Assembly (NCBI RefSeq): GCF_029893085.1
Contig: NZ_JARXWI010000002.1
Coordinates: 186,001-250,000 of the forward strand
Direction: 5' to 3'
Origin: Parabacteroides sp. PFB2-10
Lineage (GTDB): Bacteria; Bacteroidota; Bacteroidia; Bacteroidales; Tannerellaceae
DNA: 64,000 nt
Each line of letters begins with the position of its first letter. The first letter of the stretch is position 1. This document shows positions 1 to 64,000 of this stretch, piece by piece. Both the position numbers and the translations under genes were made by a program. A model generated the notes under the pieces. The model was not told the origin of the DNA. It did no database searches and was given only the letters and a program-made list of their open reading frames with translations.

Positions 1-1
1 C

Positions 2-295
2 CAGTCGCTCTTTCGGCAGCCACAACCCAAAGAAGAAGTGGCACCTGTTGAGCCTCCCACACGTTTCCGCAAAGTGGAATCCAAGCCATCGGCAGCAGAA
101 GTCGTGCCAACACCTTCACCTGTTTCTATTGGTGGTCTGCAGGTTGGCACCCGTGTTCAGCACGAACGCTTTGGGGAAGGTGTTGTGTCAGCCCTCGAAG
201 GAGAGGGGAACAATGCGAAAGCAACCGTTCTGTTTACCCATGCAGGGCAGAAAAACCTGCTATTGAAGTTTGCCCGATTGACTATTCTTGATTGA
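2..295 (+). CDS. uvrD: UvrD/PcrA-family DNA helicase, C-terminal fragment
   Basis: Only the last ~97 codons lie in the window; the gene enters from the left edge. The readable C-terminus carries the small Tudor-like domain that ends UvrD/PcrA superfamily 1A helicases: the pattern G-T-R-V-x-H-x-x-F-G-x-G-x-V, then an acidic EGEGN stretch, a VLF strand, and a final G-x-K-x-L-L-L-K-F-A-R-L. In PcrA and UvrD this domain contacts RNA polymerase and helps in nucleotide excision repair. Upstream of it is a Pro/Ser/Val-rich linker, typical of the poorly conserved segment before the Tudor domain. The helicase motifs are outside the window, so the assignment rests on the tail alone. A strong hairpin terminator follows the stop codon. 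Confidence 0.75.
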   Translation, partial: QSLFRQPQPKEEVAPVEPPTRFRKVESKPSAAEVVPTPSPVSIGGLQVGTRVQHERFGEGVVSALEGEGNNAKATVLFTHAGQKNLLLKFARLTILD

Positions 296-301
296 TAAAA
301 A

Positions 302-332
302 AAAGACCTTAAAGTCATTAAGGTCTTTTTTC
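302..332. terminator. Bidirectional intrinsic terminator
   Basis: A perfect 9-bp stem (304-312 with 318-326, arms AGACCTTAA and TTAAGGTCT) with a 5-nt loop, flanked by A-run and T-run on the two sides. It lies between the converging helicase and BlaR1-like genes and can serve both. Confidence 0.9.
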
Positions 333-336
333 TATA

Positions 337-2043
337 TTATAGATTAAACATAATCGGCATTGCGTATCTTATCCGAACAGGCTTGCCATCATTTTCAGCC
401 GGTGTCCATTTAGGGAAGGTTCCAATCACGCGTATGGCTTCTTTATCAAGCGACGGATCCACTCCGTTCAATACTTCCGCATTCGTAACGCTTCCATCCT
501 TTTCCACGATAAAAGAAACAATCACCCGCCCTTTAATGCCTTTTTCCTTCGCAATCTGCGGATATTTCACATTGTCTGACAAGTATTTCAACAAAGCCCG
601 CTCGCCACCAGGGAACTGAGCTGTCTTTTCTGCCACTCGAAAAACATCGCTTTCAGACGACGGAGCGCTAAGAGCCCTGTCCGTCTTTTCCCCTAAACGG
701 AATTGTATTGGCATCGTGTACTTAGTCCGAACCGTTATCCCTTTTTCTTGTCCCGGTGTCCATTTGGGAGAAGATGCTATAACACGCATGGCTTCCTCGT
801 CAAGAGAAGGATCCTGTCCTCTTACCACTTTCAGATTGGTGATAGAGCCATCTTTCTCAACCACATAACTAATCACCACACGTCCCTGGATGCCTTTCTC
901 CTTGGCCACTTCCGGATAGGAGATGTTGTTATTGATAAAATTCAATAATTCCTTGTCGCCTCCCGGGAACCGGGGCATTACTTCTACTACGGTATAAATC
1001 GAATCCTCCTGTTGCAGGATAGGGAGAGTCACGGTCTTCAGGGAAGCCGTCTCTCTGATTTCTTCTGTCACCACAGGTTTTGTAGATTCACCTGTGACCA
1101 TTCGGGCCATCGCATCCAGGTTGTTGAGTATCAACAGCCCGGCAACAATGGGAATAAGTGCCAGGTATTTCAATATCCTAACACGGTTTGTTCTTTTTTT
1201 ATTCAACATGCCAATTCGCTTTTTTAAAGGTAAAACACTAAAATAATTATATAGGTTTGCTGTAGCCAGAGAATGATCGTGTTCCATACCAATCAGGTGG
1301 TATTGGTAAGTTTTCTTATTGCATCCGGAACGCATAACGCTTTGGTCTGCAATATACTCATGATTTATTCCAATCTCTTTCTTTAAGAGCCAGACAAAGG
1401 GGTTGAACCAACAGATGACCGATATACATTCCGCCAAAACAATATCAAACGAATGGAATTGGCGCACATGGGTATGTTCGTGCAAGAGTATTTCGTGCAG
1501 TGTCTGATTATTATATTTCTTGGGATCAATGAATATCCATTCAAAAAAAGAATAGGGCTCTTCTATTTCCTCTGAAACATAAATCCTGATGTCTGCCAGT
1601 ACCTCTTGCCGGCAACGTCTGCGCGTGCGGACGACGGATAGGATCTCTGCCAGGCAGCGAAACAATAATAATAAAACACCTATTCCATATAGAATAGAAA
1701 GAGTCATTGTCCCGATCTCTTTCCAATTCCTTGCCGGAGGGATTTCCGCTGCAATAACTTCGTTCGCTTCCAACACAGGCATATAGACGATTTCCTGTTC
1801 GGCCGGTTGCGACGTATCCAACCAAGAGGAATAGGTAACTACGAACTCATTCAATACAGGCTTTTCCGAAATCCAACCGTTCAGATCAGGGAACGGATAG
1901 ATAAACGCCAGCAGCAAAATGGCTAAAAGCGTGATCCGCCGTAACTGAAAGAAGGTATCATTGCGAAACAACAGCTTATAAACCAAATAGAAGATGGAAA
2001 ATGCCAGGTTTATTTTCAGGAAGTATATCCAGGCTACATTCAT
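337..2043 (-). CDS. BlaR1-like M56 metallopeptidase sensor with two TonB C-terminal domains
   Basis: Membrane sensor protease of the BlaR1/MecR1 type, 568 residues from the ATG at 2043; a longer reading would need a TTG start. Hydrophobic helices near residues 5-25, 35-55, 110-130 and ~285-305 frame a cytoplasmic peptidase M56 domain with the zinc motif HEHTH at about residue 188. After the last helix there is no penicillin-binding domain. Instead there are two tandem TonB_C-type modules (about 355-445 and 475-568), each with FPGG, Y-P-x-x-A-K-E-K-G-I-x-G-R-V, a VEKDG strand and W-T-P. It lies 12 bp downstream of a BlaI-type repressor, the classic sensor/repressor pairing, in which the protease relays an envelope signal that ends in BlaI cleavage. 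The ligand cannot be read from sequence, and a beta-lactam sensing role is doubtful without a sensor domain. Confidence 0.88.
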   Translation of the reverse strand: MNVAWIYFLKINLAFSIFYLVYKLLFRNDTFFQLRRITLLAILLLAFIYPFPDLNGWISEKPVLNEFVVTYSSWLDTSQPAEQEIVYMPVLEANEVIAAEIPPARNWKEIGTMTLSILYGIGVLLLLFRCLAEILSVVRTRRRCRQEVLADIRIYVSEEIEEPYSFFEWIFIDPKKYNNQTLHEILLHEHTHVRQFHSFDIVLAECISVICWFNPFVWLLKKEIGINHEYIADQSVMRSGCNKKTYQYHLIGMEHDHSLATANLYNYFSVLPLKKRIGMLNKKRTNRVRILKYLALIPIVAGLLILNNLDAMARMVTGESTKPVVTEEIRETASLKTVTLPILQQEDSIYTVVEVMPRFPGGDKELLNFINNNISYPEVAKEKGIQGRVVISYVVEKDGSITNLKVVRGQDPSLDEEAMRVIASSPKWTPGQEKGITVRTKYTMPIQFRLGEKTDRALSAPSSESDVFRVAEKTAQFPGGERALLKYLSDNVKYPQIAKEKGIKGRVIVSFIVEKDGSVTNAEVLNGVDPSLDKEAIRVIGTFPKWTPAENDGKPVRIRYAMPIMFNL

Positions 2044-2055
2044 AATCGGCAATAT

Positions 2056-2415
2056 TTATTCTTCATTCTCAATTTGATTCATCAGATCCTGCAGATCACT
2101 CCGTGAGAGTTTTCGGTCGTGTATAAAAAACGAAACCATCTCTTTATAGGAACCGGTGAAATAATCGCTTACCACCTTCGACATAAAGACACGTTTATAT
2201 TGCTTTTCCTTGATTATGGGCGCATACCGGGTAATCACTCCCAGTTTCTCTGCCGAAACATATCCTTTGCGTTCCAGGTTGCGTACAACAGATGCCACAC
2301 TGGTATAGGGAGGACGAGGTTCTTCCATCTCATTCAGGATATCCCGTATAAAACAAGGTCCCAGCTTCCAAACATGAAGCATAATCTCTTCTTCCTGTAT
2401 CGTTAATCGTTCCAT
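2056..2415 (-). CDS. BlaI/MecI/CopY-family transcriptional repressor
   Basis: Winged-helix repressor of about 120 residues. The N-terminus ERLTIQEEEIMLHVWKLGPC and the segment YTSVASVVRNLERKGYV (recognition helix and wing) match the BlaI family. The C-terminal half is the dimerisation helix region that the partner protease cleaves in well-studied members. I prefer the ATG at 2415; an ATG two codons upstream (2421) is possible. The BlaR1-like sensor follows 12 bp downstream, so the two form an operon. A short palindrome overlapping the probable -7 box (see 2453-2475) suggests autorepression. Confidence 0.9.
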   Translation of the reverse strand: MERLTIQEEEIMLHVWKLGPCFIRDILNEMEEPRPPYTSVASVVRNLERKGYVSAEKLGVITRYAPIIKEKQYKRVFMSKVVSDYFTGSYKEMVSFFIHDRKLSRSDLQDLMNQIENEE

Positions 2416-2452
2416 AACCATCAAATTACAATTGTTTCGTATTATTTCTACG

Positions 2453-2475
2453 CAAACCTACTTAATTTTAGTAGG
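2453..2475 (-). promoter_or_regulatory. blaI promoter with overlapping palindromic operator
   Basis: On the minus strand a TAnnTTTG-type -7 box (TAGGTTTG) occupies 2460-2453, with ATTG 19 bp upstream as a weak -33 element. The inverted repeat CCTACT-N7-AGTAGG (2457-2475) covers half of that box. BlaI-family repressors bind palindromes of this TACT/AGTA type, so occlusion of the promoter is the likely mechanism. The promoter assignment is by consensus only. Confidence 0.6.
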
Positions 2476-2544
2476 GCTGCAATAATTTCGTAGATAATAA
2501 TTGTTAAAAGAGTGGGAGAGCCTCTTTAGGAAGAAGAGAAAAAC

Positions 2545-2585
2545 AAAAAAGTTCGGTATCACAAACAAGCGATACCGAACTTTTT
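2545..2585. terminator. Intrinsic terminator
   Basis: A perfect stem of about 15 bp (AAAAAGTTCGGTATC at 2546-2560 with its complement at 2571-2585), 10-nt loop, with A-run and T-run at the two ends. It serves the minus-strand alcohol dehydrogenase only if transcripts read from the right; its symmetry allows either direction. It separates that gene from the blaI promoter. Confidence 0.8.
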
Positions 2586-2605
2586 ATTGTATGTAAATGA
2601 ATAGA

Positions 2606-3751
2606 TTAAAGCCTTTCCCGGAGGATCTGTGCAGCTACGGCGCCTGTAATGTTTTTCCCTTCGCCAAAGGCAACATTCCTTTTGTTGAAACGATCTTCGA
2701 TTTCCCGGATCGTTTCTTCACCGATTCCCTCTTCGCTCAGGCGGGTGGTCAGTCCCAGTGAACGGAAGAACTCTTCTGTTTTGGCAATTGCCTGGTCGAT
2801 ACGTTCCTCACGACTACCTTCGGTAATGCCCCAGATGCGTTCTCCGTATTGCAGGATCTTGTCGCCTTTGCTCTCACGCATCACGCTCATGGTGCCGGGA
2901 AGCACGATCACCAGCGTATGTCCGTGTGATAAGCCGTGCAGCGCGGTTAGTTCATGCCCGATCATATGTGTTGCCCAGTCTTGCGGAACGCCCATCGAGA
3001 TAAAGCCGTTTTGTGCCATGGTGGCTGCCAGCATAAAGTCGGCCATCACATTGTAGTCGCGTTGGTTTTCTTTTAGTTTAGGGGCGATATCGACCAATGT
3101 ATATAAGATACCTTCCGCCCAGCGATCCATCAGTTGGGATACGCCGGTTACTGTCATGTATTGTTCCATCACATGTACGAACGTATCGGCTATACCGTAG
3201 GCAATCTGATTGGCCGGCAAGCTGAAAGCGACCTGCGGATCGAGGATCGAAAACAGGGGATTATTGTAATTGCTTGGCAATTTCTCTTTCGTGGCTTTAC
3301 GTGAAATAACCGCGTTGTTGTTCATCTCCGAACCGGTAGCCGGCAGGGTGATGATAGTGCCCATCGGCACTGTGTGGGTAACCGGCTCGGGGGTATTCAC
3401 CAGATCCCAGGCATCTCCGTCGTAAAGGATTCCGGCAGCCACTAATTTGCTTCCATCGAGCACCGATCCTCCACCGACAGCCAATAGGAAATCGACCTTC
3501 TCTTTCTTACCTAAAGCAATCGCTTCGCGCAAGGTCTCTACGGTCGGATTAGGTTCAATTCCCCAAAACTCTACGGTTGCATAGTCTTTCAACGCCTCTT
3601 TTACCTGTTCGTATACACCGTTTTTTTTCACACTGCCTCCGCCAAAGGTGAGCAATATACGTTTCCCGGCAGGAATCTCTTGCGGCAAGCGTGCAATCAT
3701 GTTCTTACCCACAATCAGTTTGGTGGGATTCTGAAAGCTAAAATTATACAT
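2606..3751 (-). CDS. Iron-containing alcohol dehydrogenase (YqhD/BdhA-like)
   Basis: Group III NAD(P)-dependent alcohol/aldehyde dehydrogenase, 381 residues, full length for the family. The N-terminal Rossmann half shows FGGGSVKKNG and the GGGSVLDGSK nucleotide-binding signature. The C-terminal helical half has the metal ligands in HVMEQY and in HELTALHGLSHGHTL, where iron or zinc is held by one Asp and three His. The FGGGS pattern resembles NADPH-preferring YqhD and clostridial butanol dehydrogenases, which reduce short-chain and toxic aldehydes. Substrate and cofactor preference are inferred, not visible. The gene is monocistronic, followed by a strong hairpin terminator. Confidence 0.92.
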   Translation of the reverse strand: MYNFSFQNPTKLIVGKNMIARLPQEIPAGKRILLTFGGGSVKKNGVYEQVKEALKDYATVEFWGIEPNPTVETLREAIALGKKEKVDFLLAVGGGSVLDGSKLVAAGILYDGDAWDLVNTPEPVTHTVPMGTIITLPATGSEMNNNAVISRKATKEKLPSNYNNPLFSILDPQVAFSLPANQIAYGIADTFVHVMEQYMTVTGVSQLMDRWAEGILYTLVDIAPKLKENQRDYNVMADFMLAATMAQNGFISMGVPQDWATHMIGHELTALHGLSHGHTLVIVLPGTMSVMRESKGDKILQYGERIWGITEGSREERIDQAIAKTEEFFRSLGLTTRLSEEGIGEETIREIEDRFNKRNVAFGEGKNITGAVAAQILRERL

Positions 3752-3799
3752 AACGTTGTTTTACTTTATAAGATGAATAACTTATGGTTTCCCAATAAA

Positions 3800-4573
3800 T
3801 CAAAACACATACCCGAACCCGGCATTGAGATAGATCGGATACATGGCAAAAGTGATAGTCTTGAAGTCACGTTTGAACACATCGTTCAACCCCCAGGTGA
3901 GGTTGGCGTTGATCGTAAACTTCTTGAAGGCTCGCCATTCGGCACCCACTTGGGCTCCCCATTGGAAGGGACGCAATTCGTCCGAGAAGTCATAAAATGC
4001 CTTCTGCTCGCCGTCGATCACGGTCTTCTCTCCGGTCGGATCTCCGTCGCGCAGGTATCCATCGTAGACCTCTCCGGAAAAGTCTCCATCGAACATATAG
4101 GAAAGGAAGGCGCCTCCCTGCAGTTTCCAGCGCGGGCTGATTTTATAGGTAGCAAGCAGGGGTACACTCAGGTAGGTGTGGCTCACGTTTGTTTTAACCA
4201 TACCGGTCCAGCGACCGGTCACGGGAGGTTCGCCGCTGATAGAGAGTTCCATGCCGTAGTTCTTTACCTGTGCTTTGGTATCCATGGCTTTTGTCTCTAA
4301 GCGAATCCCCACCAGGGCACCCCAATGTGAGTTGAACCATTTGGTGACATCGCCTTCGATCAATAGATTCAGTTTCGGGCTATAGCCTTTGATCTCCCGT
4401 ATCTCTTCGGGGAAAGGGATGGGGGCGGTACCGCCGAAGTTAAATCCCGCTTTGAGACTGTATTCCAAGCCGTGGGTGGTCGACCACTCCAAGGCTCTGG
4501 TAGATTCCTCTTGCGCCCGGGCAGTTTGTAACAAAACGCATGCGGTAACTAATAAGATATATCTGAGTTTCAT
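3800..4573 (-). CDS. Outer-membrane beta-barrel protein
   Basis: 257 residues with a clear signal peptide (hydrophobic core YILLVTACVLLQ, cleavage after ARA-Q). The mature protein alternates polar and hydrophobic residues in strand-like blocks such as GLEYSLKAGFNFGG, WGALVGIRLETK, FQWGAQVGAEWR and YPIYLNAGFGYVF. It ends in an aromatic residue (F), as outer-membrane barrels do. This resembles the PorT-like outer-membrane beta-barrel domain of Bacteroidetes, with about eight to ten strands. It sits 39 bp downstream of the PCMD lipoprotein gene on the same strand and is probably its operon partner. No specific substrate can be inferred. Confidence 0.8.
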   Translation of the reverse strand: MKLRYILLVTACVLLQTARAQEESTRALEWSTTHGLEYSLKAGFNFGGTAPIPFPEEIREIKGYSPKLNLLIEGDVTKWFNSHWGALVGIRLETKAMDTKAQVKNYGMELSISGEPPVTGRWTGMVKTNVSHTYLSVPLLATYKISPRWKLQGGAFLSYMFDGDFSGEVYDGYLRDGDPTGEKTVIDGEQKAFYDFSDELRPFQWGAQVGAEWRAFKKFTINANLTWGLNDVFKRDFKTITFAMYPIYLNAGFGYVF

Positions 4574-4612
4574 ATTATATTTGTTTCAATGTGTGTGACT
4601 AATCAATCTTTT

Positions 4613-5734
4613 TTATTCTTCTTCCAATAGTTCTACCTGGTCGATATAGAGGGTACTGCCGACTGCGCCGCTGAACGCGGCACCGTCCTTACTGGACGAA
4701 AAGACAATCGAGAGGTTATACTTATTGTCTGCCAGTTTGGCCGGATCGATCGTCTTACCGGGCAATACCTCGATAGGCAGATAGAAATAGGTCCATTCGT
4801 CGGTTTCTATTTTATCCGCTTCGGGCATCTGAGCCATCGCCACCAGGTTAGGGCTCTCCTTTACATTTGTTCCATCTAAGTATGTTACCTTGTCATCTGT
4901 TTCATACATAACACAGTAAATGTCGAAATTATCCTTTTTGTCGGGATGTTCTGCCAATTGCTTGTCGGTGTAAACCGCACCGGCTTTGTACTTATAATAC
5001 CCGCATAACGCGATAGGGACAGCACGGGAGAAAGGAAGACCAAAGTGGGTCGCTTTCAGGGCATTCAGGCTTCCGCTGTAGGAACCGATAAACAGGTTGC
5101 CGGCCGCCAAAGGCATCTTAAGCACTTCGCCCGCTTTTCCGGTGGATTGAGTTTCTAATTTCAGGCAGCGTCCAACCATGCCGTCCGGTGAAGAAACGGT
5201 CGGATACTCCTCCGGTGTTTTTCCGGCGGCTACGATCTTGAAGCCTGTATTTCCACTTGCCCATATATTCTGTTCAACCAGTTTTTCCTCTTCAACAGCC
5301 ACCTCATAGAACTCATGATACAGTTCCACGCCGTTCTTGTCGACAGCCGTACGGTAATGTTCGAAGCCAAAGGTAGTTCCCATCTTATCGACCATACAAC
5401 TGATCGTATAGGTCTTTTCCCACTGGCCGTCTTCGGAGGTAACGACAAAGCTTTGCGGCTGGCGATAATCTAAGACTGTTCCGCTGGCAGGCACGATCGT
5501 TGCCCCCGGTGTAAGCACAAAATCAAGCGCCAGGCGGGTAATGTCCGCCTTGGGGCTGAGCATAAGTGTCACGCGGTTGTTCTCGATCTTCGGAGGAGTA
5601 ATCAATAGATCTCCCTCTATCTGGCATGATTCGATGTCGGCCTCGGTATTCAACGCTTCCGGCTGAATACATGAGGTAAGAAAGAAATAGGAAAGGACAA
5701 TGACTGTGGAGAGTAAAATCTTTGTAGCGTTCAT
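4613..5734 (-). CDS. PCMD-domain lipoprotein
   Basis: 373-residue exported lipoprotein. The start MNATKILLSTVIVLSYFFL leads to a lipobox-like TSC, lipidated at the Cys at about residue 22. Residues ~35-115 form a small all-beta domain with a conserved VTSEDGQWEKTYTI segment. The rest, from GFEHYR through the C-terminal LYIDQVELLEE, matches the Bacteroidetes putative carbohydrate metabolism (PCMD) domain, a jelly-roll-like fold. It is encoded ahead of an outer-membrane barrel protein, probably co-transcribed from a -7 box at 5758-5765. Biochemical activity for PCMD is not established; glycan binding is a guess from the fold. Confidence 0.82.
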   Translation of the reverse strand: MNATKILLSTVIVLSYFFLTSCIQPEALNTEADIESCQIEGDLLITPPKIENNRVTLMLSPKADITRLALDFVLTPGATIVPASGTVLDYRQPQSFVVTSEDGQWEKTYTISCMVDKMGTTFGFEHYRTAVDKNGVELYHEFYEVAVEEEKLVEQNIWASGNTGFKIVAAGKTPEEYPTVSSPDGMVGRCLKLETQSTGKAGEVLKMPLAAGNLFIGSYSGSLNALKATHFGLPFSRAVPIALCGYYKYKAGAVYTDKQLAEHPDKKDNFDIYCVMYETDDKVTYLDGTNVKESPNLVAMAQMPEADKIETDEWTYFYLPIEVLPGKTIDPAKLADNKYNLSIVFSSSKDGAAFSGAVGSTLYIDQVELLEEE

Positions 5735-5757
5735 TCTTTATTCATTTTAAGTGACTG

Positions 5758-5765
5758 CAAAAGTA
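5758..5765 (-). promoter_or_regulatory. -7 box for PCMD lipoprotein operon
   Basis: TACTTTTG on the minus strand, 24 bp upstream of the ATG at 5734. It matches the Bacteroidetes TAnnTTTG consensus. The phased palindrome array begins about 75 bp further upstream. Confidence 0.5.
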
Positions 5766-5840
5766 TGACTTTCTTTTGAACTATACATGAAATCGGTTAT
5801 ACATTTATTGAGGTTGATGGGGTGATCCGATAAACAGGCT

Positions 5841-5948
5841 GGGTTTTAATTCGTTTGACAATTGTCAACGAATTAATTGACAATTGTCAATCAATTAAAC
5901 GATAATTATCAAACAATTGATCGACAATTGTCAAACGAATTAAAACCC
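5841..5948. repeat. Phased palindrome array inside a 26-bp inverted repeat
   Basis: The arms 5841-5866 and 5923-5948 are perfect 26-bp inverted repeats. Between and within them the palindrome GACAATTGTC occurs at 5857, 5879 and 5923 and its variant GATAATTATC at 5901, all exactly 22 bp apart. The tetranucleotide AATT recurs every 11 bp at 5860, 5871, 5882, 5893, 5904, 5915 and 5926. It could be a cooperative operator cluster, intrinsically bent DNA, or both. No bound protein is identifiable from sequence. Confidence 0.9.
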
Positions 5949-6157
5949 GGCATTTTTGTGGAAAAAGTCGCCTTGCAGCCTTTGGAATCTGATTTCAAAT
6001 CCTGTGTCATCTGTGCATCTGTGCCAAAAATACCTTTTCCTATTCTCTTTTTCTCGATCTTATTTTATCTGGATTTAAAAGATCTGTATTATGAGTTCTT
6101 TCTTATGATGGGAACAGAAACATCCCTTGTAGGATTTTTAATTCACAAATTCTTCTT

Positions 6158-6165
6158 TACCTTTG
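6158..6165 (+). promoter_or_regulatory. -7 box for serB
   Basis: TACCTTTG, a match to TAnnTTTG, 73 bp upstream of the serB ATG. No convincing -33 element is visible. Confidence 0.45.
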
Positions 6166-6238
6166 CGGGCGGATGCGCTAAAAAATGCAAAAACGATTCA
6201 ATAATAACGCATCCGGATCATGCTAACTTGATTGCTTT

Positions 6239-7471
6239 ATGGAACAAAACAACGAGATTATCCTTCTCAGTATCAATGGGACAGACCGCCCGGGCGTAAC
6301 CGCCGCTTTAACTGAAATCCTGGCTCAAAACAACGCAGTAATCTTAGATATCGGACAAGCCGATATTCATAACCATTTGTCGTTAGGGATTATGTTTCAG
6401 AGTTCGGAGAAAGATTCCGGGCAGACGCTTAAAGAATTATTGTTTAAAAGCAATGAATTGAATGTCAATATCCGTTTCGATCCGATCTCGCGGGAAGCTT
6501 ACAGCGAATGGGTCGGTATGCAGGGGCGGCATCGCTATATCATCACCATCCTGGGGCGTAAACTAACCGCTCGCCAGATTGCGGCTATTTCGAAGATTGT
6601 AGCCGAACAGGGTATGAATATCGACGATATCAAACGTCTTACGGGACGTATCCCGTTGGAAGAGAGTGAACGTACGCCGAAGGCCAGCGTAGAGTTCTCC
6701 GTACGTGGCACGCCGAATGACAAGGAAAAGATGAAAGCCGACTTTATGCGCTTATCGGCTCAGTTGGAAATGGATATCTCGTTCCAGGAAGACAGTATGT
6801 TTCGCCGTATGCGTCGCCTGATCTGTTTCGATATGGACTCCACCCTGATCGATACGGAGGTGATCGATGAACTGGCCATACGTGCCGGGGTAGGGGACAG
6901 GGTGAAAGCGATAACGGAATCGGCTATGCGCGGGGAGATCGATTTCTCGGAAAGTTTCCGCCAGCGATGCGCCCTGTTGAAAGGGCTGGATGTCTCTGTG
7001 ATGCAGGAAATAGCGGAGAATTTGCCAATCACCGAAGGGGTAGACCGTCTGATGTCGGTCTTGAAAAAGATCGGTTTTAAGATTGCCATTCTCTCGGGGG
7101 GATTCACCTATTTCGGGAATTACCTGAAGAACAAATACAATATTGATTATGTCTATGCGAATGAACTGGAGGTAGTAGGTGGTAAACTAACCGGCAACTA
7201 CGTAGGCGATATAGTCGACGGAAAGCGCAAGGCTGAATTGCTCCGCTTGATTGCACAGGTTGAAAATGTGGATATCCGCCAGACCGTAGCGGTGGGTGAC
7301 GGGGCGAACGACCTGCCTATGATCAGTATTGCCGGCTTGGGTATCGCGTTCCATGCCAAACCAAAGGTGAAAGCGACGGCCAAACAGTCGATCTCGACTA
7401 TCGGGCTCGACGGAATCCTCTATTTCCTTGGCTATAAAGACTCTTATCTGGAAGAGCAGGAGTTGTTTTGA
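6239..7471 (+). CDS. serB: Phosphoserine phosphatase SerB with N-terminal ACT domains
   Basis: Last step of serine synthesis: O-phosphoserine + H2O to serine + phosphate. 410 residues. Residues 1-~185 contain two ACT-type modules, starting with LLSINGTDRPGVTAALTEIL, the usual amino-acid-binding regulatory region of long SerB proteins. The C-terminal HAD domain has the catalytic FDMDSTLID (nucleophile Asp198, acid/base Asp200), the E-x-x-x-x-R-A-G cap entry, SGGF motif II, and GDGANDLPM as metal-binding motif III/IV. Thus it is complete. It starts at the first ATG after the leader, and the Dabb gene follows 36 bp downstream on the same strand. Confidence 0.96.
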   Translation: MEQNNEIILLSINGTDRPGVTAALTEILAQNNAVILDIGQADIHNHLSLGIMFQSSEKDSGQTLKELLFKSNELNVNIRFDPISREAYSEWVGMQGRHRYIITILGRKLTARQIAAISKIVAEQGMNIDDIKRLTGRIPLEESERTPKASVEFSVRGTPNDKEKMKADFMRLSAQLEMDISFQEDSMFRRMRRLICFDMDSTLIDTEVIDELAIRAGVGDRVKAITESAMRGEIDFSESFRQRCALLKGLDVSVMQEIAENLPITEGVDRLMSVLKKIGFKIAILSGGFTYFGNYLKNKYNIDYVYANELEVVGGKLTGNYVGDIVDGKRKAELLRLIAQVENVDIRQTVAVGDGANDLPMISIAGLGIAFHAKPKVKATAKQSISTIGLDGILYFLGYKDSYLEEQELF

Positions 7472-7507
7472 TTACGAAATAAACAGGACTAAATAAAGAA
7501 AGAAAAG

Positions 7508-7810
7508 ATGATAAAGCACGTAGTGATGTTCAAATTGATCGATTTTCCTTCGGCAGAAGAGAAGCAGGCGAAGATGCAGGAGATAAAAGAACGACTGGAA
7601 GCATTGAAAGAAAAGATCGACTACCTCCGGGCTATCCGGGTCGACTTCAATGCGAATCCGGCAGAAAGCTGGGACCTTATCTTAACCACAGAGCTTGATT
7701 CGCTGGAAGATGTGGCTCGTTATGCCGCTCATCCGGATCATGTAGCCGTGTCGAAAGAGGTGATTGCAGCGGTCAAGGCCGATCGGGCTTGTGTGGATTA
7801 TCCGTGTTGA
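7508..7810 (+). CDS. Dabb-family (stress-responsive alpha-beta barrel) protein
   Basis: 100-residue single-domain protein. It has the characteristic start IKHVVMFKL, a central charged helix (EKQAKMQEIKERLEALKEKI) and the ending YAAHPDHVAVSKEV of the dimeric alpha-beta barrel (Dabb) family. Dabb proteins form small ferredoxin-like dimers; some are stress-induced, some have enzyme activities on polyketides or lipids. The function here is unknown. It lies 36 bp after serB in the same orientation and may be co-transcribed. Confidence 0.9.
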   Translation: MIKHVVMFKLIDFPSAEEKQAKMQEIKERLEALKEKIDYLRAIRVDFNANPAESWDLILTTELDSLEDVARYAAHPDHVAVSKEVIAAVKADRACVDYPC

Positions 7811-7815
7811 CCCTC

Positions 7816-8520
7816 TCAGGCCAACAGGCGTATCTGGGAGATATAGCCTAAACGGTAGACCTCTGCAAACAGGATGCTGTAAGAGGATTTCGACCGTACA
7901 TTGACTTTATAGGTAATGGTCGATTTATTTTTCTCGTAATCTATTTCATAAGAGAAGCTGACAATGTAGACATTCTGGTTCTCCAGAATGGTGCGGATCG
8001 CTTTCAGGTTAGGCGAAGCGATGGAGCAGTGTATGGTAAGGATCTTGTTCACGCCGTCGAGATACATGCGTTTCTCTAATTTTTCCATCGAGAGCAATAC
8101 GAAGAGTGTGGCGAGGGTCGTAACACCCGCGGCAAGATACATGCCCGCTCCGACAGCCAGTCCCACAACGGCAACTACCCAGATGCAGGCGGCTGTTGTC
8201 AATCCCTGAATACCTCCCCTGTTTTGTATGATCGCTCCGGCGCCCAGAAAACCAATACCGGTCAGGACCTGTGCAGCAATACGCCCCGGATCACCATTCA
8301 GAAAGTCGGGATAGGTCTGCGGAATCCAGATAGATATCAGCATAGCGGCTGTCGATCCGAGACAGATCAGCGTGAATGTGCGCATACCCGCGTCACGGCG
8401 GCGCATTTGCCGTTCCACTCCAATCAGTCCTCCGAGGAAGAAGCTGACAAACAACCGGACAATAATCGTATAAGGAGTTATTGTGGTGCTTTCAAGAATA
8501 AGTTTTAATTCTTCCAACAT
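7816..8520 (-). CDS. MgtC/SapB-family membrane protein
   Basis: 234 residues. The N-terminal ~140 residues hold four to five membrane helices with the MgtC signature: GGLIGVERQMRRRDAGMRTF near residues 31-50, then GFLGAGAI and GLTTAACIWVVAVVGLAVG. The ~85-residue C-terminal soluble tail (IHCSIASPNLKAIRTIL...) looks like the ACT-like domain found in MgtC. In pathogens MgtC supports growth at low Mg2+ and modulates the ATP synthase; in commensals its role is less clear. It is convergent with the Dabb gene, the stop codons being 5 bp apart. A -7 box lies at 8547-8554. Confidence 0.9.
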   Translation of the reverse strand: MLEELKLILESTTITPYTIIVRLFVSFFLGGLIGVERQMRRRDAGMRTFTLICLGSTAAMLISIWIPQTYPDFLNGDPGRIAAQVLTGIGFLGAGAIIQNRGGIQGLTTAACIWVVAVVGLAVGAGMYLAAGVTTLATLFVLLSMEKLEKRMYLDGVNKILTIHCSIASPNLKAIRTILENQNVYIVSFSYEIDYEKNKSTITYKVNVRSKSSYSILFAEVYRLGYISQIRLLA

Positions 8521-8546
8521 AAGGCAGTTGTTTTATTGCTTTCGTA

Positions 8547-8554
8547 CAAAAATA
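8547..8554 (-). promoter_or_regulatory. -7 box for mgtC-like gene
   Basis: TATTTTTG on the minus strand, 27 bp upstream of the ATG at 8520; consensus match only. Confidence 0.45.
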
Positions 8555-8594
8555 GTGAAATAATCCATTCAAACACAAGGGAAGAACTTTTCCT

Positions 8595-9566
8595 TTACGT
8601 GAAGATATAGGGCAGTCTCTTGTCGAAAAAGCGGGTTACTTTGCCAAAGAAGTGATAGACCTCTTCCGTAAACGGCACCTCCGTGGGGGTGTAAACCTTC
8701 AACGAATGGGGAGCCATGGAGATGTGAATCTCGGCTTCTGCCTGGATCGGTTCGCCATCGATATGCATAATACCGGGCTTTTTACGGGTGATGATCACCT
8801 CTTTTCCTTTTATGATCTTGATCTTACTGTTCCGGTCTAACTGCTTTGTGAACAGTTGGATGGCCAAAGGGCCGATATCCAGTGGGGTGAAAGGGGAGAG
8901 GATGGTGATATCCATCTTGCCGTCTTCAATATCTGCGTTGGGAGCGATAAAGGCATTGTTTCCGTATTGGGAGGCGTTGGCGCAGGCCACCAGAAAGGCT
9001 TTCTCGGCACGGATCGTACCGTCGATCGAGAGTTCGTACTCTTCGGGTTTATAACTTAGGTACTCTTCTATTGCACTTTTGATATAGGTCACGGAGCCTC
9101 TGTGCTTTTCATGGGCAAAATTCTCACTTACTGCCGCATCGAAACCAACTCCGCAAGTGGTGAAGAAGACACGTCCGTTGGCAGAACAGCTGTCGATAGT
9201 GGAGACATGTCCTTTGGCAATCACATCCAGCGCCCTCTTTACATCCATTGGAATAAACAATTCCCGAGCTAATCCATTACCGGATCCTTTGGGGATGATG
9301 CCCAGTATGGCATCCGAGTGGAGCATGGAACTGGCCACTTCGTTCACCGTGCCGTCGCCTCCGACCGCCAGGATGGTATGCACGCCTGCTTCGACTGCCC
9401 GCTTTGTCAATTCGCTGGCATGGCCGGCATATTCCGTAAATGTGATCTCTACAGAACAGCTCTCGGAGGCAAATGCCTCCTCGATCATTTTCGGTATTTT
9501 CCGTTTCGAGCCAACGCCGGAGATAGGATTTATAATGGCTTGTATCTGAATGGGCTTTTTCTCCAT
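8595..9566 (-). CDS. Diacylglycerol kinase-family lipid kinase
   Basis: 323 residues from the ATG at 9566; a longer frame would need a TTG codon inside the promoter. It belongs to the YegS/BmrU/DgkB lipid kinase family. The N-terminal nucleotide-binding lobe has INPISGVGSK and the signature GGDGTVNEVASSM, followed by GIIPKGSGNGLARE. The C-terminal beta-rich lobe has GNNAFIAPNADIEDGKMDI and DGEP. It phosphorylates a lipid hydroxyl, either diacylglycerol or, in the eukaryotic relatives, sphingosine or ceramide. It is divergently adjacent to serine palmitoyltransferase, so a sphingolipid substrate is worth considering, though this is inference from position. Confidence 0.9.
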   Translation of the reverse strand: MEKKPIQIQAIINPISGVGSKRKIPKMIEEAFASESCSVEITFTEYAGHASELTKRAVEAGVHTILAVGGDGTVNEVASSMLHSDAILGIIPKGSGNGLARELFIPMDVKRALDVIAKGHVSTIDSCSANGRVFFTTCGVGFDAAVSENFAHEKHRGSVTYIKSAIEEYLSYKPEEYELSIDGTIRAEKAFLVACANASQYGNNAFIAPNADIEDGKMDITILSPFTPLDIGPLAIQLFTKQLDRNSKIKIIKGKEVIITRKKPGIMHIDGEPIQAEAEIHISMAPHSLKVYTPTEVPFTEEVYHFFGKVTRFFDKRLPYIFT

Positions 9567-9590
9567 GATGCTTTTTAAATTATGACAAAG

Positions 9591-9598
9591 CAAAAATA
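9591..9598 (-). promoter_or_regulatory. -7 box for lipid kinase
   Basis: TATTTTTG on the minus strand, 25 bp upstream of the ATG at 9566, within the divergent region shared with spt. Its position supports the 9566 start. Confidence 0.5.
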
Positions 9599-9651
9599 GT
9601 GCTTTTGTTAAACTTTTGGGGTATGAATCAGTTTATGAGTTATTTTTTTAG

Positions 9652-9659
9652 TACTTTTG
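9652..9659 (+). promoter_or_regulatory. -7 box for spt
   Basis: TACTTTTG, matching TAnnTTTG, about 95 bp upstream of the spt ATG. The upstream element is weak. Confidence 0.5.
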
Positions 9660-9753
9660 CGCCTGGATTTACCGAAGCATAACCAATTAGCAGCGGTGAA
9701 ACCGAAGTTCTTTTCATAAAAATAAAAGTAAGAAATAATTCTCTTTATCGAAT

Positions 9754-10941
9754 ATGAAACTTTTACAAGAGAAACTGGCACGGTATGATGCACCACAAAG
9801 GGCTAAAGCCATAGGAATTTACCCTTACTTCCGTAAGATAGAAAGCGACCAGGATACAGAGGTCGTTATTGATGGGAAAAAAGTCTTGATGTTCGGATCC
9901 AATGCCTATTTAGGATTGACAAACCACCCCAAAGTAAAAGAAGCAGCCATCGCAGCTATTAAGAAATACGGGACAGGTTGTGCCGGTTCACGTTTTCTGA
10001 ACGGTACGTTAGACATCCATCTTGAATTGGAAAAGCGGTTGGCAGAGTTTGTGGGTAAAGAGGATGCGATTGTCTATTCTACCGGATTCCAGGTGAACCT
10101 CGGGGTTGTTTCTTGCGTGACCGGCCGCGAAGACTATATCTTGTGGGACGAACTCGATCATGCTTCGATTATCGAAGGACATCGTTTGTCATTCTCCAAT
10201 AAGCTGAAATACAAACACAACGATATGGAGTCGTTGGAAAAACAACTCCAGAAATGCGAGCCTGACAAGGTGAAACTGATTGTTTCCGACAGCGTCTTCA
10301 GTATGGAAGGAGATGTGGCCGATATACCAGCAATCGTTGCTCTGGCTAAGAAGTATAATGCAAGCGTTATGATTGACGAAGCACATGGCTTAGGTGTCTT
10401 AGGGCGTCAGGGACGTGGCGCGTGTGATCACTTCGGAGTAACCAAGGATGTCGACCTGATTATGGGAACATTCAGTAAGTCGCTTGCCTCTATTGGTGGC
10501 TTTATCGCGGCCGATGAGACCGTAACCAACTACATACGTCATAACTCCAGATCCTATATCTTCAGTGCAAGTAATACGCCTTCGGCAACAGCTGCCGTGG
10601 GAGCCGCCCTGGATATCATGATCAGCGAGCCGGAACGCATTCAGCACTTATGGGATTTGACGCATTATGCTCTGGATGGTTTCCGGAATATGGGTTGTGA
10701 AATCGGGCATACCTCCACACCTATCATCCCGTTGTTTATCCGTGATAACGACCTGACCTTCTTAGTCGTGAAGGAGTTGTTTGAGGCAGGTGTGTTTGTG
10801 AACCCGGTGGTTACCCCGGCTGTGGCTCCGGAAGATACCCTGATCCGCTTCTCTTTGATGGCGACACATACGAAAGAGCAATTGGATTTTGCTTTGGAAG
10901 CGATCGAAAAAGTATTTAAAAAGCATCATATTATCGAATAA
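9754..10941 (+). CDS. spt: Serine palmitoyltransferase (alpha-oxoamine synthase)
   Basis: PLP enzyme that condenses serine with palmitoyl-CoA to 3-ketodihydrosphingosine, the first step of Bacteroidetes sphingolipids. 395 residues, normal for the alpha-oxoamine synthase family. Visible signatures: SNAYLGLTNHP near the start, the GTGCAGSRFLNGT substrate loop, DHASIIEGHRLS, VSDSVFSMEGD, DEAHGLGVLG with the cofactor-binding Asp and His, and the PLP lysine in GTFSKSLASIGG (Lys242). Sister families (KBL, BioF) are alternatives. The absence of biotin genes, the GxCAGSRFLNG form and the familiar Bacteroides homologue favour Spt. The divergent lipid kinase may act in the same lipid pathway. Confidence 0.88.
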   Translation: MKLLQEKLARYDAPQRAKAIGIYPYFRKIESDQDTEVVIDGKKVLMFGSNAYLGLTNHPKVKEAAIAAIKKYGTGCAGSRFLNGTLDIHLELEKRLAEFVGKEDAIVYSTGFQVNLGVVSCVTGREDYILWDELDHASIIEGHRLSFSNKLKYKHNDMESLEKQLQKCEPDKVKLIVSDSVFSMEGDVADIPAIVALAKKYNASVMIDEAHGLGVLGRQGRGACDHFGVTKDVDLIMGTFSKSLASIGGFIAADETVTNYIRHNSRSYIFSASNTPSATAAVGAALDIMISEPERIQHLWDLTHYALDGFRNMGCEIGHTSTPIIPLFIRDNDLTFLVVKELFEAGVFVNPVVTPAVAPEDTLIRFSLMATHTKEQLDFALEAIEKVFKKHHIIE

Positions 10942-10960
10942 GATAACAAGATACCAAAAC

Positions 10961-10990
10961 AAAAGGGCTGCCCAATCGGACAGCCCTTTT
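10961..10990. terminator. Bidirectional terminator between spt and maeB
   Basis: 10-bp stem AAAAGGGCTG (10961-10970) with its complement at 10981-10990, 10-nt loop, A/T runs on both sides; located between converging genes. Confidence 0.88.
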
Positions 10991-11009
10991 CTATTCTATA
11001 GACATCTTA

Positions 11010-13298
11010 TCAACGTATTCCTTTCTCGATTTGCTCCTGCACGATGGCATCAACCACCGCTACTGTCGTCAGATTCAGGATATCACGGGTAGAACTTGCT
11101 ATATCCGTAAAGTGAATCGGTTTGTTCAACCCCATCTGGATCGGGCCGATGGTTTCTCCGACGCCCATTTCAAGTAATAATTTATAAGCGCCATTTGCCG
11201 AACTCAGATTCGGGAAAATAAGCGTATTCACCTCTTTGCCTTTCATCTTATTGAATGGATAGGTCTCGTCACGCAGTTTTTGGTCGAGTGCAAAGTTGAC
11301 CTGCATCTCCCCGTCGATCATGATTTCCGGGTGTTTCTTGTGCAGGTAATCGATGGCTTCATGTACTTTCCGCGGGCTTCCTTTCTTGTCGGCGCCGAAA
11401 TTGGAATAGGAGACCATAGCCATTACCGGATCGTGTGCAAAGAAGTTGACCGCATCATGGGTTAGACGAGCCACATCAACCAATACCTCGGTCGAAGGAT
11501 GGCGGTTGATCAACGTATCGGCAATAAAGAGTGTTCCTTTCTTGCAGGAGATAATGTTCATCGCTCCAAAGTGATTATACGTCGGACGGATGCCAATGAT
11601 CTGTTCCGCCAACTTGGTAATGGTGGTGTAACGACTGTATACCCCCGTCATGAAGGCATCGGCTTCACCCGTTTCCACCATCATCATACCAAAGGCATTG
11701 CGGTCGACCATTGTTTCGTAGGCCTCCGTATAGGTGATGCCCTCCCGCGCTTTCTTTTCGCTCAGGATGCGGGCATAGCGTTCACGACGGTCGTTTTCGC
11801 GGTCGTGGCGCATATTCACTATTTCTATGCCCTCGAGGCTGATATTTTCTTCGGCGGCAATTTTATAAAGACGCTCTTCGTTGCCCAATAGGATAGGAAT
11901 ACAAATCCCTTCTGCTTTCGCCTCCACTGCTGCTTTTAGCATATTGGCATGGTTGGCTTCCGCAAACACGACGCGTTTGGGGTTGGCTTTCGCCATATCG
12001 GTGAACGAGCGGATCAGTTTGTTGTCGTAGCCCATCATATCCTTCAGGTGGCGCCGGTATCCCTCCCAGTCGGTGATTTCCTTGCGAGCTACACCCGACT
12101 CAATAGCCGCTTTGGCAACGGCCACCGATACGGATGTCAATAGGCGAGGATCCAGCGGTTTGGGAAGAATATAATCTCTTCCGAACGAAGTGCGTTTTAG
12201 TTTATAGGCTGCATTGACAACATCCGGCACCGGTTCTTTGGCCAGTTCCGCGATGGCGTATACGGCAGCCACCTTCATCTCTTCGTTGATGGCTTTGGCA
12301 TGCGTGTCTAATGCCCCGCGGAAAATATAAGGAAATCCCAATACATTATTAATCTGGTTCGGATAATCGGAACGCCCGGTGGCAAAAATAAGATCCTCCC
12401 GCGAAGCCATCGCCTCTTGATAGGAGATCTCCGGATTCGGATTAGCTAAGGCAAAGACAATCGGATTGTTATTCATTGTGCGCACCATCTCTTTCGTAAG
12501 CACGTTGGCTACGGAAAGCCCCAGGAATACATCAGCACCAACCACCGCTTCAGCCAATGTTTTGATATCACGGGTGGTGGCAAATTCCTTCTTGGAGGCG
12601 TTCAGATCTGTGCGGTGAACAGAGAGCACTCCTTTGCTGTCGCACATGACGATATTCTCTTTCTTAGCGCCTAATAAGACATACAGTTTGGTACAGGAGA
12701 TAGAGGCAGCACCGGCACCGTTCACTACGATCCGTACCTCTTCAATCTTTTTGCCTGTCAACTCCAGGGCATTCAATAATCCGGCGGCGGAGATAATCGC
12801 CGTTCCGTGCTGGTCGTCGTGCATCACCGGGATATCTAATTCCGCCTTCAAGCGTTGCTCTATTTCGAAACATTCCGGTGCTTTGATATCTTCCAGGTTG
12901 ATTCCTCCAAAAGTCGGAGCAATCGCTTTCACGGTCTGGATGAATTTTTCAGGATCTTTCTCGTCTACTTCAATGTCGAACACATCGATCCCGGCAAATA
13001 TTTTGAACAGAAGTCCTTTTCCTTCCATCACCGGCTTGCCGGCCATCGCGCCAATATCACCCAGCCCCAATACGGCCGTCCCGTTAGAGATAACCGCGAC
13101 CAGATTTCCTTTCGCTGTATATTTATAGGCATCCAGCGGATTTTTCTCTATCTCCAGGCAAGGCTCCGCCACGCCCGGCGAATAGGCCAATGCCAGATCA
13201 TTCTGTGTACTATATGGTTTGGTAGGGATAACCTCTATCTTCCCGGGCTTTCCTTCGGCATGATACCGCAACGCCTCTTCTTTAATCGATTTTGCCAT
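11010..13298 (-). CDS. maeB: NADP-dependent malic enzyme with phosphotransacetylase-like domain
   Basis: Oxidative decarboxylation of malate to pyruvate with NADP reduction. 762 residues, the length of MaeB-type fusion enzymes. Residues ~1-425 are the malic enzyme: AYSPGVAEPC, the VISNGTAVLGLGDIGAMAGKPVMEGK signature region, HDDQHGTA with metal ligands, and a Rossmann motif in VVNGAGAASI. Residues ~430-760 resemble phosphate acetyltransferase (ANHANMLKAA, GVYSRYTTITKLAEQIIG, NLSSANGAYKLL). In MaeB this part is thought to be regulatory, responding to acetyl-CoA rather than catalysing. The gene is monocistronic, with a ~90-nt leader and a bidirectional terminator shared with spt. Confidence 0.96.
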   Translation of the reverse strand: MAKSIKEEALRYHAEGKPGKIEVIPTKPYSTQNDLALAYSPGVAEPCLEIEKNPLDAYKYTAKGNLVAVISNGTAVLGLGDIGAMAGKPVMEGKGLLFKIFAGIDVFDIEVDEKDPEKFIQTVKAIAPTFGGINLEDIKAPECFEIEQRLKAELDIPVMHDDQHGTAIISAAGLLNALELTGKKIEEVRIVVNGAGAASISCTKLYVLLGAKKENIVMCDSKGVLSVHRTDLNASKKEFATTRDIKTLAEAVVGADVFLGLSVANVLTKEMVRTMNNNPIVFALANPNPEISYQEAMASREDLIFATGRSDYPNQINNVLGFPYIFRGALDTHAKAINEEMKVAAVYAIAELAKEPVPDVVNAAYKLKRTSFGRDYILPKPLDPRLLTSVSVAVAKAAIESGVARKEITDWEGYRRHLKDMMGYDNKLIRSFTDMAKANPKRVVFAEANHANMLKAAVEAKAEGICIPILLGNEERLYKIAAEENISLEGIEIVNMRHDRENDRRERYARILSEKKAREGITYTEAYETMVDRNAFGMMMVETGEADAFMTGVYSRYTTITKLAEQIIGIRPTYNHFGAMNIISCKKGTLFIADTLINRHPSTEVLVDVARLTHDAVNFFAHDPVMAMVSYSNFGADKKGSPRKVHEAIDYLHKKHPEIMIDGEMQVNFALDQKLRDETYPFNKMKGKEVNTLIFPNLSSANGAYKLLLEMGVGETIGPIQMGLNKPIHFTDIASSTRDILNLTTVAVVDAIVQEQIEKGIR

Positions 13299-13340
13299 AG
13301 TTATTCATTTTCAATTATACATATATATAATACCTATTTT

Positions 13341-13408
13341 TGTCTCTTTAGAGACATTGTTATTCAGAGCAAGCCTCTGTGAGAATTGCGAAAAAACGTG
13401 CAAATATA
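13341..13408 (-). promoter_or_regulatory. maeB promoter and leader hairpin
   Basis: On the minus strand TATATTTG (13408-13401) is a good -7 box. The leader between it and the ATG contains a perfect inverted repeat TGTCTC-TTTA-GAGACA (13341-13356), a small hairpin or operator. Function not known. Confidence 0.45.
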
Positions 13409-13480
13409 CGGATAAATAGCGGATTTATATACTATTTGTCAGCGTAAATAGCGTTTTGGTTACAATTTGTCAGTACACAA

Positions 13481-13945
13481 CTATTCCTTTTCCGCCAGCA
13501 TCGTCTGGCTTCGTTTCGGTTGAAATTCCATTATAACGACATTCTTTTCGTTCCGAAAGGTCAGGATGCCTTTTTTTACAAAAAGCCAGCTCTCTGTCTC
13601 TAATGTACGGAAAAATTCGTTTTCAATATTCGGATCCAAACACATCATTCTGGTAGAAAGAACAGGCGATGTGGTCATATGGTTGTTCACCAATACGAAA
13701 CGAGTACTATATCGATTACATCCGCCCGATCCATGAAGCAATTTCTCTTTGAAATCAAACTGAAGCGTTGGGAGCGTCTTGGAAAATGAGGCACTAACCT
13801 CCCGACCATTGATAGTTTTCAAAACCCATACCCCCTCCAATTCATTGAGTTTTATGGGTTGTTGGGTCACCCCGCATCCTTGCACACCTAAAAGAGCGAA
13901 AAGGAAAAAACCTACGAACGCTGCAGCTATTTTTTTCGTTTTCAT
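13481..13945 (-). CDS. META-domain (HslJ-like) lipoprotein
   Basis: 154 residues. A signal peptide (KIAAAFVGFFLFALLG) runs to a lipobox-type Cys at about residue 24 (VQGCG). The mature part is one META domain: LEGVWVLKTINGREV at its start, the GSGGCNRYSTRF signature, LSTRMMCLDP and FFRTLETESWLFVKKGILTF. HslJ-like META proteins in the envelope have been linked to heat and novobiocin tolerance in E. coli, but the mechanism is unknown. It stands alone between the maeB and dnaB promoters. Confidence 0.9.
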   Translation of the reverse strand: MKTKKIAAAFVGFFLFALLGVQGCGVTQQPIKLNELEGVWVLKTINGREVSASFSKTLPTLQFDFKEKLLHGSGGCNRYSTRFVLVNNHMTTSPVLSTRMMCLDPNIENEFFRTLETESWLFVKKGILTFRNEKNVVIMEFQPKRSQTMLAEKE

Positions 13946-14030
13946 ATCATTTCTGTTTTGTTTCTGATACAGGTAAAAGTAACCAATTTACCTATGCACC
14001 CCCCATTCCGCAAAGGAAATAAATGAAAAC

Positions 14031-14205
14031 AAATGTTAAATCACCCTGTTTTGCCCAAACCCCTAATTTACGATTTGTAATTTTCGCCCGACTTTGCGCG
14101 CAAAAAGGCGGGACTTTTTTGACAAACTCCCGGGAGAAACACTTTTTAACGTATGGATTCGTAAGCAAAACAGCCTTTTTGCTTACAATCGAGATTTTAA
14201 CATTT
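14031..14205 (+). repeat. 175-bp interspersed element, copy A
   Basis: Begins AAATGTTAA and ends TTAACATTT (9-bp terminal inverted repeats). It aligns without gaps over 175 bp with copies at 26011-26185 (reverse) and 53270-53444. Conserved blocks include TTTACGATTTGTAATTT, GGACTTTGCGCGCAAAAA, GGGAGAAACACTTTTTAACG and a hairpin GTAAGCAAAA...TTTTGCTTAC (14161-14186). No coding capacity is conserved. Confidence 0.9.
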
Positions 14206-14321
14206 CAAAAAAAAACATACCCCGGGTGATTCGCCACGAAGTGAAGGGAGGTCGGTTGTCCGGTTCATTCTTAGTTGATAACTATTCGTTGTTCTCCGCT
14301 TTCAGTATCGGAAAATAGTTG

Positions 14322-14329
14322 TAATTTTG
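14322..14329 (+). promoter_or_regulatory. -7 box for dnaB
   Basis: TAATTTTG, TAnnTTTG consensus, 31 bp upstream of the dnaB ATG, with TTTC 18 bp further upstream. Confidence 0.5.
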
Positions 14330-14360
14330 GTGTCCCTATAAAGAGGGTATTCTATTTACC

Positions 14361-15884
14361 ATGGCAGAAAAAGGAAGATCGACGACAAACAGAAGCCGGC
14401 AAAAGACAGTTGTCGTGCCGGAGATGGGGCGTTTGCAACCCCAGGCACGTGAATTGGAAGAGGCCGTATTGGGCGCTCTCATGTTGGAGAAAGATGCCTA
14501 TTCGATGGTGAGTGAGATACTCAAACCGGAATGTTTCTACGAAAAGTCACATGAACTGATCTATTCGGCTATTGTCGACTTGGCGCTTACGCAGCGACCG
14601 GTGGATATGCTGACGGTGACAGAGCAATTGAAGAAACAAGGCAATCTGGATGTCGTGGGAGGCCCTTTCTATATTTCCCAGCTTACGACCAAGGTGGCCA
14701 GTAGCGCCCATATTGAATATCATGCCCGTATCATTGCACAAAAATACCTGGCGAGAGAATTGATCTCTTTCTCGGCAGGTGTACAAAATAAGGCCTTCGA
14801 TGAGACACAGGATGTGGATGACCTGATGCAGGAAGCAGAAGGGAAGCTTTTTGAGATCTCGCAACGCAATGTGAAAAAGGATGTGACACAGATCAATCCG
14901 GTAATCGGGGAGGCCTTGGAATTGCTCCAGAAGGCTTATAACCAGAAGGAGGGATTGAGCGGACAGCGTACCGGATTCGATGCATTGGACAAGATCACTT
15001 CCGGATGGCAGAATTCCGACCTTATTATTATTGCCGCCCGTCCGGCTATGGGTAAAACGGCTTTTGTGCTTTCCATGGCAAAAAACATGGCGGTTCAGTT
15101 TAATATCCCGGTAGCCCTGTTCTCGCTTGAAATGAGTAATGTGCAGTTGGTAAACCGCCTGATTGTCAATGTGTGTGAGCTTCCCGGGGAAAAGATCAAG
15201 AGTGGACGCCTGGAACGCCACGAATGGGAACAGCTCGATTTCAAACTAAAAGAATTGTATGACGCGCCCATCTTTGTAGACGATACGCCCAGTCTTTCCG
15301 TGTTTGAATTGCGGACCAAAGCGCGCCGTCTGGTACGCGAACATGGTATCAAATGTATTATCATTGACTACCTGCAATTGATGAATGCCAGCGGTATGAA
15401 TTTCGGAAGCCGCGAACAGGAGGTGAGTACGATTTCCCGCTCCCTGAAAGGATTGGCGAAAGAACTGAATATCCCTATCATCGCACTCTCACAGTTGAAC
15501 CGTGGGGTAGAAAACCGACAGGGAAACGAAGGAAAACGCCCACAATTGGCCGACTTGCGTGAGTCGGGAGCGATCGAGCAGGATGCCGACATGGTTTGTT
15601 TTATCCACCGTCCGGAATATTATAAGATATTCGAAGATGAACGGGGCAACAACCTTCGTGGGTTGGCTGAAATCATCATAGCCAAGCACCGTAACGGGGC
15701 AACCGGCGATGTGCGATTGAAGTTCAAAGGTGATTTTGCCAAGTTTATGAATGTGGGCGATGATTATGATGTCAAAGAATATACTTCGGGCATCAATGGC
15801 GTCGACCATATGCCGCCACCTATCTCACCGGCAGGGGCGGATTTTCTGCAGCAGACAAATAATTACAACGATCCTCCCTTCTGA
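14361..15884 (+). CDS. dnaB: Replicative DNA helicase DnaB
   Basis: Hexameric 5'-3' helicase that unwinds the replication fork. 507 residues. The N-terminal helical domain (about 20-130) begins with LQPQARELEEAVLGALMLEKDA, the family signature. The C-terminal RecA-like ATPase contains TGFDALDKITSGWQNSDLIIIAARPAMGKTAF (Walker A in the last part, near residues 228-238), IFVDDTPSLS, IIIDYLQLM (Walker B) and the arginine-finger region DLRESGAIEQDADMV. No intein is present. It lies just downstream of a 175-bp repeat copy and ends 5 bp before an EamA transporter gene. Confidence 0.98.
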   Translation: MAEKGRSTTNRSRQKTVVVPEMGRLQPQARELEEAVLGALMLEKDAYSMVSEILKPECFYEKSHELIYSAIVDLALTQRPVDMLTVTEQLKKQGNLDVVGGPFYISQLTTKVASSAHIEYHARIIAQKYLARELISFSAGVQNKAFDETQDVDDLMQEAEGKLFEISQRNVKKDVTQINPVIGEALELLQKAYNQKEGLSGQRTGFDALDKITSGWQNSDLIIIAARPAMGKTAFVLSMAKNMAVQFNIPVALFSLEMSNVQLVNRLIVNVCELPGEKIKSGRLERHEWEQLDFKLKELYDAPIFVDDTPSLSVFELRTKARRLVREHGIKCIIIDYLQLMNASGMNFGSREQEVSTISRSLKGLAKELNIPIIALSQLNRGVENRQGNEGKRPQLADLRESGAIEQDADMVCFIHRPEYYKIFEDERGNNLRGLAEIIIAKHRNGATGDVRLKFKGDFAKFMNVGDDYDVKEYTSGINGVDHMPPPISPAGADFLQQTNNYNDPPF

Positions 15885-15889
15885 TCCGT

Positions 15890-16822
15890 ATGTACACTGG
15901 TGAGATCATCTCATTGGGAGTTGCCTGCTCCTGGACCATTACAGCACTTTGTTTCGAATATGCCGGAAAGAGGATCGGAACCCTTTCACTGAACATCTTG
16001 CGCTTGTCGTTAGCCATTGTGATGCTGGGACTTACATTATTTTATTTCACCGGATACTTTTTACCTGTCGATATGGGCGCAAAGGCCTGGTTCTGGCTGG
16101 CTATCTCCGGTTTTATCGGGTATGTACTGGGGGATTATTGCCTCTTTAACTCCTATATGATTATCGGGTCGCGCTTCGGACAACTGTTTATGACCCTGGC
16201 GCCTCCGTCGGCAGCTATTGCAGGCTATTTTGTGTTAGGAGAAAAACTTGCCTTGACCGCATGGCTGGGCATGGCTGTTACACTTTTCGGAATAGGGCTG
16301 TCGATTGTCGGTAAACCGGATGGTAGCCGTAAAAGACTTAGCCTAAAGTTGCCGATCAAAGGTGTTCTTTTAGGAGTTGGCGCCGGAGTAGGACAGGGGA
16401 TAGGATTGGTTTTTAGCAAATTGGGCATGGAGCATTATATGCAGGACATCGATCTGGCCAATCAAACAGCCGTATTTCTGGTTCCTTTTGCCTCTACACA
16501 GGTACGTGCGATTGTCGGTGTTGCTGGTTTCCTTATTATGATGATGTGGACAAAACAGGGCAAAGCGCTGATCTCCGCCCTGACAAATAAGCGAGGCATG
16601 GCTTTCACTACTGCTGGAACCATATTCGGTCCCTTCCTGGGTGTCTCTTTTTCGCTTATGGCCGTTCAATATACCGAAGCCGGAATCGCCTCTACACTGA
16701 TGGCATTAACCCCCATTATCATCCTATTGCCCACCTGGCTTTTCTTTAAACAAAAAATAACCATACGGGAAGTTATCGGAGCTATTATCAGCGTGTTAGG
16801 GGTGGCGTTGTTTTTTGTGTAA
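15890..16822 (+). CDS. EamA/DMT-superfamily transporter
   Basis: 310-residue integral membrane protein of the drug/metabolite transporter superfamily with ten predicted helices in two EamA repeats. The first repeat starts ISLGVACSWTITALCFEYAG and includes GDYCLFNSYMIIGSR. The second ends in GIASTLMALTPIIILLPTWLFFKQKITIREVIGAIISVLGVALFF, the typical EamA closing pattern. Substrates in this family range from amino acids to nucleosides and cannot be predicted. It begins 5 bp after dnaB and is likely co-transcribed; its end is 2 bp from the convergent T9SS plug-like gene. Confidence 0.9.
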   Translation: MYTGEIISLGVACSWTITALCFEYAGKRIGTLSLNILRLSLAIVMLGLTLFYFTGYFLPVDMGAKAWFWLAISGFIGYVLGDYCLFNSYMIIGSRFGQLFMTLAPPSAAIAGYFVLGEKLALTAWLGMAVTLFGIGLSIVGKPDGSRKRLSLKLPIKGVLLGVGAGVGQGIGLVFSKLGMEHYMQDIDLANQTAVFLVPFASTQVRAIVGVAGFLIMMMWTKQGKALISALTNKRGMAFTTAGTIFGPFLGVSFSLMAVQYTEAGIASTLMALTPIIILLPTWLFFKQKITIREVIGAIISVLGVALFFV

Positions 16823-16824
16823 TC

Positions 16825-18087
16825 TCACAACAACTGATCACTTTTTATCATCCCCATTCCAATCAAGCGGTCATAGCGTTCGCCCATCGGACGGTAATAC
16901 ACATGGATGCGGTATTCGTTTTCGGTAGGATAATAACTGCCCTCTATCGGCAGGGTAGTAGCTTTTGATTCTCCTTTCTTCTGGAAGAGATACTGGTAGT
17001 TGTAATTACCTTGCTTCAGGAAGATATTCTTTTCATAGAATCCTGTCTGAGGATTGTAGAGCATACGGCTTCGTTCGTTCAGGAGATTATTGCTGAGATC
17101 TCCTGAAAGATAGATGTTACCATCGAAGAGAATGGGATGATCCAAGGCGAAATGCACCATGTAATAATCGGCCTGTGTGTCGGGCTCGGTGCAGTTGCGG
17201 CAATTGATCAGGAAATGACCATTCTGATCGCGATCGTATTGATACACATAATTGGCTCGTGACTCGTCCATCATAATAGTCACATGATAATAAGGATGAT
17301 GGAAGGAGATATCTTCCACATTCATTCCGTTGTAAGTGGGACTCAGAAATTCAAAACGACGAAACTCATTACCTGCTTCAAAGATTAATTCCTTTACATT
17401 CACATAATCGATACGGTTGTTGCTGATTCCCGAAGGCATAAACTCTGAGACAGCATTATCCCGGCGATTATTCTGATAGACATATACCTTTAGATCGGTT
17501 TGCGGGTAGGGAATCGGAAACCGGGAGGTATTGATGTTGAAGTTTAACTGTTGATGTGCAAGATTGGTATCAATCAACGTGTTACCTGTTACTTCAGCAG
17601 CCAGTTGTACAGCGTTTTCGAAAACATAAAAACAGGCAGTCAATACCTCGTCTTGCGGATTGTCTTCATCATAAATACGAACGGCATAATTGCCGGAAAC
17701 CTTAAATCGTACCTCTTCATTGGGCAGGAAAAGACGATAGTTGGTATAATCAACAGTCGTTCCCATGCCATTGGCAAAATCCTCTATAGGAAGCCCTTGG
17801 AAACCGTCCATGTATTCAAACGGTATAAGCGTCGATGGCTGCCAGTTAGCATCACAATGCACAATGGAATAGGTAAAACGATGAAAGTCGGGATCTAACA
17901 AGTCAAAATTGATCTCAATCTGCTGGTCTCCATTCAGGTGTATATAAGGGCTGGAAAGCAGTTCATCAGCTACCTTCACCTGAAGTGTATGTATCTTATT
18001 ATTGAAGACCTGCGTTCGGTAAACTTCCTGCGCTTTCAGGGACAAAATGGTAAGTAAGAAAACAAGAATAAAACCTAATTTCTTCAT
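16825..18087 (-). CDS. DUF5103 / type IX secretion plug-like protein
   Basis: 420 residues with a signal peptide ending ...TILSLKA-Q. The mature protein is beta-rich and collinear with the DUF5103 family of Bacteroidetes, whose N-terminal domain is that of the T9SS Plug protein associated with the SprA translocon. Recognisable stretches are VYRTQVFNNKIHTLQVK, FHRFTYSIVHCDANWQPS, YRIFLPNEEVRFKVSGNY and the C-terminal YRPMGERYDRLIGM. In gliding Bacteroidetes Plug closes the periplasmic end of empty SprA. Whether this organism uses it for type IX secretion is not shown by this window. Own promoter at 18108-18115. Confidence 0.85.
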   Translation of the reverse strand: MKKLGFILVFLLTILSLKAQEVYRTQVFNNKIHTLQVKVADELLSSPYIHLNGDQQIEINFDLLDPDFHRFTYSIVHCDANWQPSTLIPFEYMDGFQGLPIEDFANGMGTTVDYTNYRLFLPNEEVRFKVSGNYAVRIYDEDNPQDEVLTACFYVFENAVQLAAEVTGNTLIDTNLAHQQLNFNINTSRFPIPYPQTDLKVYVYQNNRRDNAVSEFMPSGISNNRIDYVNVKELIFEAGNEFRRFEFLSPTYNGMNVEDISFHHPYYHVTIMMDESRANYVYQYDRDQNGHFLINCRNCTEPDTQADYYMVHFALDHPILFDGNIYLSGDLSNNLLNERSRMLYNPQTGFYEKNIFLKQGNYNYQYLFQKKGESKATTLPIEGSYYPTENEYRIHVYYRPMGERYDRLIGMGMIKSDQLL

Positions 18088-18107
18088 ATTTTACTTATGT
18101 TGTGAGA

Positions 18108-18115
18108 CAAATATA
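18108..18115 (-). promoter_or_regulatory. -7 box for T9SS plug-like gene
   Basis: TATATTTG on the minus strand, 21 bp upstream of the ATG at 18087. Confidence 0.5.
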
Positions 18116-18189
18116 GTGAGAATCGCGTAAAGATAGAGAAAATCAGAAAGAATTGGCTCAAAGCCGAACAAAGAATACAATATTTTCCG

Positions 18190-18197
18190 TATATTTG
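18190..18197 (+). promoter_or_regulatory. -7 box for hipBA
   Basis: TATATTTG, 38 bp upstream of the hipB ATG. The flanking ATAC/GTAT half-sites (around 18173-18192) could be the HipB operator but are too short to assert. Confidence 0.45.
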
Positions 18198-18235
18198 TTT
18201 AGTATTTCATTCGTTATAAACAAAAACAGCCTATT

Positions 18236-18589
18236 ATGAATGATATTTCATACAATTTAAGAGAGATAAGTGACGACGCAATTGCCAGGCGAGTTGGGGT
18301 ATTTATTAAACACCATCGTATAGAGCAGAATAAAACTCAGGAGATACTGGCTAAAGAAGCCGCAATAAGCCGATCAACACTAAGTCTGCTTGAAAAAGGC
18401 GAAACAGTGACGCTTACTACACTTATCCAGGTATTGCGGGTATTGGATCAATTAGATGTTTTTAATAGTTTTACGATCATCTCCCAACCCAGTCCTATTA
18501 TGCTTGCTAAAGCGGAGAAAAAGAAAAGACAACGGGTAGCTTCTCCTCGGAAAAAAGATACAGATATAATTGAAGGAATGGACTGGTGA
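18236..18589 (+). CDS. hipB: HipB-like antitoxin / XRE-type regulator
   Basis: 117 residues with a Cro/C1-type helix-turn-helix at about 18-75: ARRVGVFIKHHRIEQNKTQEILAKEAAISRSTLSLLEKGETVTLTTLIQVLRVL. The C-terminal tail is basic (EKKKRQRVASPRKK). The hipA gene follows one base after its stop, the standard antitoxin-toxin order. HipB proteins bind operators in their own promoter, neutralise HipA and co-repress with it. The N-terminal extension of ~18 residues before the HTH is typical for Bacteroidetes members. Confidence 0.85.
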   Translation: MNDISYNLREISDDAIARRVGVFIKHHRIEQNKTQEILAKEAAISRSTLSLLEKGETVTLTTLIQVLRVLDQLDVFNSFTIISQPSPIMLAKAEKKKRQRVASPRKKDTDIIEGMDW

Positions 18590-18590
18590 A

Positions 18591-19892
18591 ATGAATACGG
18601 CAATAGTAAAAATATGGGATAAGGAGGTAGGCGCTGTAGCCTGGGATGAAGGAAGTGGTGTAGCCTCTTTTGAGTACACACCTGCTTTTAAGCGACTTGG
18701 CTGGGAGCTTTCGCCATTAAAAATGCCTATTACCCAGGAAACAAAAATATATACATATCCCGAATTACGTAAAGAAAGGAACGCCGCTTATGACACCTTT
18801 AAAGGATTGCCCGGACTGCTTGCCGATATGTTGCCCGACCGTTATGGTAACGAACTGATCAATTTGTGGCTGGCACAACAAGGACGCCCGGCAGACAGCA
18901 TGAATCCGGTGGAAATGTTATGTTTTATCGGCAAAAGAGGGATGGGAGCCTTGGAGTTTGAACCCGCTTTTCAGAAACAATATGTCAATACTTTTTCTAT
19001 AGAGGTCGATAGCCTGGTAGAAATTGCAGGCAAGATGCTTTCCCGGAAAGAGACTTTTGTGACCAATCTAAAGTCGGATGAAGAAAAAGCGGTGCGTGAT
19101 ATTCTGAAGATCGGAACCTCCGCAGGTGGAGCACGCCCAAAAGCTGTGATAGCCTATAACGAAAAAACAGGTGAAATTCGTTCCGGGCAGACACGCGCTC
19201 CTGAAGGGTTCGAACATTGGTTGCTTAAGCTCGATGGAGTAAGCGAAGTGCAACTCGGTGCAACGCATGGTTTTGGACGGGTAGAGTACGCCTATTATCT
19301 TATGGCAATTGACTGTGGTATAGAGATGATGCCTTGTCATCTGCTGGAAGAGAACGGACGTGCACATTTTATGACCAAACGATTTGATAGGGAAGGACAT
19401 TATACAAAGCATCATACACAAACCTTCTGTGCTATGAAACATTATGATTATAACCGGATAAACAGTTATAGTTATGAGCAATTATACCAAACGATGCGGG
19501 AGCTTAAATTAACCTATGCCGATGCTGAACAGATGTTCCGCCGGATGGTATTTAATGTTCTTGCCCGTAACTGTGACGACCATACCAAAAATTTTTCTTT
19601 TCTTCTGAAGCAGGGCGGCCGTTGGGAACTGGCACCGGCATACGATGTTTGCCACGCCTATCGTCCCGGGAGCGAATGGGTTAGCCGGCACGCATTAAGC
19701 ATCAATGGAAAAAGAGAAAAGATTACACGGGAAGACCTGATGGTTATTGGTAAATCCATCCGTAACAAAAAATCAAAAGAGATTATCGATGAGATCAATG
19801 AGAGAGTCCACTCCTGGCATTCGTATGCAACGCATGCCGGTGTAGATAAAGAAAAAAAAGAGTCCATTGGTAATACACTTATATCTTTATAG
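18591..19892 (+). CDS. hipA: HipA-family serine/threonine kinase toxin
   Basis: 433 residues from the ATG at 18591, one base after the hipB stop. The N-terminal HipA domain (about 1-105) contains FEYTPAFKRLGWELSP and FKGLPGLLADMLPDRYG. The kinase core has GTSAGGARPKA near residue 175, the phosphate-loop region in which HipA autophosphorylates on Ser, and VLARNCDDHTKNFSFLL near residue 328, with the catalytic Asp and Mg-binding Asn. Then comes LAPAYDVCHA. All motifs are intact, so an active toxin is likely. E. coli HipA phosphorylates GltX and induces persistence; the target here is unknown. Forms a two-gene operon flanked by unrelated genes. Confidence 0.92.
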   Translation: MNTAIVKIWDKEVGAVAWDEGSGVASFEYTPAFKRLGWELSPLKMPITQETKIYTYPELRKERNAAYDTFKGLPGLLADMLPDRYGNELINLWLAQQGRPADSMNPVEMLCFIGKRGMGALEFEPAFQKQYVNTFSIEVDSLVEIAGKMLSRKETFVTNLKSDEEKAVRDILKIGTSAGGARPKAVIAYNEKTGEIRSGQTRAPEGFEHWLLKLDGVSEVQLGATHGFGRVEYAYYLMAIDCGIEMMPCHLLEENGRAHFMTKRFDREGHYTKHHTQTFCAMKHYDYNRINSYSYEQLYQTMRELKLTYADAEQMFRRMVFNVLARNCDDHTKNFSFLLKQGGRWELAPAYDVCHAYRPGSEWVSRHALSINGKREKITREDLMVIGKSIRNKKSKEIIDEINERVHSWHSYATHAGVDKEKKESIGNTLISL

Positions 19893-20026
19893 TTACAAAC
19901 AGTAAACATACTGCAAGAAGAAGAGAAAGGAAAGTATTTTCAACCATCTTTTCGTTCATTCTAAAAATTAGAGAATTATTTCTTTAATTATTTACTATTC
20001 TCTGCCGTAAAGCATAAAAAATTGCT

Positions 20027-20034
20027 TACTTTTG
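20027..20034 (+). promoter_or_regulatory. -7 box for nqr operon
   Basis: TACTTTTG, 33 bp upstream of the nqrA ATG at 20068; TAnnTTTG consensus. It overlaps an upstream TTG codon and so argues against a longer NqrA. Confidence 0.55.
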
Positions 20035-20067
20035 CGGGAAATTTTGAAATACCAACTTAAGTATATC

Positions 20068-21441
20068 ATGGCAAATGTGATTAAGATTAAAAAAGGCTTG
20101 GACATTAATCTCAAAGGCAAAGCTTCCGAAGTACTGTTGACCGGGCGTAATAGCGCGACCTACGCTATTGTTCCTGATTCATACAACGGTATCTATCCGA
20201 AGGTGGTAGCCAAAGTGGGAGATAAGGTCAAGGCCGGCTCAGTTCTTATGATAGATAAGAACCGTCCCGAAATCAAGTTTGTTTCGCCCGTCAGCGGCGA
20301 AGTAATTGCCGTTAATCGTGGAGAGAAGCGTAAAGTGCTTAGCATCGTGGTGAAGCCTGACGCCCAAAACGAGTACGAGCCATTCGGCAAAAAGAATGTT
20401 TCTTCTTTTCGTCGGGAGGAAATCAAAGAATCTCTTCTCAATGCAGGCCTCTGGCCTTACATCAAACAACGTCCGTACGACCAGATCGCTACACCGACAG
20501 ATACGCCGCGCGACATCTTTGTTTCGGCTTTCTATTCGGCGCCGTTGGCTCCTGACTTCGACTTTGTTGTACGTGGACAGGAAGGCGATTTCCAAACAGG
20601 TTTGGACGCGTTGGCCAAATTGACCGACGGAAAGGTGTATGTAGGTGTACGCCCAGGTTCTTCTGTGAAGCCGAAAGGGGTAGAGATTGTTGAATTCGTG
20701 GGACCGCATCCGGCTGCCAATGTCGGGGTGCAGATTAATCACATCAAGCCTGTCAATAAAGGCGAGGTCGTGTGGACGGTGAATCCACATGATGTTATTT
20801 TGATGGGACGCCTGTTTAATAATGGTATAGCTGATTTTACCCGCTTGATCGTTATCGCCGGTTCCAAAACGAAGGAACGCGGATATATCAAAGCGATTGC
20901 CGGCTGTACGATCGAGAGCTTAGTAAAAGACAGAGTAGAGGAGGAGACCTTCCTCAATGGCTTCCAGGGGCTTGACCACGCGCGCATTATCAGCGGTAAT
21001 CCGCTGTCGGGCACGAAGGTAGACCGTTCGGGTTGGCTAATGGCCTACGACAACCAGCTTTCTGTTATTCCGGAAGGAGATAACGTGCATGAGTTCTTAG
21101 GATGGGGTATGCCGGGATTGGATAAATTCAGTACCACCCGCACCTATTTCTCTTGGTTGCTTGGCAAAAAGAAAGAATATGATATCGACGCCCGTATCCG
21201 CGGCGGAAAAAGAGCCATGATTATGTCGAACGAATACGATAAAGTGTTCCCGATGGATATTCTTCCCGAATATCTGTTGAAAGCGATCATTGCATTCGAC
21301 ATCGACAAGATGGAAAATCTGGGTATCTATGAGGTTGCTCCGGAGGACTTTGCATTATGTGAGTTCGTGGATACCTCTAAGATAGAAATTCAGAAGATCG
21401 TCCGCAACGGCTTGGATCTTTTATACAAGGAAATGAATTAA
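20068..21441 (+). CDS. nqrA: Na+-translocating NADH:quinone reductase subunit A
   Basis: Peripheral cytoplasmic subunit of the Na+-NQR sodium pump, 457 residues. It starts MANVIKIKKGLDINLKGKA, the family N-terminus, at the ATG at 20068; an in-frame TTG 12 codons upstream sits in the promoter. Other family stretches are VAKVGDKVKAGSVLMIDKNRP (biotinyl-like fold), GPHPAANVGVQINHI and the C-terminal YLLKAIIAFDIDKMENLGIYE. NqrA is associated with quinone binding and contains no redox cofactor. First gene of nqrABCDEF; 23 bp to nqrB. Confidence 0.97.
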   Translation: MANVIKIKKGLDINLKGKASEVLLTGRNSATYAIVPDSYNGIYPKVVAKVGDKVKAGSVLMIDKNRPEIKFVSPVSGEVIAVNRGEKRKVLSIVVKPDAQNEYEPFGKKNVSSFRREEIKESLLNAGLWPYIKQRPYDQIATPTDTPRDIFVSAFYSAPLAPDFDFVVRGQEGDFQTGLDALAKLTDGKVYVGVRPGSSVKPKGVEIVEFVGPHPAANVGVQINHIKPVNKGEVVWTVNPHDVILMGRLFNNGIADFTRLIVIAGSKTKERGYIKAIAGCTIESLVKDRVEEETFLNGFQGLDHARIISGNPLSGTKVDRSGWLMAYDNQLSVIPEGDNVHEFLGWGMPGLDKFSTTRTYFSWLLGKKKEYDIDARIRGGKRAMIMSNEYDKVFPMDILPEYLLKAIIAFDIDKMENLGIYEVAPEDFALCEFVDTSKIEIQKIVRNGLDLLYKEMN

Positions 21442-21464
21442 TAACATTAAAAAATTAGAATACA

Positions 21465-22667
21465 TTGAAAGCGTTAAGGAATTTTCTCGACAAGATTAAG
21501 CCCAATTTTGAAGAAGGAGGAAAGCTGTCGATGTTCCGTTCTGTATTCGATGGTTTCGAAACATTCTTGTTTGTGCCGAATACCACATCGAAATCAGGCG
21601 TACATATTCATGACAGTGCAGACTCCAAAAGGACGATGATTATTGTTGTCGTTGCTTTATTGCCGGCGTTGCTTTTCGGTATGTACAATACCGGCTACCA
21701 GCACAACCTGGCTATCGGGGCAGATCCAGGCTTCTGGATGACTATGGTGTATGGTCTGTTGGCTGTATTGCCTAAGATCATTGTTTCTTATCTGGTAGGT
21801 CTGGGTATTGAGTTTACGGTTGCCCAATTCAAAAATGAAGAGATTCAGGAAGGATTCTTAGTATCAGGTATATTGATCCCGATGATTGTGCCCATCGATA
21901 CACCGTTATGGATGATCGCGGTAGCTACGGCTTTTGCGGTGATCTTTGCCAAAGAGGTGTTTGGTGGTACGGGATATAATGTGTTTAATGTGGCGTTGGT
22001 GACCCGCGCGTTCCTGTTCTTCGCCTATCCGGCAGCCATGTCGGGCGACCAGGTGTTTGTGCGTACCAGCAGTACGTTCGGTATTGGCGGTGGACAGGTA
22101 GTGGATGCCTTCTCAGGCGCTACGCCTCTCGGACAGATCGGTATTGCCGGTAAGGAACTGATCGGTTCGTTCCAGACAGTCGATGTGTTAGGCAATCCGC
22201 TGACAACCTGGGATATGTTTCTGGGATTGATCCCAGGATCGATCGGTGAGACATCTGTTATCGCGATCCTGCTCGGTGCGGTTATATTATTGTTTACCGG
22301 GGTAGCCAGCTGGAAAACGATGGTTTCGGTTTTTATCGGAGGAGCTGCAACGGCCTTCTTGTTTAATCTGGTTGGCACAACCGTTCCGATGAGCGTGTCG
22401 CCCCTCGATCATATTCTGTTGGGAGGTTTTGCTTTTGGTGCTGTCTTTATGGCTACCGACCCGGTTACATCGGCACGTACCGAAACTGGAAAATACATCT
22501 ATGGTTTCCTGGTTGGGGCGATGGCGATTATTATCCGCGTATTGAACCCTGGTTATCCGGAAGGTATGATGCTTGCTATCCTGTTGATGAATACGTTTGC
22601 TCCGTTGATCGACTACTATGTGGTAGAAGGAAATGTGAACCGTCGCTTGAAAAGAGCTGCCAAATAA
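21465..22667 (+). CDS. nqrB: Na+-NQR subunit B (covalent FMN membrane subunit)
   Basis: 400-residue multi-pass membrane subunit that carries Na+ translocation and quinone reduction. The reading frame begins with a TTG codon followed by KALRNFLDKIKPNFEEGGKL, the conserved family N-terminus. The next ATG is 21 residues in and would delete it, so TTG is the likely start. FMN is attached to Thr in the motif DAFSGATPLG (Thr220). The riboflavin-binding and membrane helices follow in family order, ending DYYVVEGNVNRRLKRAAK. Lies between nqrA (23 bp) and nqrC (18 bp). Confidence 0.97.
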   Translation: MKALRNFLDKIKPNFEEGGKLSMFRSVFDGFETFLFVPNTTSKSGVHIHDSADSKRTMIIVVVALLPALLFGMYNTGYQHNLAIGADPGFWMTMVYGLLAVLPKIIVSYLVGLGIEFTVAQFKNEEIQEGFLVSGILIPMIVPIDTPLWMIAVATAFAVIFAKEVFGGTGYNVFNVALVTRAFLFFAYPAAMSGDQVFVRTSSTFGIGGGQVVDAFSGATPLGQIGIAGKELIGSFQTVDVLGNPLTTWDMFLGLIPGSIGETSVIAILLGAVILLFTGVASWKTMVSVFIGGAATAFLFNLVGTTVPMSVSPLDHILLGGFAFGAVFMATDPVTSARTETGKYIYGFLVGAMAIIIRVLNPGYPEGMMLAILLMNTFAPLIDYYVVEGNVNRRLKRAAK

Positions 22668-22685
22668 CTTTATAAGAAGAAGATT

Positions 22686-23369
22686 ATGAATAGAGATAGT
22701 AATGTATATACCGTTGTCTACGCCTCAATCATGGTGTTGCTGGTAGCCGTTTTACTGGCTTTCACATCACAGGCTTTGAAGAGCTACCAGAAGGAAAACG
22801 AAGATAACGATAAGAGACAACAGATATTGCGATCTGTCAATGTAACAGCTACGGCAGACGAAGCGAAAGCAAAATACGAAGAACTGATCAAAGAGGCTTT
22901 TTTAGTCAACGATAAAGGCGAAAAGGTAGAAGGCGATGCCTTCGCTGCCGATTATACCAAGTCGTTTGCACAGAAGACCTATCCGGTTTTCATCGCTGAG
23001 ATAGATGGACAAACCAAATATGTCATGGCGCTGCAAGGAACCGGACTCTGGGGGCCTCTCTGGGGATATATCGCCCTGGATGCCGACACAAACACGATTT
23101 TCGGTACAGACTTCAGCCACGCCGGCGAAACTCCGGGGCTGGGAGCTGAAATCACCAATCCGGGCTTTAGCCAACAGTTTATCGGGAAAAAGATTTTCAA
23201 AAACGACACCTTCAAATCGGTGGCGGTCGTTAAACCCGGAAAATCGGCTATCGACCAGGATTATGTGGATGGCATATCCGGCGGTACCATTACCAGCCAG
23301 GGAGTTGACAAAATGCTTTTTGACAGCCTCGGCGGATATGTTCAATTTTTAACTTCTCAAAAACAGTAA
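22686..23369 (+). CDS. nqrC: Na+-NQR subunit C (covalent FMN subunit)
   Basis: 227 residues: one N-terminal membrane anchor ([20 protein letters not shown]) and a periplasmic FMN-binding domain. The flavinylation motif is [12 protein letters not shown], with acceptor Thr201; the usual SGAT is SGGT here. [12 protein letters not shown] and [12 protein letters not shown] are conserved family stretches. NqrC passes electrons from NqrD/E to NqrB. A flavin transferase (ApbE) is needed for its maturation and is not encoded nearby. nqrD starts 4 bp after the stop. Confidence 0.96.
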
Positions 23370-23373
23370 GAAG

Positions 23374-24003
23374 ATGGGATTATTATCGAATAAAAATAAA
23401 GAAGTATTGGTAAGCCCGTTGAGCAAAAACAACCCGGTAATCATTCAGATGCTTGGTATTTGCTCGGCCCTGGCTGTAACTTCCAAACTGGAACCGGCTA
23501 TTGTAATGGCTATTTCAGTGACCGTTGTTGTTGCCTTTGCCAATGTCATTATATCCTTGTTGCGTAATACGATACCCAACCGTATCCGTATTATCGTGCA
23601 ATTGGTGGTCGTTGCCGCGTTGGTGACGATCGTAAGTGAGGTGTTAAAAGCGTTTGCTTACGATGTAAACAAGCAACTTTCCGTATTCGTAGGGTTGATC
23701 ATTACAAACTGTATCCTGATGGGACGCCTCGAAGCATTTGCTTTAGGCAATGGCCCGTGGGAATCGTTCCTCGACGGGATCGGTAATGGCTTGGGTTATG
23801 GTCTGATCCTGGTGATTGTTGGTTTCTTCCGCGAACTCTTGGGTTCGGGTACACTCTTGGGATTCCAGGTCATACCGCAGGTATTCTATGATTGGGGATA
23901 TGTAAATAATGGGTTGATGATTCTGCCTCCGATGGCATTGATTGTGATTGCGGTCATTATCTGGGTCCACCGGGCGAAGAACAAAGAACTTCAGGAAAAT
24001 TAA
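23374..24003 (+). CDS. nqrD: Na+-NQR subunit D
   Basis: 209-residue membrane subunit homologous to RnfE, with six predicted helices. Conserved features: [23 protein letters not shown], the Cys-bearing helix in [17 protein letters not shown], and [15 protein letters not shown]. In the complex, NqrD and NqrE together hold an iron centre between inverted repeats, each giving a Cys pair. Fourth gene of the operon, 26 bp before nqrE. Confidence 0.96.
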
Positions 24004-24029
24004 TACAAAACGAATAAAACGATAAAAGA

Positions 24030-24650
24030 ATGGAATTAGCATTAAGCACATTTGTCCGCTCAATCTTCGTTGAGAATATGATCTTTGCCTACTTCTTGGG
24101 GATGTGTTCCTACCTGGCCGTATCCAAGAACGTAAAGACCGCATTAGGATTGGGTATTGCAGTAACGTTTGTATTGGTTTGCACCCTGCCGATCAACTAT
24201 ATGCTTGAAAACTACGTACTGACCGAAGGCGCCCTGGCGAAATGGCTGGGTGATTCTTTTGCCACAGTCGATCTGAGTTTCTTGTCATTGATTATATTCA
24301 TTGCCATTATCGCCTCTTTCGTACAGTTGGTTGAGATGGTCATTGAGAAATTTGCACCCACCCTGTATGCCTCTTTGGGTATCTTCCTGCCTTTGATCGC
24401 AGTAAACTGTGCCATCCTGGGTGGTTCACTCTTTATGCAGCAGAAAGCATTCCCTAATGTGGGGATAGCGACTGTTTACGGTCTGGGCTCCGGTATCGGT
24501 TGGTTGCTGGCTATCCTTGGTATGGCAGCTATTCGTGAGAAGCTGACGTATTCGGATATTCCGAAGCCCTTGAGAGGCTTAGGTATCGCTTTCATCATCA
24601 CCGGGTTGATGGGAATGGCATTTATGTGTTTCTCAGGGATGAATATTTAA
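24030..24650 (+). CDS. nqrE: Na+-NQR subunit E
   Basis: 206-residue membrane subunit homologous to RnfA, six predicted helices, topologically inverted relative to NqrD. Conserved stretches: FVRSIFVENMIFAYFLGMCSYLAVSKNVKTALGLG, LPLIAVNCAILGGSLF with the iron-ligand Cys, and AAIREKLTYSDIPKPLRGLGIAFI. Together with NqrD it carries electrons across the membrane via an iron site. nqrF follows 28 bp later. Confidence 0.96.
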   Translation: MELALSTFVRSIFVENMIFAYFLGMCSYLAVSKNVKTALGLGIAVTFVLVCTLPINYMLENYVLTEGALAKWLGDSFATVDLSFLSLIIFIAIIASFVQLVEMVIEKFAPTLYASLGIFLPLIAVNCAILGGSLFMQQKAFPNVGIATVYGLGSGIGWLLAILGMAAIREKLTYSDIPKPLRGLGIAFIITGLMGMAFMCFSGMNI

Positions 24651-24678
24651 GTATTAACGCGACTAAACGAATATAGAG

Positions 24679-25938
24679 ATGATTTTATTAATGGCAGGCG
24701 GACAAACGATCGTAGTGAGTGCAGTAGTATTCCTGGTGATTACACTGATACTCGTTATCGTCCTTTTGTTCGCGAAAGCAAAACTGATACCATCCGGAAA
24801 TATCAAGATGGTGGTCAATGATGAAAAAGAGTTTGACGTCCCTATGGGAGGAACCGTATTGAATACGCTTCAAAGCCAAGGCATCTTCCTGTCTTCCGCT
24901 TGTGGTGGTGGAGGTAGCTGCGGCCAATGCCGTTGCCAGATCCCGGAAGGGGGTGGAAATATTCTTCCGACCGAGGTGGGCTTCTTCTCACGCAAACAGA
25001 TCAAAGACAACTGGAGACTGGGATGCCAGACAAAGGTGAAAGAGGATATGAAGATTATCGTACCGGAAGAGGTATTCGGTGTGAAAGAGTGGGAGTGTAC
25101 CGTGGTTTCCAACCATAACGTAGCCTCCTTCATCAAAGAATTCACCGTACGTCTGCCGGAAGGCGAAGCTATGAACTTCAAACCGGGTAGCTACTCTCAG
25201 ATCAAGATTCCTAAATACGATTTGAAATTCACCGAGTTTGCCGTGGAAGACCGCTTCAAAGAAGAATGGGATAAGTTCAAGATGTGGGATCTGGCTTGTA
25301 AGAACGACGAAGAAACCATCCGTGCCTACTCGATGGCCAACTATCCGGCGGAAGGAAATATCATCACGTTGAACGTGCGTATCGCTACGCCTCCGTTCGA
25401 TCGCAATACCGGAACGTGGAAAGCAGGCATCAAACCGGGTATCGGTTCTTCTTATATCTTCAACCTCAAACCGGGTGATAAGGTGACTATGTCAGGTCCT
25501 TATGGTGACTTCCATATCCTCGACACGAAACGGGAGATGTTATATATCGGTGGTGGTGCAGGTATGGCTCCGTTACGTGCTCACCTGTTGCACCTGTTCA
25601 AGACACTGAAAACCACCGACCGTCAGGTTTCTTACTGGTATGGTGCCCGTTCCAAGAACGAAATCTTCTACGAAGAAGACTTCCGTGCTATCGAAAAGGA
25701 ATTCCCGAACTTCAAGTTTAATATTGCCTTGTCGGAACCACGTCCGGAAGATAACTGGACAGGCCCTGTCGGATTCATCCACCAGGTGATCCACGACAAC
25801 TACCTGAAAGATCACGATGCACCGGAAGATATCGAATACTACATGTGTGGTCCCGGTCCGATGGCGAAAGCCGTTGAAGGCATGCTCGACAGCTTGGGTG
25901 TACCCCGTGAAATGTTACATTTCGACGACTTCGGATAA
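24679..25938 (+). CDS. nqrF: Na+-NQR subunit F (NADH dehydrogenase, FAD and 2Fe-2S)
   Basis: Entry point of electrons from NADH. 419 residues. An N-terminal membrane helix (VVSAVVFLVITLILVIVLLF) is followed by a 2Fe-2S ferredoxin domain with Cys75, Cys81, Cys84 (SACGGGGSCGQC) and Cys116. The FAD domain has RAYSMANYP, then GPYGDFH. The NADH domain has YIGGGAGMAPLRAHL and YYMCGPGPM, ending HFDDFG. All cofactor ligands are present. Last gene of the operon, closed by a strong terminator. Confidence 0.97.
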   Translation: MILLMAGGQTIVVSAVVFLVITLILVIVLLFAKAKLIPSGNIKMVVNDEKEFDVPMGGTVLNTLQSQGIFLSSACGGGGSCGQCRCQIPEGGGNILPTEVGFFSRKQIKDNWRLGCQTKVKEDMKIIVPEEVFGVKEWECTVVSNHNVASFIKEFTVRLPEGEAMNFKPGSYSQIKIPKYDLKFTEFAVEDRFKEEWDKFKMWDLACKNDEETIRAYSMANYPAEGNIITLNVRIATPPFDRNTGTWKAGIKPGIGSSYIFNLKPGDKVTMSGPYGDFHILDTKREMLYIGGGAGMAPLRAHLLHLFKTLKTTDRQVSYWYGARSKNEIFYEEDFRAIEKEFPNFKFNIALSEPRPEDNWTGPVGFIHQVIHDNYLKDHDAPEDIEYYMCGPGPMAKAVEGMLDSLGVPREMLHFDDFG

Positions 25939-25957
25939 TAAGAACAACATACTGAAT

Positions 25958-25992
25958 AAAAAAGCTGCAGAGAACACCTCTGCAGCTTTTTT
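25958..25992 (+). terminator. nqr operon terminator
   Basis: Stem of about 15 bp including AAGCTGCAGAG / CTCTGCAGCTT with a 5-nt loop (25973-25977), followed by eight T residues. Confidence 0.93.
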
Positions 25993-26010
25993 TTGTCATG
26001 ACAAACACCA

Positions 26011-26185
26011 AAATGTTAAAATACGGATTGTAAGTAGAATGAAGGTTTTGCTTACAAATCCATACGTTAAAAAGTGTTTCTCCCAGGAGTTTGTCTTCAA
26101 AGTCCCGCTTTTTTGCGCGCAAAGTCCCTCGGAAATTACAAATCGTAAATTGGACGTTTCGTTGGAAATGGGTAATTTAACATTT
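26011..26185 (-). repeat. 175-bp interspersed element, copy B (reverse)
   Basis: Reverse-complement copy of the element at 14031-14205, same length, ends AAATGTTAA/TTAACATTT. It aligns without gaps; the differences sit mostly in predicted loops and in the segment after the first 15 bp. Confidence 0.9.
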
Positions 26186-26354
26186 GTTTACATTACTGCA
26201 AACTTGTTGAATCGTTACATAACGATTGAAATTCGATTAGAAAAGCCCGCCATCTGCCCACCAAAAAGATAAAAAACAATCTTTTACACAATATCATGCA
26301 ACATTATTCGTTCTTATTACATCTAAGCTTATGTATTAAATAAAAACTGTTGAC

Positions 26355-26561
26355 ATGAAGCCTTTGATAATATCATTTTTCCTGGTTATTTTAGCCTACT
26401 CGCTTTTTCTGGACAAGAAAGAAGAGCCGCAGGAGACCACCCCTGTGAACATCAATAGCCAAACTATTCATCTCAACATCATCGATAATACAGAAACTAC
26501 AGACTCGACAGTTCTGTTTGCACAACAGATTGTTTACCCTATGATATTGAAGAACTCATAA
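26355..26561 (+). CDS. Small hypothetical membrane-anchored protein
   Basis: 68 residues: Met-Lys start, a hydrophobic helix (PLIISFFLVILAYSLFL) immediately followed by DKKEEP, then a Thr/Asn-rich tail TVNINSQTIHLNIID. The layout (positive N-terminus, one helix, polar tail) is that of a small inner-membrane protein or uncleaved signal anchor. No family is recognised and no good promoter was found upstream. The gene may be real because the frame is clean and protein-like, but codon evidence alone is thin. Confidence 0.45.
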   Translation: MKPLIISFFLVILAYSLFLDKKEEPQETTPVNINSQTIHLNIIDNTETTDSTVLFAQQIVYPMILKNS

Positions 26562-26608
26562 CAATCTTCATTGCTTTACGCCTTCGGCTAAGCGACCGCT
26601 TCGCTCCA

Positions 26609-26629
26609 ATTCTTCATTCTTCATTCTTC
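26609..26629. repeat. Heptanucleotide tandem repeat at gene end
   Basis: Three perfect ATTCTTC units. They overlap the last codons of the minus-strand HsdR-N-like gene, whose stop lies at 26614-26616. Confidence 0.85.
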
Positions 26630-27075
26630 ATCTCCTCGTACCTGGGAATCTCCTCTAAAAACTCATAATTGGATTGATCATCATCGATACGACAGCAATA
26701 GTGGTTCATGCCATTGCTTACGATTAGGTATCTCACCTGCAGGGTCATGTTATAGCGCACAATCTGATCGAATACGGCAGGCGTTATCTCTACAGTGGGG
26801 GCTTTGTACTCCAAAACCATCAAAGGGGCTAAAAAACGATCATAGACCACCGTGTCGCATCGTTTGGAGGTTCGATGCACCTTTATACCAATTTCATTCC
26901 CCACTAAATTCTTCGGATAGCCCTTCTCGCTGATAAGATATTGCACAAAATGCTGCCGCACCCATTCCTCAGGAGTAAGTGCCACATATTTGTTTCGTAT
27001 CTCATCAAATATCAGCTTCTTTCCTTCTCGTTCGGTTACTTTAAAAGCGTATGTTGGTAGATTTAATGCGAGCAT
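26614..27075 (-). CDS. Stand-alone HsdR N-terminal (PD-(D/E)XK-like) domain protein
   Basis: 153 residues that correspond to the type I restriction enzyme R subunit N-terminal nuclease domain without the helicase part. Residues ~35-130 give the nuclease core: VRQHFVQYLISEKGYP, then a KRCDTVVYD strand with the metal-binding Asp and VLEYKAP with the E-x-K pair, that is D-...-E-x-K intact. No specificity or methylase subunit is nearby, so it is not a restriction system. This short form recurs in Bacteroidetes, often near holA, as here. Its role is unknown. The C-terminus is encoded by a heptanucleotide repeat and may vary. Confidence 0.85.
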   Translation of the reverse strand: MLALNLPTYAFKVTEREGKKLIFDEIRNKYVALTPEEWVRQHFVQYLISEKGYPKNLVGNEIGIKVHRTSKRCDTVVYDRFLAPLMVLEYKAPTVEITPAVFDQIVRYNMTLQVRYLIVSNGMNHYCCRIDDDQSNYEFLEEIPRYEEMKNEE

Positions 27076-27083
27076 TTCTTATA

Positions 27084-27097
27084 TTTCACTATATTTG
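27084..27097 (+). repeat. Extra copy of a 14-bp promoter-like sequence
   Basis: TTTCACTATATTTG, identical to 27152-27165, which contains the amn -7 box. The two copies are 68 bp apart; this one lies just before the hairpin cassette. Confidence 0.8.
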
Positions 27098-27107
27098 TAG
27101 AATATAG

Positions 27108-27165
27108 GATGCGCCTTGGCAATCTTCAAGCAAGCTTGGATTGCGCTCGGCTTTCACTATATTTG
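27108..27165 (+). promoter_or_regulatory. Repeated hairpin-promoter cassette upstream of amn
   Basis: A 48-bp block (27108-27155) with nested inverted repeats GCAAT...ATTGC and CAAGC-AA-GCTTG ends in GCTTTC. It is followed two bases later by the -7 box TATATTTG (27158-27165). A near-identical block occurs in reverse at 62372-62418, again followed by a -7 box. TTGG 18 bp upstream of the box could be the -33 element. The amn ATG is 25 bp downstream. Confidence 0.75.
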
Positions 27166-27190
27166 CATGATAGAGCAAAGGTAGGTAATT

Positions 27191-27967
27191 ATGAAAACTA
27201 AGCAAGAGATCGTTGAGAATTGGTTGCCGCGTTACACCGAGCGAAAACTGGAAGACTTCACCAATCATATATTATTGACAAATTTCACGAAATACGTGGA
27301 GATATTTGCCAGCCATTTCAATGTGCCCATTATGGGACTGAAGTCGTCCATGCCGAATGCTTCGGCTAATGGCATCACCATCATCAATTTCGGTATGGGA
27401 AGCGCCAACGCCGCGACGATCATGGATCTTCTTTCGGCCATCAAGCCGACAGCGGTTCTTTTTCTCGGGAAATGTGGCGGAATCAAGAAGGTGAACGCGT
27501 TGGGCGATTATGTATTGCCTATCGCCGCTATCCGGGGTGAGGGGACATCCAATGAATATCTGCCGCCGGAAGTGCCGTCGTTGCCTGCCTTTTCCATGCT
27601 TCGTGCCATCTCTTCGGCCATTCGTGACCAGGGAAAGGATTATTGGACAGGCACGATCTACACGACCAATCGTCGCGTCTGGGAATACGATAGCTCATTT
27701 AAAGAATACTTAGTGAAAACGCATGCGACAGGCGTGGATATGGAAACGGCCACCCTGTTTACGGCCGGATTCGCCAATAAGATACCAACCGGAGCCCTGT
27801 TGATGATCTCCGACAAGCCGCTGGAAGAAGATGGTGTAAAAACGGAAGAAAGCGACAGGAAGGTCACGCAGCAGTTTGCATCAGAACATCTGTTGCTGGG
27901 AGTGGAGACGCTTCAGCAGATTATTGAAGAAAAAAAGACCATCCAGCATATTCGGTTCAGTTGGTAA
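27191..27967 (+). CDS. amn: AMP nucleosidase
   Basis: 258 residues, nucleoside phosphorylase fold. Conserved stretches of the short Bacteroidetes AMP nucleosidase: ENWLPRYTERKLEDFTNHILLTNF at the start, NFGMGSANAATIMDLL, FLGKCGGIKK, EGTSNEYLPPEVPSLPAF, VDMETATLFTAGF with the ribose-binding ME pair, and LLMISDKPLEEDG with the catalytic Asp. It hydrolyses AMP to adenine and ribose 5-phosphate, lowering the adenylate pool. It lacks the ~170-residue N-terminal extension of E. coli Amn. Followed 43 bp later by holA on the same strand. Confidence 0.93.
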   Translation: MKTKQEIVENWLPRYTERKLEDFTNHILLTNFTKYVEIFASHFNVPIMGLKSSMPNASANGITIINFGMGSANAATIMDLLSAIKPTAVLFLGKCGGIKKVNALGDYVLPIAAIRGEGTSNEYLPPEVPSLPAFSMLRAISSAIRDQGKDYWTGTIYTTNRRVWEYDSSFKEYLVKTHATGVDMETATLFTAGFANKIPTGALLMISDKPLEEDGVKTEESDRKVTQQFASEHLLLGVETLQQIIEEKKTIQHIRFSW

Positions 27968-28010
27968 AAACCGGAATCGACAAGGGATCATGGATAATTG
28001 ATAGATAGAA

Positions 28011-29033
28011 ATGGCTAAAAAAGAGCATACATTTGAAGGAATTTGTCGGGATATTGTTCAAAAGCAATTTGCGCCTGTTTATATTCTGATGGGGGAAGAG
28101 CCCTATTTCATGGATAAGATCACGGATCTGTTGTTGGAAAATGTCTTGACAGAGGAAGAAAAAGATTTCAACCTGACGATCCTCTACGGAGCCGACTCGG
28201 ACGCTGCCAAGGTTTTGAATGCTGCCCGACGCTTTCCTATGATGTCGGAATACCAACTGGTGGTCGTCAGGGAAGCGCAAATGATCCGCGATATCGAACT
28301 ATTGACCAACTATGTCAAAAAGCCATTGGAGAAGACGGTGCTTGTGGTCAACTACAAATACAAGACGTTAGACCGGCGTAAAACGTTAGCAAGCGCAGCG
28401 GATGCAAACGGAATCCTGTTCGATTGTAAGAAGATTCCTGACTACAAAATGGCGGGGTTTATCTCTACGATGATGCAGATGCGCCAGATCAGTATCGATC
28501 AGAAGTCTACACAAATGCTTGCCGATTACCTGGGGAACGACCTGACCCGGCTCAATAAAGAGTTGGAAAAGCTGATCCTCCTGATGCCTTCAACGGGCAC
28601 AAAACGAATCACACCGGAACTGATCGAACAGAATATCGGGATCAGCAAGGAATTCAATAATTATGAGCTATTACGCGCCATTGTAAACAAAGAGGTGTTG
28701 AAGGCCAACCGCATTATACAATACTTCGAGAAAAACCCCAAAAACAATCCGATACAGGTGACATTAACGGTGCTTTTCAACTATTTCTCCAACCTGTTGA
28801 TCTGCTACTATTCCAAAGACCGATCCGAATATGGACTGATGAATGCATTGGGTATGCGGAATGCCTTCCAGGTGAAAGATTATCTGACCGGGATGCGCCA
28901 TTACCCGGCCATGAAGGTATTCAATCTAATCACCGATATACGACTTACCGATGCGCGATCAAAAGGAGTGGACAACAGCTCCGCGCCGGATGGCGAATTA
29001 TTGAAAGAACTCCTTTATAAAATATTACACTAA
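28011..29033 (+). CDS. holA: DNA polymerase III subunit delta
   Basis: 340 residues, delta subunit of the clamp loader that opens the beta sliding clamp. N-terminal pattern PVYILMGEEPYFMDKITDLLLENVLTEEEKDFNLTILYGADSD and ARRFPMMSEYQLVVVREAQ fit the HolA AAA-like fold, with a degenerate nucleotide site as expected. The middle ADYLGNDLTRLNKELEKLIL and C-terminal helical collar domain NKEVLKANRIIQYFEKNPKNNPIQVTLTVLFNYFSNLL follow. Co-directional with amn, with which it probably shares a transcript. Confidence 0.95.
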   Translation: MAKKEHTFEGICRDIVQKQFAPVYILMGEEPYFMDKITDLLLENVLTEEEKDFNLTILYGADSDAAKVLNAARRFPMMSEYQLVVVREAQMIRDIELLTNYVKKPLEKTVLVVNYKYKTLDRRKTLASAADANGILFDCKKIPDYKMAGFISTMMQMRQISIDQKSTQMLADYLGNDLTRLNKELEKLILLMPSTGTKRITPELIEQNIGISKEFNNYELLRAIVNKEVLKANRIIQYFEKNPKNNPIQVTLTVLFNYFSNLLICYYSKDRSEYGLMNALGMRNAFQVKDYLTGMRHYPAMKVFNLITDIRLTDARSKGVDNSSAPDGELLKELLYKILH

Positions 29034-29820
29034 TTTCTACCAACTACATTTTTGCCTTTTTCGGTAAGATAATCAATCACTTACTCTTTTTTTAAGCGAT
29101 TAAGAGTCGCATTTTCTGCGCTTACCGGCCACTTGTTCACAAATATATCAACCACATTAATTATACAACTGTAATTTACATAAGTTATAGTAAGGGGATA
29201 CTTGTATACTGCCTTAATGACAGATTGCCTAAAGAGGAGTATACTTGTTATAATTGTATATGGATATATTTGTAACATATACCGGAAGTATACAGAAGTA
29301 TCGCAAGGCATTTGTTTACATATAGACACATTAATGCTTGGTTACTTTTGTATATGGAGCAGAATCGATACAATAATATCGATCGATTAACAATTTCACT
29401 ATTACAAAAAACAATACGATAAAACAACATAAATAATATCAATATATACCTAAAACCCAGCTATTTAGATTACTTTATTGTAGTTTTCATTTCAATACAA
29501 GTATACAAATGTACGGATAGGGTAGGGGATGGGCTTAAAACATCGACAAAAGCAGTAATATTGACATATAAACCAGTTATTTAATGCATATTTCTAAAGT
29601 TTAGGTATAATCGTATTTTGCCTATCTAATTGATTCCTCGTAAACAAATGTACCGCGCGTTATATTTTTGTTTACAAATATTAATGTAAACATTTTCTGC
29701 ATAGTATACATTTGTTATGTTATTATTTTATACATTTGCAACAACCCACCTGTACAACAAATATACATTCGTGTACAGACAAAATGACAGAATAAGTTAT
29801 ATCAGTAAACAAGTAAGAAC
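29034..29820. other. Long AT-rich intergenic region with repeated GTATAC
   Basis: 787 bp, strongly AT-rich, no convincing gene. The palindrome GTATAC occurs at 29204, 29239, 29288, 29501 and 29704. TAnnTTTG-type -7 boxes are seen at 29265, 29343, 29707 and 29731. No tRNA, terminator or long inverted repeat was found. It leads into an XRE regulator gene and probably holds its control region. Confidence 0.7.
29707..29738 (+). promoter_or_regulatory. Tandem -7 boxes for XRE regulator gene
   Basis: Two TACATTTG sequences (29707-29714 and 29731-29738), 24 bp apart. The first overlaps a GTATAC palindrome (29704-29709). The regulator ATG is at 29821, giving a leader of about 75 nt. Confidence 0.45.
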
Positions 29821-30264
29821 ATGAGGGAGCGTATTATTCAGATCATGGAGCAAGAAAAGCTAAGCTATTCACGTTTTGCAGAAGAGATCGGTATTCAGCG
29901 GGCGGCCATGTCGCATATCATAAATGGGCGAAACAATCCGAGTCTTGATGTGATTACCAAAATTCTTCAGCGCTTTCCGGAGATCAATACCGATTGGTTG
30001 TTATTTGGGAAAGGCAGGATGTTTGAAGAAAAAACAATGGGAAATTTGTTTACTACCACTTCACTATTTCCCGACGAAGAGCCGGAAGTTCCGGAATATC
30101 GCAAGGAAATCGAATCAAAACAGCCTGAAATAATACCTGAATCTCCACAAATGCAGGAGGTTAAGGTCATTGAAAAGCCTACCAGAAATGTGAGCCGAAT
30201 AATGCTTTTCTATTCAGACAATACCTACGACACCTTCATTCCCGAGGATCAGGAGGACAAATAG
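29821..30264 (+). CDS. XRE-family transcriptional regulator
   Basis: 147 residues. N-terminal Cro/C1-type HTH (about 1-65): RERIIQIMEQEKLSYSRFAEEIGIQRAAMSHIINGRNNPSLDVITKILQRFPEINTDWLLFGKG, the form with WLL-x-G-x-G-x-M common in Bacteroidetes phage-repressor-like regulators. A Pro/Glu-rich spacer (about 75-125) leads to a short C-terminal strand region RNVSRIMLFYSDNTYDTFIPED. It probably dimerises and may control its own long upstream region. Co-directional with pyrK, 59 bp away, but pyrK has its own -7 box. Confidence 0.85.
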   Translation: MRERIIQIMEQEKLSYSRFAEEIGIQRAAMSHIINGRNNPSLDVITKILQRFPEINTDWLLFGKGRMFEEKTMGNLFTTTSLFPDEEPEVPEYRKEIESKQPEIIPESPQMQEVKVIEKPTRNVSRIMLFYSDNTYDTFIPEDQEDK

Positions 30265-30296
30265 CCTCACGGGCAAATAATTTAGAATAGAATGCC

Positions 30297-30304
30297 TATC
30301 TTTG
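30297..30304 (+). promoter_or_regulatory. -7 box for pyrKD
   Basis: TATCTTTG, 19 bp upstream of the pyrK ATG at 30324; TAnnTTTG consensus. Confidence 0.55.
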
Positions 30305-30323
30305 TACCACAAATAATGTGGAT

Positions 30324-31106
30324 ATGAAGAAATACATGTTGGATTTGAAGGTGGTCGAAAATCAACACCTTCATTCAAATTATTGCCTACTGAAACTGAC
30401 TACCGACGAATCCTTACCCGAAATGCTCCCGGGACAATTTGTTCAGGTCAGGGTCGATAACTCACCTACTACTTTTTTACGTCGTCCCATCTCCATTAAC
30501 TATGTCGATCGTGAAAATAACCAACTATGGTTACTTGTTCAATTGGTTGGTGACGGAACACGAGCTATGGCGGCATACAAACCCGGAGATATTGTAAATC
30601 TTCTATTGCCATTAGGTAATACTTTCACCATTCCTTCAGGCAATACATCTGAAAAGTTGCTATTGGTTGGCGGTGGTGTGGGCACAGCCCCTATGCTTTT
30701 CTTAGGAGAAAGTCTGAAAAAAGCCGGCTTTGAAGTGACATTCCTGTTGGGAGCACGCTCGGCTGCCGATCTGTTACAGCTGGATCAATTTAATGCGATT
30801 GGTGAAGTAGCAGTGACCACCGAAGATGGCTCAATGGGAGAGAAAGGATATGTGACCGATCATTCCCTATTGAAAAGCAACCATTTCGATAGAATTTATA
30901 CCTGTGGCCCGAAACCCATGATGATGGCAGTAGCCCGTTATGCATCTGCTCAATCTATCACGTGTGAAGTTTCTTTGGAGAATACGATGGCTTGCGGTAT
31001 TGGCGCTTGCCTCTGTTGTGTTGAGAAAACGAAAGAGAATCACCACGTATGTGTGTGTACAGAAGGTCCTGTTTTTAATACGAATCAATTATCATGGCAA
31101 ATTTAA
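30324..31106 (+). CDS. pyrK: Dihydroorotate dehydrogenase B electron-transfer subunit
   Basis: 260 residues; FAD and 2Fe-2S protein that passes electrons from dihydroorotate oxidation to NAD+. I take the ATG at 30324; a GTG two codons upstream is possible. FAD-binding [10 protein letters not shown] near residue 55, [16 protein letters not shown] nucleotide-binding motif, [11 protein letters not shown], and the C-terminal cluster ligands in [10 protein letters not shown] plus a later Cys in [12 protein letters not shown]. The gene overlaps pyrD by 13 bp, and the two proteins form the heterotetramer of class 1B. Confidence 0.95.
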
Positions 31107-32002
31107 ATATACAAATAGGTGGCCTTTCCCTGAAAAATCCGGTGATGACCGCTTCCGGCACATTCGGATACGGAACAGAGTATGCCGACTTTATGGATAT
31201 TGAACGCTTAGGCGGAATCATCGTAAAAGGCACGACGGCCGAACCACGCGAAGGAAATAATTATCCGCGTATGGCAGAAACTCCGGCAGGAATGCTGAAT
31301 GCCGTAGGCTTACAAAACAAGGGGGCGGATTACTTCATCGAACAGATATACCCGATCATCAAGGATCTCGACACCCGGATGATCGTCAATGTAAGCGGTT
31401 CTTCCGTTGATTCATATGTGGAATGTGCGGAGAAAATGGCTACGTTGGAACAGATTCCGGCCATCGAACTGAACATCTCCTGCCCAAATGTAAAACAAGG
31501 CGGTATGGCCTTCGGGGTGACCTGCGCGGGAGCTGCCGAAGTAGTGAAGGCTGTTCGCAAGGTATATCCTAAAACATTGATTGTCAAACTATCGCCCAAT
31601 GTAACGGATATAACGGAAATTGCCCGTGCCGTGGAGGCTGAAGGAGCCGACTCAGTTTCACTAATCAACACTTTACTGGGCATGGCTATCGATGCGGAGA
31701 AGCGAACACCCATCCTTTCCACCGTCACCGGCGGATTATCCGGTCCCTGTGTAAAACCAATTGCCTTGCGCATGGTATGGCAAACTTATAAGGCTGTCAA
31801 AATACCAATTATAGGTCTGGGAGGCATTTCCAATGCAAAAGACGCCATCGAATTTATGCTTGCCGGTGCAACTGCCATTCAAATTGGCACCTACAATTTT
31901 ATCGACCCGACTGTATCTATTAAGGTAATCGAAGGAATCAATGCCTATTGCGATCGCCATGGATTACAGTCTGCACGGGAGTTAACAGGTGCCTTACGCT
32001 GA
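31094..32002 (+). CDS. pyrD: Dihydroorotate dehydrogenase B catalytic subunit
   Basis: 302 residues, FMN TIM-barrel of class 1B, fourth step of pyrimidine synthesis. Signature stretches: [66 protein letters not shown] containing the catalytic-base Cys of this class (instead of Ser in class 2), [38 protein letters not shown] for phosphate binding. Translationally coupled to pyrK, then a strong terminator. Confidence 0.96.
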
Positions 32003-32678
32003 TTGCTCAAACAAACACGCTGATTACTCAAGCAAATCTGATATAAAACAACTTACAAGAAATCCACCATTAGGCTATGGGTAAATAGCCTAATGGTGGA
32101 TTTTCTTTATACATTCGTGTCATTTTAAGAAAATCGACATGCTATAAAAAACATGGGATTCCTTGATTTTAAGCCATTTTTTTTCGCATTTAACCGGCTT
32201 CTATTTTTATTAAAAGTGAAAAAACAGTACTATGCCTCTTGTTTGTTTCATTTTTCGTGTCGAATCATAATTATTTTTATGGCTTTTACTGAAATAGTTT
32301 CTAAAATAGTCATCCAGGAGTACAAAATTTTCAAGGGCTATGCCTATTTTTGATACATAACAAAAGAGAAAAGAACAATGAACCTTTTGGGGAATTTGAC
32401 TTTAGATCTTTTATATATGGTTTTTTAGGCAAATATGATTTCACCAAAACCTTAACTAACTTTTGAATTATGACTTTGTAGTGAATTGGAACTATGGCGC
32501 ACATGCACACACTTTGTTTTACTTGTGCTAGTGAGGGGGGTCCGAGATGGATACCCCTCACTTATTGCTTTATATGGATCCGTTATTCAAAAGGCTCTTC
32601 CCAATCACAATCATTCGGAATCACAATTCGAAAAATTGATTCCGCTATAATAAAAAAGAAGAATACTAATATCAACTA
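32003..32678. other. Intergenic region with terminator, -7 box, micro-ORF and hairpin
   Basis: 676 bp without an accepted gene. It contains the pyrKD terminator (32060-32103), a -7-like TATTTTTG (32345-32352) followed by a 16-codon frame (32378-32428), and a hairpin of 9 bp (32530-32538 with 32554-32562) rich in G and C. The remainder is AT-rich with no visible feature. Confidence 0.7.
32060..32103 (+). terminator. pyrKD terminator
   Basis: Perfect 18-bp stem (32060-32077 with 32086-32103), 8-nt loop, followed by a T-rich stretch. Long for an intrinsic terminator; the arms carry CCACCATTAGGCTA. Confidence 0.9.
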
Positions 32679-33188
32679 TTAAGGAAGAAACCTCACCAGG
32701 CTAACCAGGTCGGCGGCGGTGGTTGATCCCAGCTTTTCTACCGCAATCCATTGCACAATTCCATCGTTATCAATCAAATAAATACGAGGGATATAACTAT
32801 TCGCAAATTTGTTGTAGATAATTTTTTGGGGATCCGGGAACACTTGAATATCCGGATCTGTCCAATAATCATCACCGGTTTCTCCTCTTGCTATCGCCAC
32901 AACCTGATAACCTTTTTCTTTTTTCAACTCCTGCCAGGCCGCCTCTATGATCGGTTTGGCCGCTTTACAATCCGGACATGTGGTGTTAAACAAAACAAGT
33001 ATGGAACGTTTCCCTTTAAAATCATCGGATTTAAAGGTATTTCCCTTGCCATCTTCTACTGAAAAATAGGGGACTTTATCACCGACAACGACCTCTATTC
33101 CATCATTCGGTTCATCATTTTCTTTTATGCAAGAAGATAAAAGAAATAGAGATATCAACAGGGTTACGGTATACGTGATGTATTTCAT
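32679..33188 (-). CDS. Thioredoxin-like (TlpA/redoxin) lipoprotein
   Basis: 169 residues from the ATG at 33188; a longer reading would need a TTG that lies inside the -7 box. Signal peptide YTVTLLISLFLLSSC gives a lipoprotein with Cys20 as the lipidation site. The mature domain is thioredoxin-like: VPYFSVEDGKGNTFKSDDFKGKRSILVLFNTTCPDCKAAKPII, with a C-P-D-C redox centre, then the cis-Pro region NSYIPRIYLIDNDGIVQW. It is probably a periplasm-facing disulfide reductase or resensitising protein for an unknown partner. Monocistronic; -7 box at 33216-33223. Confidence 0.9.
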   Translation of the reverse strand: MKYITYTVTLLISLFLLSSCIKENDEPNDGIEVVVGDKVPYFSVEDGKGNTFKSDDFKGKRSILVLFNTTCPDCKAAKPIIEAAWQELKKEKGYQVVAIARGETGDDYWTDPDIQVFPDPQKIIYNKFANSYIPRIYLIDNDGIVQWIAVEKLGSTTAADLVSLVRFLP

Positions 33189-33215
33189 AAAAGGTTGTTT
33201 TTTAGTTATTGTATA

Positions 33216-33223
33216 CAAATATA
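33216..33223 (-). promoter_or_regulatory. -7 box for thioredoxin-like gene
   Basis: TATATTTG on the minus strand, 28 bp upstream of the ATG at 33188. Confidence 0.5.
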
Positions 33224-33256
33224 AGAAAGGTTTTCTAATTCATCAGCTAATTCCTG

Positions 33257-33327
33257 TATCTTTGTGAGTCTAACACGAAAATAACCAAGCACTTTCTTGG
33301 TTAATTCACAAAACTTTCGTTCCTTTG
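33257..33327 (+). promoter_or_regulatory. rplS promoter region and leader hairpin
   Basis: TATCTTTG (33257-33264) fits the -7 consensus. About 20 bp downstream is a hairpin AACCAAG-N6-CTTGGTT (33283-33302), and a second weaker box TTCCTTTG is at 33320-33327. The rplS ATG is at 33414, so the leader is long (about 90-145 nt) and could carry control. Confidence 0.5.
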
Positions 33328-33413
33328 CAACCGCTTTACGTAATCTCTGTCGGGATCAAAGTGGCCCGTTATATTGCGTTTCACTATTAATTACAATTAA
33401 AAAGCTATAAACA

Positions 33414-33761
33414 ATGGATTTAATTAAAATTGCAGAAGAGGCATTTGCTATTGAGAAAGAGCATCCTGCCTTCAGAAGCGGAGACACAATCACTGTTGCT
33501 TATCGTATCAAAGAAGGTAACAAAGAGCGTATCCAGCAGTATCGTGGTGTAGTAATCCGTATCTCTGGCCATGGTGACAAAAAACGTTTTACTGTGCGTA
33601 AAATGTCTGAAAACGTAGGTGTTGAACGTATCTTCCCTATGAATTCTCCATTTATCGAAAGTATTACGGTTAACAAACATGGTAAAGTTCGTCGCGCTAA
33701 ATTGTATTATTTACGTGCGCTTACCGGTAAGAAGGCCAGAATCAAAGAAAGAAGATTCTAA
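33414..33761 (+). CDS. rplS: 50S ribosomal protein L19
   Basis: 115 residues, the standard L19 length. Conserved stretches: [57 protein letters not shown] and [25 protein letters not shown]19 lies at the 30S-50S interface. Single gene with its own leader and terminator. Confidence 0.98.
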
Positions 33762-33782
33762 CAACTATTTCACAAATAGTAG

Positions 33783-33817
33783 AAAAAGGTGGATTCAAAA
33801 AGAATTCACCTTTTTTC
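33783..33817 (+). terminator. rplS terminator overlapping the next promoter
   Basis: 14-bp stem (33783-33796 with 33802-33815, one G-T pair) around a 5-nt loop, followed by T-run. Its distal arm sits where the -33 element of the HAD gene would be. Confidence 0.88.
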
Positions 33818-33819
33818 TT

Positions 33820-33827
33820 TATATTTG
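33820..33827 (+). promoter_or_regulatory. -7 box for HAD gene
   Basis: TATATTTG; with initiation around 33834 the ATG at 33835 would be nearly leaderless, so the ATG at 33853 is a better start. Confidence 0.5.
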
Positions 33828-33852
33828 CTTCATAATGGAGAAGGGAGAATGT

Positions 33853-34476
33853 ATGGAAGGGATAAAAAACCTGATTTTTGATTTTGGAGGTGTAATCATC
33901 AATCTGACGCGCAATCGTTGCATTGAAGAGTTTGCGCAATTAGGCGTTGATGTACATGAGCAGCTGGAAGGCTACAATCACAAAGAGTTGTTTATGCAAT
34001 TGGAGCTGGGCGCCATTTCCACTTCCGAATTCCGCAACGGCATACGCCTCCGATCGAATCTTCCCATGACAGATGCTCAAATCGATAAGGCCTGGATCAA
34101 TATGTTGGATGATGTTTCCCCTGTCAAACTCGATATATTACTACAACTCCATCAACAATACAACGTTTACCTCTTAAGCAATACCAACACGATCCATTGG
34201 GAATGGGCTGAAAAAGAGATCTTTTCCTACAAGGGGCACACCATCCGGGATTTCTTTCACAAAACATACCTTTCATTTGAACTTCATATGTTGAAACCCA
34301 ATGCCGAAATCTATGAATATGTTCTGCAGGATGCCGGTCTAAACCCCAGAGAAACCCTTTTTATCGATGATGCCCTGGTGAATTGCAAAGCCGCTGAAGC
34401 CTTGGGAATTCACACCTACAATGCCCAGCCACGGGAAGAATGGCATTTCCTATCCAATGGTAACGCTTCGTTATAA
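33853..34476 (+). CDS. HAD-family hydrolase (YihX-like)
   Basis: 207 residues. Motif I FDFGGVIINL (nucleophile Asp in DFG; the +2 position is Gly rather than Asp), helical cap with NHKELFMQLELGAISTSEFR, motif II LLSNTNTIHW, motif III Lys in HMLKPNAEIYEYVL, motif IV FIDDALVNCKAAEALGIHTY. The DFGGVI pattern is that of YihX and epoxide-hydrolase-N-like phosphatases, where the missing second Asp is usual; YihX dephosphorylates glucose 1-phosphate. An earlier ATG (33835) is in frame. Its 3' end overlaps the convergent transporter gene by 6 bp. Confidence 0.88.
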   Translation: MEGIKNLIFDFGGVIINLTRNRCIEEFAQLGVDVHEQLEGYNHKELFMQLELGAISTSEFRNGIRLRSNLPMTDAQIDKAWINMLDDVSPVKLDILLQLHQQYNVYLLSNTNTIHWEWAEKEIFSYKGHTIRDFFHKTYLSFELHMLKPNAEIYEYVLQDAGLNPRETLFIDDALVNCKAAEALGIHTYNAQPREEWHFLSNGNASL

Positions 34477-35151
34477 ATCCTTTATTTTCAGGATATTATA
34501 AGAAGTATCCGTATCGTACACATCGCTACCATCCACCTTTTTAATATACTTCACCACCAGAATGGTAAGAGGGAGAATGATGATCTCGTAAAGGGATTTA
34601 AGCAGTGCCTGCGTCCCAATCAACACAAACAGCTCGGGTAGGGGAATTAATCCGATAAAAGCTATCGGGAAGAAAATCAACGAATCCGCACTTTCGCCAA
34701 CCAAGGTAGAAACAACCGCCCGAAGCGAAAAGTGTTTTCCCTTCGCAGCCACCTTCATCTTGCTCATAATAAAGGCATTAAGAAACGAGCCAACCAGAAA
34801 AGCCACCAAACTGGCCACAGCGATACGCGGTGCCATGCCGAATACGAAATTAAAACTTTCTTCGCCTTCCCAATAAGGCGCAGCCGGCAGATGAATAGCT
34901 ATCTGCGCGAAAATAATCACTAAAAAATTGGAGGCAAATCCGCTCCAGATAATCAATCGGGTCTTTTTATACCCCCAGACTTCAGCAATACAGTCATTGA
35001 TGATGTACGAGATGGGAAAAACGATTAAACCGGCGGTAGCGGTGATACCAAACACTTGCACGACTTTGGTTTCAAGCAAGTTGGCTGCCACAAGGCAGAT
35101 GTTGAAGAGAATACCCAACAGCATGAAGGGTACAGAAACTTTTTTTTGCAT
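34471..35151 (-). CDS. Queuosine precursor transporter (YhhQ/VUT family)
   Basis: 226 residues, six predicted membrane helices. Family marks: LVAANLLETKVVQVFGITATAGLIVFPISYIINDCIAEVWGYKKTRLIIW, FVFGMAPRIAVASLVAFLVGSFLNAFIMSKMK and LVGESADSLIFFPIAFIG. YhhQ imports queuine precursors (preQ0/preQ1) for tRNA modification. No riboswitch is visible in front of it. -7 box at 35192-35199; converges with the HAD gene. Confidence 0.93.
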   Translation of the reverse strand: MQKKVSVPFMLLGILFNICLVAANLLETKVVQVFGITATAGLIVFPISYIINDCIAEVWGYKKTRLIIWSGFASNFLVIIFAQIAIHLPAAPYWEGEESFNFVFGMAPRIAVASLVAFLVGSFLNAFIMSKMKVAAKGKHFSLRAVVSTLVGESADSLIFFPIAFIGLIPLPELFVLIGTQALLKSLYEIIILPLTILVVKYIKKVDGSDVYDTDTSYNILKIKDL

Positions 35152-35191
35152 GTTTTCTTGTTTTTAACGAGGTTTATCAAGCACTCGGCTA

Positions 35192-35199
35192 CAAAGGTA
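35192..35199 (-). promoter_or_regulatory. -7 box for YhhQ-like gene
   Basis: TACCTTTG on the minus strand, 41 bp upstream of the ATG at 35151. Confidence 0.45.
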
Positions 35200-35216
35200 G
35201 TGATTATTTTCTTTTT

Positions 35217-35381
35217 CTTGAACCAGGATTTCGCTGATTGGATGATTTTCCAGATGTGATTAGGCTGATTTTAATGATTTACAGGATTGCTTCTATAGCT
35301 TAGAGGCAATCCTTGTAAATCTGATTAATCTTAAGAAATCACATCCGGAAAATCCCCAAATCAGCGAAATCCTGGTTCAAG
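35217..35381. repeat. 165-bp nested palindrome
   Basis: Outer arms are a perfect 23-bp inverted repeat (35217-35239 with 35359-35381). Inner complementary pairs follow in order: GGATGATTTTCC with GGAAAATCC, ATGTGATT with AATCACAT, and ATTTAC-AGGATTGC with GCAATCCTTGTAAAT (~35276-35290 with 35306-35320). The whole can fold into one long interrupted hairpin or cruciform. Confidence 0.9.
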
Positions 35382-35387
35382 ACGATT

Positions 35388-35520
35388 TGACAAATTGTCA
35401 AAATCACGGGAGTTTTTTTCCGAAACCCCGGGATTTTGGAGACAAACTCCCGGGAGAAACATTTTTTAACGTATCATATTGTAAAGCAAAATGGCAATTT
35501 TGCTATCATTTTGTCAAAAT
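35388..35520 (+). repeat. Diverged partial copy of the 175-bp element (copy D)
   Basis: Shares the core ACAAACTCCCGGGAGAAACA and TTTTTAACGTAT (35441-35474) and the GCAAAA...TTTTGC hairpin with copies A-C, but has different ends (TTGTCAAAAT-type). Confidence 0.7.
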
Positions 35521-35627
35521 AGGTTTCGGGCTTTAAGTGGCTCTATGAGTTCAAAATCGTAGTTTTGTATAATTACGATTATGTTTAATTGCGTTTTCGA
35601 AATAGATATTCGTCTTCCCCTACGCAC

Positions 35628-35667
35628 AAAAAAAAAATCCGTATACAACTTCACAGCCATATACGGA
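35628..35667 (-). terminator. Terminator of the universal stress protein gene
   Basis: Read on the minus strand: an 8-bp stem TCCGTATA / TATACGGA (35667-35660 with 35645-35638) followed by ten T residues. It lies about 115 bp past the stop codon. Confidence 0.75.
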
Positions 35668-35689
35668 CAAACAAATAACAAACTCTACT

Positions 35690-35745
35690 TATATGAAAAA
35701 ACAAATACTACTAACAAATTCTTTCATATAGAACAAAGTAGTATT
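35690..35745 (-). repeat. Interleaved inverted repeats (possible pseudoknot) in a 3' UTR
   Basis: TATATGAAA (35690-35698) pairs with TTTCATATA (35722-35730); AATACTACT (35704-35712) pairs with AGTAGTATT (35737-35745). The order A-B-A'-B' is that of an H-type pseudoknot. It lies between the stop of the stress protein gene and its terminator. Confidence 0.75.
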
Positions 35746-35781
35746 GGAAATGTTCATTTGTAAAAATATTTTTTTACTTGT

Positions 35782-36897
35782 TCATACGTGCATCACCAAT
35801 AAAGGCGTATCCGTATGGAACAACATCTTCCGGGCAATGCTCGGATTGAACATACGTGCCAGGATATTGCGACGTTGCGTACTCAGCGCAATCATCTCAA
35901 TTTCATTTTCCCTGACAAATTTTTCGACAGCCAATAACAGGTCGCCATCTGCCAGTACATTATGCACAATATTCGCATCCGGGTATTGTTTTTTAAAGTA
36001 TTCCTCCACCCCAGTCAGCCGGATCTCATTCCATTCATCCTTGCTTGTCGATATGTTAAACAGATGGATGCGGAAGTTAAATTCCTTCATAAGATCCATG
36101 AATTTATCAAATATGACCAGGTCGCGTTGATTGAAAGAGGTCGCAAACGCAATATTATGCACAAGATCCAGGTTTCGGAACCTAACATTCTCAGGCACAG
36201 CCAGAATAGGAACCTTAACCGCCTCAAACACCTCACCCGTTACGCTACCGATCAGATCCACCTCTTTCTGGTTTTTCCCACGTGTACCCATGACAATCAA
36301 TGTCGGATGATATTCTTTGCTATAGGCTACAATCTCCTCTTCCGGCAAGCCTTCCCGCAGAATGTAGTTATACTTCACCCTTGGCAGCTCTCCAGCCTCT
36401 ATCTTCCTGTTTATCAGCGTGCAAAGATTGTCCATATCCTTCTGCACCCGTTGCATAATATGATGCACAGATTCTTCTTCATTAACCTGATAGGCCAGGG
36501 TATCGCCCATCGGTATGGCCGAAGGGAAATAGGGACTGAAATAGGCATGCATAATCATGACTTCCGCCTGAATCGTATAGGCATAATTGAGACCTATCTC
36601 ACAGGCTTTAATCGAATAATCGGAGAAGTCGACCGGTACCAGGATCTTTTTCCGCTTATCTTCTACTTTCACTTCGGCTTCTTTCGGTTCATCCAGCCAG
36701 TGGCTATCTTCTATAATCCGCAGAGCATGAGGCAGATCACTCTCTTTAATGCGTACCCTCACTCCTGCTGAAACAACCGGTTGAATCTGATTTACATTGT
36801 GAATATACACATCGATGCCTTCCGTTTCCAATAATGTCTTTAAAATTTGTGCTTTTTCATAGGTATGAATAGCAACTGTAACCAATTTTTCTTCCAT
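35782..36897 (-). CDS. Universal stress protein with N-terminal DUF2007-like domain
   Basis: 371 residues in three parts. Residues 1-~70 (VAIHTYEKAQILKTLLETEGIDVYIHNVNQIQPVVSAGVRVRIKESDLPHALRII) resemble the DUF2007 'putative signal transducing' domain. Residues ~85-235 are a UspA fold with KKILVPVDFSDYSIKAC and the ATP-binding pattern VMGTRGKNQKEVDLIGSVTGEVFE. Residues ~245-371 form a second, more degenerate Usp fold ending IALSTQRRNILARMFNPSIARKMLFHTDTPLLVMHV. The first Usp unit is thus a likely nucleotide binder. Stress role is known for the family only. Its 3' UTR carries a possible pseudoknot. Confidence 0.9.
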   Translation of the reverse strand: MEEKLVTVAIHTYEKAQILKTLLETEGIDVYIHNVNQIQPVVSAGVRVRIKESDLPHALRIIEDSHWLDEPKEAEVKVEDKRKKILVPVDFSDYSIKACEIGLNYAYTIQAEVMIMHAYFSPYFPSAIPMGDTLAYQVNEEESVHHIMQRVQKDMDNLCTLINRKIEAGELPRVKYNYILREGLPEEEIVAYSKEYHPTLIVMGTRGKNQKEVDLIGSVTGEVFEAVKVPILAVPENVRFRNLDLVHNIAFATSFNQRDLVIFDKFMDLMKEFNFRIHLFNISTSKDEWNEIRLTGVEEYFKKQYPDANIVHNVLADGDLLLAVEKFVRENEIEMIALSTQRRNILARMFNPSIARKMLFHTDTPLLVMHV

Positions 36898-37015
36898 AAG
36901 GCTTTACGTTTTTTTATAAAACAAATAGGATATACATATAGTTCTTACATGAAAGTCCCAAAGCATTCATTTAGTTTGCATTGGGACTTCTATGATTTGA
37001 TTATTTTATTAAAAA

Positions 37016-37291
37016 TTACTCTTCAGAAACAACAGGCTGCGGACGACTTTCCGCTAAAATCTGCTGAGCACGTTCATATATGGTTGTATCATCTAAAACC
37101 ACAATGCCTCCACCTGGTCCTGGTTCTATATGAATACCACAGCTTTTACCATCCTTGAAATTCTGCCCTCCGAAATAGTTGCGCACGGTCTCTACAGAGA
37201 TACCTAATTCATCGGCCATGCGATGAATACTTCCGTCAGGCAGGCTGTCTTTCAAACGTCTTAACTCGTTAAATGTGATTGTCTTTGTCAT
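37016..37291 (-). CDS. Small HTH DNA-binding protein
   Basis: 91 residues. ITFNELRRLKDSLPDGSIHRMADELGISVETVRNYFGGQNF forms a helix-turn-helix of the kind that reads MADELGISVETVRNYF as its second and third helices. It is followed by GIHIEPGPGGGIVVLDDTTIYERAQQIL, a Gly-rich strand and helix. This compact protein is conserved in Bacteroidetes without a named function. Its size and composition suggest a sequence-specific or nucleoid-associated regulator. Stands alone between the stress protein and PAP2 genes. Confidence 0.8.
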   Translation of the reverse strand: MTKTITFNELRRLKDSLPDGSIHRMADELGISVETVRNYFGGQNFKDGKSCGIHIEPGPGGGIVVLDDTTIYERAQQILAESRPQPVVSEE

Positions 37292-37406
37292 GGTGCTATT
37301 TTTCTAATTAAATGATTACTTGTACAGATCAATAATGTACGAACTTAAGGATTATCCACCAGTGGAACAAATTCCTTATCCCTTAATTAACATGCTTTAC
37401 GGCATT

Positions 37407-38114
37407 TTATACATCTCTTAATAAATTAACCAACTGGACATTTAAGAGCATGATGATCCCTACGGTAACGAGAATGGCGATCACGATCATTCGTTCACGC
37501 CTGACAGAATATAAAGAGGAGGCCGGGGGTACCTCTCTCCCACCCCTTCCTATGATTTTCACTCGTACACGTGAATAAATCACATAGACCAAAAAGCCAA
37601 ATCCGATCCCGACAAGCGCACCGGGAATAATATCCGAAATAAAATGAACACCCAGGTAAATACGTGTATAGGCGGTGATAAACGCCCAGATAAAAATAGT
37701 AGTCGAGAATAGCGGACGGTAGCGAAACAATAATGTCATAAACATTGCGAAACCAAAGGCATTGGCCGCATGGCTCGATATGAAGCCATATCGCCCACCC
37801 CGGTATCCGAACACCGTATCTACCTCATCCATAAAGGCTGGATGATGAGTCGGACGCAGACGCATAAAGGTCGGCTTAATAAAATGGGAAGCAAACTGGT
37901 CACAAAGGGTGACCACCAAGGCAATGGCGATAAGAATCAGAATCGATTCACGCCAGTCTTTCTTATACACCAGGAGGAAAATAATGACAACAGCCAATGG
38001 CAGCCAAACTATTTTCCCCGAATACAACCACATAAAGTGATCCCAAAAGGTGGAATTACTACCGTTAAGAGCTAAGAATAGTTCGCGTTCGTAGTCTAAA
38101 ATTTTTTCGAGCAT
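37407..38114 (-). CDS. PAP2-family membrane phosphatase
   Basis: 235 residues with several membrane helices and the three PAP2 phosphatase motifs: KPTFMRLRPTHH (K-x6-R-P), SSHAANAFGF (P-S-G-H equivalent, here S-S-H) and RIYLGVHFISDIIPG (S-R-x5-H-x3-D equivalent, with R-x5-H-x3-D kept). It probably dephosphorylates lipid phosphates such as undecaprenyl pyrophosphate, lipid A or phosphatidylglycerol phosphate. It lies 27 bp after batE on the same strand and may be read through from the bat operon. Confidence 0.92.
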   Translation of the reverse strand: MLEKILDYERELFLALNGSNSTFWDHFMWLYSGKIVWLPLAVVIIFLLVYKKDWRESILILIAIALVVTLCDQFASHFIKPTFMRLRPTHHPAFMDEVDTVFGYRGGRYGFISSHAANAFGFAMFMTLLFRYRPLFSTTIFIWAFITAYTRIYLGVHFISDIIPGALVGIGFGFLVYVIYSRVRVKIIGRGGREVPPASSLYSVRRERMIVIAILVTVGIIMLLNVQLVNLLRDV

Positions 38115-38141
38115 TAGATGTTAGGTGGTTTTTTATGAACA

Positions 38142-38915
38142 TTAAATGATTTCTATATCCTTTTTCTGTATCCATCCTACACTTCCACTCTCCAACTCAA
38201 TTTCGTTCCACTCGCCTATCTCACTTTTAACAGATACTTTCGTTCCTTCATGCAATATAAAAAGATCCGTTCCGCTTGCCGAAGGGGAACTTTTAGCCGT
38301 TACCGTCGGGGTAAACACAATCGCATGGGTGCGGTTGATCAATTCATTCTTTTGATTTCGCGCAAAAATATTGCAAACAATAACTAATACGAGGAAAACA
38401 CATCCCAGGTAAAAGCCAGCCTTCTTCATGCGTATCCAACGGGAGAAGAAGAAAAATAACAAGCACACAATGAAAACCAGAAAGCAGACCACACCCAGTT
38501 TGGCCCATGAATCCGACGAGCCCATATCCTGTATACTGAGAAACCATTTCTTCAGGAAAAACTCCCCGACCGGTTCTATCTGATCGACGGCACGGAGTTT
38601 AGCCATTTGCAGGTTGAAACGGATATCGCTGTCGCCCGGATCAAGTAATAAGGCTCTCTCGTAATTGAGAATAGCCGGCGCTACAAGCCCTGCCTTATAA
38701 TAGGCATTTCCCAGATTATAAAGGATTTGGGATGATTGTCCCTGTTCCGCTAAGATGGATTCATATTTCTCAATTGCTAAAATATAGTCTTCCTGTGTAT
38801 AGGCCGCTTCAGCCTCTTTAATGGCACTCTCCTGTGCAAACAGGGAAAACACCAGACATGGCATAAGCACAAAAAGAATGGTTTTCCGCATGAATATATA
38901 TCGAGCCATTTTCAT
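38142..38915 (-). CDS. batE: BatE: TPR and SH3-like aerotolerance protein
   Basis: 257 residues: signal peptide (ILFVLMPCLVFSLFA-Q), two or three TPR units (AEAAYTQEDYILAIEKYESIL, SQILYNLGNAYYKAGLVAPAILNYERALLLDP), two membrane helices (LGVVCFLVFIVCLLFFFFS and GFYLGCVFLVLVIVCNIF) and a C-terminal bacterial SH3 domain (HEGTKVSVKSEIGEWNEIELESGSVGWIQKKDIE). Last gene of the Bat operon; the ATG at 38915 overlaps the batD stop. ATGs at 38909 and 38891 are alternatives, the last giving the most typical signal peptide. Confidence 0.9.
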   Translation of the reverse strand: MKMARYIFMRKTILFVLMPCLVFSLFAQESAIKEAEAAYTQEDYILAIEKYESILAEQGQSSQILYNLGNAYYKAGLVAPAILNYERALLLDPGDSDIRFNLQMAKLRAVDQIEPVGEFFLKKWFLSIQDMGSSDSWAKLGVVCFLVFIVCLLFFFFSRWIRMKKAGFYLGCVFLVLVIVCNIFARNQKNELINRTHAIVFTPTVTAKSSPSASGTDLFILHEGTKVSVKSEIGEWNEIELESGSVGWIQKKDIEII

Positions 38916-40762
38916 TACTTTTTAATTGTATTTTCCATTTTACCAATTGCATCCACCGTCTGTCCATAGATCCTATCCATAGCATCCGGCGCCTGAGAAG
39001 GAGCATAACGCGCAAACTCACAATCGTTAAGGATAGCCATAAACTCGCTGATAAGCTCATCCCCTACTCCATATTTCGACAATTCATTGGCCACATTATC
39101 TTTGGTAAGATCCGATTGAGGGATATTCAATTTATCGCTTAAATAGCCCCATAAAGCACGAAGTACCTCTTCATAGAATGCTTCTTTCTTATTCTCTTTC
39201 AAAAGCTTACCTGCATTTTTCAAACGTTTTACAGCCATTCTATTGGCTCTTTTGGTACGTTTCAATGCGATATTGGCATTTTCTTTCATCTGCTTCCGGT
39301 ATATAAAGAAGAAGACAATGAAAAGCAATGCAGGAACAATATAAGAAAGGTAAAACAATAATGAGCCATAGAACAGGCTTTCCTGCGACTCAAAGTGGAT
39401 ACCTTTCACTTTCAGATAACGAATATCCTGTCCCAAGAAACGAACGCTTTCCCGGTTATTATAATTTGTTACGGCAGGGCTATTTTCGCCCTCTTCGCCC
39501 CGTTCTACCTTCAATGTATAGGATTCGGATGTAAGCGTTTTGTAGGTAGCCGATTTAGGATCAAAATAAGAGAAACGAATCGCCGGTATTTCAAACTCCC
39601 CACCAAAGCGAGGGATAGCCATGTATTCAATCGTCTTTGAGCCGGAGACGCCACCCGTCGACACCCGTGTATCGACAGATATTTTCGGATCATAGATATC
39701 AAAATCATTGGGAAATTTCACTTCCGGATTCTTCATCAGACGAATATTTCCCGTTCCGCTGATCTTAGTCGTTATGGTGACGGCTTCGTTTGCTTTCAGT
39801 TCAGTGGCATTGATATTGGTATTCATAGTGAAGTTACCTACGGCACCCGAAAAATCGGCCGGTTTCCCACTGGGCAAAGGTTTGACATCAATCGTAACCG
39901 GAGAGGTTGTCAATGTCTTATTAACCGTTCTGGTTTGCGGCCCAAAGAAGTCATCAAAAATACTTTGGCTTCTTTGCTGGATGGGGACACGAATAGCGGC
40001 ATCAAAACTACCTTTCTCTATCGTTATCTTTCCGGTTCGTTGTGGGAAAAGTATTACCTGATAAAGTGTAACTGCTTGATAATTCCTGCCATTATATTGT
40101 TCTAGAACAGCATTCTTTTGCTCTGGCAACTCAATATCCTGTTTATGAAAGCCTTCAAATTCCGGGAATTTATAATTGGTAACAGAAGGCCAACGTGTGA
40201 AATAGAGCTTAAAGGTGACCAAAAAACCTTCCTGTTCGTACACATTATTCCGCGAAACAATCATCCGCATAAAGATATCATTATCAGATACGCCTGTCGA
40301 AGAAGCGGAAGCTCCATTTTGTTGCCCGCTCTGCTGTCCGGCATCACTTGTTTTATCCGGTGGTAATACTTTAATAGATAGTTCATTGGATGTATACGTC
40401 GAATTGGCTACTTTAATGGTTGCAGCAGGGATCTTAAAAGTCCCCTCCGCTTTTGCCATTAGGATATAGGTATAACTGATAGTCAATTCATCAGATCGTT
40501 TTCCATTGACAAATGAGGTGCTTTGGGAAGTCATCTGCGAAGGTCCCATCAGTACATCAAAGTCAGCCGGATGCTGCACCCGCAGGTCTTTTGCCTCCGA
40601 ATTGATCGTATAGACAACCTTAAATTGTGATCCTGCTACTACGGCCTCCGGTGCGAGGGCTTTAAATTCTACCTGCGCAAACAAGGACACACCGGACACG
40701 ACAAATAGTATAAATAAGAAAATCAAATTCCTTCGTATATATTTCATATGCTTGTATCTCAT
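38915..40762 (-). CDS. batD: BatD: aerotolerance membrane protein
   Basis: 615 residues, the largest Bat protein. A signal peptide is followed by tandem beta-sandwich (Oxygen_tol) domains: VEFKALAPEAVVAGSQFKVVYTINSEAKDLRVQ, LLGPSQMTSQSTSF-type stretch and IEYMAIPRFGGEFEIPAIRFSYFDPKSATYKTL. A single C-terminal membrane helix (LLFYLSYIVPALLFIVFFFIY) leads to a cytoplasmic coiled tail. BatD is thought to scaffold BatA/BatB in the periplasm. Two start codons are possible (40762, 40747). Operon position after batC is standard. Confidence 0.92.
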   Translation of the reverse strand: MRYKHMKYIRRNLIFLFILFVVSGVSLFAQVEFKALAPEAVVAGSQFKVVYTINSEAKDLRVQHPADFDVLMGPSQMTSQSTSFVNGKRSDELTISYTYILMAKAEGTFKIPAATIKVANSTYTSNELSIKVLPPDKTSDAGQQSGQQNGASASSTGVSDNDIFMRMIVSRNNVYEQEGFLVTFKLYFTRWPSVTNYKFPEFEGFHKQDIELPEQKNAVLEQYNGRNYQAVTLYQVILFPQRTGKITIEKGSFDAAIRVPIQQRSQSIFDDFFGPQTRTVNKTLTTSPVTIDVKPLPSGKPADFSGAVGNFTMNTNINATELKANEAVTITTKISGTGNIRLMKNPEVKFPNDFDIYDPKISVDTRVSTGGVSGSKTIEYMAIPRFGGEFEIPAIRFSYFDPKSATYKTLTSESYTLKVERGEEGENSPAVTNYNNRESVRFLGQDIRYLKVKGIHFESQESLFYGSLLFYLSYIVPALLFIVFFFIYRKQMKENANIALKRTKRANRMAVKRLKNAGKLLKENKKEAFYEEVLRALWGYLSDKLNIPQSDLTKDNVANELSKYGVGDELISEFMAILNDCEFARYAPSQAPDAMDRIYGQTVDAIGKMENTIKK

Positions 40763-40774
40763 TTTGCTACAAAG

Positions 40775-41506
40775 TTACCATTCTTTTTCTGTTCTGCGAC
40801 GCTGCTGTTGTTGCTGCTGTGCTTTTTTCACCTTCTCCTGCGTATCTTTTTCATCTTGCAGGAAGGCATCCAGAATTTGCTGTGCGTTATCCTGGCTCAT
40901 TTGCTCATTGGACTGCTGTTCTTCCTGGGTCTTATCCTCTTTTTGATCATCCGGATTTTGCTGTTGCTGCTGCTGATCCTGGTTTTGATCCTGATTCTCT
41001 TCTTGTTCTTCCTGATTATCCTGACTCTGATCCTCGTTCTGTTGATCTTCAAGTAGTTTTTGTGCTAAAGCCAGGTTATAACGTGTCTCTTCATCGTTAG
41101 GATTCAGGCGCAGCGATTGTTTATAGAACTCAATGCTTTTGACATAATCTTTTTCTTTCATAGCAATATTTCCCATATTATGGAATACCTCTGCTGCACG
41201 CTCCTGCCCTCCTTTGACACCAATCATCTGTTGCGCCTGTCCGGCAAGCATTTCATATTGTTGGGCTGCCTCTTCGTATTTTTCTTGTTTGTAAAGAACA
41301 TTCCCCAGGTTATAGTTTCCCTCCAGCGAACGGGGATTCACATCCATACTCTTCCGGTAGGCTATTTCCGCTTCATTCAGTTGTTCTTTTGCAAAAAGCT
41401 TATTTCCCGCCCGTACGTTCTTCCGCTCTTCTTTCTGAGCAAACAATACCCCATGACAGAGAAACAGGGCTACTATCAACCATCCTATCTTTTTCATCTG
41501 TTTCAT
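40775..41506 (-). CDS. batC: BatC: TPR aerotolerance protein
   Basis: 243 residues: signal peptide ending LFA-Q, about three TPRs (AGNKLFAKEQLNEAEIAYRKSMDVNP, GNYNLGNVLYKQEKYEEAAQQYEML, HNMGNIAMKEKDYVKSIEFYKQSLRLNP), then a long Gln/Glu/Asp-rich tail (about residues 165-243) with runs of five or six Gln. The tail is low-complexity and probably disordered. BatB-BatC association is reported for the family. It starts 9 bp after batB. Confidence 0.92.
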   Translation of the reverse strand: MKQMKKIGWLIVALFLCHGVLFAQKEERKNVRAGNKLFAKEQLNEAEIAYRKSMDVNPRSLEGNYNLGNVLYKQEKYEEAAQQYEMLAGQAQQMIGVKGGQERAAEVFHNMGNIAMKEKDYVKSIEFYKQSLRLNPNDEETRYNLALAQKLLEDQQNEDQSQDNQEEQEENQDQNQDQQQQQQNPDDQKEDKTQEEQQSNEQMSQDNAQQILDAFLQDEKDTQEKVKKAQQQQQQRRRTEKEW

Positions 41507-41514
41507 CCTTCTAC

Positions 41515-42531
41515 TTATGAAAATAGTCTGACTTTTCTGAACACCCGGTTCTTCCGGTCTAACGTCAGTAATTCAACAATTAAAAGAAACAATACAATCC
41601 ATGCCAGTAATTGGAACTGTTCGTTATACTCCGAATAGACCTTACTGTCAAGTTCTGCTTTATTCATCTTTTCAATCTCATTCTGAACCGCTTTCAGAGC
41701 CGAATTCGTATTATCCGCCCTGACATACATTCCACTTCCTGCCGCCGCAATTTCCTGGCACATTTGCTCATTCAATTTCGTAACGACTACCGTTCCCTCT
41801 TTGTCTTTCAGGAAATTATTCCCTCCTACCGGAATGGGAACACCCTGAGTAGAACCAATGCCGACAATATTGATATGAATCCCTCTTTCGGCCGCCTTTT
41901 TAGCCGCTCCGATGGCATCATCTTCGTGATTTTCTCCATCCGTAATCAACAGAATAGTCTTATCGGATGCCTCATTCGGTGTAAATGACCGCAAAGCCAG
42001 ATTGATAGCAGCTCCTATAGCCGTCCCCTGACTCGATACCATGGAGGGATTAATCGACGAGAGAAACATCTTTGCGGAAGCATAGTCGGACGTAATGGGC
42101 AACTGCGTAAAGGCATCTCCGGCAAAAACAATTAGTCCCACTTTATCATTTGTAAAACCATCTGTCAACCGTGAAAGCATCTGCTTGGCTTTCTCCAGGC
42201 GATTGGGAGCTACATCTTCTGCCAACATAGAATTGGAAACGTCCAGACACACCATAATCTCAACACCCTGCCGTTTAACCGTTTCCAACTTGGAGCCAAA
42301 CTGTGGACCAGCTATCACAAAAATCATAATAGCTATCGCACTAAACGATAACCAGAATTTCAGATGTTGTCTTTTAGGCGACACCTCTGGCATCAACTCC
42401 GACAACAAGGCCGGGTTCCCGTATCGCTTAATAGCTTTCCTCTTCGACGTCATCGAATAGATATAAAACCCTATCAGTACGGGAAGTATAAATAGTAAAT
42501 AAAGATAATCCGGATTAGCAAAACGAAACAT
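41515..42531 (-). CDS. batB: BatB: von Willebrand factor A membrane protein
   Basis: 338 residues: two N-terminal membrane helices, a vWA domain (about 90-280) and a C-terminal helix (FQLLAWIVLFLLIVELLTL). The MIDAS motif is intact: CLDVSNSM (D-x-S-x-S), a Thr in SSQGTAIGAA and an Asp in LITDGENHEDD. vWA domains of this type bind partner proteins through a metal. Lies directly after batA, with the same architecture as its product. Confidence 0.93.
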   Translation of the reverse strand: MFRFANPDYLYLLFILPVLIGFYIYSMTSKRKAIKRYGNPALLSELMPEVSPKRQHLKFWLSFSAIAIMIFVIAGPQFGSKLETVKRQGVEIMVCLDVSNSMLAEDVAPNRLEKAKQMLSRLTDGFTNDKVGLIVFAGDAFTQLPITSDYASAKMFLSSINPSMVSSQGTAIGAAINLALRSFTPNEASDKTILLITDGENHEDDAIGAAKKAAERGIHINIVGIGSTQGVPIPVGGNNFLKDKEGTVVVTKLNEQMCQEIAAAGSGMYVRADNTNSALKAVQNEIEKMNKAELDSKVYSEYNEQFQLLAWIVLFLLIVELLTLDRKNRVFRKVRLFS

Positions 42532-42543
42532 AAGCCTTTTCTT

Positions 42544-43530
42544 TTATGGAATATTTCTCAACAATGTATTTCTCAACAATATTTCGATCAGTAACAGAGC
42601 AAAAACTAATAAAGCCCAAAACTTATACTCTTCCTGTTTTTTGCTGAATTGCTGTACGCTGATCTTCGTTTTCTCCAACTGGTCGATTTCCGCATAGATC
42701 TGTTTCAAACTGGAATTATCCGTAGCGCGGAAATACTGTCCACCTGTTGTCGCGGCAATCTGCTTTAAAGCAGGTTCATCGATCTGCACCTCTATATTGT
42801 GATATTGCACACCAAAAGCCGTTTGAAAAGGATGGGGCGCCATGCCTTGTGTTCCAACCCCGATGGTATACACCCTCACGCCAAATGTACGGGCAATATC
42901 TGCCGCTGTCACCGGAGCAATTTCACCCTGGTTATTCACCCCGTCGGTCAATAGTATGATCACTTTAGAAATAGCATCACTGTCTTTTATACGGCTGACA
43001 GCATTGGCCAGTCCCAGTCCGATAGCCGTACCGTCATTGATCAGGCCGGTCTGAACATCTTTAAATAGATTCAACAACACCGTATGGTCAGTCGTGAGTG
43101 GACATTGTGTAAAGCTCTCTGCCGCAAACACCACCAAACCGATATTATCTGTCGGGCGGCCGTTGATAAAGGAGGCCGCTACATCTTTCGCTGCTTCCAG
43201 GCGGTTCGGTTTCAGGTCTTCTGCCAGCATACTGGTCGATACATCCAATGCCAGCATAATATCGATTCCTTCCGTCGAGCTATTCTCCCAGCGGTTGGTC
43301 GATTGCGGACGTGCCAACACGATGATCAATAAAGCGATTGCCACCATACGGAACACAAAAGGCAAATGCCTTAGATAGACTTTCCAAGAAGCCGTTTTAG
43401 GCAAATCAAAAGCTTCCGAAGAAGACACCTGCAAACTGGCCTGGCTTTTACGCAATTTATAGATGTACCATCCGATCAACGGAATAAGCAGCAATAATAA
43501 ATAGAGATATGTAGGATTTGCAAATACCAT
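42544..43530 (-). CDS. batA: BatA: von Willebrand factor A membrane protein
   Basis: 328 residues. N-terminal helices, vWA domain with MIDAS residues in ALDVSTSM, NDGTAIG and LLTDGVNNQGE, and a C-terminal membrane helix (FWALLVFALLLIEILL). BatA and BatB are paralogues and form a complex in the inner membrane. Bat proteins were described for B. fragilis aerotolerance, though their direct role in oxygen resistance has been questioned. 2 bp after the preceding gene. Confidence 0.93.
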   Translation of the reverse strand: MVFANPTYLYLLLLLIPLIGWYIYKLRKSQASLQVSSSEAFDLPKTASWKVYLRHLPFVFRMVAIALLIIVLARPQSTNRWENSSTEGIDIMLALDVSTSMLAEDLKPNRLEAAKDVAASFINGRPTDNIGLVVFAAESFTQCPLTTDHTVLLNLFKDVQTGLINDGTAIGLGLANAVSRIKDSDAISKVIILLTDGVNNQGEIAPVTAADIARTFGVRVYTIGVGTQGMAPHPFQTAFGVQYHNIEVQIDEPALKQIAATTGGQYFRATDNSSLKQIYAEIDQLEKTKISVQQFSKKQEEYKFWALLVFALLLIEILLRNTLLRNIP

Positions 43531-43532
43531 TG

Positions 43533-44540
43533 TTAATCTTCTTTAGAATTGTTTGTTCCTTCCACTTCATCTTCTCCCTCTTCCGGTTTTTCTTCTTCTT
43601 CCGGTTTTGGAACCTCTTCGATCTTTGTCTGATTCACAAACAGGTAAGCATTGACCATGCTCAGATCATTCTCGTCCGGTAGCGGATGCAGCTTGGCAAA
43701 TTTCACCAGATCAGCCAAACGAAGTATCTGCGCCAGGTTATCCTGAGCCGCTTTATATTCGGTTTCATAACGCATCACATCCAGGATCTCACTGGAAGTC
43801 ATTTCCATCGCATTGGTTCCGAAACGCTCTTCGATATAGCGACGAAGCGTGTCCGTAAGCTGCGTATAGTATTCTTTGTGGCGTCCCTGTTGCCATAATT
43901 TCAATTTCTTAAGCTCATTCAATTCCTTCACCGCTTGTTCGTGGGGAGGTAACTGAGGTTCTGTTCGCACCGGTATAAGCGGTTGCTGGTTTCGTTTGCG
44001 CTGAATGATATAGCCAACAACACATATCAGGAAGATCACCAACAAAATTCCCATCACCAACATCCTGTCAGGCAGATAGTCAGCTAACACAAAAGGAGGC
44101 TTCCAGACATCCTTGATATCATGGAAATTCTCCGGATTCTCTACATCTACAGGCACAGTCGACACTTTTAGGGCTACCTGTTGGGAAGCGATCGTATCAG
44201 TACCATCAATCACCTGGATAGGCGGCAATAGATAAAGCAAAGAATCAAAGGAGGTAATAAGAATATCCTGTTTGATAACCAGTCGGTTGTTTTCTATAAT
44301 CGCTGAATCGGCTGGAGAATAAGCAAGCACTTCAATCCCCTGCATCAGCGTATCAACCGGAAGGACAATCTGCACCGGACGATCAGGATCCGAAGTGACA
44401 GTCAGACTCAAAACAGCCTGCTGCCCGATCAGGATCTCTGAAGGTTGCAACGACACATCGATCAGTGTCCGTTGCGCAAACAGATTTATCCCGGAAACAA
44501 GAAATAAAAGAAACAATATACTTTTACTAATACATTTCAT
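43533..44540 (-). CDS. Bat-operon membrane protein, BatD-like N-terminus
   Basis: 335 residues of a protein commonly found between the DUF58 and batA genes in Bacteroidetes. Signal peptide ending LFA-Q; a periplasmic beta domain (about 25-150: LIDVSLQPSEILIGQQAVLSLTVTSDPD...) like one Oxygen_tol repeat; one membrane helix (MLVMGILLVIFLICVVGYII, about 180-200); a cytoplasmic helical part (AVKELNELKKLKLWQQGRHKEYYTQLTDTLRRYIEERFGTNAMEMTSSEILDVMR, similar to DUF4381-type tails); and a Glu-rich end. No enzyme motif. Probably a partner that couples the cytosolic MoxR/DUF58 proteins to BatA/B (inference). Confidence 0.82.
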   Translation of the reverse strand: MKCISKSILFLLFLVSGINLFAQRTLIDVSLQPSEILIGQQAVLSLTVTSDPDRPVQIVLPVDTLMQGIEVLAYSPADSAIIENNRLVIKQDILITSFDSLLYLLPPIQVIDGTDTIASQQVALKVSTVPVDVENPENFHDIKDVWKPPFVLADYLPDRMLVMGILLVIFLICVVGYIIQRKRNQQPLIPVRTEPQLPPHEQAVKELNELKKLKLWQQGRHKEYYTQLTDTLRRYIEERFGTNAMEMTSSEILDVMRYETEYKAAQDNLAQILRLADLVKFAKLHPLPDENDLSMVNAYLFVNQTKIEEVPKPEEEEKPEEGEDEVEGTNNSKED

Positions 44541-44547
44541 TGTTTGC

Positions 44548-45417
44548 TTAATTACGTTTGTTAAAAAGAGCGATCAACGCTTTCACGTAGTCATCTTCTG
44601 TCCGGACAGAGACTGCGTCTACCCGGCTCTTTTTAAAGGAATCATTCATCACGTTTTGCCGGCGATTCCACCATTCCTGATATCCTTCACGCACTTTAGA
44701 GGAAGAGGTATCGATCCAACGTTCTTTACCGGTTTCCGCATCCCTGATCTTCATCAAACCAACCGAAGGAAGCTCTGCTTCCCGCCGGTCGTACACCTGG
44801 ATAGCTACCACATCATGCTTACGGTTTGCAATAGTCAACGCATCCTTAAAGTTCCCCTTATCGATAAAGTCAGAGATCAGGAAAGTGGTACACCGCTTTT
44901 TAATCGCGTTCGTTAGATACTTTAACACAAGACTGATATCTGTCTGTGTATCTTCTGGTTGGAAATCGATCAGTTCGCGAATAATATACAGAATGTGTTT
45001 CTTCCCTTTCTGGGGAGGAATAAATTTTTCGATCTTATCTGAGAAGAAGATCACCCCGATCTTATCATTATTCTGAATAGCAGAGAAGGCCAGTGTAGCC
45101 GCTATTTCAGTGATAATCTCTTTCTTCATCACATGAACCGAGCCGAACTCACGGCTTCCGGAGACATCGATCAATAACATAACCGTCAACTCCCGCTCTT
45201 CTTCAAAAACCTTGATATAGGGACGGGCATAACGTGCCGTCACATTCCAGTCAATGTCACGCACATCATCGCCAAACTGGTATTCACGCACCTCGCTAAA
45301 GGCCATCCCCCTACCCTTAAAGGCAGAATGGTATTGCCCGGCAAAGATATTCCGCGAAAGTCCCCGGGTCTTTATCTCTATCTGACGTACTTTTTTTAAT
45401 AGTTCACTTGTCTCCAT
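44548..45417 (-). CDS. DUF58-domain protein of the Bat operon
   Basis: 289 residues, soluble, without membrane helices. DUF58 core: KTRGLSRNIFAGQYHSAFKGRGMAFSEVREYQFGDDVRDIDWNVTARYARPYIKVFEEERELTVMLLIDVSGSREFG. The DVSGS sequence marks a degenerate vWA-like fold. It is the typical partner of MoxR ATPases. It lies 91 bp downstream of moxR, the gap containing a 15-bp inverted repeat, and ends 7 bp before the next gene. Confidence 0.93.
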   Translation of the reverse strand: METSELLKKVRQIEIKTRGLSRNIFAGQYHSAFKGRGMAFSEVREYQFGDDVRDIDWNVTARYARPYIKVFEEERELTVMLLIDVSGSREFGSVHVMKKEIITEIAATLAFSAIQNNDKIGVIFFSDKIEKFIPPQKGKKHILYIIRELIDFQPEDTQTDISLVLKYLTNAIKKRCTTFLISDFIDKGNFKDALTIANRKHDVVAIQVYDRREAELPSVGLMKIRDAETGKERWIDTSSSKVREGYQEWWNRRQNVMNDSFKKSRVDAVSVRTEDDYVKALIALFNKRN

Positions 45418-45432
45418 GCTATCAATTGAGAG

Positions 45433-45496
45433 TTGAAAGTTGAAAATTAAAAACTAAAGACTTCATAACAATGCAAATCTCATTTTCAACTTTCAA
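45433..45496 (-). repeat. Inverted repeat between moxR and DUF58 genes
   Basis: Perfect 15-bp arms (45433-45447 TTGAAAGTTGAAAAT and 45482-45496) with a 34-nt loop. It would form a weak AT-rich hairpin in the operon mRNA. Confidence 0.85.
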
Positions 45497-45508
45497 TTTT
45501 CCATTTAC

Positions 45509-46504
45509 TTAAGGTACTTCTACTTTATTCAAAATCTCGCTAATCACCTCTTCTGAGGTAAGGTTATTGGCCTCCGCTTCGTAGCTAAGCCCAATACGAT
45601 GGCGCATCACATCATGACATACGGCACGTATATCTTCCGGAATCACATATCCTCTGCGTTTAATAAAGGCGTATGCCCGGGCAGCCAGCGCCAGGTTGAT
45701 CGACGCACGCGGAGAAGCTCCGAATGAGATCATATTGGCCAGGTTTGCCATGCCATACTCTTGCGGGAAACGGGTTGCAAACACAATATCGACAATATAA
45801 CGTTCGATCTTCTCATCCAGATAGACTTCGCGCACCACCTCGCGTGCTTCCAATATCTCTTGTTTCGACAATACCGGTTTGATTTCCGGAGCCTTGCCGG
45901 ATATATTCTGACGAATGATCAGCTTTTCTTCCTCTTTCTTCGGATAGTTGATCACCACTTTCAGCATGAAACGGTCAACCTGTGCTTCAGGAAGCGGGTA
46001 AGTACCCTCCTGCTCAATTGGATTCTGCGTTGCCATCACGAGAAAAGGCTTAGGCAGCGCATAAGTATGCTCGCTGATCGTGACCTGACGTTCCTGCATT
46101 GCTTCCAGCAAAGCACTCTGCACTTTCGCCGGTGCACGGTTTATTTCATCCGCCAATACAAAGTTCGCAAAGACAGGACCCTGCTTTACCATAAATTCTT
46201 CGTTCTTCTGACTATAGATCATGGTTCCGATCACGTCGGCAGGAAGCAGGTCGGGCGTAAACTGAATACGGCTATACTTCGCATCAATCAACGAAGCCAG
46301 TGTTTTAATAGCCAACGTCTTTGCCAATCCGGGAACCCCTTCCAGCAAGATATGTCCATCCGAAAGCAAACCTATCAACAATGATTCTACCAAATGTTTC
46401 TGACCAACGATTACCTGGTCCATTCCTACTGTAATCAAATTCACAAACGAACTCTTCTTTTCTATTCGTTCATTCAACTCTCGAATATCGACTGTTTGAC
46501 TCAT
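45509..46504 (-). CDS. moxR: MoxR-family AAA+ ATPase
   Basis: 331 residues, AAA+ ATPase of the MoxR group. Walker A GVPGLAKT near residue 55, Walker B VLADEINRAP, sensor 1 ATQNPIEQEGTYPLPEAQVDRF, sensor 2 region GASPRASINL. MoxR proteins act as chaperones for vWA-domain partners, here DUF58, BatA and BatB. First gene of the Bat operon, with a -7 box at 46568-46575. Confidence 0.94.
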   Translation of the reverse strand: MSQTVDIRELNERIEKKSSFVNLITVGMDQVIVGQKHLVESLLIGLLSDGHILLEGVPGLAKTLAIKTLASLIDAKYSRIQFTPDLLPADVIGTMIYSQKNEEFMVKQGPVFANFVLADEINRAPAKVQSALLEAMQERQVTISEHTYALPKPFLVMATQNPIEQEGTYPLPEAQVDRFMLKVVINYPKKEEEKLIIRQNISGKAPEIKPVLSKQEILEAREVVREVYLDEKIERYIVDIVFATRFPQEYGMANLANMISFGASPRASINLALAARAYAFIKRRGYVIPEDIRAVCHDVMRHRIGLSYEAEANNLTSEEVISEILNKVEVP

Positions 46505-46567
46505 AAATAAATAGTTATTGTGTTATAATTTTTTCCTTGTGTTTACTATGTCCGCTCTTTAGTTGCA

Positions 46568-46575
46568 CAAAATTA
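46568..46575 (-). promoter_or_regulatory. -7 box for the moxR-bat operon
   Basis: TAATTTTG on the minus strand, 63 bp upstream of the moxR ATG. Confidence 0.5.
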
Positions 46576-46665
46576 GAAATGTTAAAGACGCATACGGAAC
46601 TTTTGCCGTTAAATTATTATAACTAACGTGCGTAGTTTATTTAAATTATAAAACGTACAAACGTT

Positions 46666-47670
46666 TTAATTAGTGCTTCCGACAATTTCAGCCTGAATAG
46701 CCGCCGCCTTTTCAATGGCTTCCCGGCTTCGTGTTATTTCATAAAGCTCCGGCCGTGGTACTTTTATCTCTGTCCCTATCGGGATATTATTCGGATTGGT
46801 AATATGATCTTTATTATAATCATACAGATAGACCCAGAAGAACTTATGTCCATAATGCTCCAGCGCTATCATAGTCAATGTTAGACCTGGCTCTATAACC
46901 ACACGGGCAATTACCTCTTCTTCCTGCTTTTCTTTTACAGGCGCTATTACTGTTTCCGAATCTTCGATCTCTTCCGTTGGTTCATTCTCTTCCGGCATTT
47001 CTGTCGGAACGACCTCCGGCTGAGGGGCAACGGCCGCTACCGGCAACGTTTCCTGTACAGAGGGTGAGTCTATCAAGAAATGATAAACAAATGCTCCGGC
47101 AAGAACCAAAAATATCAACGTGATGAATAAAACCCAATTAAAACGTTTATTTCGGGGCTTCTCCGGCTCCGTCACGTCAGTTTCCTGAGTGGGCTCCGCT
47201 ACTATTGGTTCAGGTTCTATTTGTTCCGGTACGGTCGGTTCGGGCTCTTCCGGTTCCTCCGACACTGTTATTTCAACTTCTTCCACCACTTCCGGTTCCT
47301 GAGAGATTTCCTCCTCTTTTTTCTCTTCCGATTCAATCAATGCAGATTCATCCTCCACTTCTACGCTCTCGAAAAAGGAAAAAGGAGCATTAACCAGTTC
47401 TTTCAGTTCTTTATCCGGTGTAAAGGTCAACTTAAAATGTCCCGGAATGACAAACCGCTCTCCGGTATTTACATGTATACTTTCCCGGTCTTCTACTTCG
47501 ATGATCTTGAAAGTCCCGATCTCTTTGATTTTAACTATCCTGTCTTCAAAAACGCCATGCGAGACAAGCGAAACAAATTCTTTCAGAAATTCTTCCGTTT
47601 CTTTTTTCTTCCGTCCGGTTTTCTCTGCCAACAAACCGGCCAGATCTGAGATAGATAGCCGGTTATTCAT
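46666..47670 (-). CDS. HU-like domain fused to a membrane helix and LysM-like domain
   Basis: 334 residues with an unusual order. Residues 1-~90 are an HU/IHF-type fold (LSISDLAGLLAEKTGRKKKETEEFLKEFVSLVSHGVFEDRIVKIKEIGTFKIIEVEDRESIHVNTGERFVIPGHFKLTFTPDKELKELV). Residues ~100-165 are Glu/Pro-rich. A membrane helix follows (FNWVLFITLIFLVLAGAFVYHFLI, about 173-196), then a second acidic linker, and a LysM-like segment (VVIEPGLTLTMIALEHYGHKFFWVYLYDYNKDHITNPNNIPIGTEIKVP, about 255-305). The HU part would be cytoplasmic and the LysM part periplasmic. Overlaps the 3' end of a normal HU gene by 8 bp. A role in tethering DNA to the envelope is an inference. Confidence 0.85.
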   Translation of the reverse strand: MNNRLSISDLAGLLAEKTGRKKKETEEFLKEFVSLVSHGVFEDRIVKIKEIGTFKIIEVEDRESIHVNTGERFVIPGHFKLTFTPDKELKELVNAPFSFFESVEVEDESALIESEEKKEEEISQEPEVVEEVEITVSEEPEEPEPTVPEQIEPEPIVAEPTQETDVTEPEKPRNKRFNWVLFITLIFLVLAGAFVYHFLIDSPSVQETLPVAAVAPQPEVVPTEMPEENEPTEEIEDSETVIAPVKEKQEEEVIARVVIEPGLTLTMIALEHYGHKFFWVYLYDYNKDHITNPNNIPIGTEIKVPRPELYEITRSREAIEKAAAIQAEIVGSTN

Positions 47671-47953
47671 CGCCTTTCAATTCTTTTAGTTTATTTTTCA
47701 TGGTCTTACCCGATTTGAAAACGGGAACCAATTTGGGGGGCACCAGATAACGCTTGCCTGTAGCCGGGTTCACGGTGATGCGCTCGGCCTTCTTCTTTAC
47801 TTCAAATTGCCCAAATCCCTGGAAGTAAATAGAATCACCACCAACTAACGAATCGCCCACCACAGCGCTCAAAGCCGACATCATATCAGCCACTTCCTGT
47901 TGTGTCCATTCGAGGCGCTTGGATAATTCTATGACAAGCTCTTTGTTTTTCAT
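47663..47953 (-). CDS. HU-family DNA-binding protein
   Basis: 96 residues. LVIELSKRLEWTQQEVADMMSALSAVVGDSLVGGDSIYFQGFGQFEVKKKAERITVNPATGKRYLVPPKLVPVFKSGKTMKNKL is a full HU/IHF fold, with the beta-arm sequence NPATGKRY (the usual R-N-P-x-T-G with the first Arg shifted) that intercalates DNA with a Pro. A nucleoid-associated protein. Translationally coupled by an 8-bp overlap to the HU-TM-LysM gene downstream. Confidence 0.93.
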   Translation of the reverse strand: MKNKELVIELSKRLEWTQQEVADMMSALSAVVGDSLVGGDSIYFQGFGQFEVKKKAERITVNPATGKRYLVPPKLVPVFKSGKTMKNKLKELKGDE

Positions 47954-48007
47954 GCCTTATTCTCTTGTGATGTGCAAATATTAATGATAATTTTGGAATC
48001 ATCCAAA

Positions 48008-49306
48008 TCATTCTTGCACATTTCCATATAATTCAAAAGGTTGGGCATCTGTCATATATACCGGATAGCATGTTCCGGGTATCAGTTTTTTATCTTTACT
48101 AATCAATACTTCGGGATCTACTTCCGGTGAATCGAATTCTGTCCGTCCGATATAGTAATCATCTTCTTCGCGATCGACAATCGTCTTGAACAGCTTCCCT
48201 ACTTTCGCTTCGTTTATTTCCGCCGCGATCCTTTCCTGTATGCGCATCAGATGATCCAAACGCTCTTCTTTCACCTCCTGAGGAACATCGTCGGTGTAAT
48301 GCTTATAGGAATAAGTTCCTACTTCATGGCTATAGGCAAAGGCACCTAAACGCTCGAAGCGAACCTTCTGTACAAAATCAATCAGTTCTTCAAAATCCTT
48401 CTCTGTTTCCTGTGCATGCCCGGTCATCAACGTTGTCCGCAAATGAATGCCCGGCACCTCTTCGCGGATGCGGGAAATCAAGTCATAGGTTTCCTGGCTA
48501 CTGATCTTGCGCCTCATCACCTCCAGCATATGGTCACTGATATGTTGCAATGCGATATCCATATATTTACAGACATTGTCACGCTCACGCATCACCCGCA
48601 ACAGATCGTAAGGAAACTGCGACGGATAGCCATAATGCAAGCGGATCCATTCCACTCCCGGTATATCCGACAAACGTTCGACCAGTTCCGGCAAAGCCAG
48701 GCGTTTATAATTGTCTTGCCCATAATAGGTCAGATCTTGGGCAATCAATTGAAATTCTTTCACACCCTGCGCAACCAACAGGCGCACCTCTTCTTCCAGT
48801 GTTTCCATCGAGCGCGACTGATAACGTCCCGTAATCAAAGGGATAGAACAATAAGAGCATGTACGATTACAGCCTTCAGCTATTTTCAGGTAGGCATAAT
48901 GGTTCGGGGTAGTGATGATACGATGCGAAGCCAGCTCCTGGTGGTACGACTTGCCTAAATCCGTAATCAGCTCCTGCCAATTGAACTTTCCATAAAAACG
49001 ATCCACTTCGGGCAGTTCCGTTTTCATCTCTTTCAGAAAGCGTTGCGACAAGCAACCCATAACAAACAGCTTCCCTATTTTCCCTTTTCGCTTAGCTTCA
49101 CCAAGCGCCAGAATGGTATTGATGGATTCTTCCTGGGCATCGCCAATGAAACCACAGGTATTGACTACAACTATTTCCCCGTTTATCTTATCCGTATCAT
49201 GCGTCACCTGATAACCATTGGCCACAAACTGGCGCATCAATTGTTCCGAGTCAACCAGGTTTTTGGAGCAGCCTAAGGTTAGGATATCTACTTTATTCTT
49301 ACGCAT
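48008..49306 (-). CDS. rimO: Ribosomal protein S12 methylthiotransferase RimO
   Basis: 432 residues. Radical-SAM methylthiotransferase that modifies an Asp of S12. The UPF0004 N-terminal domain has three cluster Cys in LTLGCSKNLVDSEQL, VVVNTCGFIGDAQEES and FVMGCLSQRF; the radical SAM core has CNRTCSYCSIP (C-x3-C-x2-C); a TRAM domain closes the protein. GCSKNLVDSE favours RimO over MiaB. The ATG is 3 bp after the ftsY stop, so the genes are one transcript. Confidence 0.96.
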   Translation of the reverse strand: MRKNKVDILTLGCSKNLVDSEQLMRQFVANGYQVTHDTDKINGEIVVVNTCGFIGDAQEESINTILALGEAKRKGKIGKLFVMGCLSQRFLKEMKTELPEVDRFYGKFNWQELITDLGKSYHQELASHRIITTPNHYAYLKIAEGCNRTCSYCSIPLITGRYQSRSMETLEEEVRLLVAQGVKEFQLIAQDLTYYGQDNYKRLALPELVERLSDIPGVEWIRLHYGYPSQFPYDLLRVMRERDNVCKYMDIALQHISDHMLEVMRRKISSQETYDLISRIREEVPGIHLRTTLMTGHAQETEKDFEELIDFVQKVRFERLGAFAYSHEVGTYSYKHYTDDVPQEVKEERLDHLMRIQERIAAEINEAKVGKLFKTIVDREEDDYYIGRTEFDSPEVDPEVLISKDKKLIPGTCYPVYMTDAQPFELYGNVQE

Positions 49307-49309
49307 CTG

Positions 49310-50263
49310 TTATTCCCCAAACAACGAATCAACAAATTCTTTCTTGCGGAATACCTGCAAATCTTCTATTCCTTCGCCTAATCCGATATATTTCACCGGG
49401 ATACGGAAATGATCGGAAATACCAATCACTACGCCCCCTTTTGCCGTTCCGTCTAATTTAGTAACAGCCAACGCATTGACCTCGGTTGCTGCTGTGAATT
49501 GTTTAGCCTGTTCAAAGGCATTTTGCCCGGTCGATCCGTCAAGCACCAACAGGATCTCGTGCGGAGCATCCGGCACCACCTTCTTCATAACATTCTTGAT
49601 TTTGGTCAATTCGTTCATCAGGTTCACCTTGTTATGCAAGCGCCCTGCCGTATCGATAATAACCACATCCGCCTGATTGGCCTTCGCAGAGGTCAGGGTG
49701 TCGAAGGCTACTGAAGCCGGATCCGAACCCATCTTTTGTTTCACAATGGGAACCCCTACCCTTTCGCTCCAGATAACTAACTGTTCTACGGCGGCAGCAC
49801 GGAACGTATCAGCTGCTCCCAGGTAAACGTTTTTGCCTGCTTTTTTGAACTGATAGGCCAGCTTACCGATCGTTGTCGTTTTGCCTACGCCATTGACGCC
49901 AACCACCATAATCACATAAGGCGATTTGTCGACAGGCAGTTCGAAGCCATCCCCGTCCTGGGTATTGTTTTCGGTCAATAAGGCCGCTATCTCTTCCCGG
50001 AGAATGGCGGTTAGTTCACTGGTATTGACATATTTATCCTTAGAAACGCGCTTTTCTATCCGTTCGATGATCTTCAACGTCGTATCCACTCCCACATCCG
50101 ATGTGATCAGAATCTCCTCCAGATCATCCAACACATCATCGTCAACCCGGCTTTTACCGGCAACCGCCCGTGTGATCTTCGAAAAAACATTCTCCTTTGT
50201 TTTAGACAACCCTTTATCTAAGGTCTCCTTTTTATTCTTATTGAAAAAACCAAAAATTGCCAT
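49310..50263 (-). CDS. ftsY: Signal recognition particle receptor FtsY
   Basis: 317 residues. Short N-terminal basic segment instead of the long acidic A domain of E. coli, then the N helical bundle and the SRP GTPase G domain: G1 MVVGVNGVGKTTTIGKLA, insertion box AADTFRAAAVEQL, G3 DTAGRLHN, G4 TKLDGTAKGG, and the closing GLGEGIEDLQVF. Docks the SRP-ribosome complex at the membrane. Confidence 0.97.
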   Translation of the reverse strand: MAIFGFFNKNKKETLDKGLSKTKENVFSKITRAVAGKSRVDDDVLDDLEEILITSDVGVDTTLKIIERIEKRVSKDKYVNTSELTAILREEIAALLTENNTQDGDGFELPVDKSPYVIMVVGVNGVGKTTTIGKLAYQFKKAGKNVYLGAADTFRAAAVEQLVIWSERVGVPIVKQKMGSDPASVAFDTLTSAKANQADVVIIDTAGRLHNKVNLMNELTKIKNVMKKVVPDAPHEILLVLDGSTGQNAFEQAKQFTAATEVNALAVTKLDGTAKGGVVIGISDHFRIPVKYIGLGEGIEDLQVFRKKEFVDSLFGE

Positions 50264-50312
50264 CTGTTTTACCTTAATTTATATATAGAGTGCGAAATTA
50301 CTACTTAAAACT

Positions 50313-50340
50313 CATAATTCATAATTCACAATTCATAATT
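50313..50340. repeat. Heptanucleotide repeat between nspC and ftsY
   Basis: Four 7-bp units, CATAATT three times and CACAATT once. AT-rich spacer of the kind common between Bacteroidetes genes. Confidence 0.8.
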
Positions 50341-50352
50341 GCTGCATAGCAC

Positions 50353-51492
50353 TCAACTCATCCGATGTTTATAGTCTTCGTATCCAAACTCACGAAGCAT
50401 CACCAGTTTTTCCTCCCGGGTCCACATGGCGATCGAAGGATGCGGAATACCGTTAAACATATTGGTTTTCACGATCGTATAATGGATCATATCTTCAAAG
50501 ATCAATCGGTCGCCCACACGCAACGGCTTCGTAAAATACCAGTCACCCATAAAGTCACCACTCAGGCAACTATTTCCGCCAATACGGTAGGCATAGGCAC
50601 CCTTTTCTTTACTCACCGCCTGTCGTATCACCGGCTGATAGGGCATTTCCAGGCAGTCGGGCATATGACAGGTAAAAGAGGCATCGATTATAGCCGTCCG
50701 AATGCCATGATTCTCCACCACGTCCACCACGGTCGTCAACAAGAATCCGGTCTGCCAGGCAAAGGCGCTCCCCGGCTCCATAATGATCTCCAGATTCGGG
50801 TATTTCTCTTTAAAACCTTTCAATAAACGGATCAGATGCTCCACATCATATCCCTTGCGCGTCATCAGATGTCCACCTCCCATATTCAGCCATTTCACCT
50901 GCGGGAGTAATGCCCCAAAACGCTTCTCAATTGCTTCCAATGTACGCTCCAGGTCATACGAAGAGGATTCACACAACGAATGAAAATGTAAACCTTCAAT
51001 TCCGGCAGGCAAACCGTCTGTTAATAAATTACTTACCACGCCCATCCTCGAACCGGGAGCCGTAGGATTGTAGAGATCTGTTTCTACGACCGAGAACTCC
51101 GGATTGATGCGCAAGCCACATGACACCTTGTTCCCATCGGCTACGACCATCGGATAAAAACGATCAAACTGCGAAAGTGAATTAAAGGTAATATGGCTAC
51201 TGTATTTCAGGAGATTCGGGAAATCCTGTTCGGTATAAGCCGGCGAATAGGTATGCGCCAGGCTCCCCATCTCCTCGTATGCCAACCGGGCTTCATAGAT
51301 GGAACTGGCCGTGGAATAGGGAATATATTCGCGTACAACGGGAAAGGCCTTCCAGAGCGCAAATGCCTTAAAAGCCAATATAATACTTACACCGGCACGC
51401 TCCTTTACCTCTTTTATCAACTTAAGGTTTTCCCGCAACAACCTTTCTTCCAACACATAACATGGCGATGGGATCTGATCAATCAATATCAT
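50353..51492 (-). CDS. nspC: Carboxynorspermidine/carboxyspermidine decarboxylase
   Basis: 379 residues, PLP enzyme of the alanine racemase-fold decarboxylases. PLP Lys42 in LAFKAFALW, phosphate-binding GGGHL and EPGSAFAW, and the dimer-interface Cys/Asp in GNSCLSGDFMGDW. It makes spermidine or norspermidine from the carboxy form in the aspartate-semialdehyde polyamine route of gut Bacteroidetes. The partner dehydrogenase (carboxyspermidine synthase) is not next to it. Own -7 box at 51519-51526. Confidence 0.95.
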   Translation of the reverse strand: MILIDQIPSPCYVLEERLLRENLKLIKEVKERAGVSIILAFKAFALWKAFPVVREYIPYSTASSIYEARLAYEEMGSLAHTYSPAYTEQDFPNLLKYSSHITFNSLSQFDRFYPMVVADGNKVSCGLRINPEFSVVETDLYNPTAPGSRMGVVSNLLTDGLPAGIEGLHFHSLCESSSYDLERTLEAIEKRFGALLPQVKWLNMGGGHLMTRKGYDVEHLIRLLKGFKEKYPNLEIIMEPGSAFAWQTGFLLTTVVDVVENHGIRTAIIDASFTCHMPDCLEMPYQPVIRQAVSKEKGAYAYRIGGNSCLSGDFMGDWYFTKPLRVGDRLIFEDMIHYTIVKTNMFNGIPHPSIAMWTREEKLVMLREFGYEDYKHRMS

Positions 51493-51518
51493 TCCGTATT
51501 TGTTTTTAGAATAGAAGG

Positions 51519-51526
51519 CAAATATA
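51519..51526 (-). promoter_or_regulatory. -7 box for nspC
   Basis: TATATTTG on the minus strand, 26 bp upstream of the ATG at 51492. Confidence 0.5.
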
Positions 51527-51588
51527 CCGTTTTTTTAGTAATCTTTTTTGCCGGCGACACAAACCGCCTCTTCGGCACAACTCCCGCT

Positions 51589-52770
51589 TTATTTAAAATC
51601 AACTAACAGGAAGATATTGTTGCCTTCGTCTCCATCCAGTGTAGCTACCAGCTCTTTCAACTCCCCACTTAGTTTGTTTTCACGATAGGCCTCTTGAAGT
51701 TCTACAAAATCTAATTCGAAATGGTAGCCTTTCTCATAATAATTCTGAAGACGGGGATCAAACGTAAAATCCTTTCCTTTATAATCAGCGAGAACTACCT
51801 TCGGACGAAAAATTTCATCTGTTTTCTTATCCCGCATATAATAGATTGGAGAAGGAAATTCACTCTTCTGGTAGGTATGAACAGATATAAATTGATAATC
51901 TCCCACATCCATACATATATCCATAACCATCATGGGGTTCAAGTCACTCAACAGAGGCTTCTTATGCATAAAAGGAGTCAGCGTTTTGTCTTTGTTATAA
52001 AAGAATACCGTATCGGTTTCCGGATTGTATAAAAGAAGTCCGTCCGGTGACCACCTCATCCGCCCATAACCAACCTGACCAAAAGCGCCCTCCTTATTAA
52101 TCGTACTCACATCTATATCATTCGTTGGCATCTCGATATATTCCAACACTTTTCCATCCATTCTGGAAAGAAGATAGAAAGAAGAATCATTCACTTGCGT
52201 AACAGCGGTACGATCCCCCACATGTACTTTTCTCAGATTTTGCCATAAATTTGTATTGTCATACACCAATATGGATTGATCATCGAAAAGAAGCATTTGA
52301 TTTCCGATATTTACTTGCGGTAAGGTTAATTTCCTTTTGAATTCGCCCGAAGAAGAATAGACGTTTATATAATTATTAAAATCAGGAATAATATAGACTT
52401 CATCCTCTGTTTCATCATACATGACAGAACCTGCGCTCGAATACTCTTCCGGCCCCTGCCCCTTTCGGTTGAAACACGACTTGGGATCTCCCTCTTTTGA
52501 AAAAAACAATACACTACTCGAAGTGCGATCCGCAACAACAATCGTATTTTGAGTCACATAGTCGATAGTTCCTCTATACAGAAAATCTTCATTTTTTGTA
52601 CTTAAATACACATAACGCAGATCTGCTATATCAGCCAAATCAACCACCTTTTCCGAATAGTTTTTCGTAACATCAAAATAGGGCAACCCTTCAGCAGATT
52701 GCTTGTCGGAAGAGCAACTCACTGCAAGAACAGATAAAAGAAACAGATTAAAAATGATTTCTTTTTTCAT
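51589..52770 (-). CDS. 6-bladed beta-propeller lipoprotein
   Basis: 393 residues. Signal peptide FNLFLLSVLAVSC with the lipidation Cys near residue 19. The mature protein is beta-propeller-like: LADIADLRYVYLSTKNEDFLYRGTIDYVTQNTIVVADRTSSSVLFFSKEGDPKSCFNRKGQGPEEYSSAGSVMYDETEDEVYII. The F-N-R-K-G-Q-G-P-E-E-Y stretch is the hallmark of the Bacteroidetes 6-bladed propeller family. Ligand unknown; many members are surface lipoproteins found in Bacteroides. Single gene, -7 box at 52825-52832. Confidence 0.9.
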   Translation of the reverse strand: MKKEIIFNLFLLSVLAVSCSSDKQSAEGLPYFDVTKNYSEKVVDLADIADLRYVYLSTKNEDFLYRGTIDYVTQNTIVVADRTSSSVLFFSKEGDPKSCFNRKGQGPEEYSSAGSVMYDETEDEVYIIPDFNNYINVYSSSGEFKRKLTLPQVNIGNQMLLFDDQSILVYDNTNLWQNLRKVHVGDRTAVTQVNDSSFYLLSRMDGKVLEYIEMPTNDIDVSTINKEGAFGQVGYGRMRWSPDGLLLYNPETDTVFFYNKDKTLTPFMHKKPLLSDLNPMMVMDICMDVGDYQFISVHTYQKSEFPSPIYYMRDKKTDEIFRPKVVLADYKGKDFTFDPRLQNYYEKGYHFELDFVELQEAYRENKLSGELKELVATLDGDEGNNIFLLVDFK

Positions 52771-52824
52771 GTGATAGATTTTAAGGAGTACGTTTCATAT
52801 CTTTTGCATTAAATGCAAGTAAAA

Positions 52825-52832
52825 CAAATATA
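52825..52832 (-). promoter_or_regulatory. -7 box for propeller lipoprotein
   Basis: TATATTTG on the minus strand, 54 bp upstream of the ATG at 52770. Confidence 0.45.
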
Positions 52833-52952
52833 ACTATCATCCGGGACATTTACAATAGCTAAGATGCAGCATGTATCAAAATCATAGTAACTAACCATTA
52901 GCTTTGATCTTTAAAAGGGAAGAATTGGAAGGCGTGTGAGGGTGTGCTAAAA

Positions 52953-53150
52953 GCCGCATAGCGGTGACCTTTATACAGCCCCATGCGGAAGCGCGGGGGA
53001 ATGGATCGTACAGTCAATAGCGCCGCATAGCGGTGCTATATTGCTGTGTTTGTGTAATATTACATAGCACCGCTACGCGGCGCATTTTTTGTTTATTCCT
53101 TATTCCCCGCGCTTCCGCACGGGGCTGGATACAGGCTGCCGCTATGCGGC
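52953..53150. repeat. 198-bp nested GC-rich palindrome
   Basis: Three arms nest about one centre. Outer GCCGCATAGCGG (52953-52964) pairs with 53139-53150. Middle 52976-53002 pairs with 53102-53127 (one mismatch, one extra base; contains GCGGAAGCGCGGGG). Inner 53020-53039 pairs with 53064-53083 (one mismatch). A T-run (53085-53090) follows the inner hairpin. The motif GCCGCATAGCGG recurs at 53022 and, inverted, in the right arms. It contrasts in base composition with the AT-rich surroundings. Confidence 0.92.
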
Positions 53151-53269
53151 ATCTGCGACCACATATCTTCACATTTTACAAAATCTGATGATCGTAAGTC
53201 TTCCCTTCTTACAGAAATTGAATTCCCCTTATTATGCAACTGTATCAGCTACCCCACAATCATGTGAAC

Positions 53270-53444
53270 AAATGTTAATTTACCCATTTCCGACGAAACC
53301 CTCAATTTACGATTTGTAATTTCGGCAGGACTTTGCGCGCAAAAAGGCGGGACTTCGGAGGCAAACTTCCGGGAGAAACACTTTTTAACGTATGGATTTG
53401 TAAGCAAAATGGCCGTTTTACTTACAATCGATATTTTAACATTT
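53270..53444 (+). repeat. 175-bp interspersed element, copy C
   Basis: Same length and ends (AAATGTTAA/TTAACATTT) as copies A and B; ungapped alignment, with the core GGGAGAAACACTTTTTAACG identical in all three. Confidence 0.9.
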
Positions 53445-53547
53445 TGGCCTTTGCCGGGTCAGCGGCAAAAGTCCGTGGCAGAATTAACCAAATACAGTAG
53501 CAATACGATACATGAATTTTATATCTTAGCGGTAAAGAACAAACCCA

Positions 53548-53925
53548 ATGGATATATACAAGTCATTAGCTCGTCTATTTTTACCTGACGAGGTCTTAGA
53601 TTATTTCGATGTAGTCAACTTTGAGGAGATACACACGGGGAAAACCTTTTTCGGCGACTATCCCGAGAAAGAGTTACACCTATATTTAGATGAAAAGGAT
53701 ATGCCCCCTTGCGGGAGCAAGAAGTACCGTCCTAATGGTTTCACGGAAGAGAAAGTGATGCATGATTTCCCAATACGTGACCGTAAGGCGATCTTGCATA
53801 TTCGCCGTCGCAGATGGATAAACGCGGAGGGTCATAATGAAGTTCTTGACTACGGCGATCTACTGGGAGCAGACGGCACAAAATTCTCCCGTGAGTTCGC
53901 TGCTTTTTTAAAAGAGTGTCCTTGA
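53548..53925 (+). CDS. ISAon1-family transposase N-terminal region protein
   Basis: 125 residues. SLARLFLPDEVLDYFDVVNFEEIHTGKTFFGDYPEKELHLYLDEKD and the downstream FPIRDRKAILHIRRRRW match the separate N-terminal protein of ISAon1-type elements, which provides the zinc/HTH end-binding part. The HIRRRRW stretch is where ISL3 transposases carry the start of their DNA-binding region. The frame ends at a TGA at 53923, while the catalytic frame is open in +1 from 53912, so the elements overlap by 14 bp. Confidence 0.8.
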   Translation: MDIYKSLARLFLPDEVLDYFDVVNFEEIHTGKTFFGDYPEKELHLYLDEKDMPPCGSKKYRPNGFTEEKVMHDFPIRDRKAILHIRRRRWINAEGHNEVLDYGDLLGADGTKFSREFAAFLKECP

Positions 53926-54545
53926 TAACAATCCTGTCACGTTCAAGGCTGTTGCCGATACTTACCGCATTAACTCGTCAACCCTGTCTAAGGCATACAA
54001 AGAACGCCTGAGCGACTATCGAACGTGGAGTCAGAAAGATCACGCCACCGACTGGATATTGATGGAGGAAAATGTCGGTGCGTATATGAGTATTGACGAA
54101 ACCGCACCCAGTCGTGGTGATCTGTTCACTATTCTCAGCAACAAAGACGGACACGGTCGAAAAGGTACTATTGCTGCTACAGTCAGAGGCACCAGGAGTG
54201 AGGATTTGATTACTGTATTCAACCGTATTCCCAAGCAAAAACGGCTGATGGTCAAGGAAGTTACTATGGACTTTTCAGACAGCATGCACCGAGCAGTGGC
54301 TAAATCGTTTCCAAATGCCGAGATTGTTATAGACTGCTTCCACATCGTTCAACTGGCAACCTCGGCAATGAATGAGATCCGAACAAAGCACAAACGCAAA
54401 GCAATGACCAACGATGCAATACGAAGACGGGAACACAAGATAAAACTCAAAAATAGTGAAGAAAATAGAAAAAGACGGCAACAGGAACGAGAAAAGCATG
54501 GGCGCGTCAAGCACAAACAGGGAAGGCGGGCACTTACATCCTATC
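53548..54545 (+). mobile_element. ISAon1-like (ISL3-type) insertion sequence remnant
   Basis: Two consecutive transposase frames: an intact N-terminal-region protein and a catalytic part whose C-terminus is missing. Similarity to a transposase fades near 54540, so the end is approximate. No terminal inverted repeats were identified. Bounded on the left by repeat copy C and on the right by GC-rich hairpins. Confidence 0.75.
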
Positions 54546-54658
54546 ACCTCGTATTTTATAGTATCAACACCTTATATCTATCGTTCCTTCAGAACTCCAC
54601 TTATTATATTATAATACCCAGGGTGACACAGACCTTCGGCCTGCTTACCCTGGGCTAA
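53912..54658 (+). pseudogene. ISL3-type transposase catalytic part, truncated
   Basis: In the +1 frame the DNA reads DNNPVTFKAVADTYRINSST (an HTH-like part) and then ENVGAYMSIDETAPSRGDLFTILSN, where Asp in SIDET is the first catalytic Asp, and IVIDCFHIVQLA, where the second Asp lies. It fits the DDE_Tnp_ISL3 fold. After EKHGRVKHKQGRRALTS the sequence (YHLVFYSINTLYLSFLQN...) is not transposase-like and the final catalytic Glu is missing. The frame lacks its own good start; frameshifting from or reinitiation after the first protein would be needed. Most likely inactive. Confidence 0.75.
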
Positions 54659-54712
54659 GTCTTCGTCCCTCCGGAACTCGGCCTTGCAGGCCCGGGTGGC
54701 CTTCGGCCATTT
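54617..54712. repeat. GC-rich hairpin cluster downstream of IS remnant
   Basis: CCCAGGGT (54617-54624) pairs with ACCCTGGG (54647-54654), and TGGCCTTCGGCCA forms a small hairpin (around 54698-54710). Rich in CTTCGGCC-type motifs that recur in the block. No coding character. Resembles REP-like extragenic palindromes. Confidence 0.65.
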
Positions 54713-54779
54713 ATCTCTACAAACCTTCAATTATTACATAATTTGAATTAACCCGTACCCCCCAAAAAAGGAATAACGA

Positions 54780-55667
54780 CTATTTATCTTCCACAATACG
54801 GGATTGCAATACTTTAGAATAAGGGGGGACGTCGTGTGTCAACCAGATATTTCCACCGATAATGGAACCTTTGCCAATGGTGATCCGTCCCAATACGGAT
54901 GTGTTGGAGTAAATAATGACGTCGTCTTCAATAATGGGATGGCGAGGAATATCAACGGGTAATCCCTCTTCGTCGAGGCGGAAGCTTTTGGCTCCTAAGG
55001 TGACTCCCTGGTAAAGACGAACATGGTTGCCTATAATCGCGGTACCTCCGATTACAACGCCTGTGCCATGATCGATGCTGAAGTATTCGCCTATTTGTGC
55101 GCCCGGGTGAATGTCGATTCCGGTCTTGGAATGTGCCATTTCTGTGATGATACGGGGAATAACCGGAACGCCCAATTTAAGTAGTTGATGGGCGGCACGT
55201 TGGTGCAGGATAGCGACGATGGAAGGATAGGAGAATATCACTTCACTGGCGCTGGTTGCTGCGGGGTCTCCATCGAGCATGGCTTTTACATCGGTCGATA
55301 ACAACGCTTTTATCTCAGGGATTCTATTGATGAAAGAAATGGCTATTTCGGATGCCTTTTGTTTCGAATCGCAACATATTTCCGACTCGAAACAAAGTCC
55401 CCGATAGATCTGTTCCAATAAGAGGTCATACATCTTTTCAAGATAAACGCCCATATAGTAACGGATTGTATCGGGTTGGGCTTCCTTGGTCGTACCAAAA
55501 AAGCCGGGGAAAATAACCAAACGCAACAAGTGCATCACCTCCTCTAAGGAGGCTGTCGATGGCGATGGCTTTTGGTGTAATGGGATGTATCGATACTCCG
55601 GCAGATCAGCTGCCGCCAGCTTTTCGCTATTTTCCAGTATCTGTTGGAGGATGTTGTTCTTGTCCAT
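54780..55667 (-). CDS. cysE: Serine O-acetyltransferase (CysE/EpsC-like)
   Basis: 295 residues. First committed step of cysteine synthesis: serine + acetyl-CoA to O-acetylserine. The N-terminal helical domain (about 1-170) precedes left-handed beta-helix hexapeptide repeats: HSKTGIDIHPGAQIGEYFSIDHGTGVVIGGTAIIGNHVRLYQGVTLGAKSF, with the catalytic His in IDHGTG and acceptor-binding residues. The N-terminal region is longer than in E. coli CysE and similar to the plant/EpsC-like Bacteroidetes form. It starts 3 bp after the kelch lipoprotein gene and is the last gene of the signalling cluster's strand. Confidence 0.93.
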   Translation of the reverse strand: MDKNNILQQILENSEKLAAADLPEYRYIPLHQKPSPSTASLEEVMHLLRLVIFPGFFGTTKEAQPDTIRYYMGVYLEKMYDLLLEQIYRGLCFESEICCDSKQKASEIAISFINRIPEIKALLSTDVKAMLDGDPAATSASEVIFSYPSIVAILHQRAAHQLLKLGVPVIPRIITEMAHSKTGIDIHPGAQIGEYFSIDHGTGVVIGGTAIIGNHVRLYQGVTLGAKSFRLDEEGLPVDIPRHPIIEDDVIIYSNTSVLGRITIGKGSIIGGNIWLTHDVPPYSKVLQSRIVEDK

Positions 55668-55670
55668 TAT

Positions 55671-57896
55671 TTATCTATCCCATGATGGGTCGTAGCAAAT
55701 GGTTGTTCGGTTTGTACCAAAGCCTATGTACATTTTCTTCCCATCGGAAAACACACAATGAATATTCCGGTGGGTGTCAGGCACACGTGAATTAGCTGTA
55801 CTCCAGGTCTTCATTATGGTATCAAAGACTCTAATATACCCTTCACTGTCGACAATGTAGATTGAAGATCCAATAGCAACTCCGGCTTTGGCTGCATAAT
55901 CTCCGGGCATAGGTTCCTGCTCTTCCCAGTTGAAGACATCACTGTCGTACACGGCTTTTCTCGTTGACCACAACCTATTGCTGAAATCAGGATTGAACCC
56001 TGTAGATGTTAAGCCTAATCCAGCATAGATATAATCGCCGACGGCAAATGCATATCCGCAATATTGTGCTTCAGGGAAATCGGCTTCTTGCACCCATCCG
56101 GGGATTTGCATCACTCTTTGCTTCCAGACTTCGCTGACGATAGAGTCGCCTGATGCTGTCCGCTGCACACCGCCAATCATAATTATATCAATTTGATAAC
56201 AGGCAAACGAGCCAAACATAGGCGTAGGGCCTATTTCTGATGATAGCTTCCAGTCGTTTTCACGAAATACATTATAGTAATGATTACTTGACGGTTGGCG
56301 ATGGGTGTCAAAACCTCCCCAAACATGGATGCCATCCTTATTGCTGGCTATGGCCATCATGCTTCGTTTTGCCGGAAGATGACTTGTGTTTTCTTGCCAG
56401 GTAAGATAATAATCACTTCCCGGATTCATGTCAAACTTCCAAAACTGATTGGTTTGGTCTCCGTAGGAATTCTTATCACCTCCCACTAAATAGCCGATTT
56501 TTCGTTCGGCCAAAGTCAGGTAAGCTGCCGAGTTAGGCTCTTGTAATTCGCCACTAAAATAGCCTGTTGGTATTGTTGAGAATATGCTTCCAGTAGTAAA
56601 TTCGCTGTTATCGCCATATGAAATGAATCCTCCTTCATTTATAGCAAATGCTCTTACGTGATATGTGCTTCCGGGAGGAAAGTCGGTTATATAAATAGTA
56701 AACGAATTATAACCTCCCCAGAGATCAATTCTCGTATCCTCTATCGTTGGATTTTCGTTTGTTGACCACACAATACCTGCTTCAACGATCGAGAGTTGTT
56801 GCCCTTCATCATTCACTCCCGAGTCAACAACTGTTCCGCCAACAATTACTGTTCCGTCTCCCACGACAGGTGAGGCAGTCAAAACAGTCGGCTTTTCACT
56901 CAATAGGGTAAAAGAGAAAATTTCCGTACCGTAAACAAGTGCTCCTGCATTGCTAACAAAAGCTCTTACATAGTATGGACGTTGTTGCTCGACATCGGTG
57001 ATTCTTCCGGTAAAGACTCCCATTCCTGAGCCGCATTGGATCGTATCCGTGCCGGCTGCTCCGATTTCAAGATTCTCTGACAATCCATAACAGAAACCCC
57101 GAAGTGTGATATCGGTATCACCCGGATAAGTTACCTCCGCGCTGAACTCTGCATACGAGGTTGTGACAGTACCTCTTGTCAGGTATTGTACAATAGGAAG
57201 TCCGTCGGTTGTTTTCACCTCTTCTTCTATGCCTACGGAGGTGCCGAAGTTGTTCTTTACATAAGCTTGTATATAATAGGTCGTAAGAGGTTCCAGATCC
57301 GGAATCGTACAGGTAAACGAGTCTGTTTGCATAACGCTTGCTACGGAATCTTTCTCAACACCCGGTTCGGCAAGCGATGTTTTGGCATAATAAATACCTC
57401 TTTCCTGGATTTCTCCTTCTCCTTTGTCGGTGATTTTACCGCCTATCATTATATAGGTGGACTTAATATCCAGCGCTTCCAGCGTAGCAACACGGGCAAG
57501 CCCTTCGATCGTTGTGAAAGAAACAGGGGTACCATAGCCATAGTCGATACTGTTTTTAGCATAAGCCTGCACCATATATTTCGTGCTATCTTCCAGGGAT
57601 GTTATTTTGAAAGAGAATGATTCATTTGATCCTTCGGTAACAACTTGCGTATGTTTTTCCTCCGGGTTACTTTCTTTGTACCAGACAAAACCTCTTTCTG
57701 TCACTCTTGTCCCGTTTTCTTTATCAACTTTTCCAAATACAGTGGCTTCGGTTGCTTTTATCCCTTCCACCTTCTCTGTGGTAGCAACCGGCCCCTTTGC
57801 TCCAATCAGATTACCGGGCATTTGCGGATCTTCAGCGCATCCGGTAACAAATAGAGTGACTAAAGCTATATATAGGAATAAAATCTCTTTTCTCAT
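55671..57896 (-). CDS. Lipoprotein with FnIII-like and kelch-type repeats
   Basis: 741 residues. Signal peptide (LFLYIALVTLFVTGC) with lipidation Cys20. Residues ~40-445 are four FnIII-like repeats, each with RGF/RGI-x-W/Y and a closing YYVxAFxxN-type strand (YMVQAYAKNS, YYIQAYVKNN, YYVRAFVSNA, YHVRAFAINE). Residues ~450-741 read like kelch blades: GYLVGGDKNSYGDQTNQFWKFD, GIHVWGGFDTHRQPSSNHYYNVF, IDIIMIGGVQRTASGDSIVSEVWKQ. Such proteins sit in the outer membrane facing out or in. It is encoded after a barrel protein and a kinase, so it may sense or display the signal. Ligand unknown. Confidence 0.85.
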   Translation of the reverse strand: MRKEILFLYIALVTLFVTGCAEDPQMPGNLIGAKGPVATTEKVEGIKATEATVFGKVDKENGTRVTERGFVWYKESNPEEKHTQVVTEGSNESFSFKITSLEDSTKYMVQAYAKNSIDYGYGTPVSFTTIEGLARVATLEALDIKSTYIMIGGKITDKGEGEIQERGIYYAKTSLAEPGVEKDSVASVMQTDSFTCTIPDLEPLTTYYIQAYVKNNFGTSVGIEEEVKTTDGLPIVQYLTRGTVTTSYAEFSAEVTYPGDTDITLRGFCYGLSENLEIGAAGTDTIQCGSGMGVFTGRITDVEQQRPYYVRAFVSNAGALVYGTEIFSFTLLSEKPTVLTASPVVGDGTVIVGGTVVDSGVNDEGQQLSIVEAGIVWSTNENPTIEDTRIDLWGGYNSFTIYITDFPPGSTYHVRAFAINEGGFISYGDNSEFTTGSIFSTIPTGYFSGELQEPNSAAYLTLAERKIGYLVGGDKNSYGDQTNQFWKFDMNPGSDYYLTWQENTSHLPAKRSMMAIASNKDGIHVWGGFDTHRQPSSNHYYNVFRENDWKLSSEIGPTPMFGSFACYQIDIIMIGGVQRTASGDSIVSEVWKQRVMQIPGWVQEADFPEAQYCGYAFAVGDYIYAGLGLTSTGFNPDFSNRLWSTRKAVYDSDVFNWEEQEPMPGDYAAKAGVAIGSSIYIVDSEGYIRVFDTIMKTWSTANSRVPDTHRNIHCVFSDGKKMYIGFGTNRTTICYDPSWDR

Positions 57897-57908
57897 TTTT
57901 GTAACCTT

Positions 57909-58853
57909 TTAGAAAAACAGGCCGATGCCTGCATTTAAATCAATATAATCAAAATTCATTGTATGAGCTCCTGCAGTCAAATACAAGTAGTTAAACCTTA
58001 GTGTGAAATCTATTTCTCCAACAAGTCCTTTGCTGGAAAAGGTTTGATTATTACACCAGATAAACTCTTTCGCACCCGACGTATTATCTGTCATCATAAA
58101 TGGCGAAAGCAGATTCCTTTCTCCATAGCCCACTCCGACAGAGCCATATAACCAATCAGTGAATCGATAAATAAAACCAGCCGTACCGGCAAATGTGGTT
58201 TTCTTATTGGGTATATCTAATGCCTGATACGTCTTGTCGTTATCCGGATCAACAATTGCGCTAAGGTCATTTTCCAGTTTACAGGTATGATCCGTCGTTC
58301 TGAATGAAAGATCGGATCTCACACGGACATACCAACCGGCCTTTTCTTGTACACCACCGAAGGTTAAACCAACCGGCATCTCTATTGAATAGGTGTAACC
58401 GACAAAGAAACGCATGCGTTCTTTCGGTCTTTTCTCAATCAGGTTTCTGGCATAAATAGCATAAGGATTTGTTAATTCCTCATACTTGTTCTGCCAATGC
58501 TCGGCTATGGTATCACTGTTTGGGGTAGCAATTCCTTTTGTGTGATAGGTAACTAATAATTTAATAGCTGCCGTGTCGTTAAGCTCGGCTTTGTCATTCA
58601 GACATTTTAGGCAGCGTGTCATCAGATTGCGCATGGAAGGACGCATTTCTTCGTCTTCCAACCAGATTTCAGTCAGCTTCTCTATGCTGTACAGATCACA
58701 ATGTCCAATACCTTCCCCATACCACATACGGGCGCTGGTGTAGTCTTTTTGCTGTAAAGCTTCATCTCCTTTTTGATTGTATGTTGTATATTGTTGTGCT
58801 TTCAGGCAGAAAGCAAACAAAAGCAATACCATCATAATCCAAATTCTATTCAT
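57909..58853 (-). CDS. Outer-membrane protein with helical N-terminus and beta-barrel
   Basis: 314 residues. Signal peptide ending FCLKA-Q. Residues ~25-150 are helical and TPR-like (YNQKGDEALQQKDYTSARMWYGEGIGHCD, Cys pairs later). Residues ~150-314 are strand-rich with a barrel pattern (RMRFFVGYTYSIEMPVGLTFGGV, GWYVRVRSDLSFR, LVGEIDFTLRFNYLYLTAGAHTMNFDYIDLNAGIGLFF) and a C-terminal Phe. It lies 6 bp after the Ser/Thr kinase gene and 12 bp before the kelch lipoprotein. Probably the outer-membrane element of that system; no homolog with known function recognised. Confidence 0.78.
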   Translation of the reverse strand: MNRIWIMMVLLLFAFCLKAQQYTTYNQKGDEALQQKDYTSARMWYGEGIGHCDLYSIEKLTEIWLEDEEMRPSMRNLMTRCLKCLNDKAELNDTAAIKLLVTYHTKGIATPNSDTIAEHWQNKYEELTNPYAIYARNLIEKRPKERMRFFVGYTYSIEMPVGLTFGGVQEKAGWYVRVRSDLSFRTTDHTCKLENDLSAIVDPDNDKTYQALDIPNKKTTFAGTAGFIYRFTDWLYGSVGVGYGERNLLSPFMMTDNTSGAKEFIWCNNQTFSSKGLVGEIDFTLRFNYLYLTAGAHTMNFDYIDLNAGIGLFF

Positions 58854-58859
58854 AATTTC

Positions 58860-60713
58860 TTATAAGATTACGCCTTCGCGAATCGGTTTACCATTTTCAT
58901 CATATATATCATAGAGCATATCTTCACGTTGGAAAGCTCTACCTTCTTCATGCCAATCGGCCACAAGATATTTACACTCAATAATTTCTACACCTGCATT
59001 GTTGATAGCGCCAACTTTGCCGGTTGATTTTTTTCTTACCACTGTCAACTCGCCATTCCCTATGGTCATCATCGTGTTATACTGCGCTTTTCTATCTTCA
59101 ACATCTTTCTCTTCTGCCTTTTTGCTGGCCTCTTTAATCTGATTCAGTAAATTATCATTGAGAGAGATCTTGTAAGCTTCGGTATAGTCGTTTTCTGCTC
59201 CTCTGAAATCCGACAGAAGCATCTTTTCATTTCCGGATGCGATCAGGGCAGAAACCGCTGCGTTCTGTTCTTCTTTTGTTGGAGGCTGGGGCTCTATTAC
59301 TTCTTTTGCAGCCGGAGCGTCTTGCGATTCGACAGGCTCCGAAACAACCTGTTCCTGCTTTCCCTGAGGTTCTCTTTCTGGTATCTTTTCTTCATCGCTT
59401 TCTGTTTGTAAAGTTGTTTGGGGTGCTGGATTACTCTCTGTTATAGCAAGTGGGGTATTATCTGCTTCTTCTTCCGTCAGAGCAGGTTCTTCATTTGTTA
59501 TTGTTTGCTCTGTTGTAGGCAAATTGTCATTCTCCGGTGTTACCTCCGCTCCCTTTTGGAAATAGAAAGTATATATTACTGCGGAAGCAACAAGGGCAAT
59601 AACGGCAAACAGCGCGGTCATTGTTGCTACCCTTTTCTTACGCTTTGGCTTTAGGATCTCTTGGGAGGGAGGATTTAAGATAGTCTGATCTTCGGTATCA
59701 CCAATTCGCTGTTCCGGAGTGTTGGTAGGGTAAAGAAGGGTTGTGTCTCCCTCTTTACCAATGCCTGTTCCGGTAGTTCCTTCCGTTGGATTGACTGGAG
59801 TGCATTCTTCATCCGATGGCTTATCTAAAGCGTCCATCATCTCTTTTACCGTCTGATAGCGATCTGCCGGCACAATCTCCATTGCTTTTAGGATAACGCT
59901 TTCTGTTTTTGCAGAGATGGCCTTATTGACAACCGTTGGTTTAGTCATTGGGCGCGTTGCCCGAAGAATTGATTCAACCGGTATTTTCCCGGTCAACAGG
60001 TTGTAGAGGGAGGCTCCTAAGGAATAGATATCCGGGTAGGGCGAAAATACCTGGGTTCCTTCGTTATCGTATTGTTCAATGGAGGCAAAACCTTTGGAAA
60101 GCGTAAGCATCGTCGTGCTGGTCTCCTGCTGTTCCGTATCGTAGCGTTTGCTTACACCAAAGTCGATCAAGCGGGCATTGTTTCTTTGATCAATCAGTAT
60201 ATTACTGGGTTTGATATCCAGATGAAGAATGTTTTTATCATGCACAAACTGAAGGGCTTCGCCTATCTGATGAATGTAACGGAGCACTCTATTTTCAGGC
60301 ATCACGCCATCGCGTTCCATCACCTCCTTCAAGGATAGCCCGGAAATATACTCCATCACAATATAGGCCGTATTGTTTTCTTCAAACACTTCCAATACAT
60401 TTACGATATGCGGATGGTGTACATCAGAGAGTATACGAGCCTCTTTTATAAGCTTTTCTTTGAATTTATGAAAGAGATTGTTTCCGGTCTCAGAATGAAC
60501 TTTTACCTCCTTGGTTTCGGAGTCGCGATAGCAGTAATCTTTGAAAAAATACTCTTTGACAGCGATGGGTACTTCGGTGTCTACTGTACCCAACGATCCC
60601 TTTACCTCTGTGTTCCAGACTCCTTTATAGGTAATGCCAAATCCCCCCTGCCCCACTACGTGAGTAAGACGGTATTTTCCATTTTGTAGTAGGTGCCCGT
60701 AGGGTAAATTCAT
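58860..60713 (-). CDS. Hanks-type serine/threonine protein kinase, membrane-anchored
   Basis: 617 residues. Kinase domain at about 8-275: glycine loop GQGGFGITYKG, ATP Lys in IAVKEYFF, catalytic loop LHLDIKPSNILID and metal-binding IDFGVSK. The usual HRD is HLD, so the kinase is of the non-RD type, not dependent on activation-loop phosphorylation. A Glu/Thr-rich stretch (280-370), a membrane helix (VATMTALFAVIALVASAVIYTFYF, about 373-396) and an acidic linker follow. The C-terminal extracytoplasmic part has a TPR-like unit (GNEKMLLSDFRGAENDYTEAYKIS) and a WG-type repeat (GKVGAINNAGVEIIECKYLVADWHEEGRAF). Cognate to the PP2C gene 43 bp upstream. Confidence 0.93.
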   Translation of the reverse strand: MNLPYGHLLQNGKYRLTHVVGQGGFGITYKGVWNTEVKGSLGTVDTEVPIAVKEYFFKDYCYRDSETKEVKVHSETGNNLFHKFKEKLIKEARILSDVHHPHIVNVLEVFEENNTAYIVMEYISGLSLKEVMERDGVMPENRVLRYIHQIGEALQFVHDKNILHLDIKPSNILIDQRNNARLIDFGVSKRYDTEQQETSTTMLTLSKGFASIEQYDNEGTQVFSPYPDIYSLGASLYNLLTGKIPVESILRATRPMTKPTVVNKAISAKTESVILKAMEIVPADRYQTVKEMMDALDKPSDEECTPVNPTEGTTGTGIGKEGDTTLLYPTNTPEQRIGDTEDQTILNPPSQEILKPKRKKRVATMTALFAVIALVASAVIYTFYFQKGAEVTPENDNLPTTEQTITNEEPALTEEEADNTPLAITESNPAPQTTLQTESDEEKIPEREPQGKQEQVVSEPVESQDAPAAKEVIEPQPPTKEEQNAAVSALIASGNEKMLLSDFRGAENDYTEAYKISLNDNLLNQIKEASKKAEEKDVEDRKAQYNTMMTIGNGELTVVRKKSTGKVGAINNAGVEIIECKYLVADWHEEGRAFQREDMLYDIYDENGKPIREGVIL

Positions 60714-60756
60714 AATTACTTTGGCAATACTTATTTATTTGCCAAAAATACATTAA

Positions 60757-61563
60757 TTATATAAAAGAATAAAATAAAGAAAGAAGATTTTGTTTCAATC
60801 CCGCATTATCATGTACATGTTGAACAGGGATGATATAAAATGAAAAATTATCACGTGTGCGCCCATTGCAATAGTCAACGATGGAGTCTTTGATTGCATC
60901 CGTTGCCTGATGATTTTTAAAGATTTCAGATAGCCTGTCGTCGGAAAGGTTTTCCAACACACCGTCCGTACACATAAAGAAGGTATCTCCTTCCTTAATG
61001 TCTTGTAAAAGAAATACGTCTACCTCTGCCGGACGGGACGTCCCCTGAATAGCGCGAAGAATCACATTTTTTTGCGGATGCACCGTGGCCTCTTGCGGAG
61101 TGATTTTTCCCAGGCGAACAAGGGAATTCACCAGTGAATGATCTTCTGTTTGATACATGATCTGACCATCCCGGAAGTGATAGATGCGGCTATCGCCAAC
61201 ATGGGCTATCGTTACCCCTTTAGAACCGATATAGAGCAATGTTAATGTGGTAGCCATTCCTTTGGCTTCAGGATGTTGCTCGGTATAATCTTCAAAGCGT
61301 GCTTCCGTATACTGGATGGCTTTTTGAATAAATTCTTTTGAAGGATCCCCCTCTTCCAGGAAGGTGGAAAAGTAGGATTGTATGGATTCACAAGCCAAGG
61401 CACTGGCTACTTCTCCTTTGTCGGCTCCTCCTACTCCATCGCAAACGATAAATAAGCGTTGGTTGGAGGTAACTGTTTCCGGCTGCGGATAAAGAGAATC
61501 CTCATTATTTAACCGGCCACCTTTTTCACTGATGGCACACGGTTTTCCAATCGTTATATTCAT
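60757..61563 (-). CDS. PP2C-type protein phosphatase
   Basis: 268 residues from the ATG at 61563 (a GTG three codons before is possible). All PP2C motifs are present: RLNNEDSLY, VCDGVGGADKGEVAS, AHVGDSRIYHFRDGQ, FFMCTDGVLENLSDD and RTRDNFSFYII, giving the complete set of metal-binding Asp. No membrane segment. It presumably reverses phosphorylation by the adjacent kinase, as do the PP2C partners of bacterial Hanks kinases (for example PppA of T6SS and Stp). Confidence 0.95.
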   Translation of the reverse strand: MNITIGKPCAISEKGGRLNNEDSLYPQPETVTSNQRLFIVCDGVGGADKGEVASALACESIQSYFSTFLEEGDPSKEFIQKAIQYTEARFEDYTEQHPEAKGMATTLTLLYIGSKGVTIAHVGDSRIYHFRDGQIMYQTEDHSLVNSLVRLGKITPQEATVHPQKNVILRAIQGTSRPAEVDVFLLQDIKEGDTFFMCTDGVLENLSDDRLSEIFKNHQATDAIKDSIVDYCNGRTRDNFSFYIIPVQHVHDNAGLKQNLLSLFYSFI

Positions 61564-61577
61564 AACAGGCACGAGAT

Positions 61578-62093
61578 TTAGTCGTTGAAGCGAAGCACCG
61601 TACGGCCAATAATGATCTCGTCATTATCTTTGAGTACAATAACCTCTCCTTTTTCTAAGAAACTGCTATTATATAACGTATGATTTTTACTATTATTATC
61701 TGATAGGTAATGTTTATATCCTCCTTTGGCCTCTTTTTTTACTTCGATGCGAATATGCTCCCGGCTCATGGAGCGGTCGTCGGTCACAATGCCGATCGTT
61801 GCATTCGAAGCGGACGACTTGCGCCCGATCAAACTAACCCCTTCATACAGAGGAAATACTTGCTCCCGGGTATGCTCGTCGGCCAACACGGTTATTTGCC
61901 CAAGAGTCGACTTACTTGTCTGCAAAAGGGTCGTGTCCGACGAAGAATCATCGGTCATATTATTTTCTTTCAACAAAGAGATGGGTATAGACTTTTTGCA
62001 TTTAGGGCATTTGAAAGACAAAATGCCCGGAGGCAGTTTTCCTTCGTCAACCTTTAACCCAACGTGGCAATGTGGACATCTAATGGATATCAT
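61578..62093 (-). CDS. FHA-domain protein with N-terminal zinc ribbon
   Basis: 171 residues. The N-terminus has two CxxC pairs (IRCPHCHVGLK and FKCPKCKKSIP) of an MJ0042-type zinc finger. A Ser/Thr-rich hinge (DDSSSDTTLLQTSKST) follows, with possible phosphorylation sites, then an FHA domain at about 60-171: SLIGRKSSASNATIGIVTDDRSMSREHIRIEVK, S-x-x-H (SREH) and a degenerate N-x-T region. FHA domains bind phosphothreonine peptides. Its start overlaps the stop of the acidic protein gene by 4 bp (ATGA). Its likely ligand is a product of the nearby kinase. Confidence 0.9.
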   Translation of the reverse strand: MISIRCPHCHVGLKVDEGKLPPGILSFKCPKCKKSIPISLLKENNMTDDSSSDTTLLQTSKSTLGQITVLADEHTREQVFPLYEGVSLIGRKSSASNATIGIVTDDRSMSREHIRIEVKKEAKGGYKHYLSDNNSKNHTLYNSSFLEKGEVIVLKDNDEIIIGRTVLRFND

Positions 62094-62329
62094 AGAACTA
62101 TAATGTCAGAACTGTCAATATTCAAATCGTCGGAGGATAAATCAAGCATATCTGCATCCGACAACATCACCGTCTCATCCGATAAGGTAAAGAAGCCGTA
62201 ATTCTCATCCGTATTCTCATCGACGACGACCGCTTCAAGCGCATCATCATTATCTACAATGATAACAGCATCTTCTATCTGTGCCTCATCACTGTCAATG
62301 GTAACGAATGTATATTCCTCTTCTTGCAT
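62090..62329 (-). CDS. Extremely acidic 79-residue protein
   Basis: 79 residues from the ATG at 62329. It contains 25 Asp/Glu and no Lys, Arg or His. Segments repeat a Thr/Ser-acidic layout (TFVTIDSDEAQIED, FFTLSDETVMLSDADMLDLSSDD). Longer forms would start upstream of or within the promoter region: ATG at 62350 or a TTG at 62386. It overlaps the following FHA gene by 4 bp, so they are probably translated together. Sites such as VTID or FFTLSDE could be phosphothreonine ligands for FHA domains, but no family is recognised. Some short acidic proteins mimic DNA; that is an alternative. Confidence 0.75.
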   Translation of the reverse strand: MQEEEYTFVTIDSDEAQIEDAVIIVDNDDALEAVVVDENTDENYGFFTLSDETVMLSDADMLDLSSDDLNIDSSDIIVL

Positions 62330-62361
62330 ACTAAACTTTAAATAAGACATATAATACAAAA

Positions 62362-62418
62362 CAAATGTATTGAAAGCTGAGCGCAATCAAGCTTGCTTGA
62401 AAATTGCCGAAGCGCATC
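62362..62418 (-). promoter_or_regulatory. Hairpin-promoter cassette upstream of the acidic protein
   Basis: 47-bp block (62418-62372 on the minus strand) nearly identical to 27108-27155, followed two bases later by TACATTTG (62369-62362). The inner hairpin CAAGC-AA-GCTTG and the outer GCAAT/ATTGC arms are kept. It is 33 bp upstream of the ATG at 62329. Confidence 0.75.
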
Positions 62419-62428
62419 ATACATTATA

Positions 62429-62436
62429 CAAAAATA
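62429..62436 (-). promoter_or_regulatory. Upstream -7 box of the signalling cluster
   Basis: TATTTTTG on the minus strand, with TTTG (62458-62455) 18 bp upstream as a -33 element. It would place the hairpin cassette in the leader of a second, longer transcript. Confidence 0.5.
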
Positions 62437-62533
62437 CAAAAAGTGTTAGATTAACAAACTAATAACAATCTCTTATAATCAAAGACTTGGGTTTATTGTA
62501 CGAAAGTATCTCCTTTGCATGACAAAAACCCTT

Positions 62534-63184
62534 TTATTCGTTAATCCATTTGGCTTTACAGGAAGAAACAGGGCATTGCTTCCTGTTTCGTAGCGATTCC
62601 CAGGGTATTTCGCCCAGAAACGTACCGCATTTCGGACAGACATAATCAATCTTAAACTGATTCGCTATATATTGTAATTGCCGTGGCACTTTTGCCGACT
62701 GTTTTGCCCCGAGAAAAATACCGATTGTCGGAGCGCATATCATGATAAACAAACTGATGGTCATCAGTAGCGGACTCCCTTTGTCGAGGAAACTTAACGC
62801 CACACCGACTACCCCCAATAAGGCAAAAGGGAGTGATTGTAACAATCTTATCTTAAACTGGTTAGACGACTGGATCTTAACTTTCGATTCAATATACCGA
62901 TCGTATACTTTTTTCAACTGAGCGAACTCTTCGCTGTAGTCGTTATGTTGATTGAGGATGTCGGAAAGCGAGCAGATATACTGCCCGCCGAAACGGATTT
63001 CATCTTTCAGATTTACCCTTTTGCGAGCTACCTGCTGGTCGTTCACATAGGTGCCGTTCGTTGAATCCAGGTCAACAAGCAACCATACCCCATCCTCCTG
63101 CTTTTCAAGGCGGGCATGATGGCGACTCACATGCGGGTCATCCACTATATAGTGATTGTCATTCTCTTTTCCTATGTTTATCAT
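62534..63184 (-). CDS. FHA-domain membrane protein with C-terminal zinc ribbon
   Basis: 216 residues. N-terminal canonical FHA (about 1-75): INIGKENDNHYIVDDPHVSRHHARLEK, S-R-H-H, and LDSTNGTYVN, so the phosphothreonine pocket is complete. A helical segment (ILNQHNDYSEEFAQLKKVYDRYIESK), two membrane helices (FALLGVVGVALSFLD and MTISLFIMICAPTIGIFLG) and a C-terminal CPKCGTFLG...CPVSSC ribbon follow. The ribbon and FHA ends are probably both cytoplasmic. It overlaps the LytTR gene by 4 bp. It may recruit phosphorylated partners to the membrane. Confidence 0.88.
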   Translation of the reverse strand: MINIGKENDNHYIVDDPHVSRHHARLEKQEDGVWLLVDLDSTNGTYVNDQQVARKRVNLKDEIRFGGQYICSLSDILNQHNDYSEEFAQLKKVYDRYIESKVKIQSSNQFKIRLLQSLPFALLGVVGVALSFLDKGSPLLMTISLFIMICAPTIGIFLGAKQSAKVPRQLQYIANQFKIDYVCPKCGTFLGEIPWESLRNRKQCPVSSCKAKWINE

Positions 63185-63567
63185 GCGTCTGTCTTCACTT
63201 CGGCTTTACCCATTTCTTTTTCAAGAGATTCCTTCAGGGCTTTCAGAGGATCTTTGGAGATATTCAACTCCCGGGGTTTTCCTTCGCTGGAGAGCAGAAT
63301 CAAACGCTGTTTAGGCAAATGTATCTGTAAGATATGATTCTTATTGATGATATGACTTTTACCTACGCGCATCAGAATCTTTTTGCTTCCCTCTACCTGG
63401 CGTTCCAACATCTCTTCTATTTTGCCGATGTTGATCGCGAAAGTAAATTGGATACCACTGGTCAGTAAGAGTTTTGTATAATTGCGATCTGCCTCGAAAT
63501 AAAGTATTTGACCAATTCTGATACGTAATAATTCATCCCGTGTTTTGATAATTAAATATCGCTCCAT
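63181..63567 (-). CDS. LytTR-domain DNA-binding regulator
   Basis: 128 residues from the ATG at 63567; a longer frame would start with TTG inside the promoter. It consists almost only of a LytTR domain: LLRIRIGQILYFEADRNYTKLLLTSGIQFTFAINIGKIEEMLE, RVGKSHIINKNHILQI, LILLSSEGKPRELNIS. There is no receiver domain, so regulation must come from partners such as FHA proteins or phosphorylation. LytTR proteins bind direct repeats through a ten-strand fold. It is first in the cluster and coupled to the FHA-membrane gene. Confidence 0.88.
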   Translation of the reverse strand: MERYLIIKTRDELLRIRIGQILYFEADRNYTKLLLTSGIQFTFAINIGKIEEMLERQVEGSKKILMRVGKSHIINKNHILQIHLPKQRLILLSSEGKPRELNISKDPLKALKESLEKEMGKAEVKTDA

Positions 63568-63600
63568 GACTTGATTTTTATTTGTCCTTCCAAAGGATAA

Positions 63601-63608
63601 CAAAAATA
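63601..63608 (-). promoter_or_regulatory. -7 box for LytTR/FHA operon
   Basis: TATTTTTG on the minus strand, 33 bp upstream of the ATG at 63567. Confidence 0.5.
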
Positions 63609-63667
63609 GGGTTTTTTCTGCAAACCGCAAAAATAAAAAACAAACGACAACAATAGGGAGTTGCTCC

Positions 63668-64000
63668 TTACTGCTTGGTCATAATGGAAAGAACCAATTT
63701 GTCGGTCTCTTCCATGCCTTTGGAACCGATCAGTGTCAGGTTGGCAATGCTCTGATCCACATCCTCGTTTATAATTCCTTCAACAGAAGATACCACCTTG
63801 TTTTCCATAGCCATAAGTGCGGAGAGCATGGCGGTGGAAACGCCGCTCGACACCTTCATGGCACAACTGGGTTTGGCTCCGTCGCAAATCATGCCGGTCA
63901 GGTTACCAATCATATTCTTGATTGCATAGATCACCTGTTCGCGGCTTCCTCCCATCAACTGGGTAATACCACAACTGGCACCGGTTGCCGCCACAACACA
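63668..64000 (-). CDS. UPF0597/YhaM-type (cysteine desulfidase-like) protein, C-terminal fragment
   Basis: Only the last ~110 codons are in the window; the gene enters from the right edge. The visible stretch CVVAATGASCGITQLMGGSREQVIYAIKNMIGNLTGMICDGAKPSCAMKVSSGVSTAMLSALMAMENKVVSSVEGIINEDVDQSIANLTLIGSKGMEETDKLVLSIM corresponds to the C-terminal part of the UPF0597 (YhaM/YhaO-neighbour) family, related to Fe-S L-serine dehydratase alpha subunits. Cys residues (in SCGIT, MICDG, SCAMK) are the positions of the Fe-S ligands. Family members degrade L-cysteine to pyruvate, ammonia and sulfide; that would fit a nearby cysE, but the pairing is only by proximity. Confidence 0.85.
   Translation of the reverse strand, partial: CVVAATGASCGITQLMGGSREQVIYAIKNMIGNLTGMICDGAKPSCAMKVSSGVSTAMLSALMAMENKVVSSVEGIINEDVDQSIANLTLIGSKGMEETDKLVLSIMTKQ

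Follow-up and report, generated by a model that had tools for sequence, protein, structure and literature searches.

The region between a lipoprotein-like gene and the divergently oriented serB gene of Parabacteroides sp. PFB2-10 carries four GAYAATTRTC palindromes at an exact 22-bp pitch, set within a perfect 26-bp inverted repeat. We ask whether this array serves the two genes beside it or belongs to something larger. The original prediction had read it as an operator set. The features concerned, all located in the window (the whole 64,000-nucleotide stretch of DNA that was analysed), are the following.

4613..5734, minus strand: lipoprotein-like ORF of 373 aa, neighbour
5758..5765, minus strand: lipoprotein -7 box, CAAAAGTA / TACTTTTG on the minus strand, directed away from the array; neighbour, outside the element
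5838..5951, no strand assigned: whole dispersed element, a C7-type copy (from the fold and from aligning the 11 PFB2-10 copies with one from the sister species)
5841..5866, plus strand: left arm of the perfect 26-bp inverted repeat, including palindrome 1 (window letters)
5857..5866, no strand assigned: palindrome 1, GACAATTGTC (window letters)
5879..5888, no strand assigned: palindrome 2, GACAATTGTC (window letters)
5901..5910, no strand assigned: palindrome 3, GATAATTATC (window letters)
5923..5932, no strand assigned: palindrome 4, GACAATTGTC (window letters)
5923..5948, minus strand: right arm of the perfect 26-bp inverted repeat (window letters)
6158..6165, plus strand: serB -7 box, TACCTTTG, directed away from the array; neighbour, outside the element
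6239..7471, plus strand: serB, 410 aa, neighbour

Rereading the letters bore out the geometry first described, namely the four palindromes, their 22-bp pitch, the AATT series at 11-bp steps and the 26-bp inverted repeats. The seven AATT of the series lie at 5860, 5871, 5882, 5893, 5904, 5915 and 5926; additional ones occur at 5848, 5875 and 5938. Pairing between the arms continues imperfectly beyond the 26 bp, to about 5838/5951, and the element as a whole consists of GC-rich ends (GCTGGG/CCCGGC), an A+T-rich stem and the 4 x 22-bp array. Tandem Repeats Finder independently detected 3.9 copies of period 22 at 5857-5943. A scan of the whole window for lag-22 identity of at least 0.6 over 66 bp returned this array as the sole such stretch.

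A regulator bound at the array might control the lipoprotein gene, serB or both. The array sits in their divergent region, about 75 bp upstream of the lipoprotein -7 box as originally stated, and repeated phased palindromes would suit a regulator. However, none of the 14 relatives' loci that we read has an array upstream of serB, and the syntenic serB locus of a sister species (G004, with a SerB 99% identical) is without one. The same element is found at ten other loci in the genome, all 11 copies adjoining unrelated genes, and the dispersed copies show no phase lock to neighbouring promoters: outward -7 boxes lie mostly 37-122 bp outside the arrays, and 38 neighbouring boxes are spread over all 11 phases with none preferred. 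We consider control of this gene pair very improbable, and the array's place next to these genes is probably incidental. The part of the operator reading that stands is that phased palindromes fit a multi-site protein-binding platform; its tie to the lipoprotein/serB pair does not. Like the original prediction, we recognised no known operator set that resembles the array.

A DNA search of the PFB2-10 genome (an assembly of 36 contigs) gave 11 elements on nine contigs. Their alignment shows about 125 bp in common, with ends AAAATCGCCGGGTTT..AAACCCGGCGATTTT and unrelated flanks. The genome-wide search for phased cores that had been suggested for this array, requiring two cores with an 8-16 bp gap, produced 21 matches in the same genome and 0 in the reversed control. 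The genes around the dispersed copies stand in divergent, tandem and convergent arrangements. In relatives the same architecture recurs with other sequences: GAY-N4-RTC cores keep the 22-bp pitch, and the 12-bp spacer is itself near-palindromic and has a genome-specific sequence. The number of units per element is nearly always four. Ends of one family (the C21 type, see below) are sharp, GGAGAATTCTATCG..CGATAGAATTCTCC, and the outer ends, inverted and GC-rich, are alike in several array families. Named records matched by the array pattern were nearly all Parabacteroides, with one Pedobacter and one 'Prevotella' MAG in addition. Arrays are dispersed in Phocaeicola massiliensis too (nine records) and weakly so in B. 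finegoldii.

Several variants of the architecture were seen along the way. In Pedobacter sp. KBW06, short arrays of three GACAATTGTC units with a 22-bp pitch lie at two neighbouring places (L073 5649-5702 and 6520-6573; L163). MAG RUG759 (L058, L068, L079, L084, L094, L120) has five- and six-unit arrays of the CGTGACAATTGTCACG type, sometimes two close by, and complete copies in the CAMTPG01 MAG (L054, L056, L074, L128, L138) consist of six units, not four, with a direct-repeat-like unit AAGRCCTT. In the arrays of genome G012 (e.g. C12:23452-23527, C28:14475, C67:269) the four N4 cores are often crossed-complementary, 1 with 3 and 2 with 4; kissing hairpins were considered on this ground and dropped, as the pattern is absent in other genomes. 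Resemblances to DnaA and FNR boxes (TTATCAACA; TTGATNNNNATCAA) were rejected because the spacers vary among genomes. One aldo-keto reductase gene has an array about 160-200 bp upstream both in PFB2-10 (L206) and in genome G001 (L229), the two arrays belonging to different sequence families. Beside one array a second, unrelated dispersed repeat, GCGTCGAAGACGC..GTTGATAAACCCCATGT, is present in both PFB2-10 (flank of L208) and G004 (G004:C1:85125-85219), and G004 has many copies of it.

Which protein might use such arrays? An all-against-all comparison of the genes near 116 distinct arrays revealed HU-like genes starting 26-93 bp from an array in five genomes, and the recurrent family in this promoter-adjacent position is HU-HIG. 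Genes for ECF sigma factors also recur near arrays; they are abundant anyway and were rejected as partners. The partner proteins have about 200 aa and belong to the HU-HIG clade (PF18291) of the HU/IHF superfamily, five array-adjacent proteins scoring 68-110 bits against a cut-off of 26.2. Pfam assigns them solely HU-HIG and HU-type domains plus a weak C-terminal DeoR-type HTH. The C-terminal third was modelled as a winged helix with a pLDDT of about 75-90, while the HU half of the model, built with only 4 sequences in the input, is poor (pLDDT 35-50). Foldseek matched the C-terminal part to winged helices of MarR, Z-alpha and AspA, several of them over about 60 residues at 1.5-3 angstrom rmsd, with E-values of at least 0.006. 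We refer to these HU-HIG proteins with a winged helix as HU-wHTH. A PDB sequence search with the HU-wHTH protein gave no match, and the viral contigs searched held no HU-wHTH relative. The HU-HIG clade, reportedly described by Burroughs and colleagues in 2017, is said to have undergone lineage-specific expansion in Bacteroidetes and to have been proposed to recognise mobile elements. A search of openly accessible literature found no paper that assigns any HU-HIG protein a DNA target or function, and none that links such proteins to arrays, a leader position or dispersed array families. Within the window itself, at ~47650-47950 on the minus strand, an ordinary HU protein is encoded (MKNKELVIELSKRLEWTQQEVADMMSALSAV..., about 95 aa); it has a weak PF18291 match, as judged from its translation only.

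We then selected HU-wHTH genes by protein similarity alone and read their upstream regions afterwards. The 65 genes come mostly from Tannerellaceae, with Bacteroides and Phocaeicola in addition. The best repeat lag in their leaders was 22 in 58 of the 65 and 21 in 4, and 59 leaders exceeded the maximum of 400 control upstream regions, in which best lags were scattered over 14-31. Nearly every HU-wHTH relative has an upstream array of about four units in a sequence of its own; a minority of leaders (L282, L307, L330) are without a clear array. Scored for palindromes centred every 11 bp, 41 of 58 genes lay above the 99th percentile of the controls, compared with 1-3 of 58 for half-pitches of 8, 9, 10, 12, 13 and 14. 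Conservation, proposed as a check on the original prediction, was found in one place and not in the other: the 22-bp pitch is strongly kept upstream of HU-wHTH genes, and the array at the serB locus is not kept. Among named organisms, leader arrays are also present in Bacteroides finegoldii, Bacteroides sp. CACC 737 and Phocaeicola massiliensis, and in Parabacteroides distasonis one gene has a pitch of 21 and one a pitch of 22. In genome G092, of another Bacteroidales family, 14 HU-HIG genes were read: of those lacking the winged helix, 11 of 12 were at background and one reached 0.69, and the two winged-helix members have 22-bp direct repeats that are visible by eye and not by palindrome score. 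An ordinary HU gene of PFB2-10 has no upstream array and a background score.

Many leader arrays begin at a set distance from the promoter of the gene that they precede, as would be expected of an autoregulatory operator. A Bacteroidetes -7 box, TAnnTTTG, stands just before the array, and in 14 of the 29 array-bearing leaders with such a box the first palindrome centre is exactly 34 bp away. The phase modulo 11 from the box is the same in 16 of the 29 (2.6 expected; p ~5e-10). Because the box directly precedes it, the array lies in the initially transcribed leader, and a protein bound there could block its own promoter.

A transcribed array might instead act as RNA, in the form of a terminator, an attenuator or a processing site. 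The window array folds very stably as a single strand (-38.4 kcal/mol against -11.0 +/- 2.3 for shuffles, 12 standard deviations better), and the HU-wHTH arrays are within transcribed leaders. However, mismatches in the sense orientation of the leaders are about equally G-T and A-C (83 vs 72), and this lack of a G-T excess points to DNA as the target and away from an RNA structure. The occurrence of dispersed copies in all three gene contexts also speaks against a hairpin function, as does the fact that all Rfam matches fell below the gathering score. We regard an RNA role as very improbable. No Rfam identity was accepted, since the matches were to eukaryotic miRNA models only, i.e. to 'long hairpin'. 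Termination was considered separately on account of GC-rich ends and T-runs in some PFB2-10 copies; in genome G022 the T and A runs are on the wrong sides, and the presence of copies in all gene orientations also counts against it.

The PFB2-10 genome has four HU-wHTH genes, which we call C7, C11, C21 and C28. Compared with the four leaders, the window array is 91% identical over 100 bp to that of the C7 gene (G000:C7:107423-108031) and has no match of note to the C11, C21 or C28 leader arrays. Copies of the four private array types add up to about 50 in this genome, with 11 of the C7 type, 12 of C11, 24 of C21 and 3 of C28. Genomes G001 and G022 each have two GAY-N4-RTC subfamilies and, preceded by each subfamily, one HU-wHTH gene. 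Array sequences differ between paralogues, and those of orthologues are alike: the mean array alignment score rises from about 11 at <35% protein identity to 55 at >70%, in a comparison where related sequences are not independent.

Copy number was also compared with gene presence. G004 has kept the orthologue of HU-C11 and has about 14 arrays of the C11 type; it is without the C7, C21 and C28 genes, and its full arrays number 1 of the C7 type, 0 of C21 and 1 of C28. Over all genomes covered by both searches, GAY-N4-RTC arrays co-occur with a gene having such a leader (8/3/2/10 in a table counted by hand, p = 0.012), with exceptions that fall mostly in incomplete genomes (G003, G011, G020). The link between copy number and gene presence rests mainly on the one sister-species pair.

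On this combined evidence, we think it likely that the window array is a dispersed copy of the cognate, predicted binding array of the C7 HU-wHTH protein, which is encoded elsewhere in the genome. The C7 protein would bind its leader array through the winged helix, which would read half sites spaced 11 bp apart, and the HU body would bend or wrap the array DNA. From the leader array directly behind the promoter the protein would repress its own transcription. Each paralogue would have diverged jointly with its own array sequence, and copies of the array have spread into intergenic regions as units of 110-140 bp. Dispersed copies would then be extra binding platforms, neutral or architectural, and not operators tuned to one neighbour; they may also act as homology blocks for chromosome rearrangement.

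Alternatively, the element could be an ordinary MITE with GC-rich terminal repeats that an IS transposase uses to move it, the leader arrays of HU-wHTH genes being captured copies. Sharp ends, unrelated flanks and outer ends that are alike in several families agree with this. It leaves unexplained, however, why HU-wHTH leaders across Bacteroidales families have paralogue-specific arrays that are phased to the promoter at a 22-bp pitch, and why array families and paralogues pair one to one; in addition, no clear target-site duplication was seen at the dispersed copies. We judge this reading unlikely. Under the cognate-array explanation that we prefer, the copies could still be moved by an unrelated transposase via the GC-rich ends.

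The surroundings of the dispersed copies bear on why they persist. In PFB2-10, none of 88 array sides has a -7 box directed into the array within 50 bp. With no inward box and no phase lock, dispersed copies are built unlike the leader copies, and the copy between the lipoprotein gene and serB is typical of them. The pattern fits either an architectural site or an element that is tolerated where it lies outside promoters. The flanks of 9 of 11 tested element sites are not neighbours in G004, compared with 0 of 6 informative control gaps broken (1 of 7 when one with a missing side is counted; p = 0.002 to 0.013), the control gaps being clustered in the window. In one case a 74-kb segment is bracketed by two directly oriented C21 arrays (L358/L360); their outer flanks are adjacent in G004 and their inner flanks lie together on another contig, as expected if the segment between the two copies had moved. 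Syntenic loci of G004 at serB, pfkA and the aldo-keto reductase gene are without the array, and most other sites are synteny breaks. In the search for empty sites against G004 no piece spans a junction, and no clean empty site was seen. These comparisons (L352-L382 and L194-L216 against G004) place dispersed arrays at synteny breakpoints.

Selection might also place the copies as chromosome-organising sites, comparable to matS for MatP, at which HU-wHTH proteins would bridge or bend the nucleoid. In favour of this, HU belongs to the nucleoid proteins, the dispersed intergenic copies are similar in number in several species, and the absence of inward promoters is in keeping with such a role; against it, copy positions are not kept between sister species. 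We see this as possible though doubtful. It is compatible with the cognate-array explanation and competes with it only on the reason why copies persist.

Whether the same holds widely among Bacteroidales is, in our estimate, an even question. Each HU-wHTH paralogue would there possess a private 4 x 22-bp array that serves autoregulation and is multiplied over the genome, in a REP/RAYT-like manner with a DNA-bending protein, the copies being binding platforms and rearrangement hot spots. HU-HIG proteins are expanded in gut Bacteroidales, and the arrays provide predicted binding sites for dozens of paralogues, so that the role of the expanded HU paralogues becomes directly testable. If true, the proposal would account for a class of interspersed repeats that has not been described, show a route by which paralogous DNA-binding proteins and their sites diverge jointly, and suggest one cause of the rearrangement of Parabacteroides chromosomes.

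Among known systems, BrickBuilt is a minisatellite MITE of Porphyromonas gingivalis with 23-nt tandem repeats and ends that match IS5-family elements (PMC4596501). It shares with the present arrays the Bacteroidales host, intergenic dispersed location, near-equal repeat length, flanking segments and terminal inverted repeats. However, its copies differ in repeat number, one having 18 full repeats, whereas the arrays here almost always have four units, the ends differ, and neither palindromes nor a protein partner are described for it, which sets the two apart by description. REP elements with their RAYT tyrosine transposases are palindromic, intergenic, species-specific repeats, each tied to an adjacent protein gene (PMC2817692). 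Here, too, repeat and protein appear to diverge together, the partner gene is adjacent to its cognate repeat by one leader array, and array abundance tracks the presence of the gene (with exceptions in the wider set). By contrast, Pfam finds no Y1 tyrosine transposase or other transposase domain in the partner, which is an HU-HIG protein with a winged helix, and in place of two flanking inverted REPs there is a phased 4 x 22-bp array in the leader behind the promoter. As the proposed system lacks the transposase by which REP/RAYT is defined and is unlikely to be an ordinary MITE, we consider it new in kind. MatP with matS, Noc and SlmA are site-specific nucleoid proteins whose short palindromic sites are dispersed, single and of one family per genome. 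The arrays resemble these in combining one DNA-binding protein, putative here, with dispersed palindromic sites, and differ from them in being phased, in forming several families per genome and in the rapid turnover of their positions.
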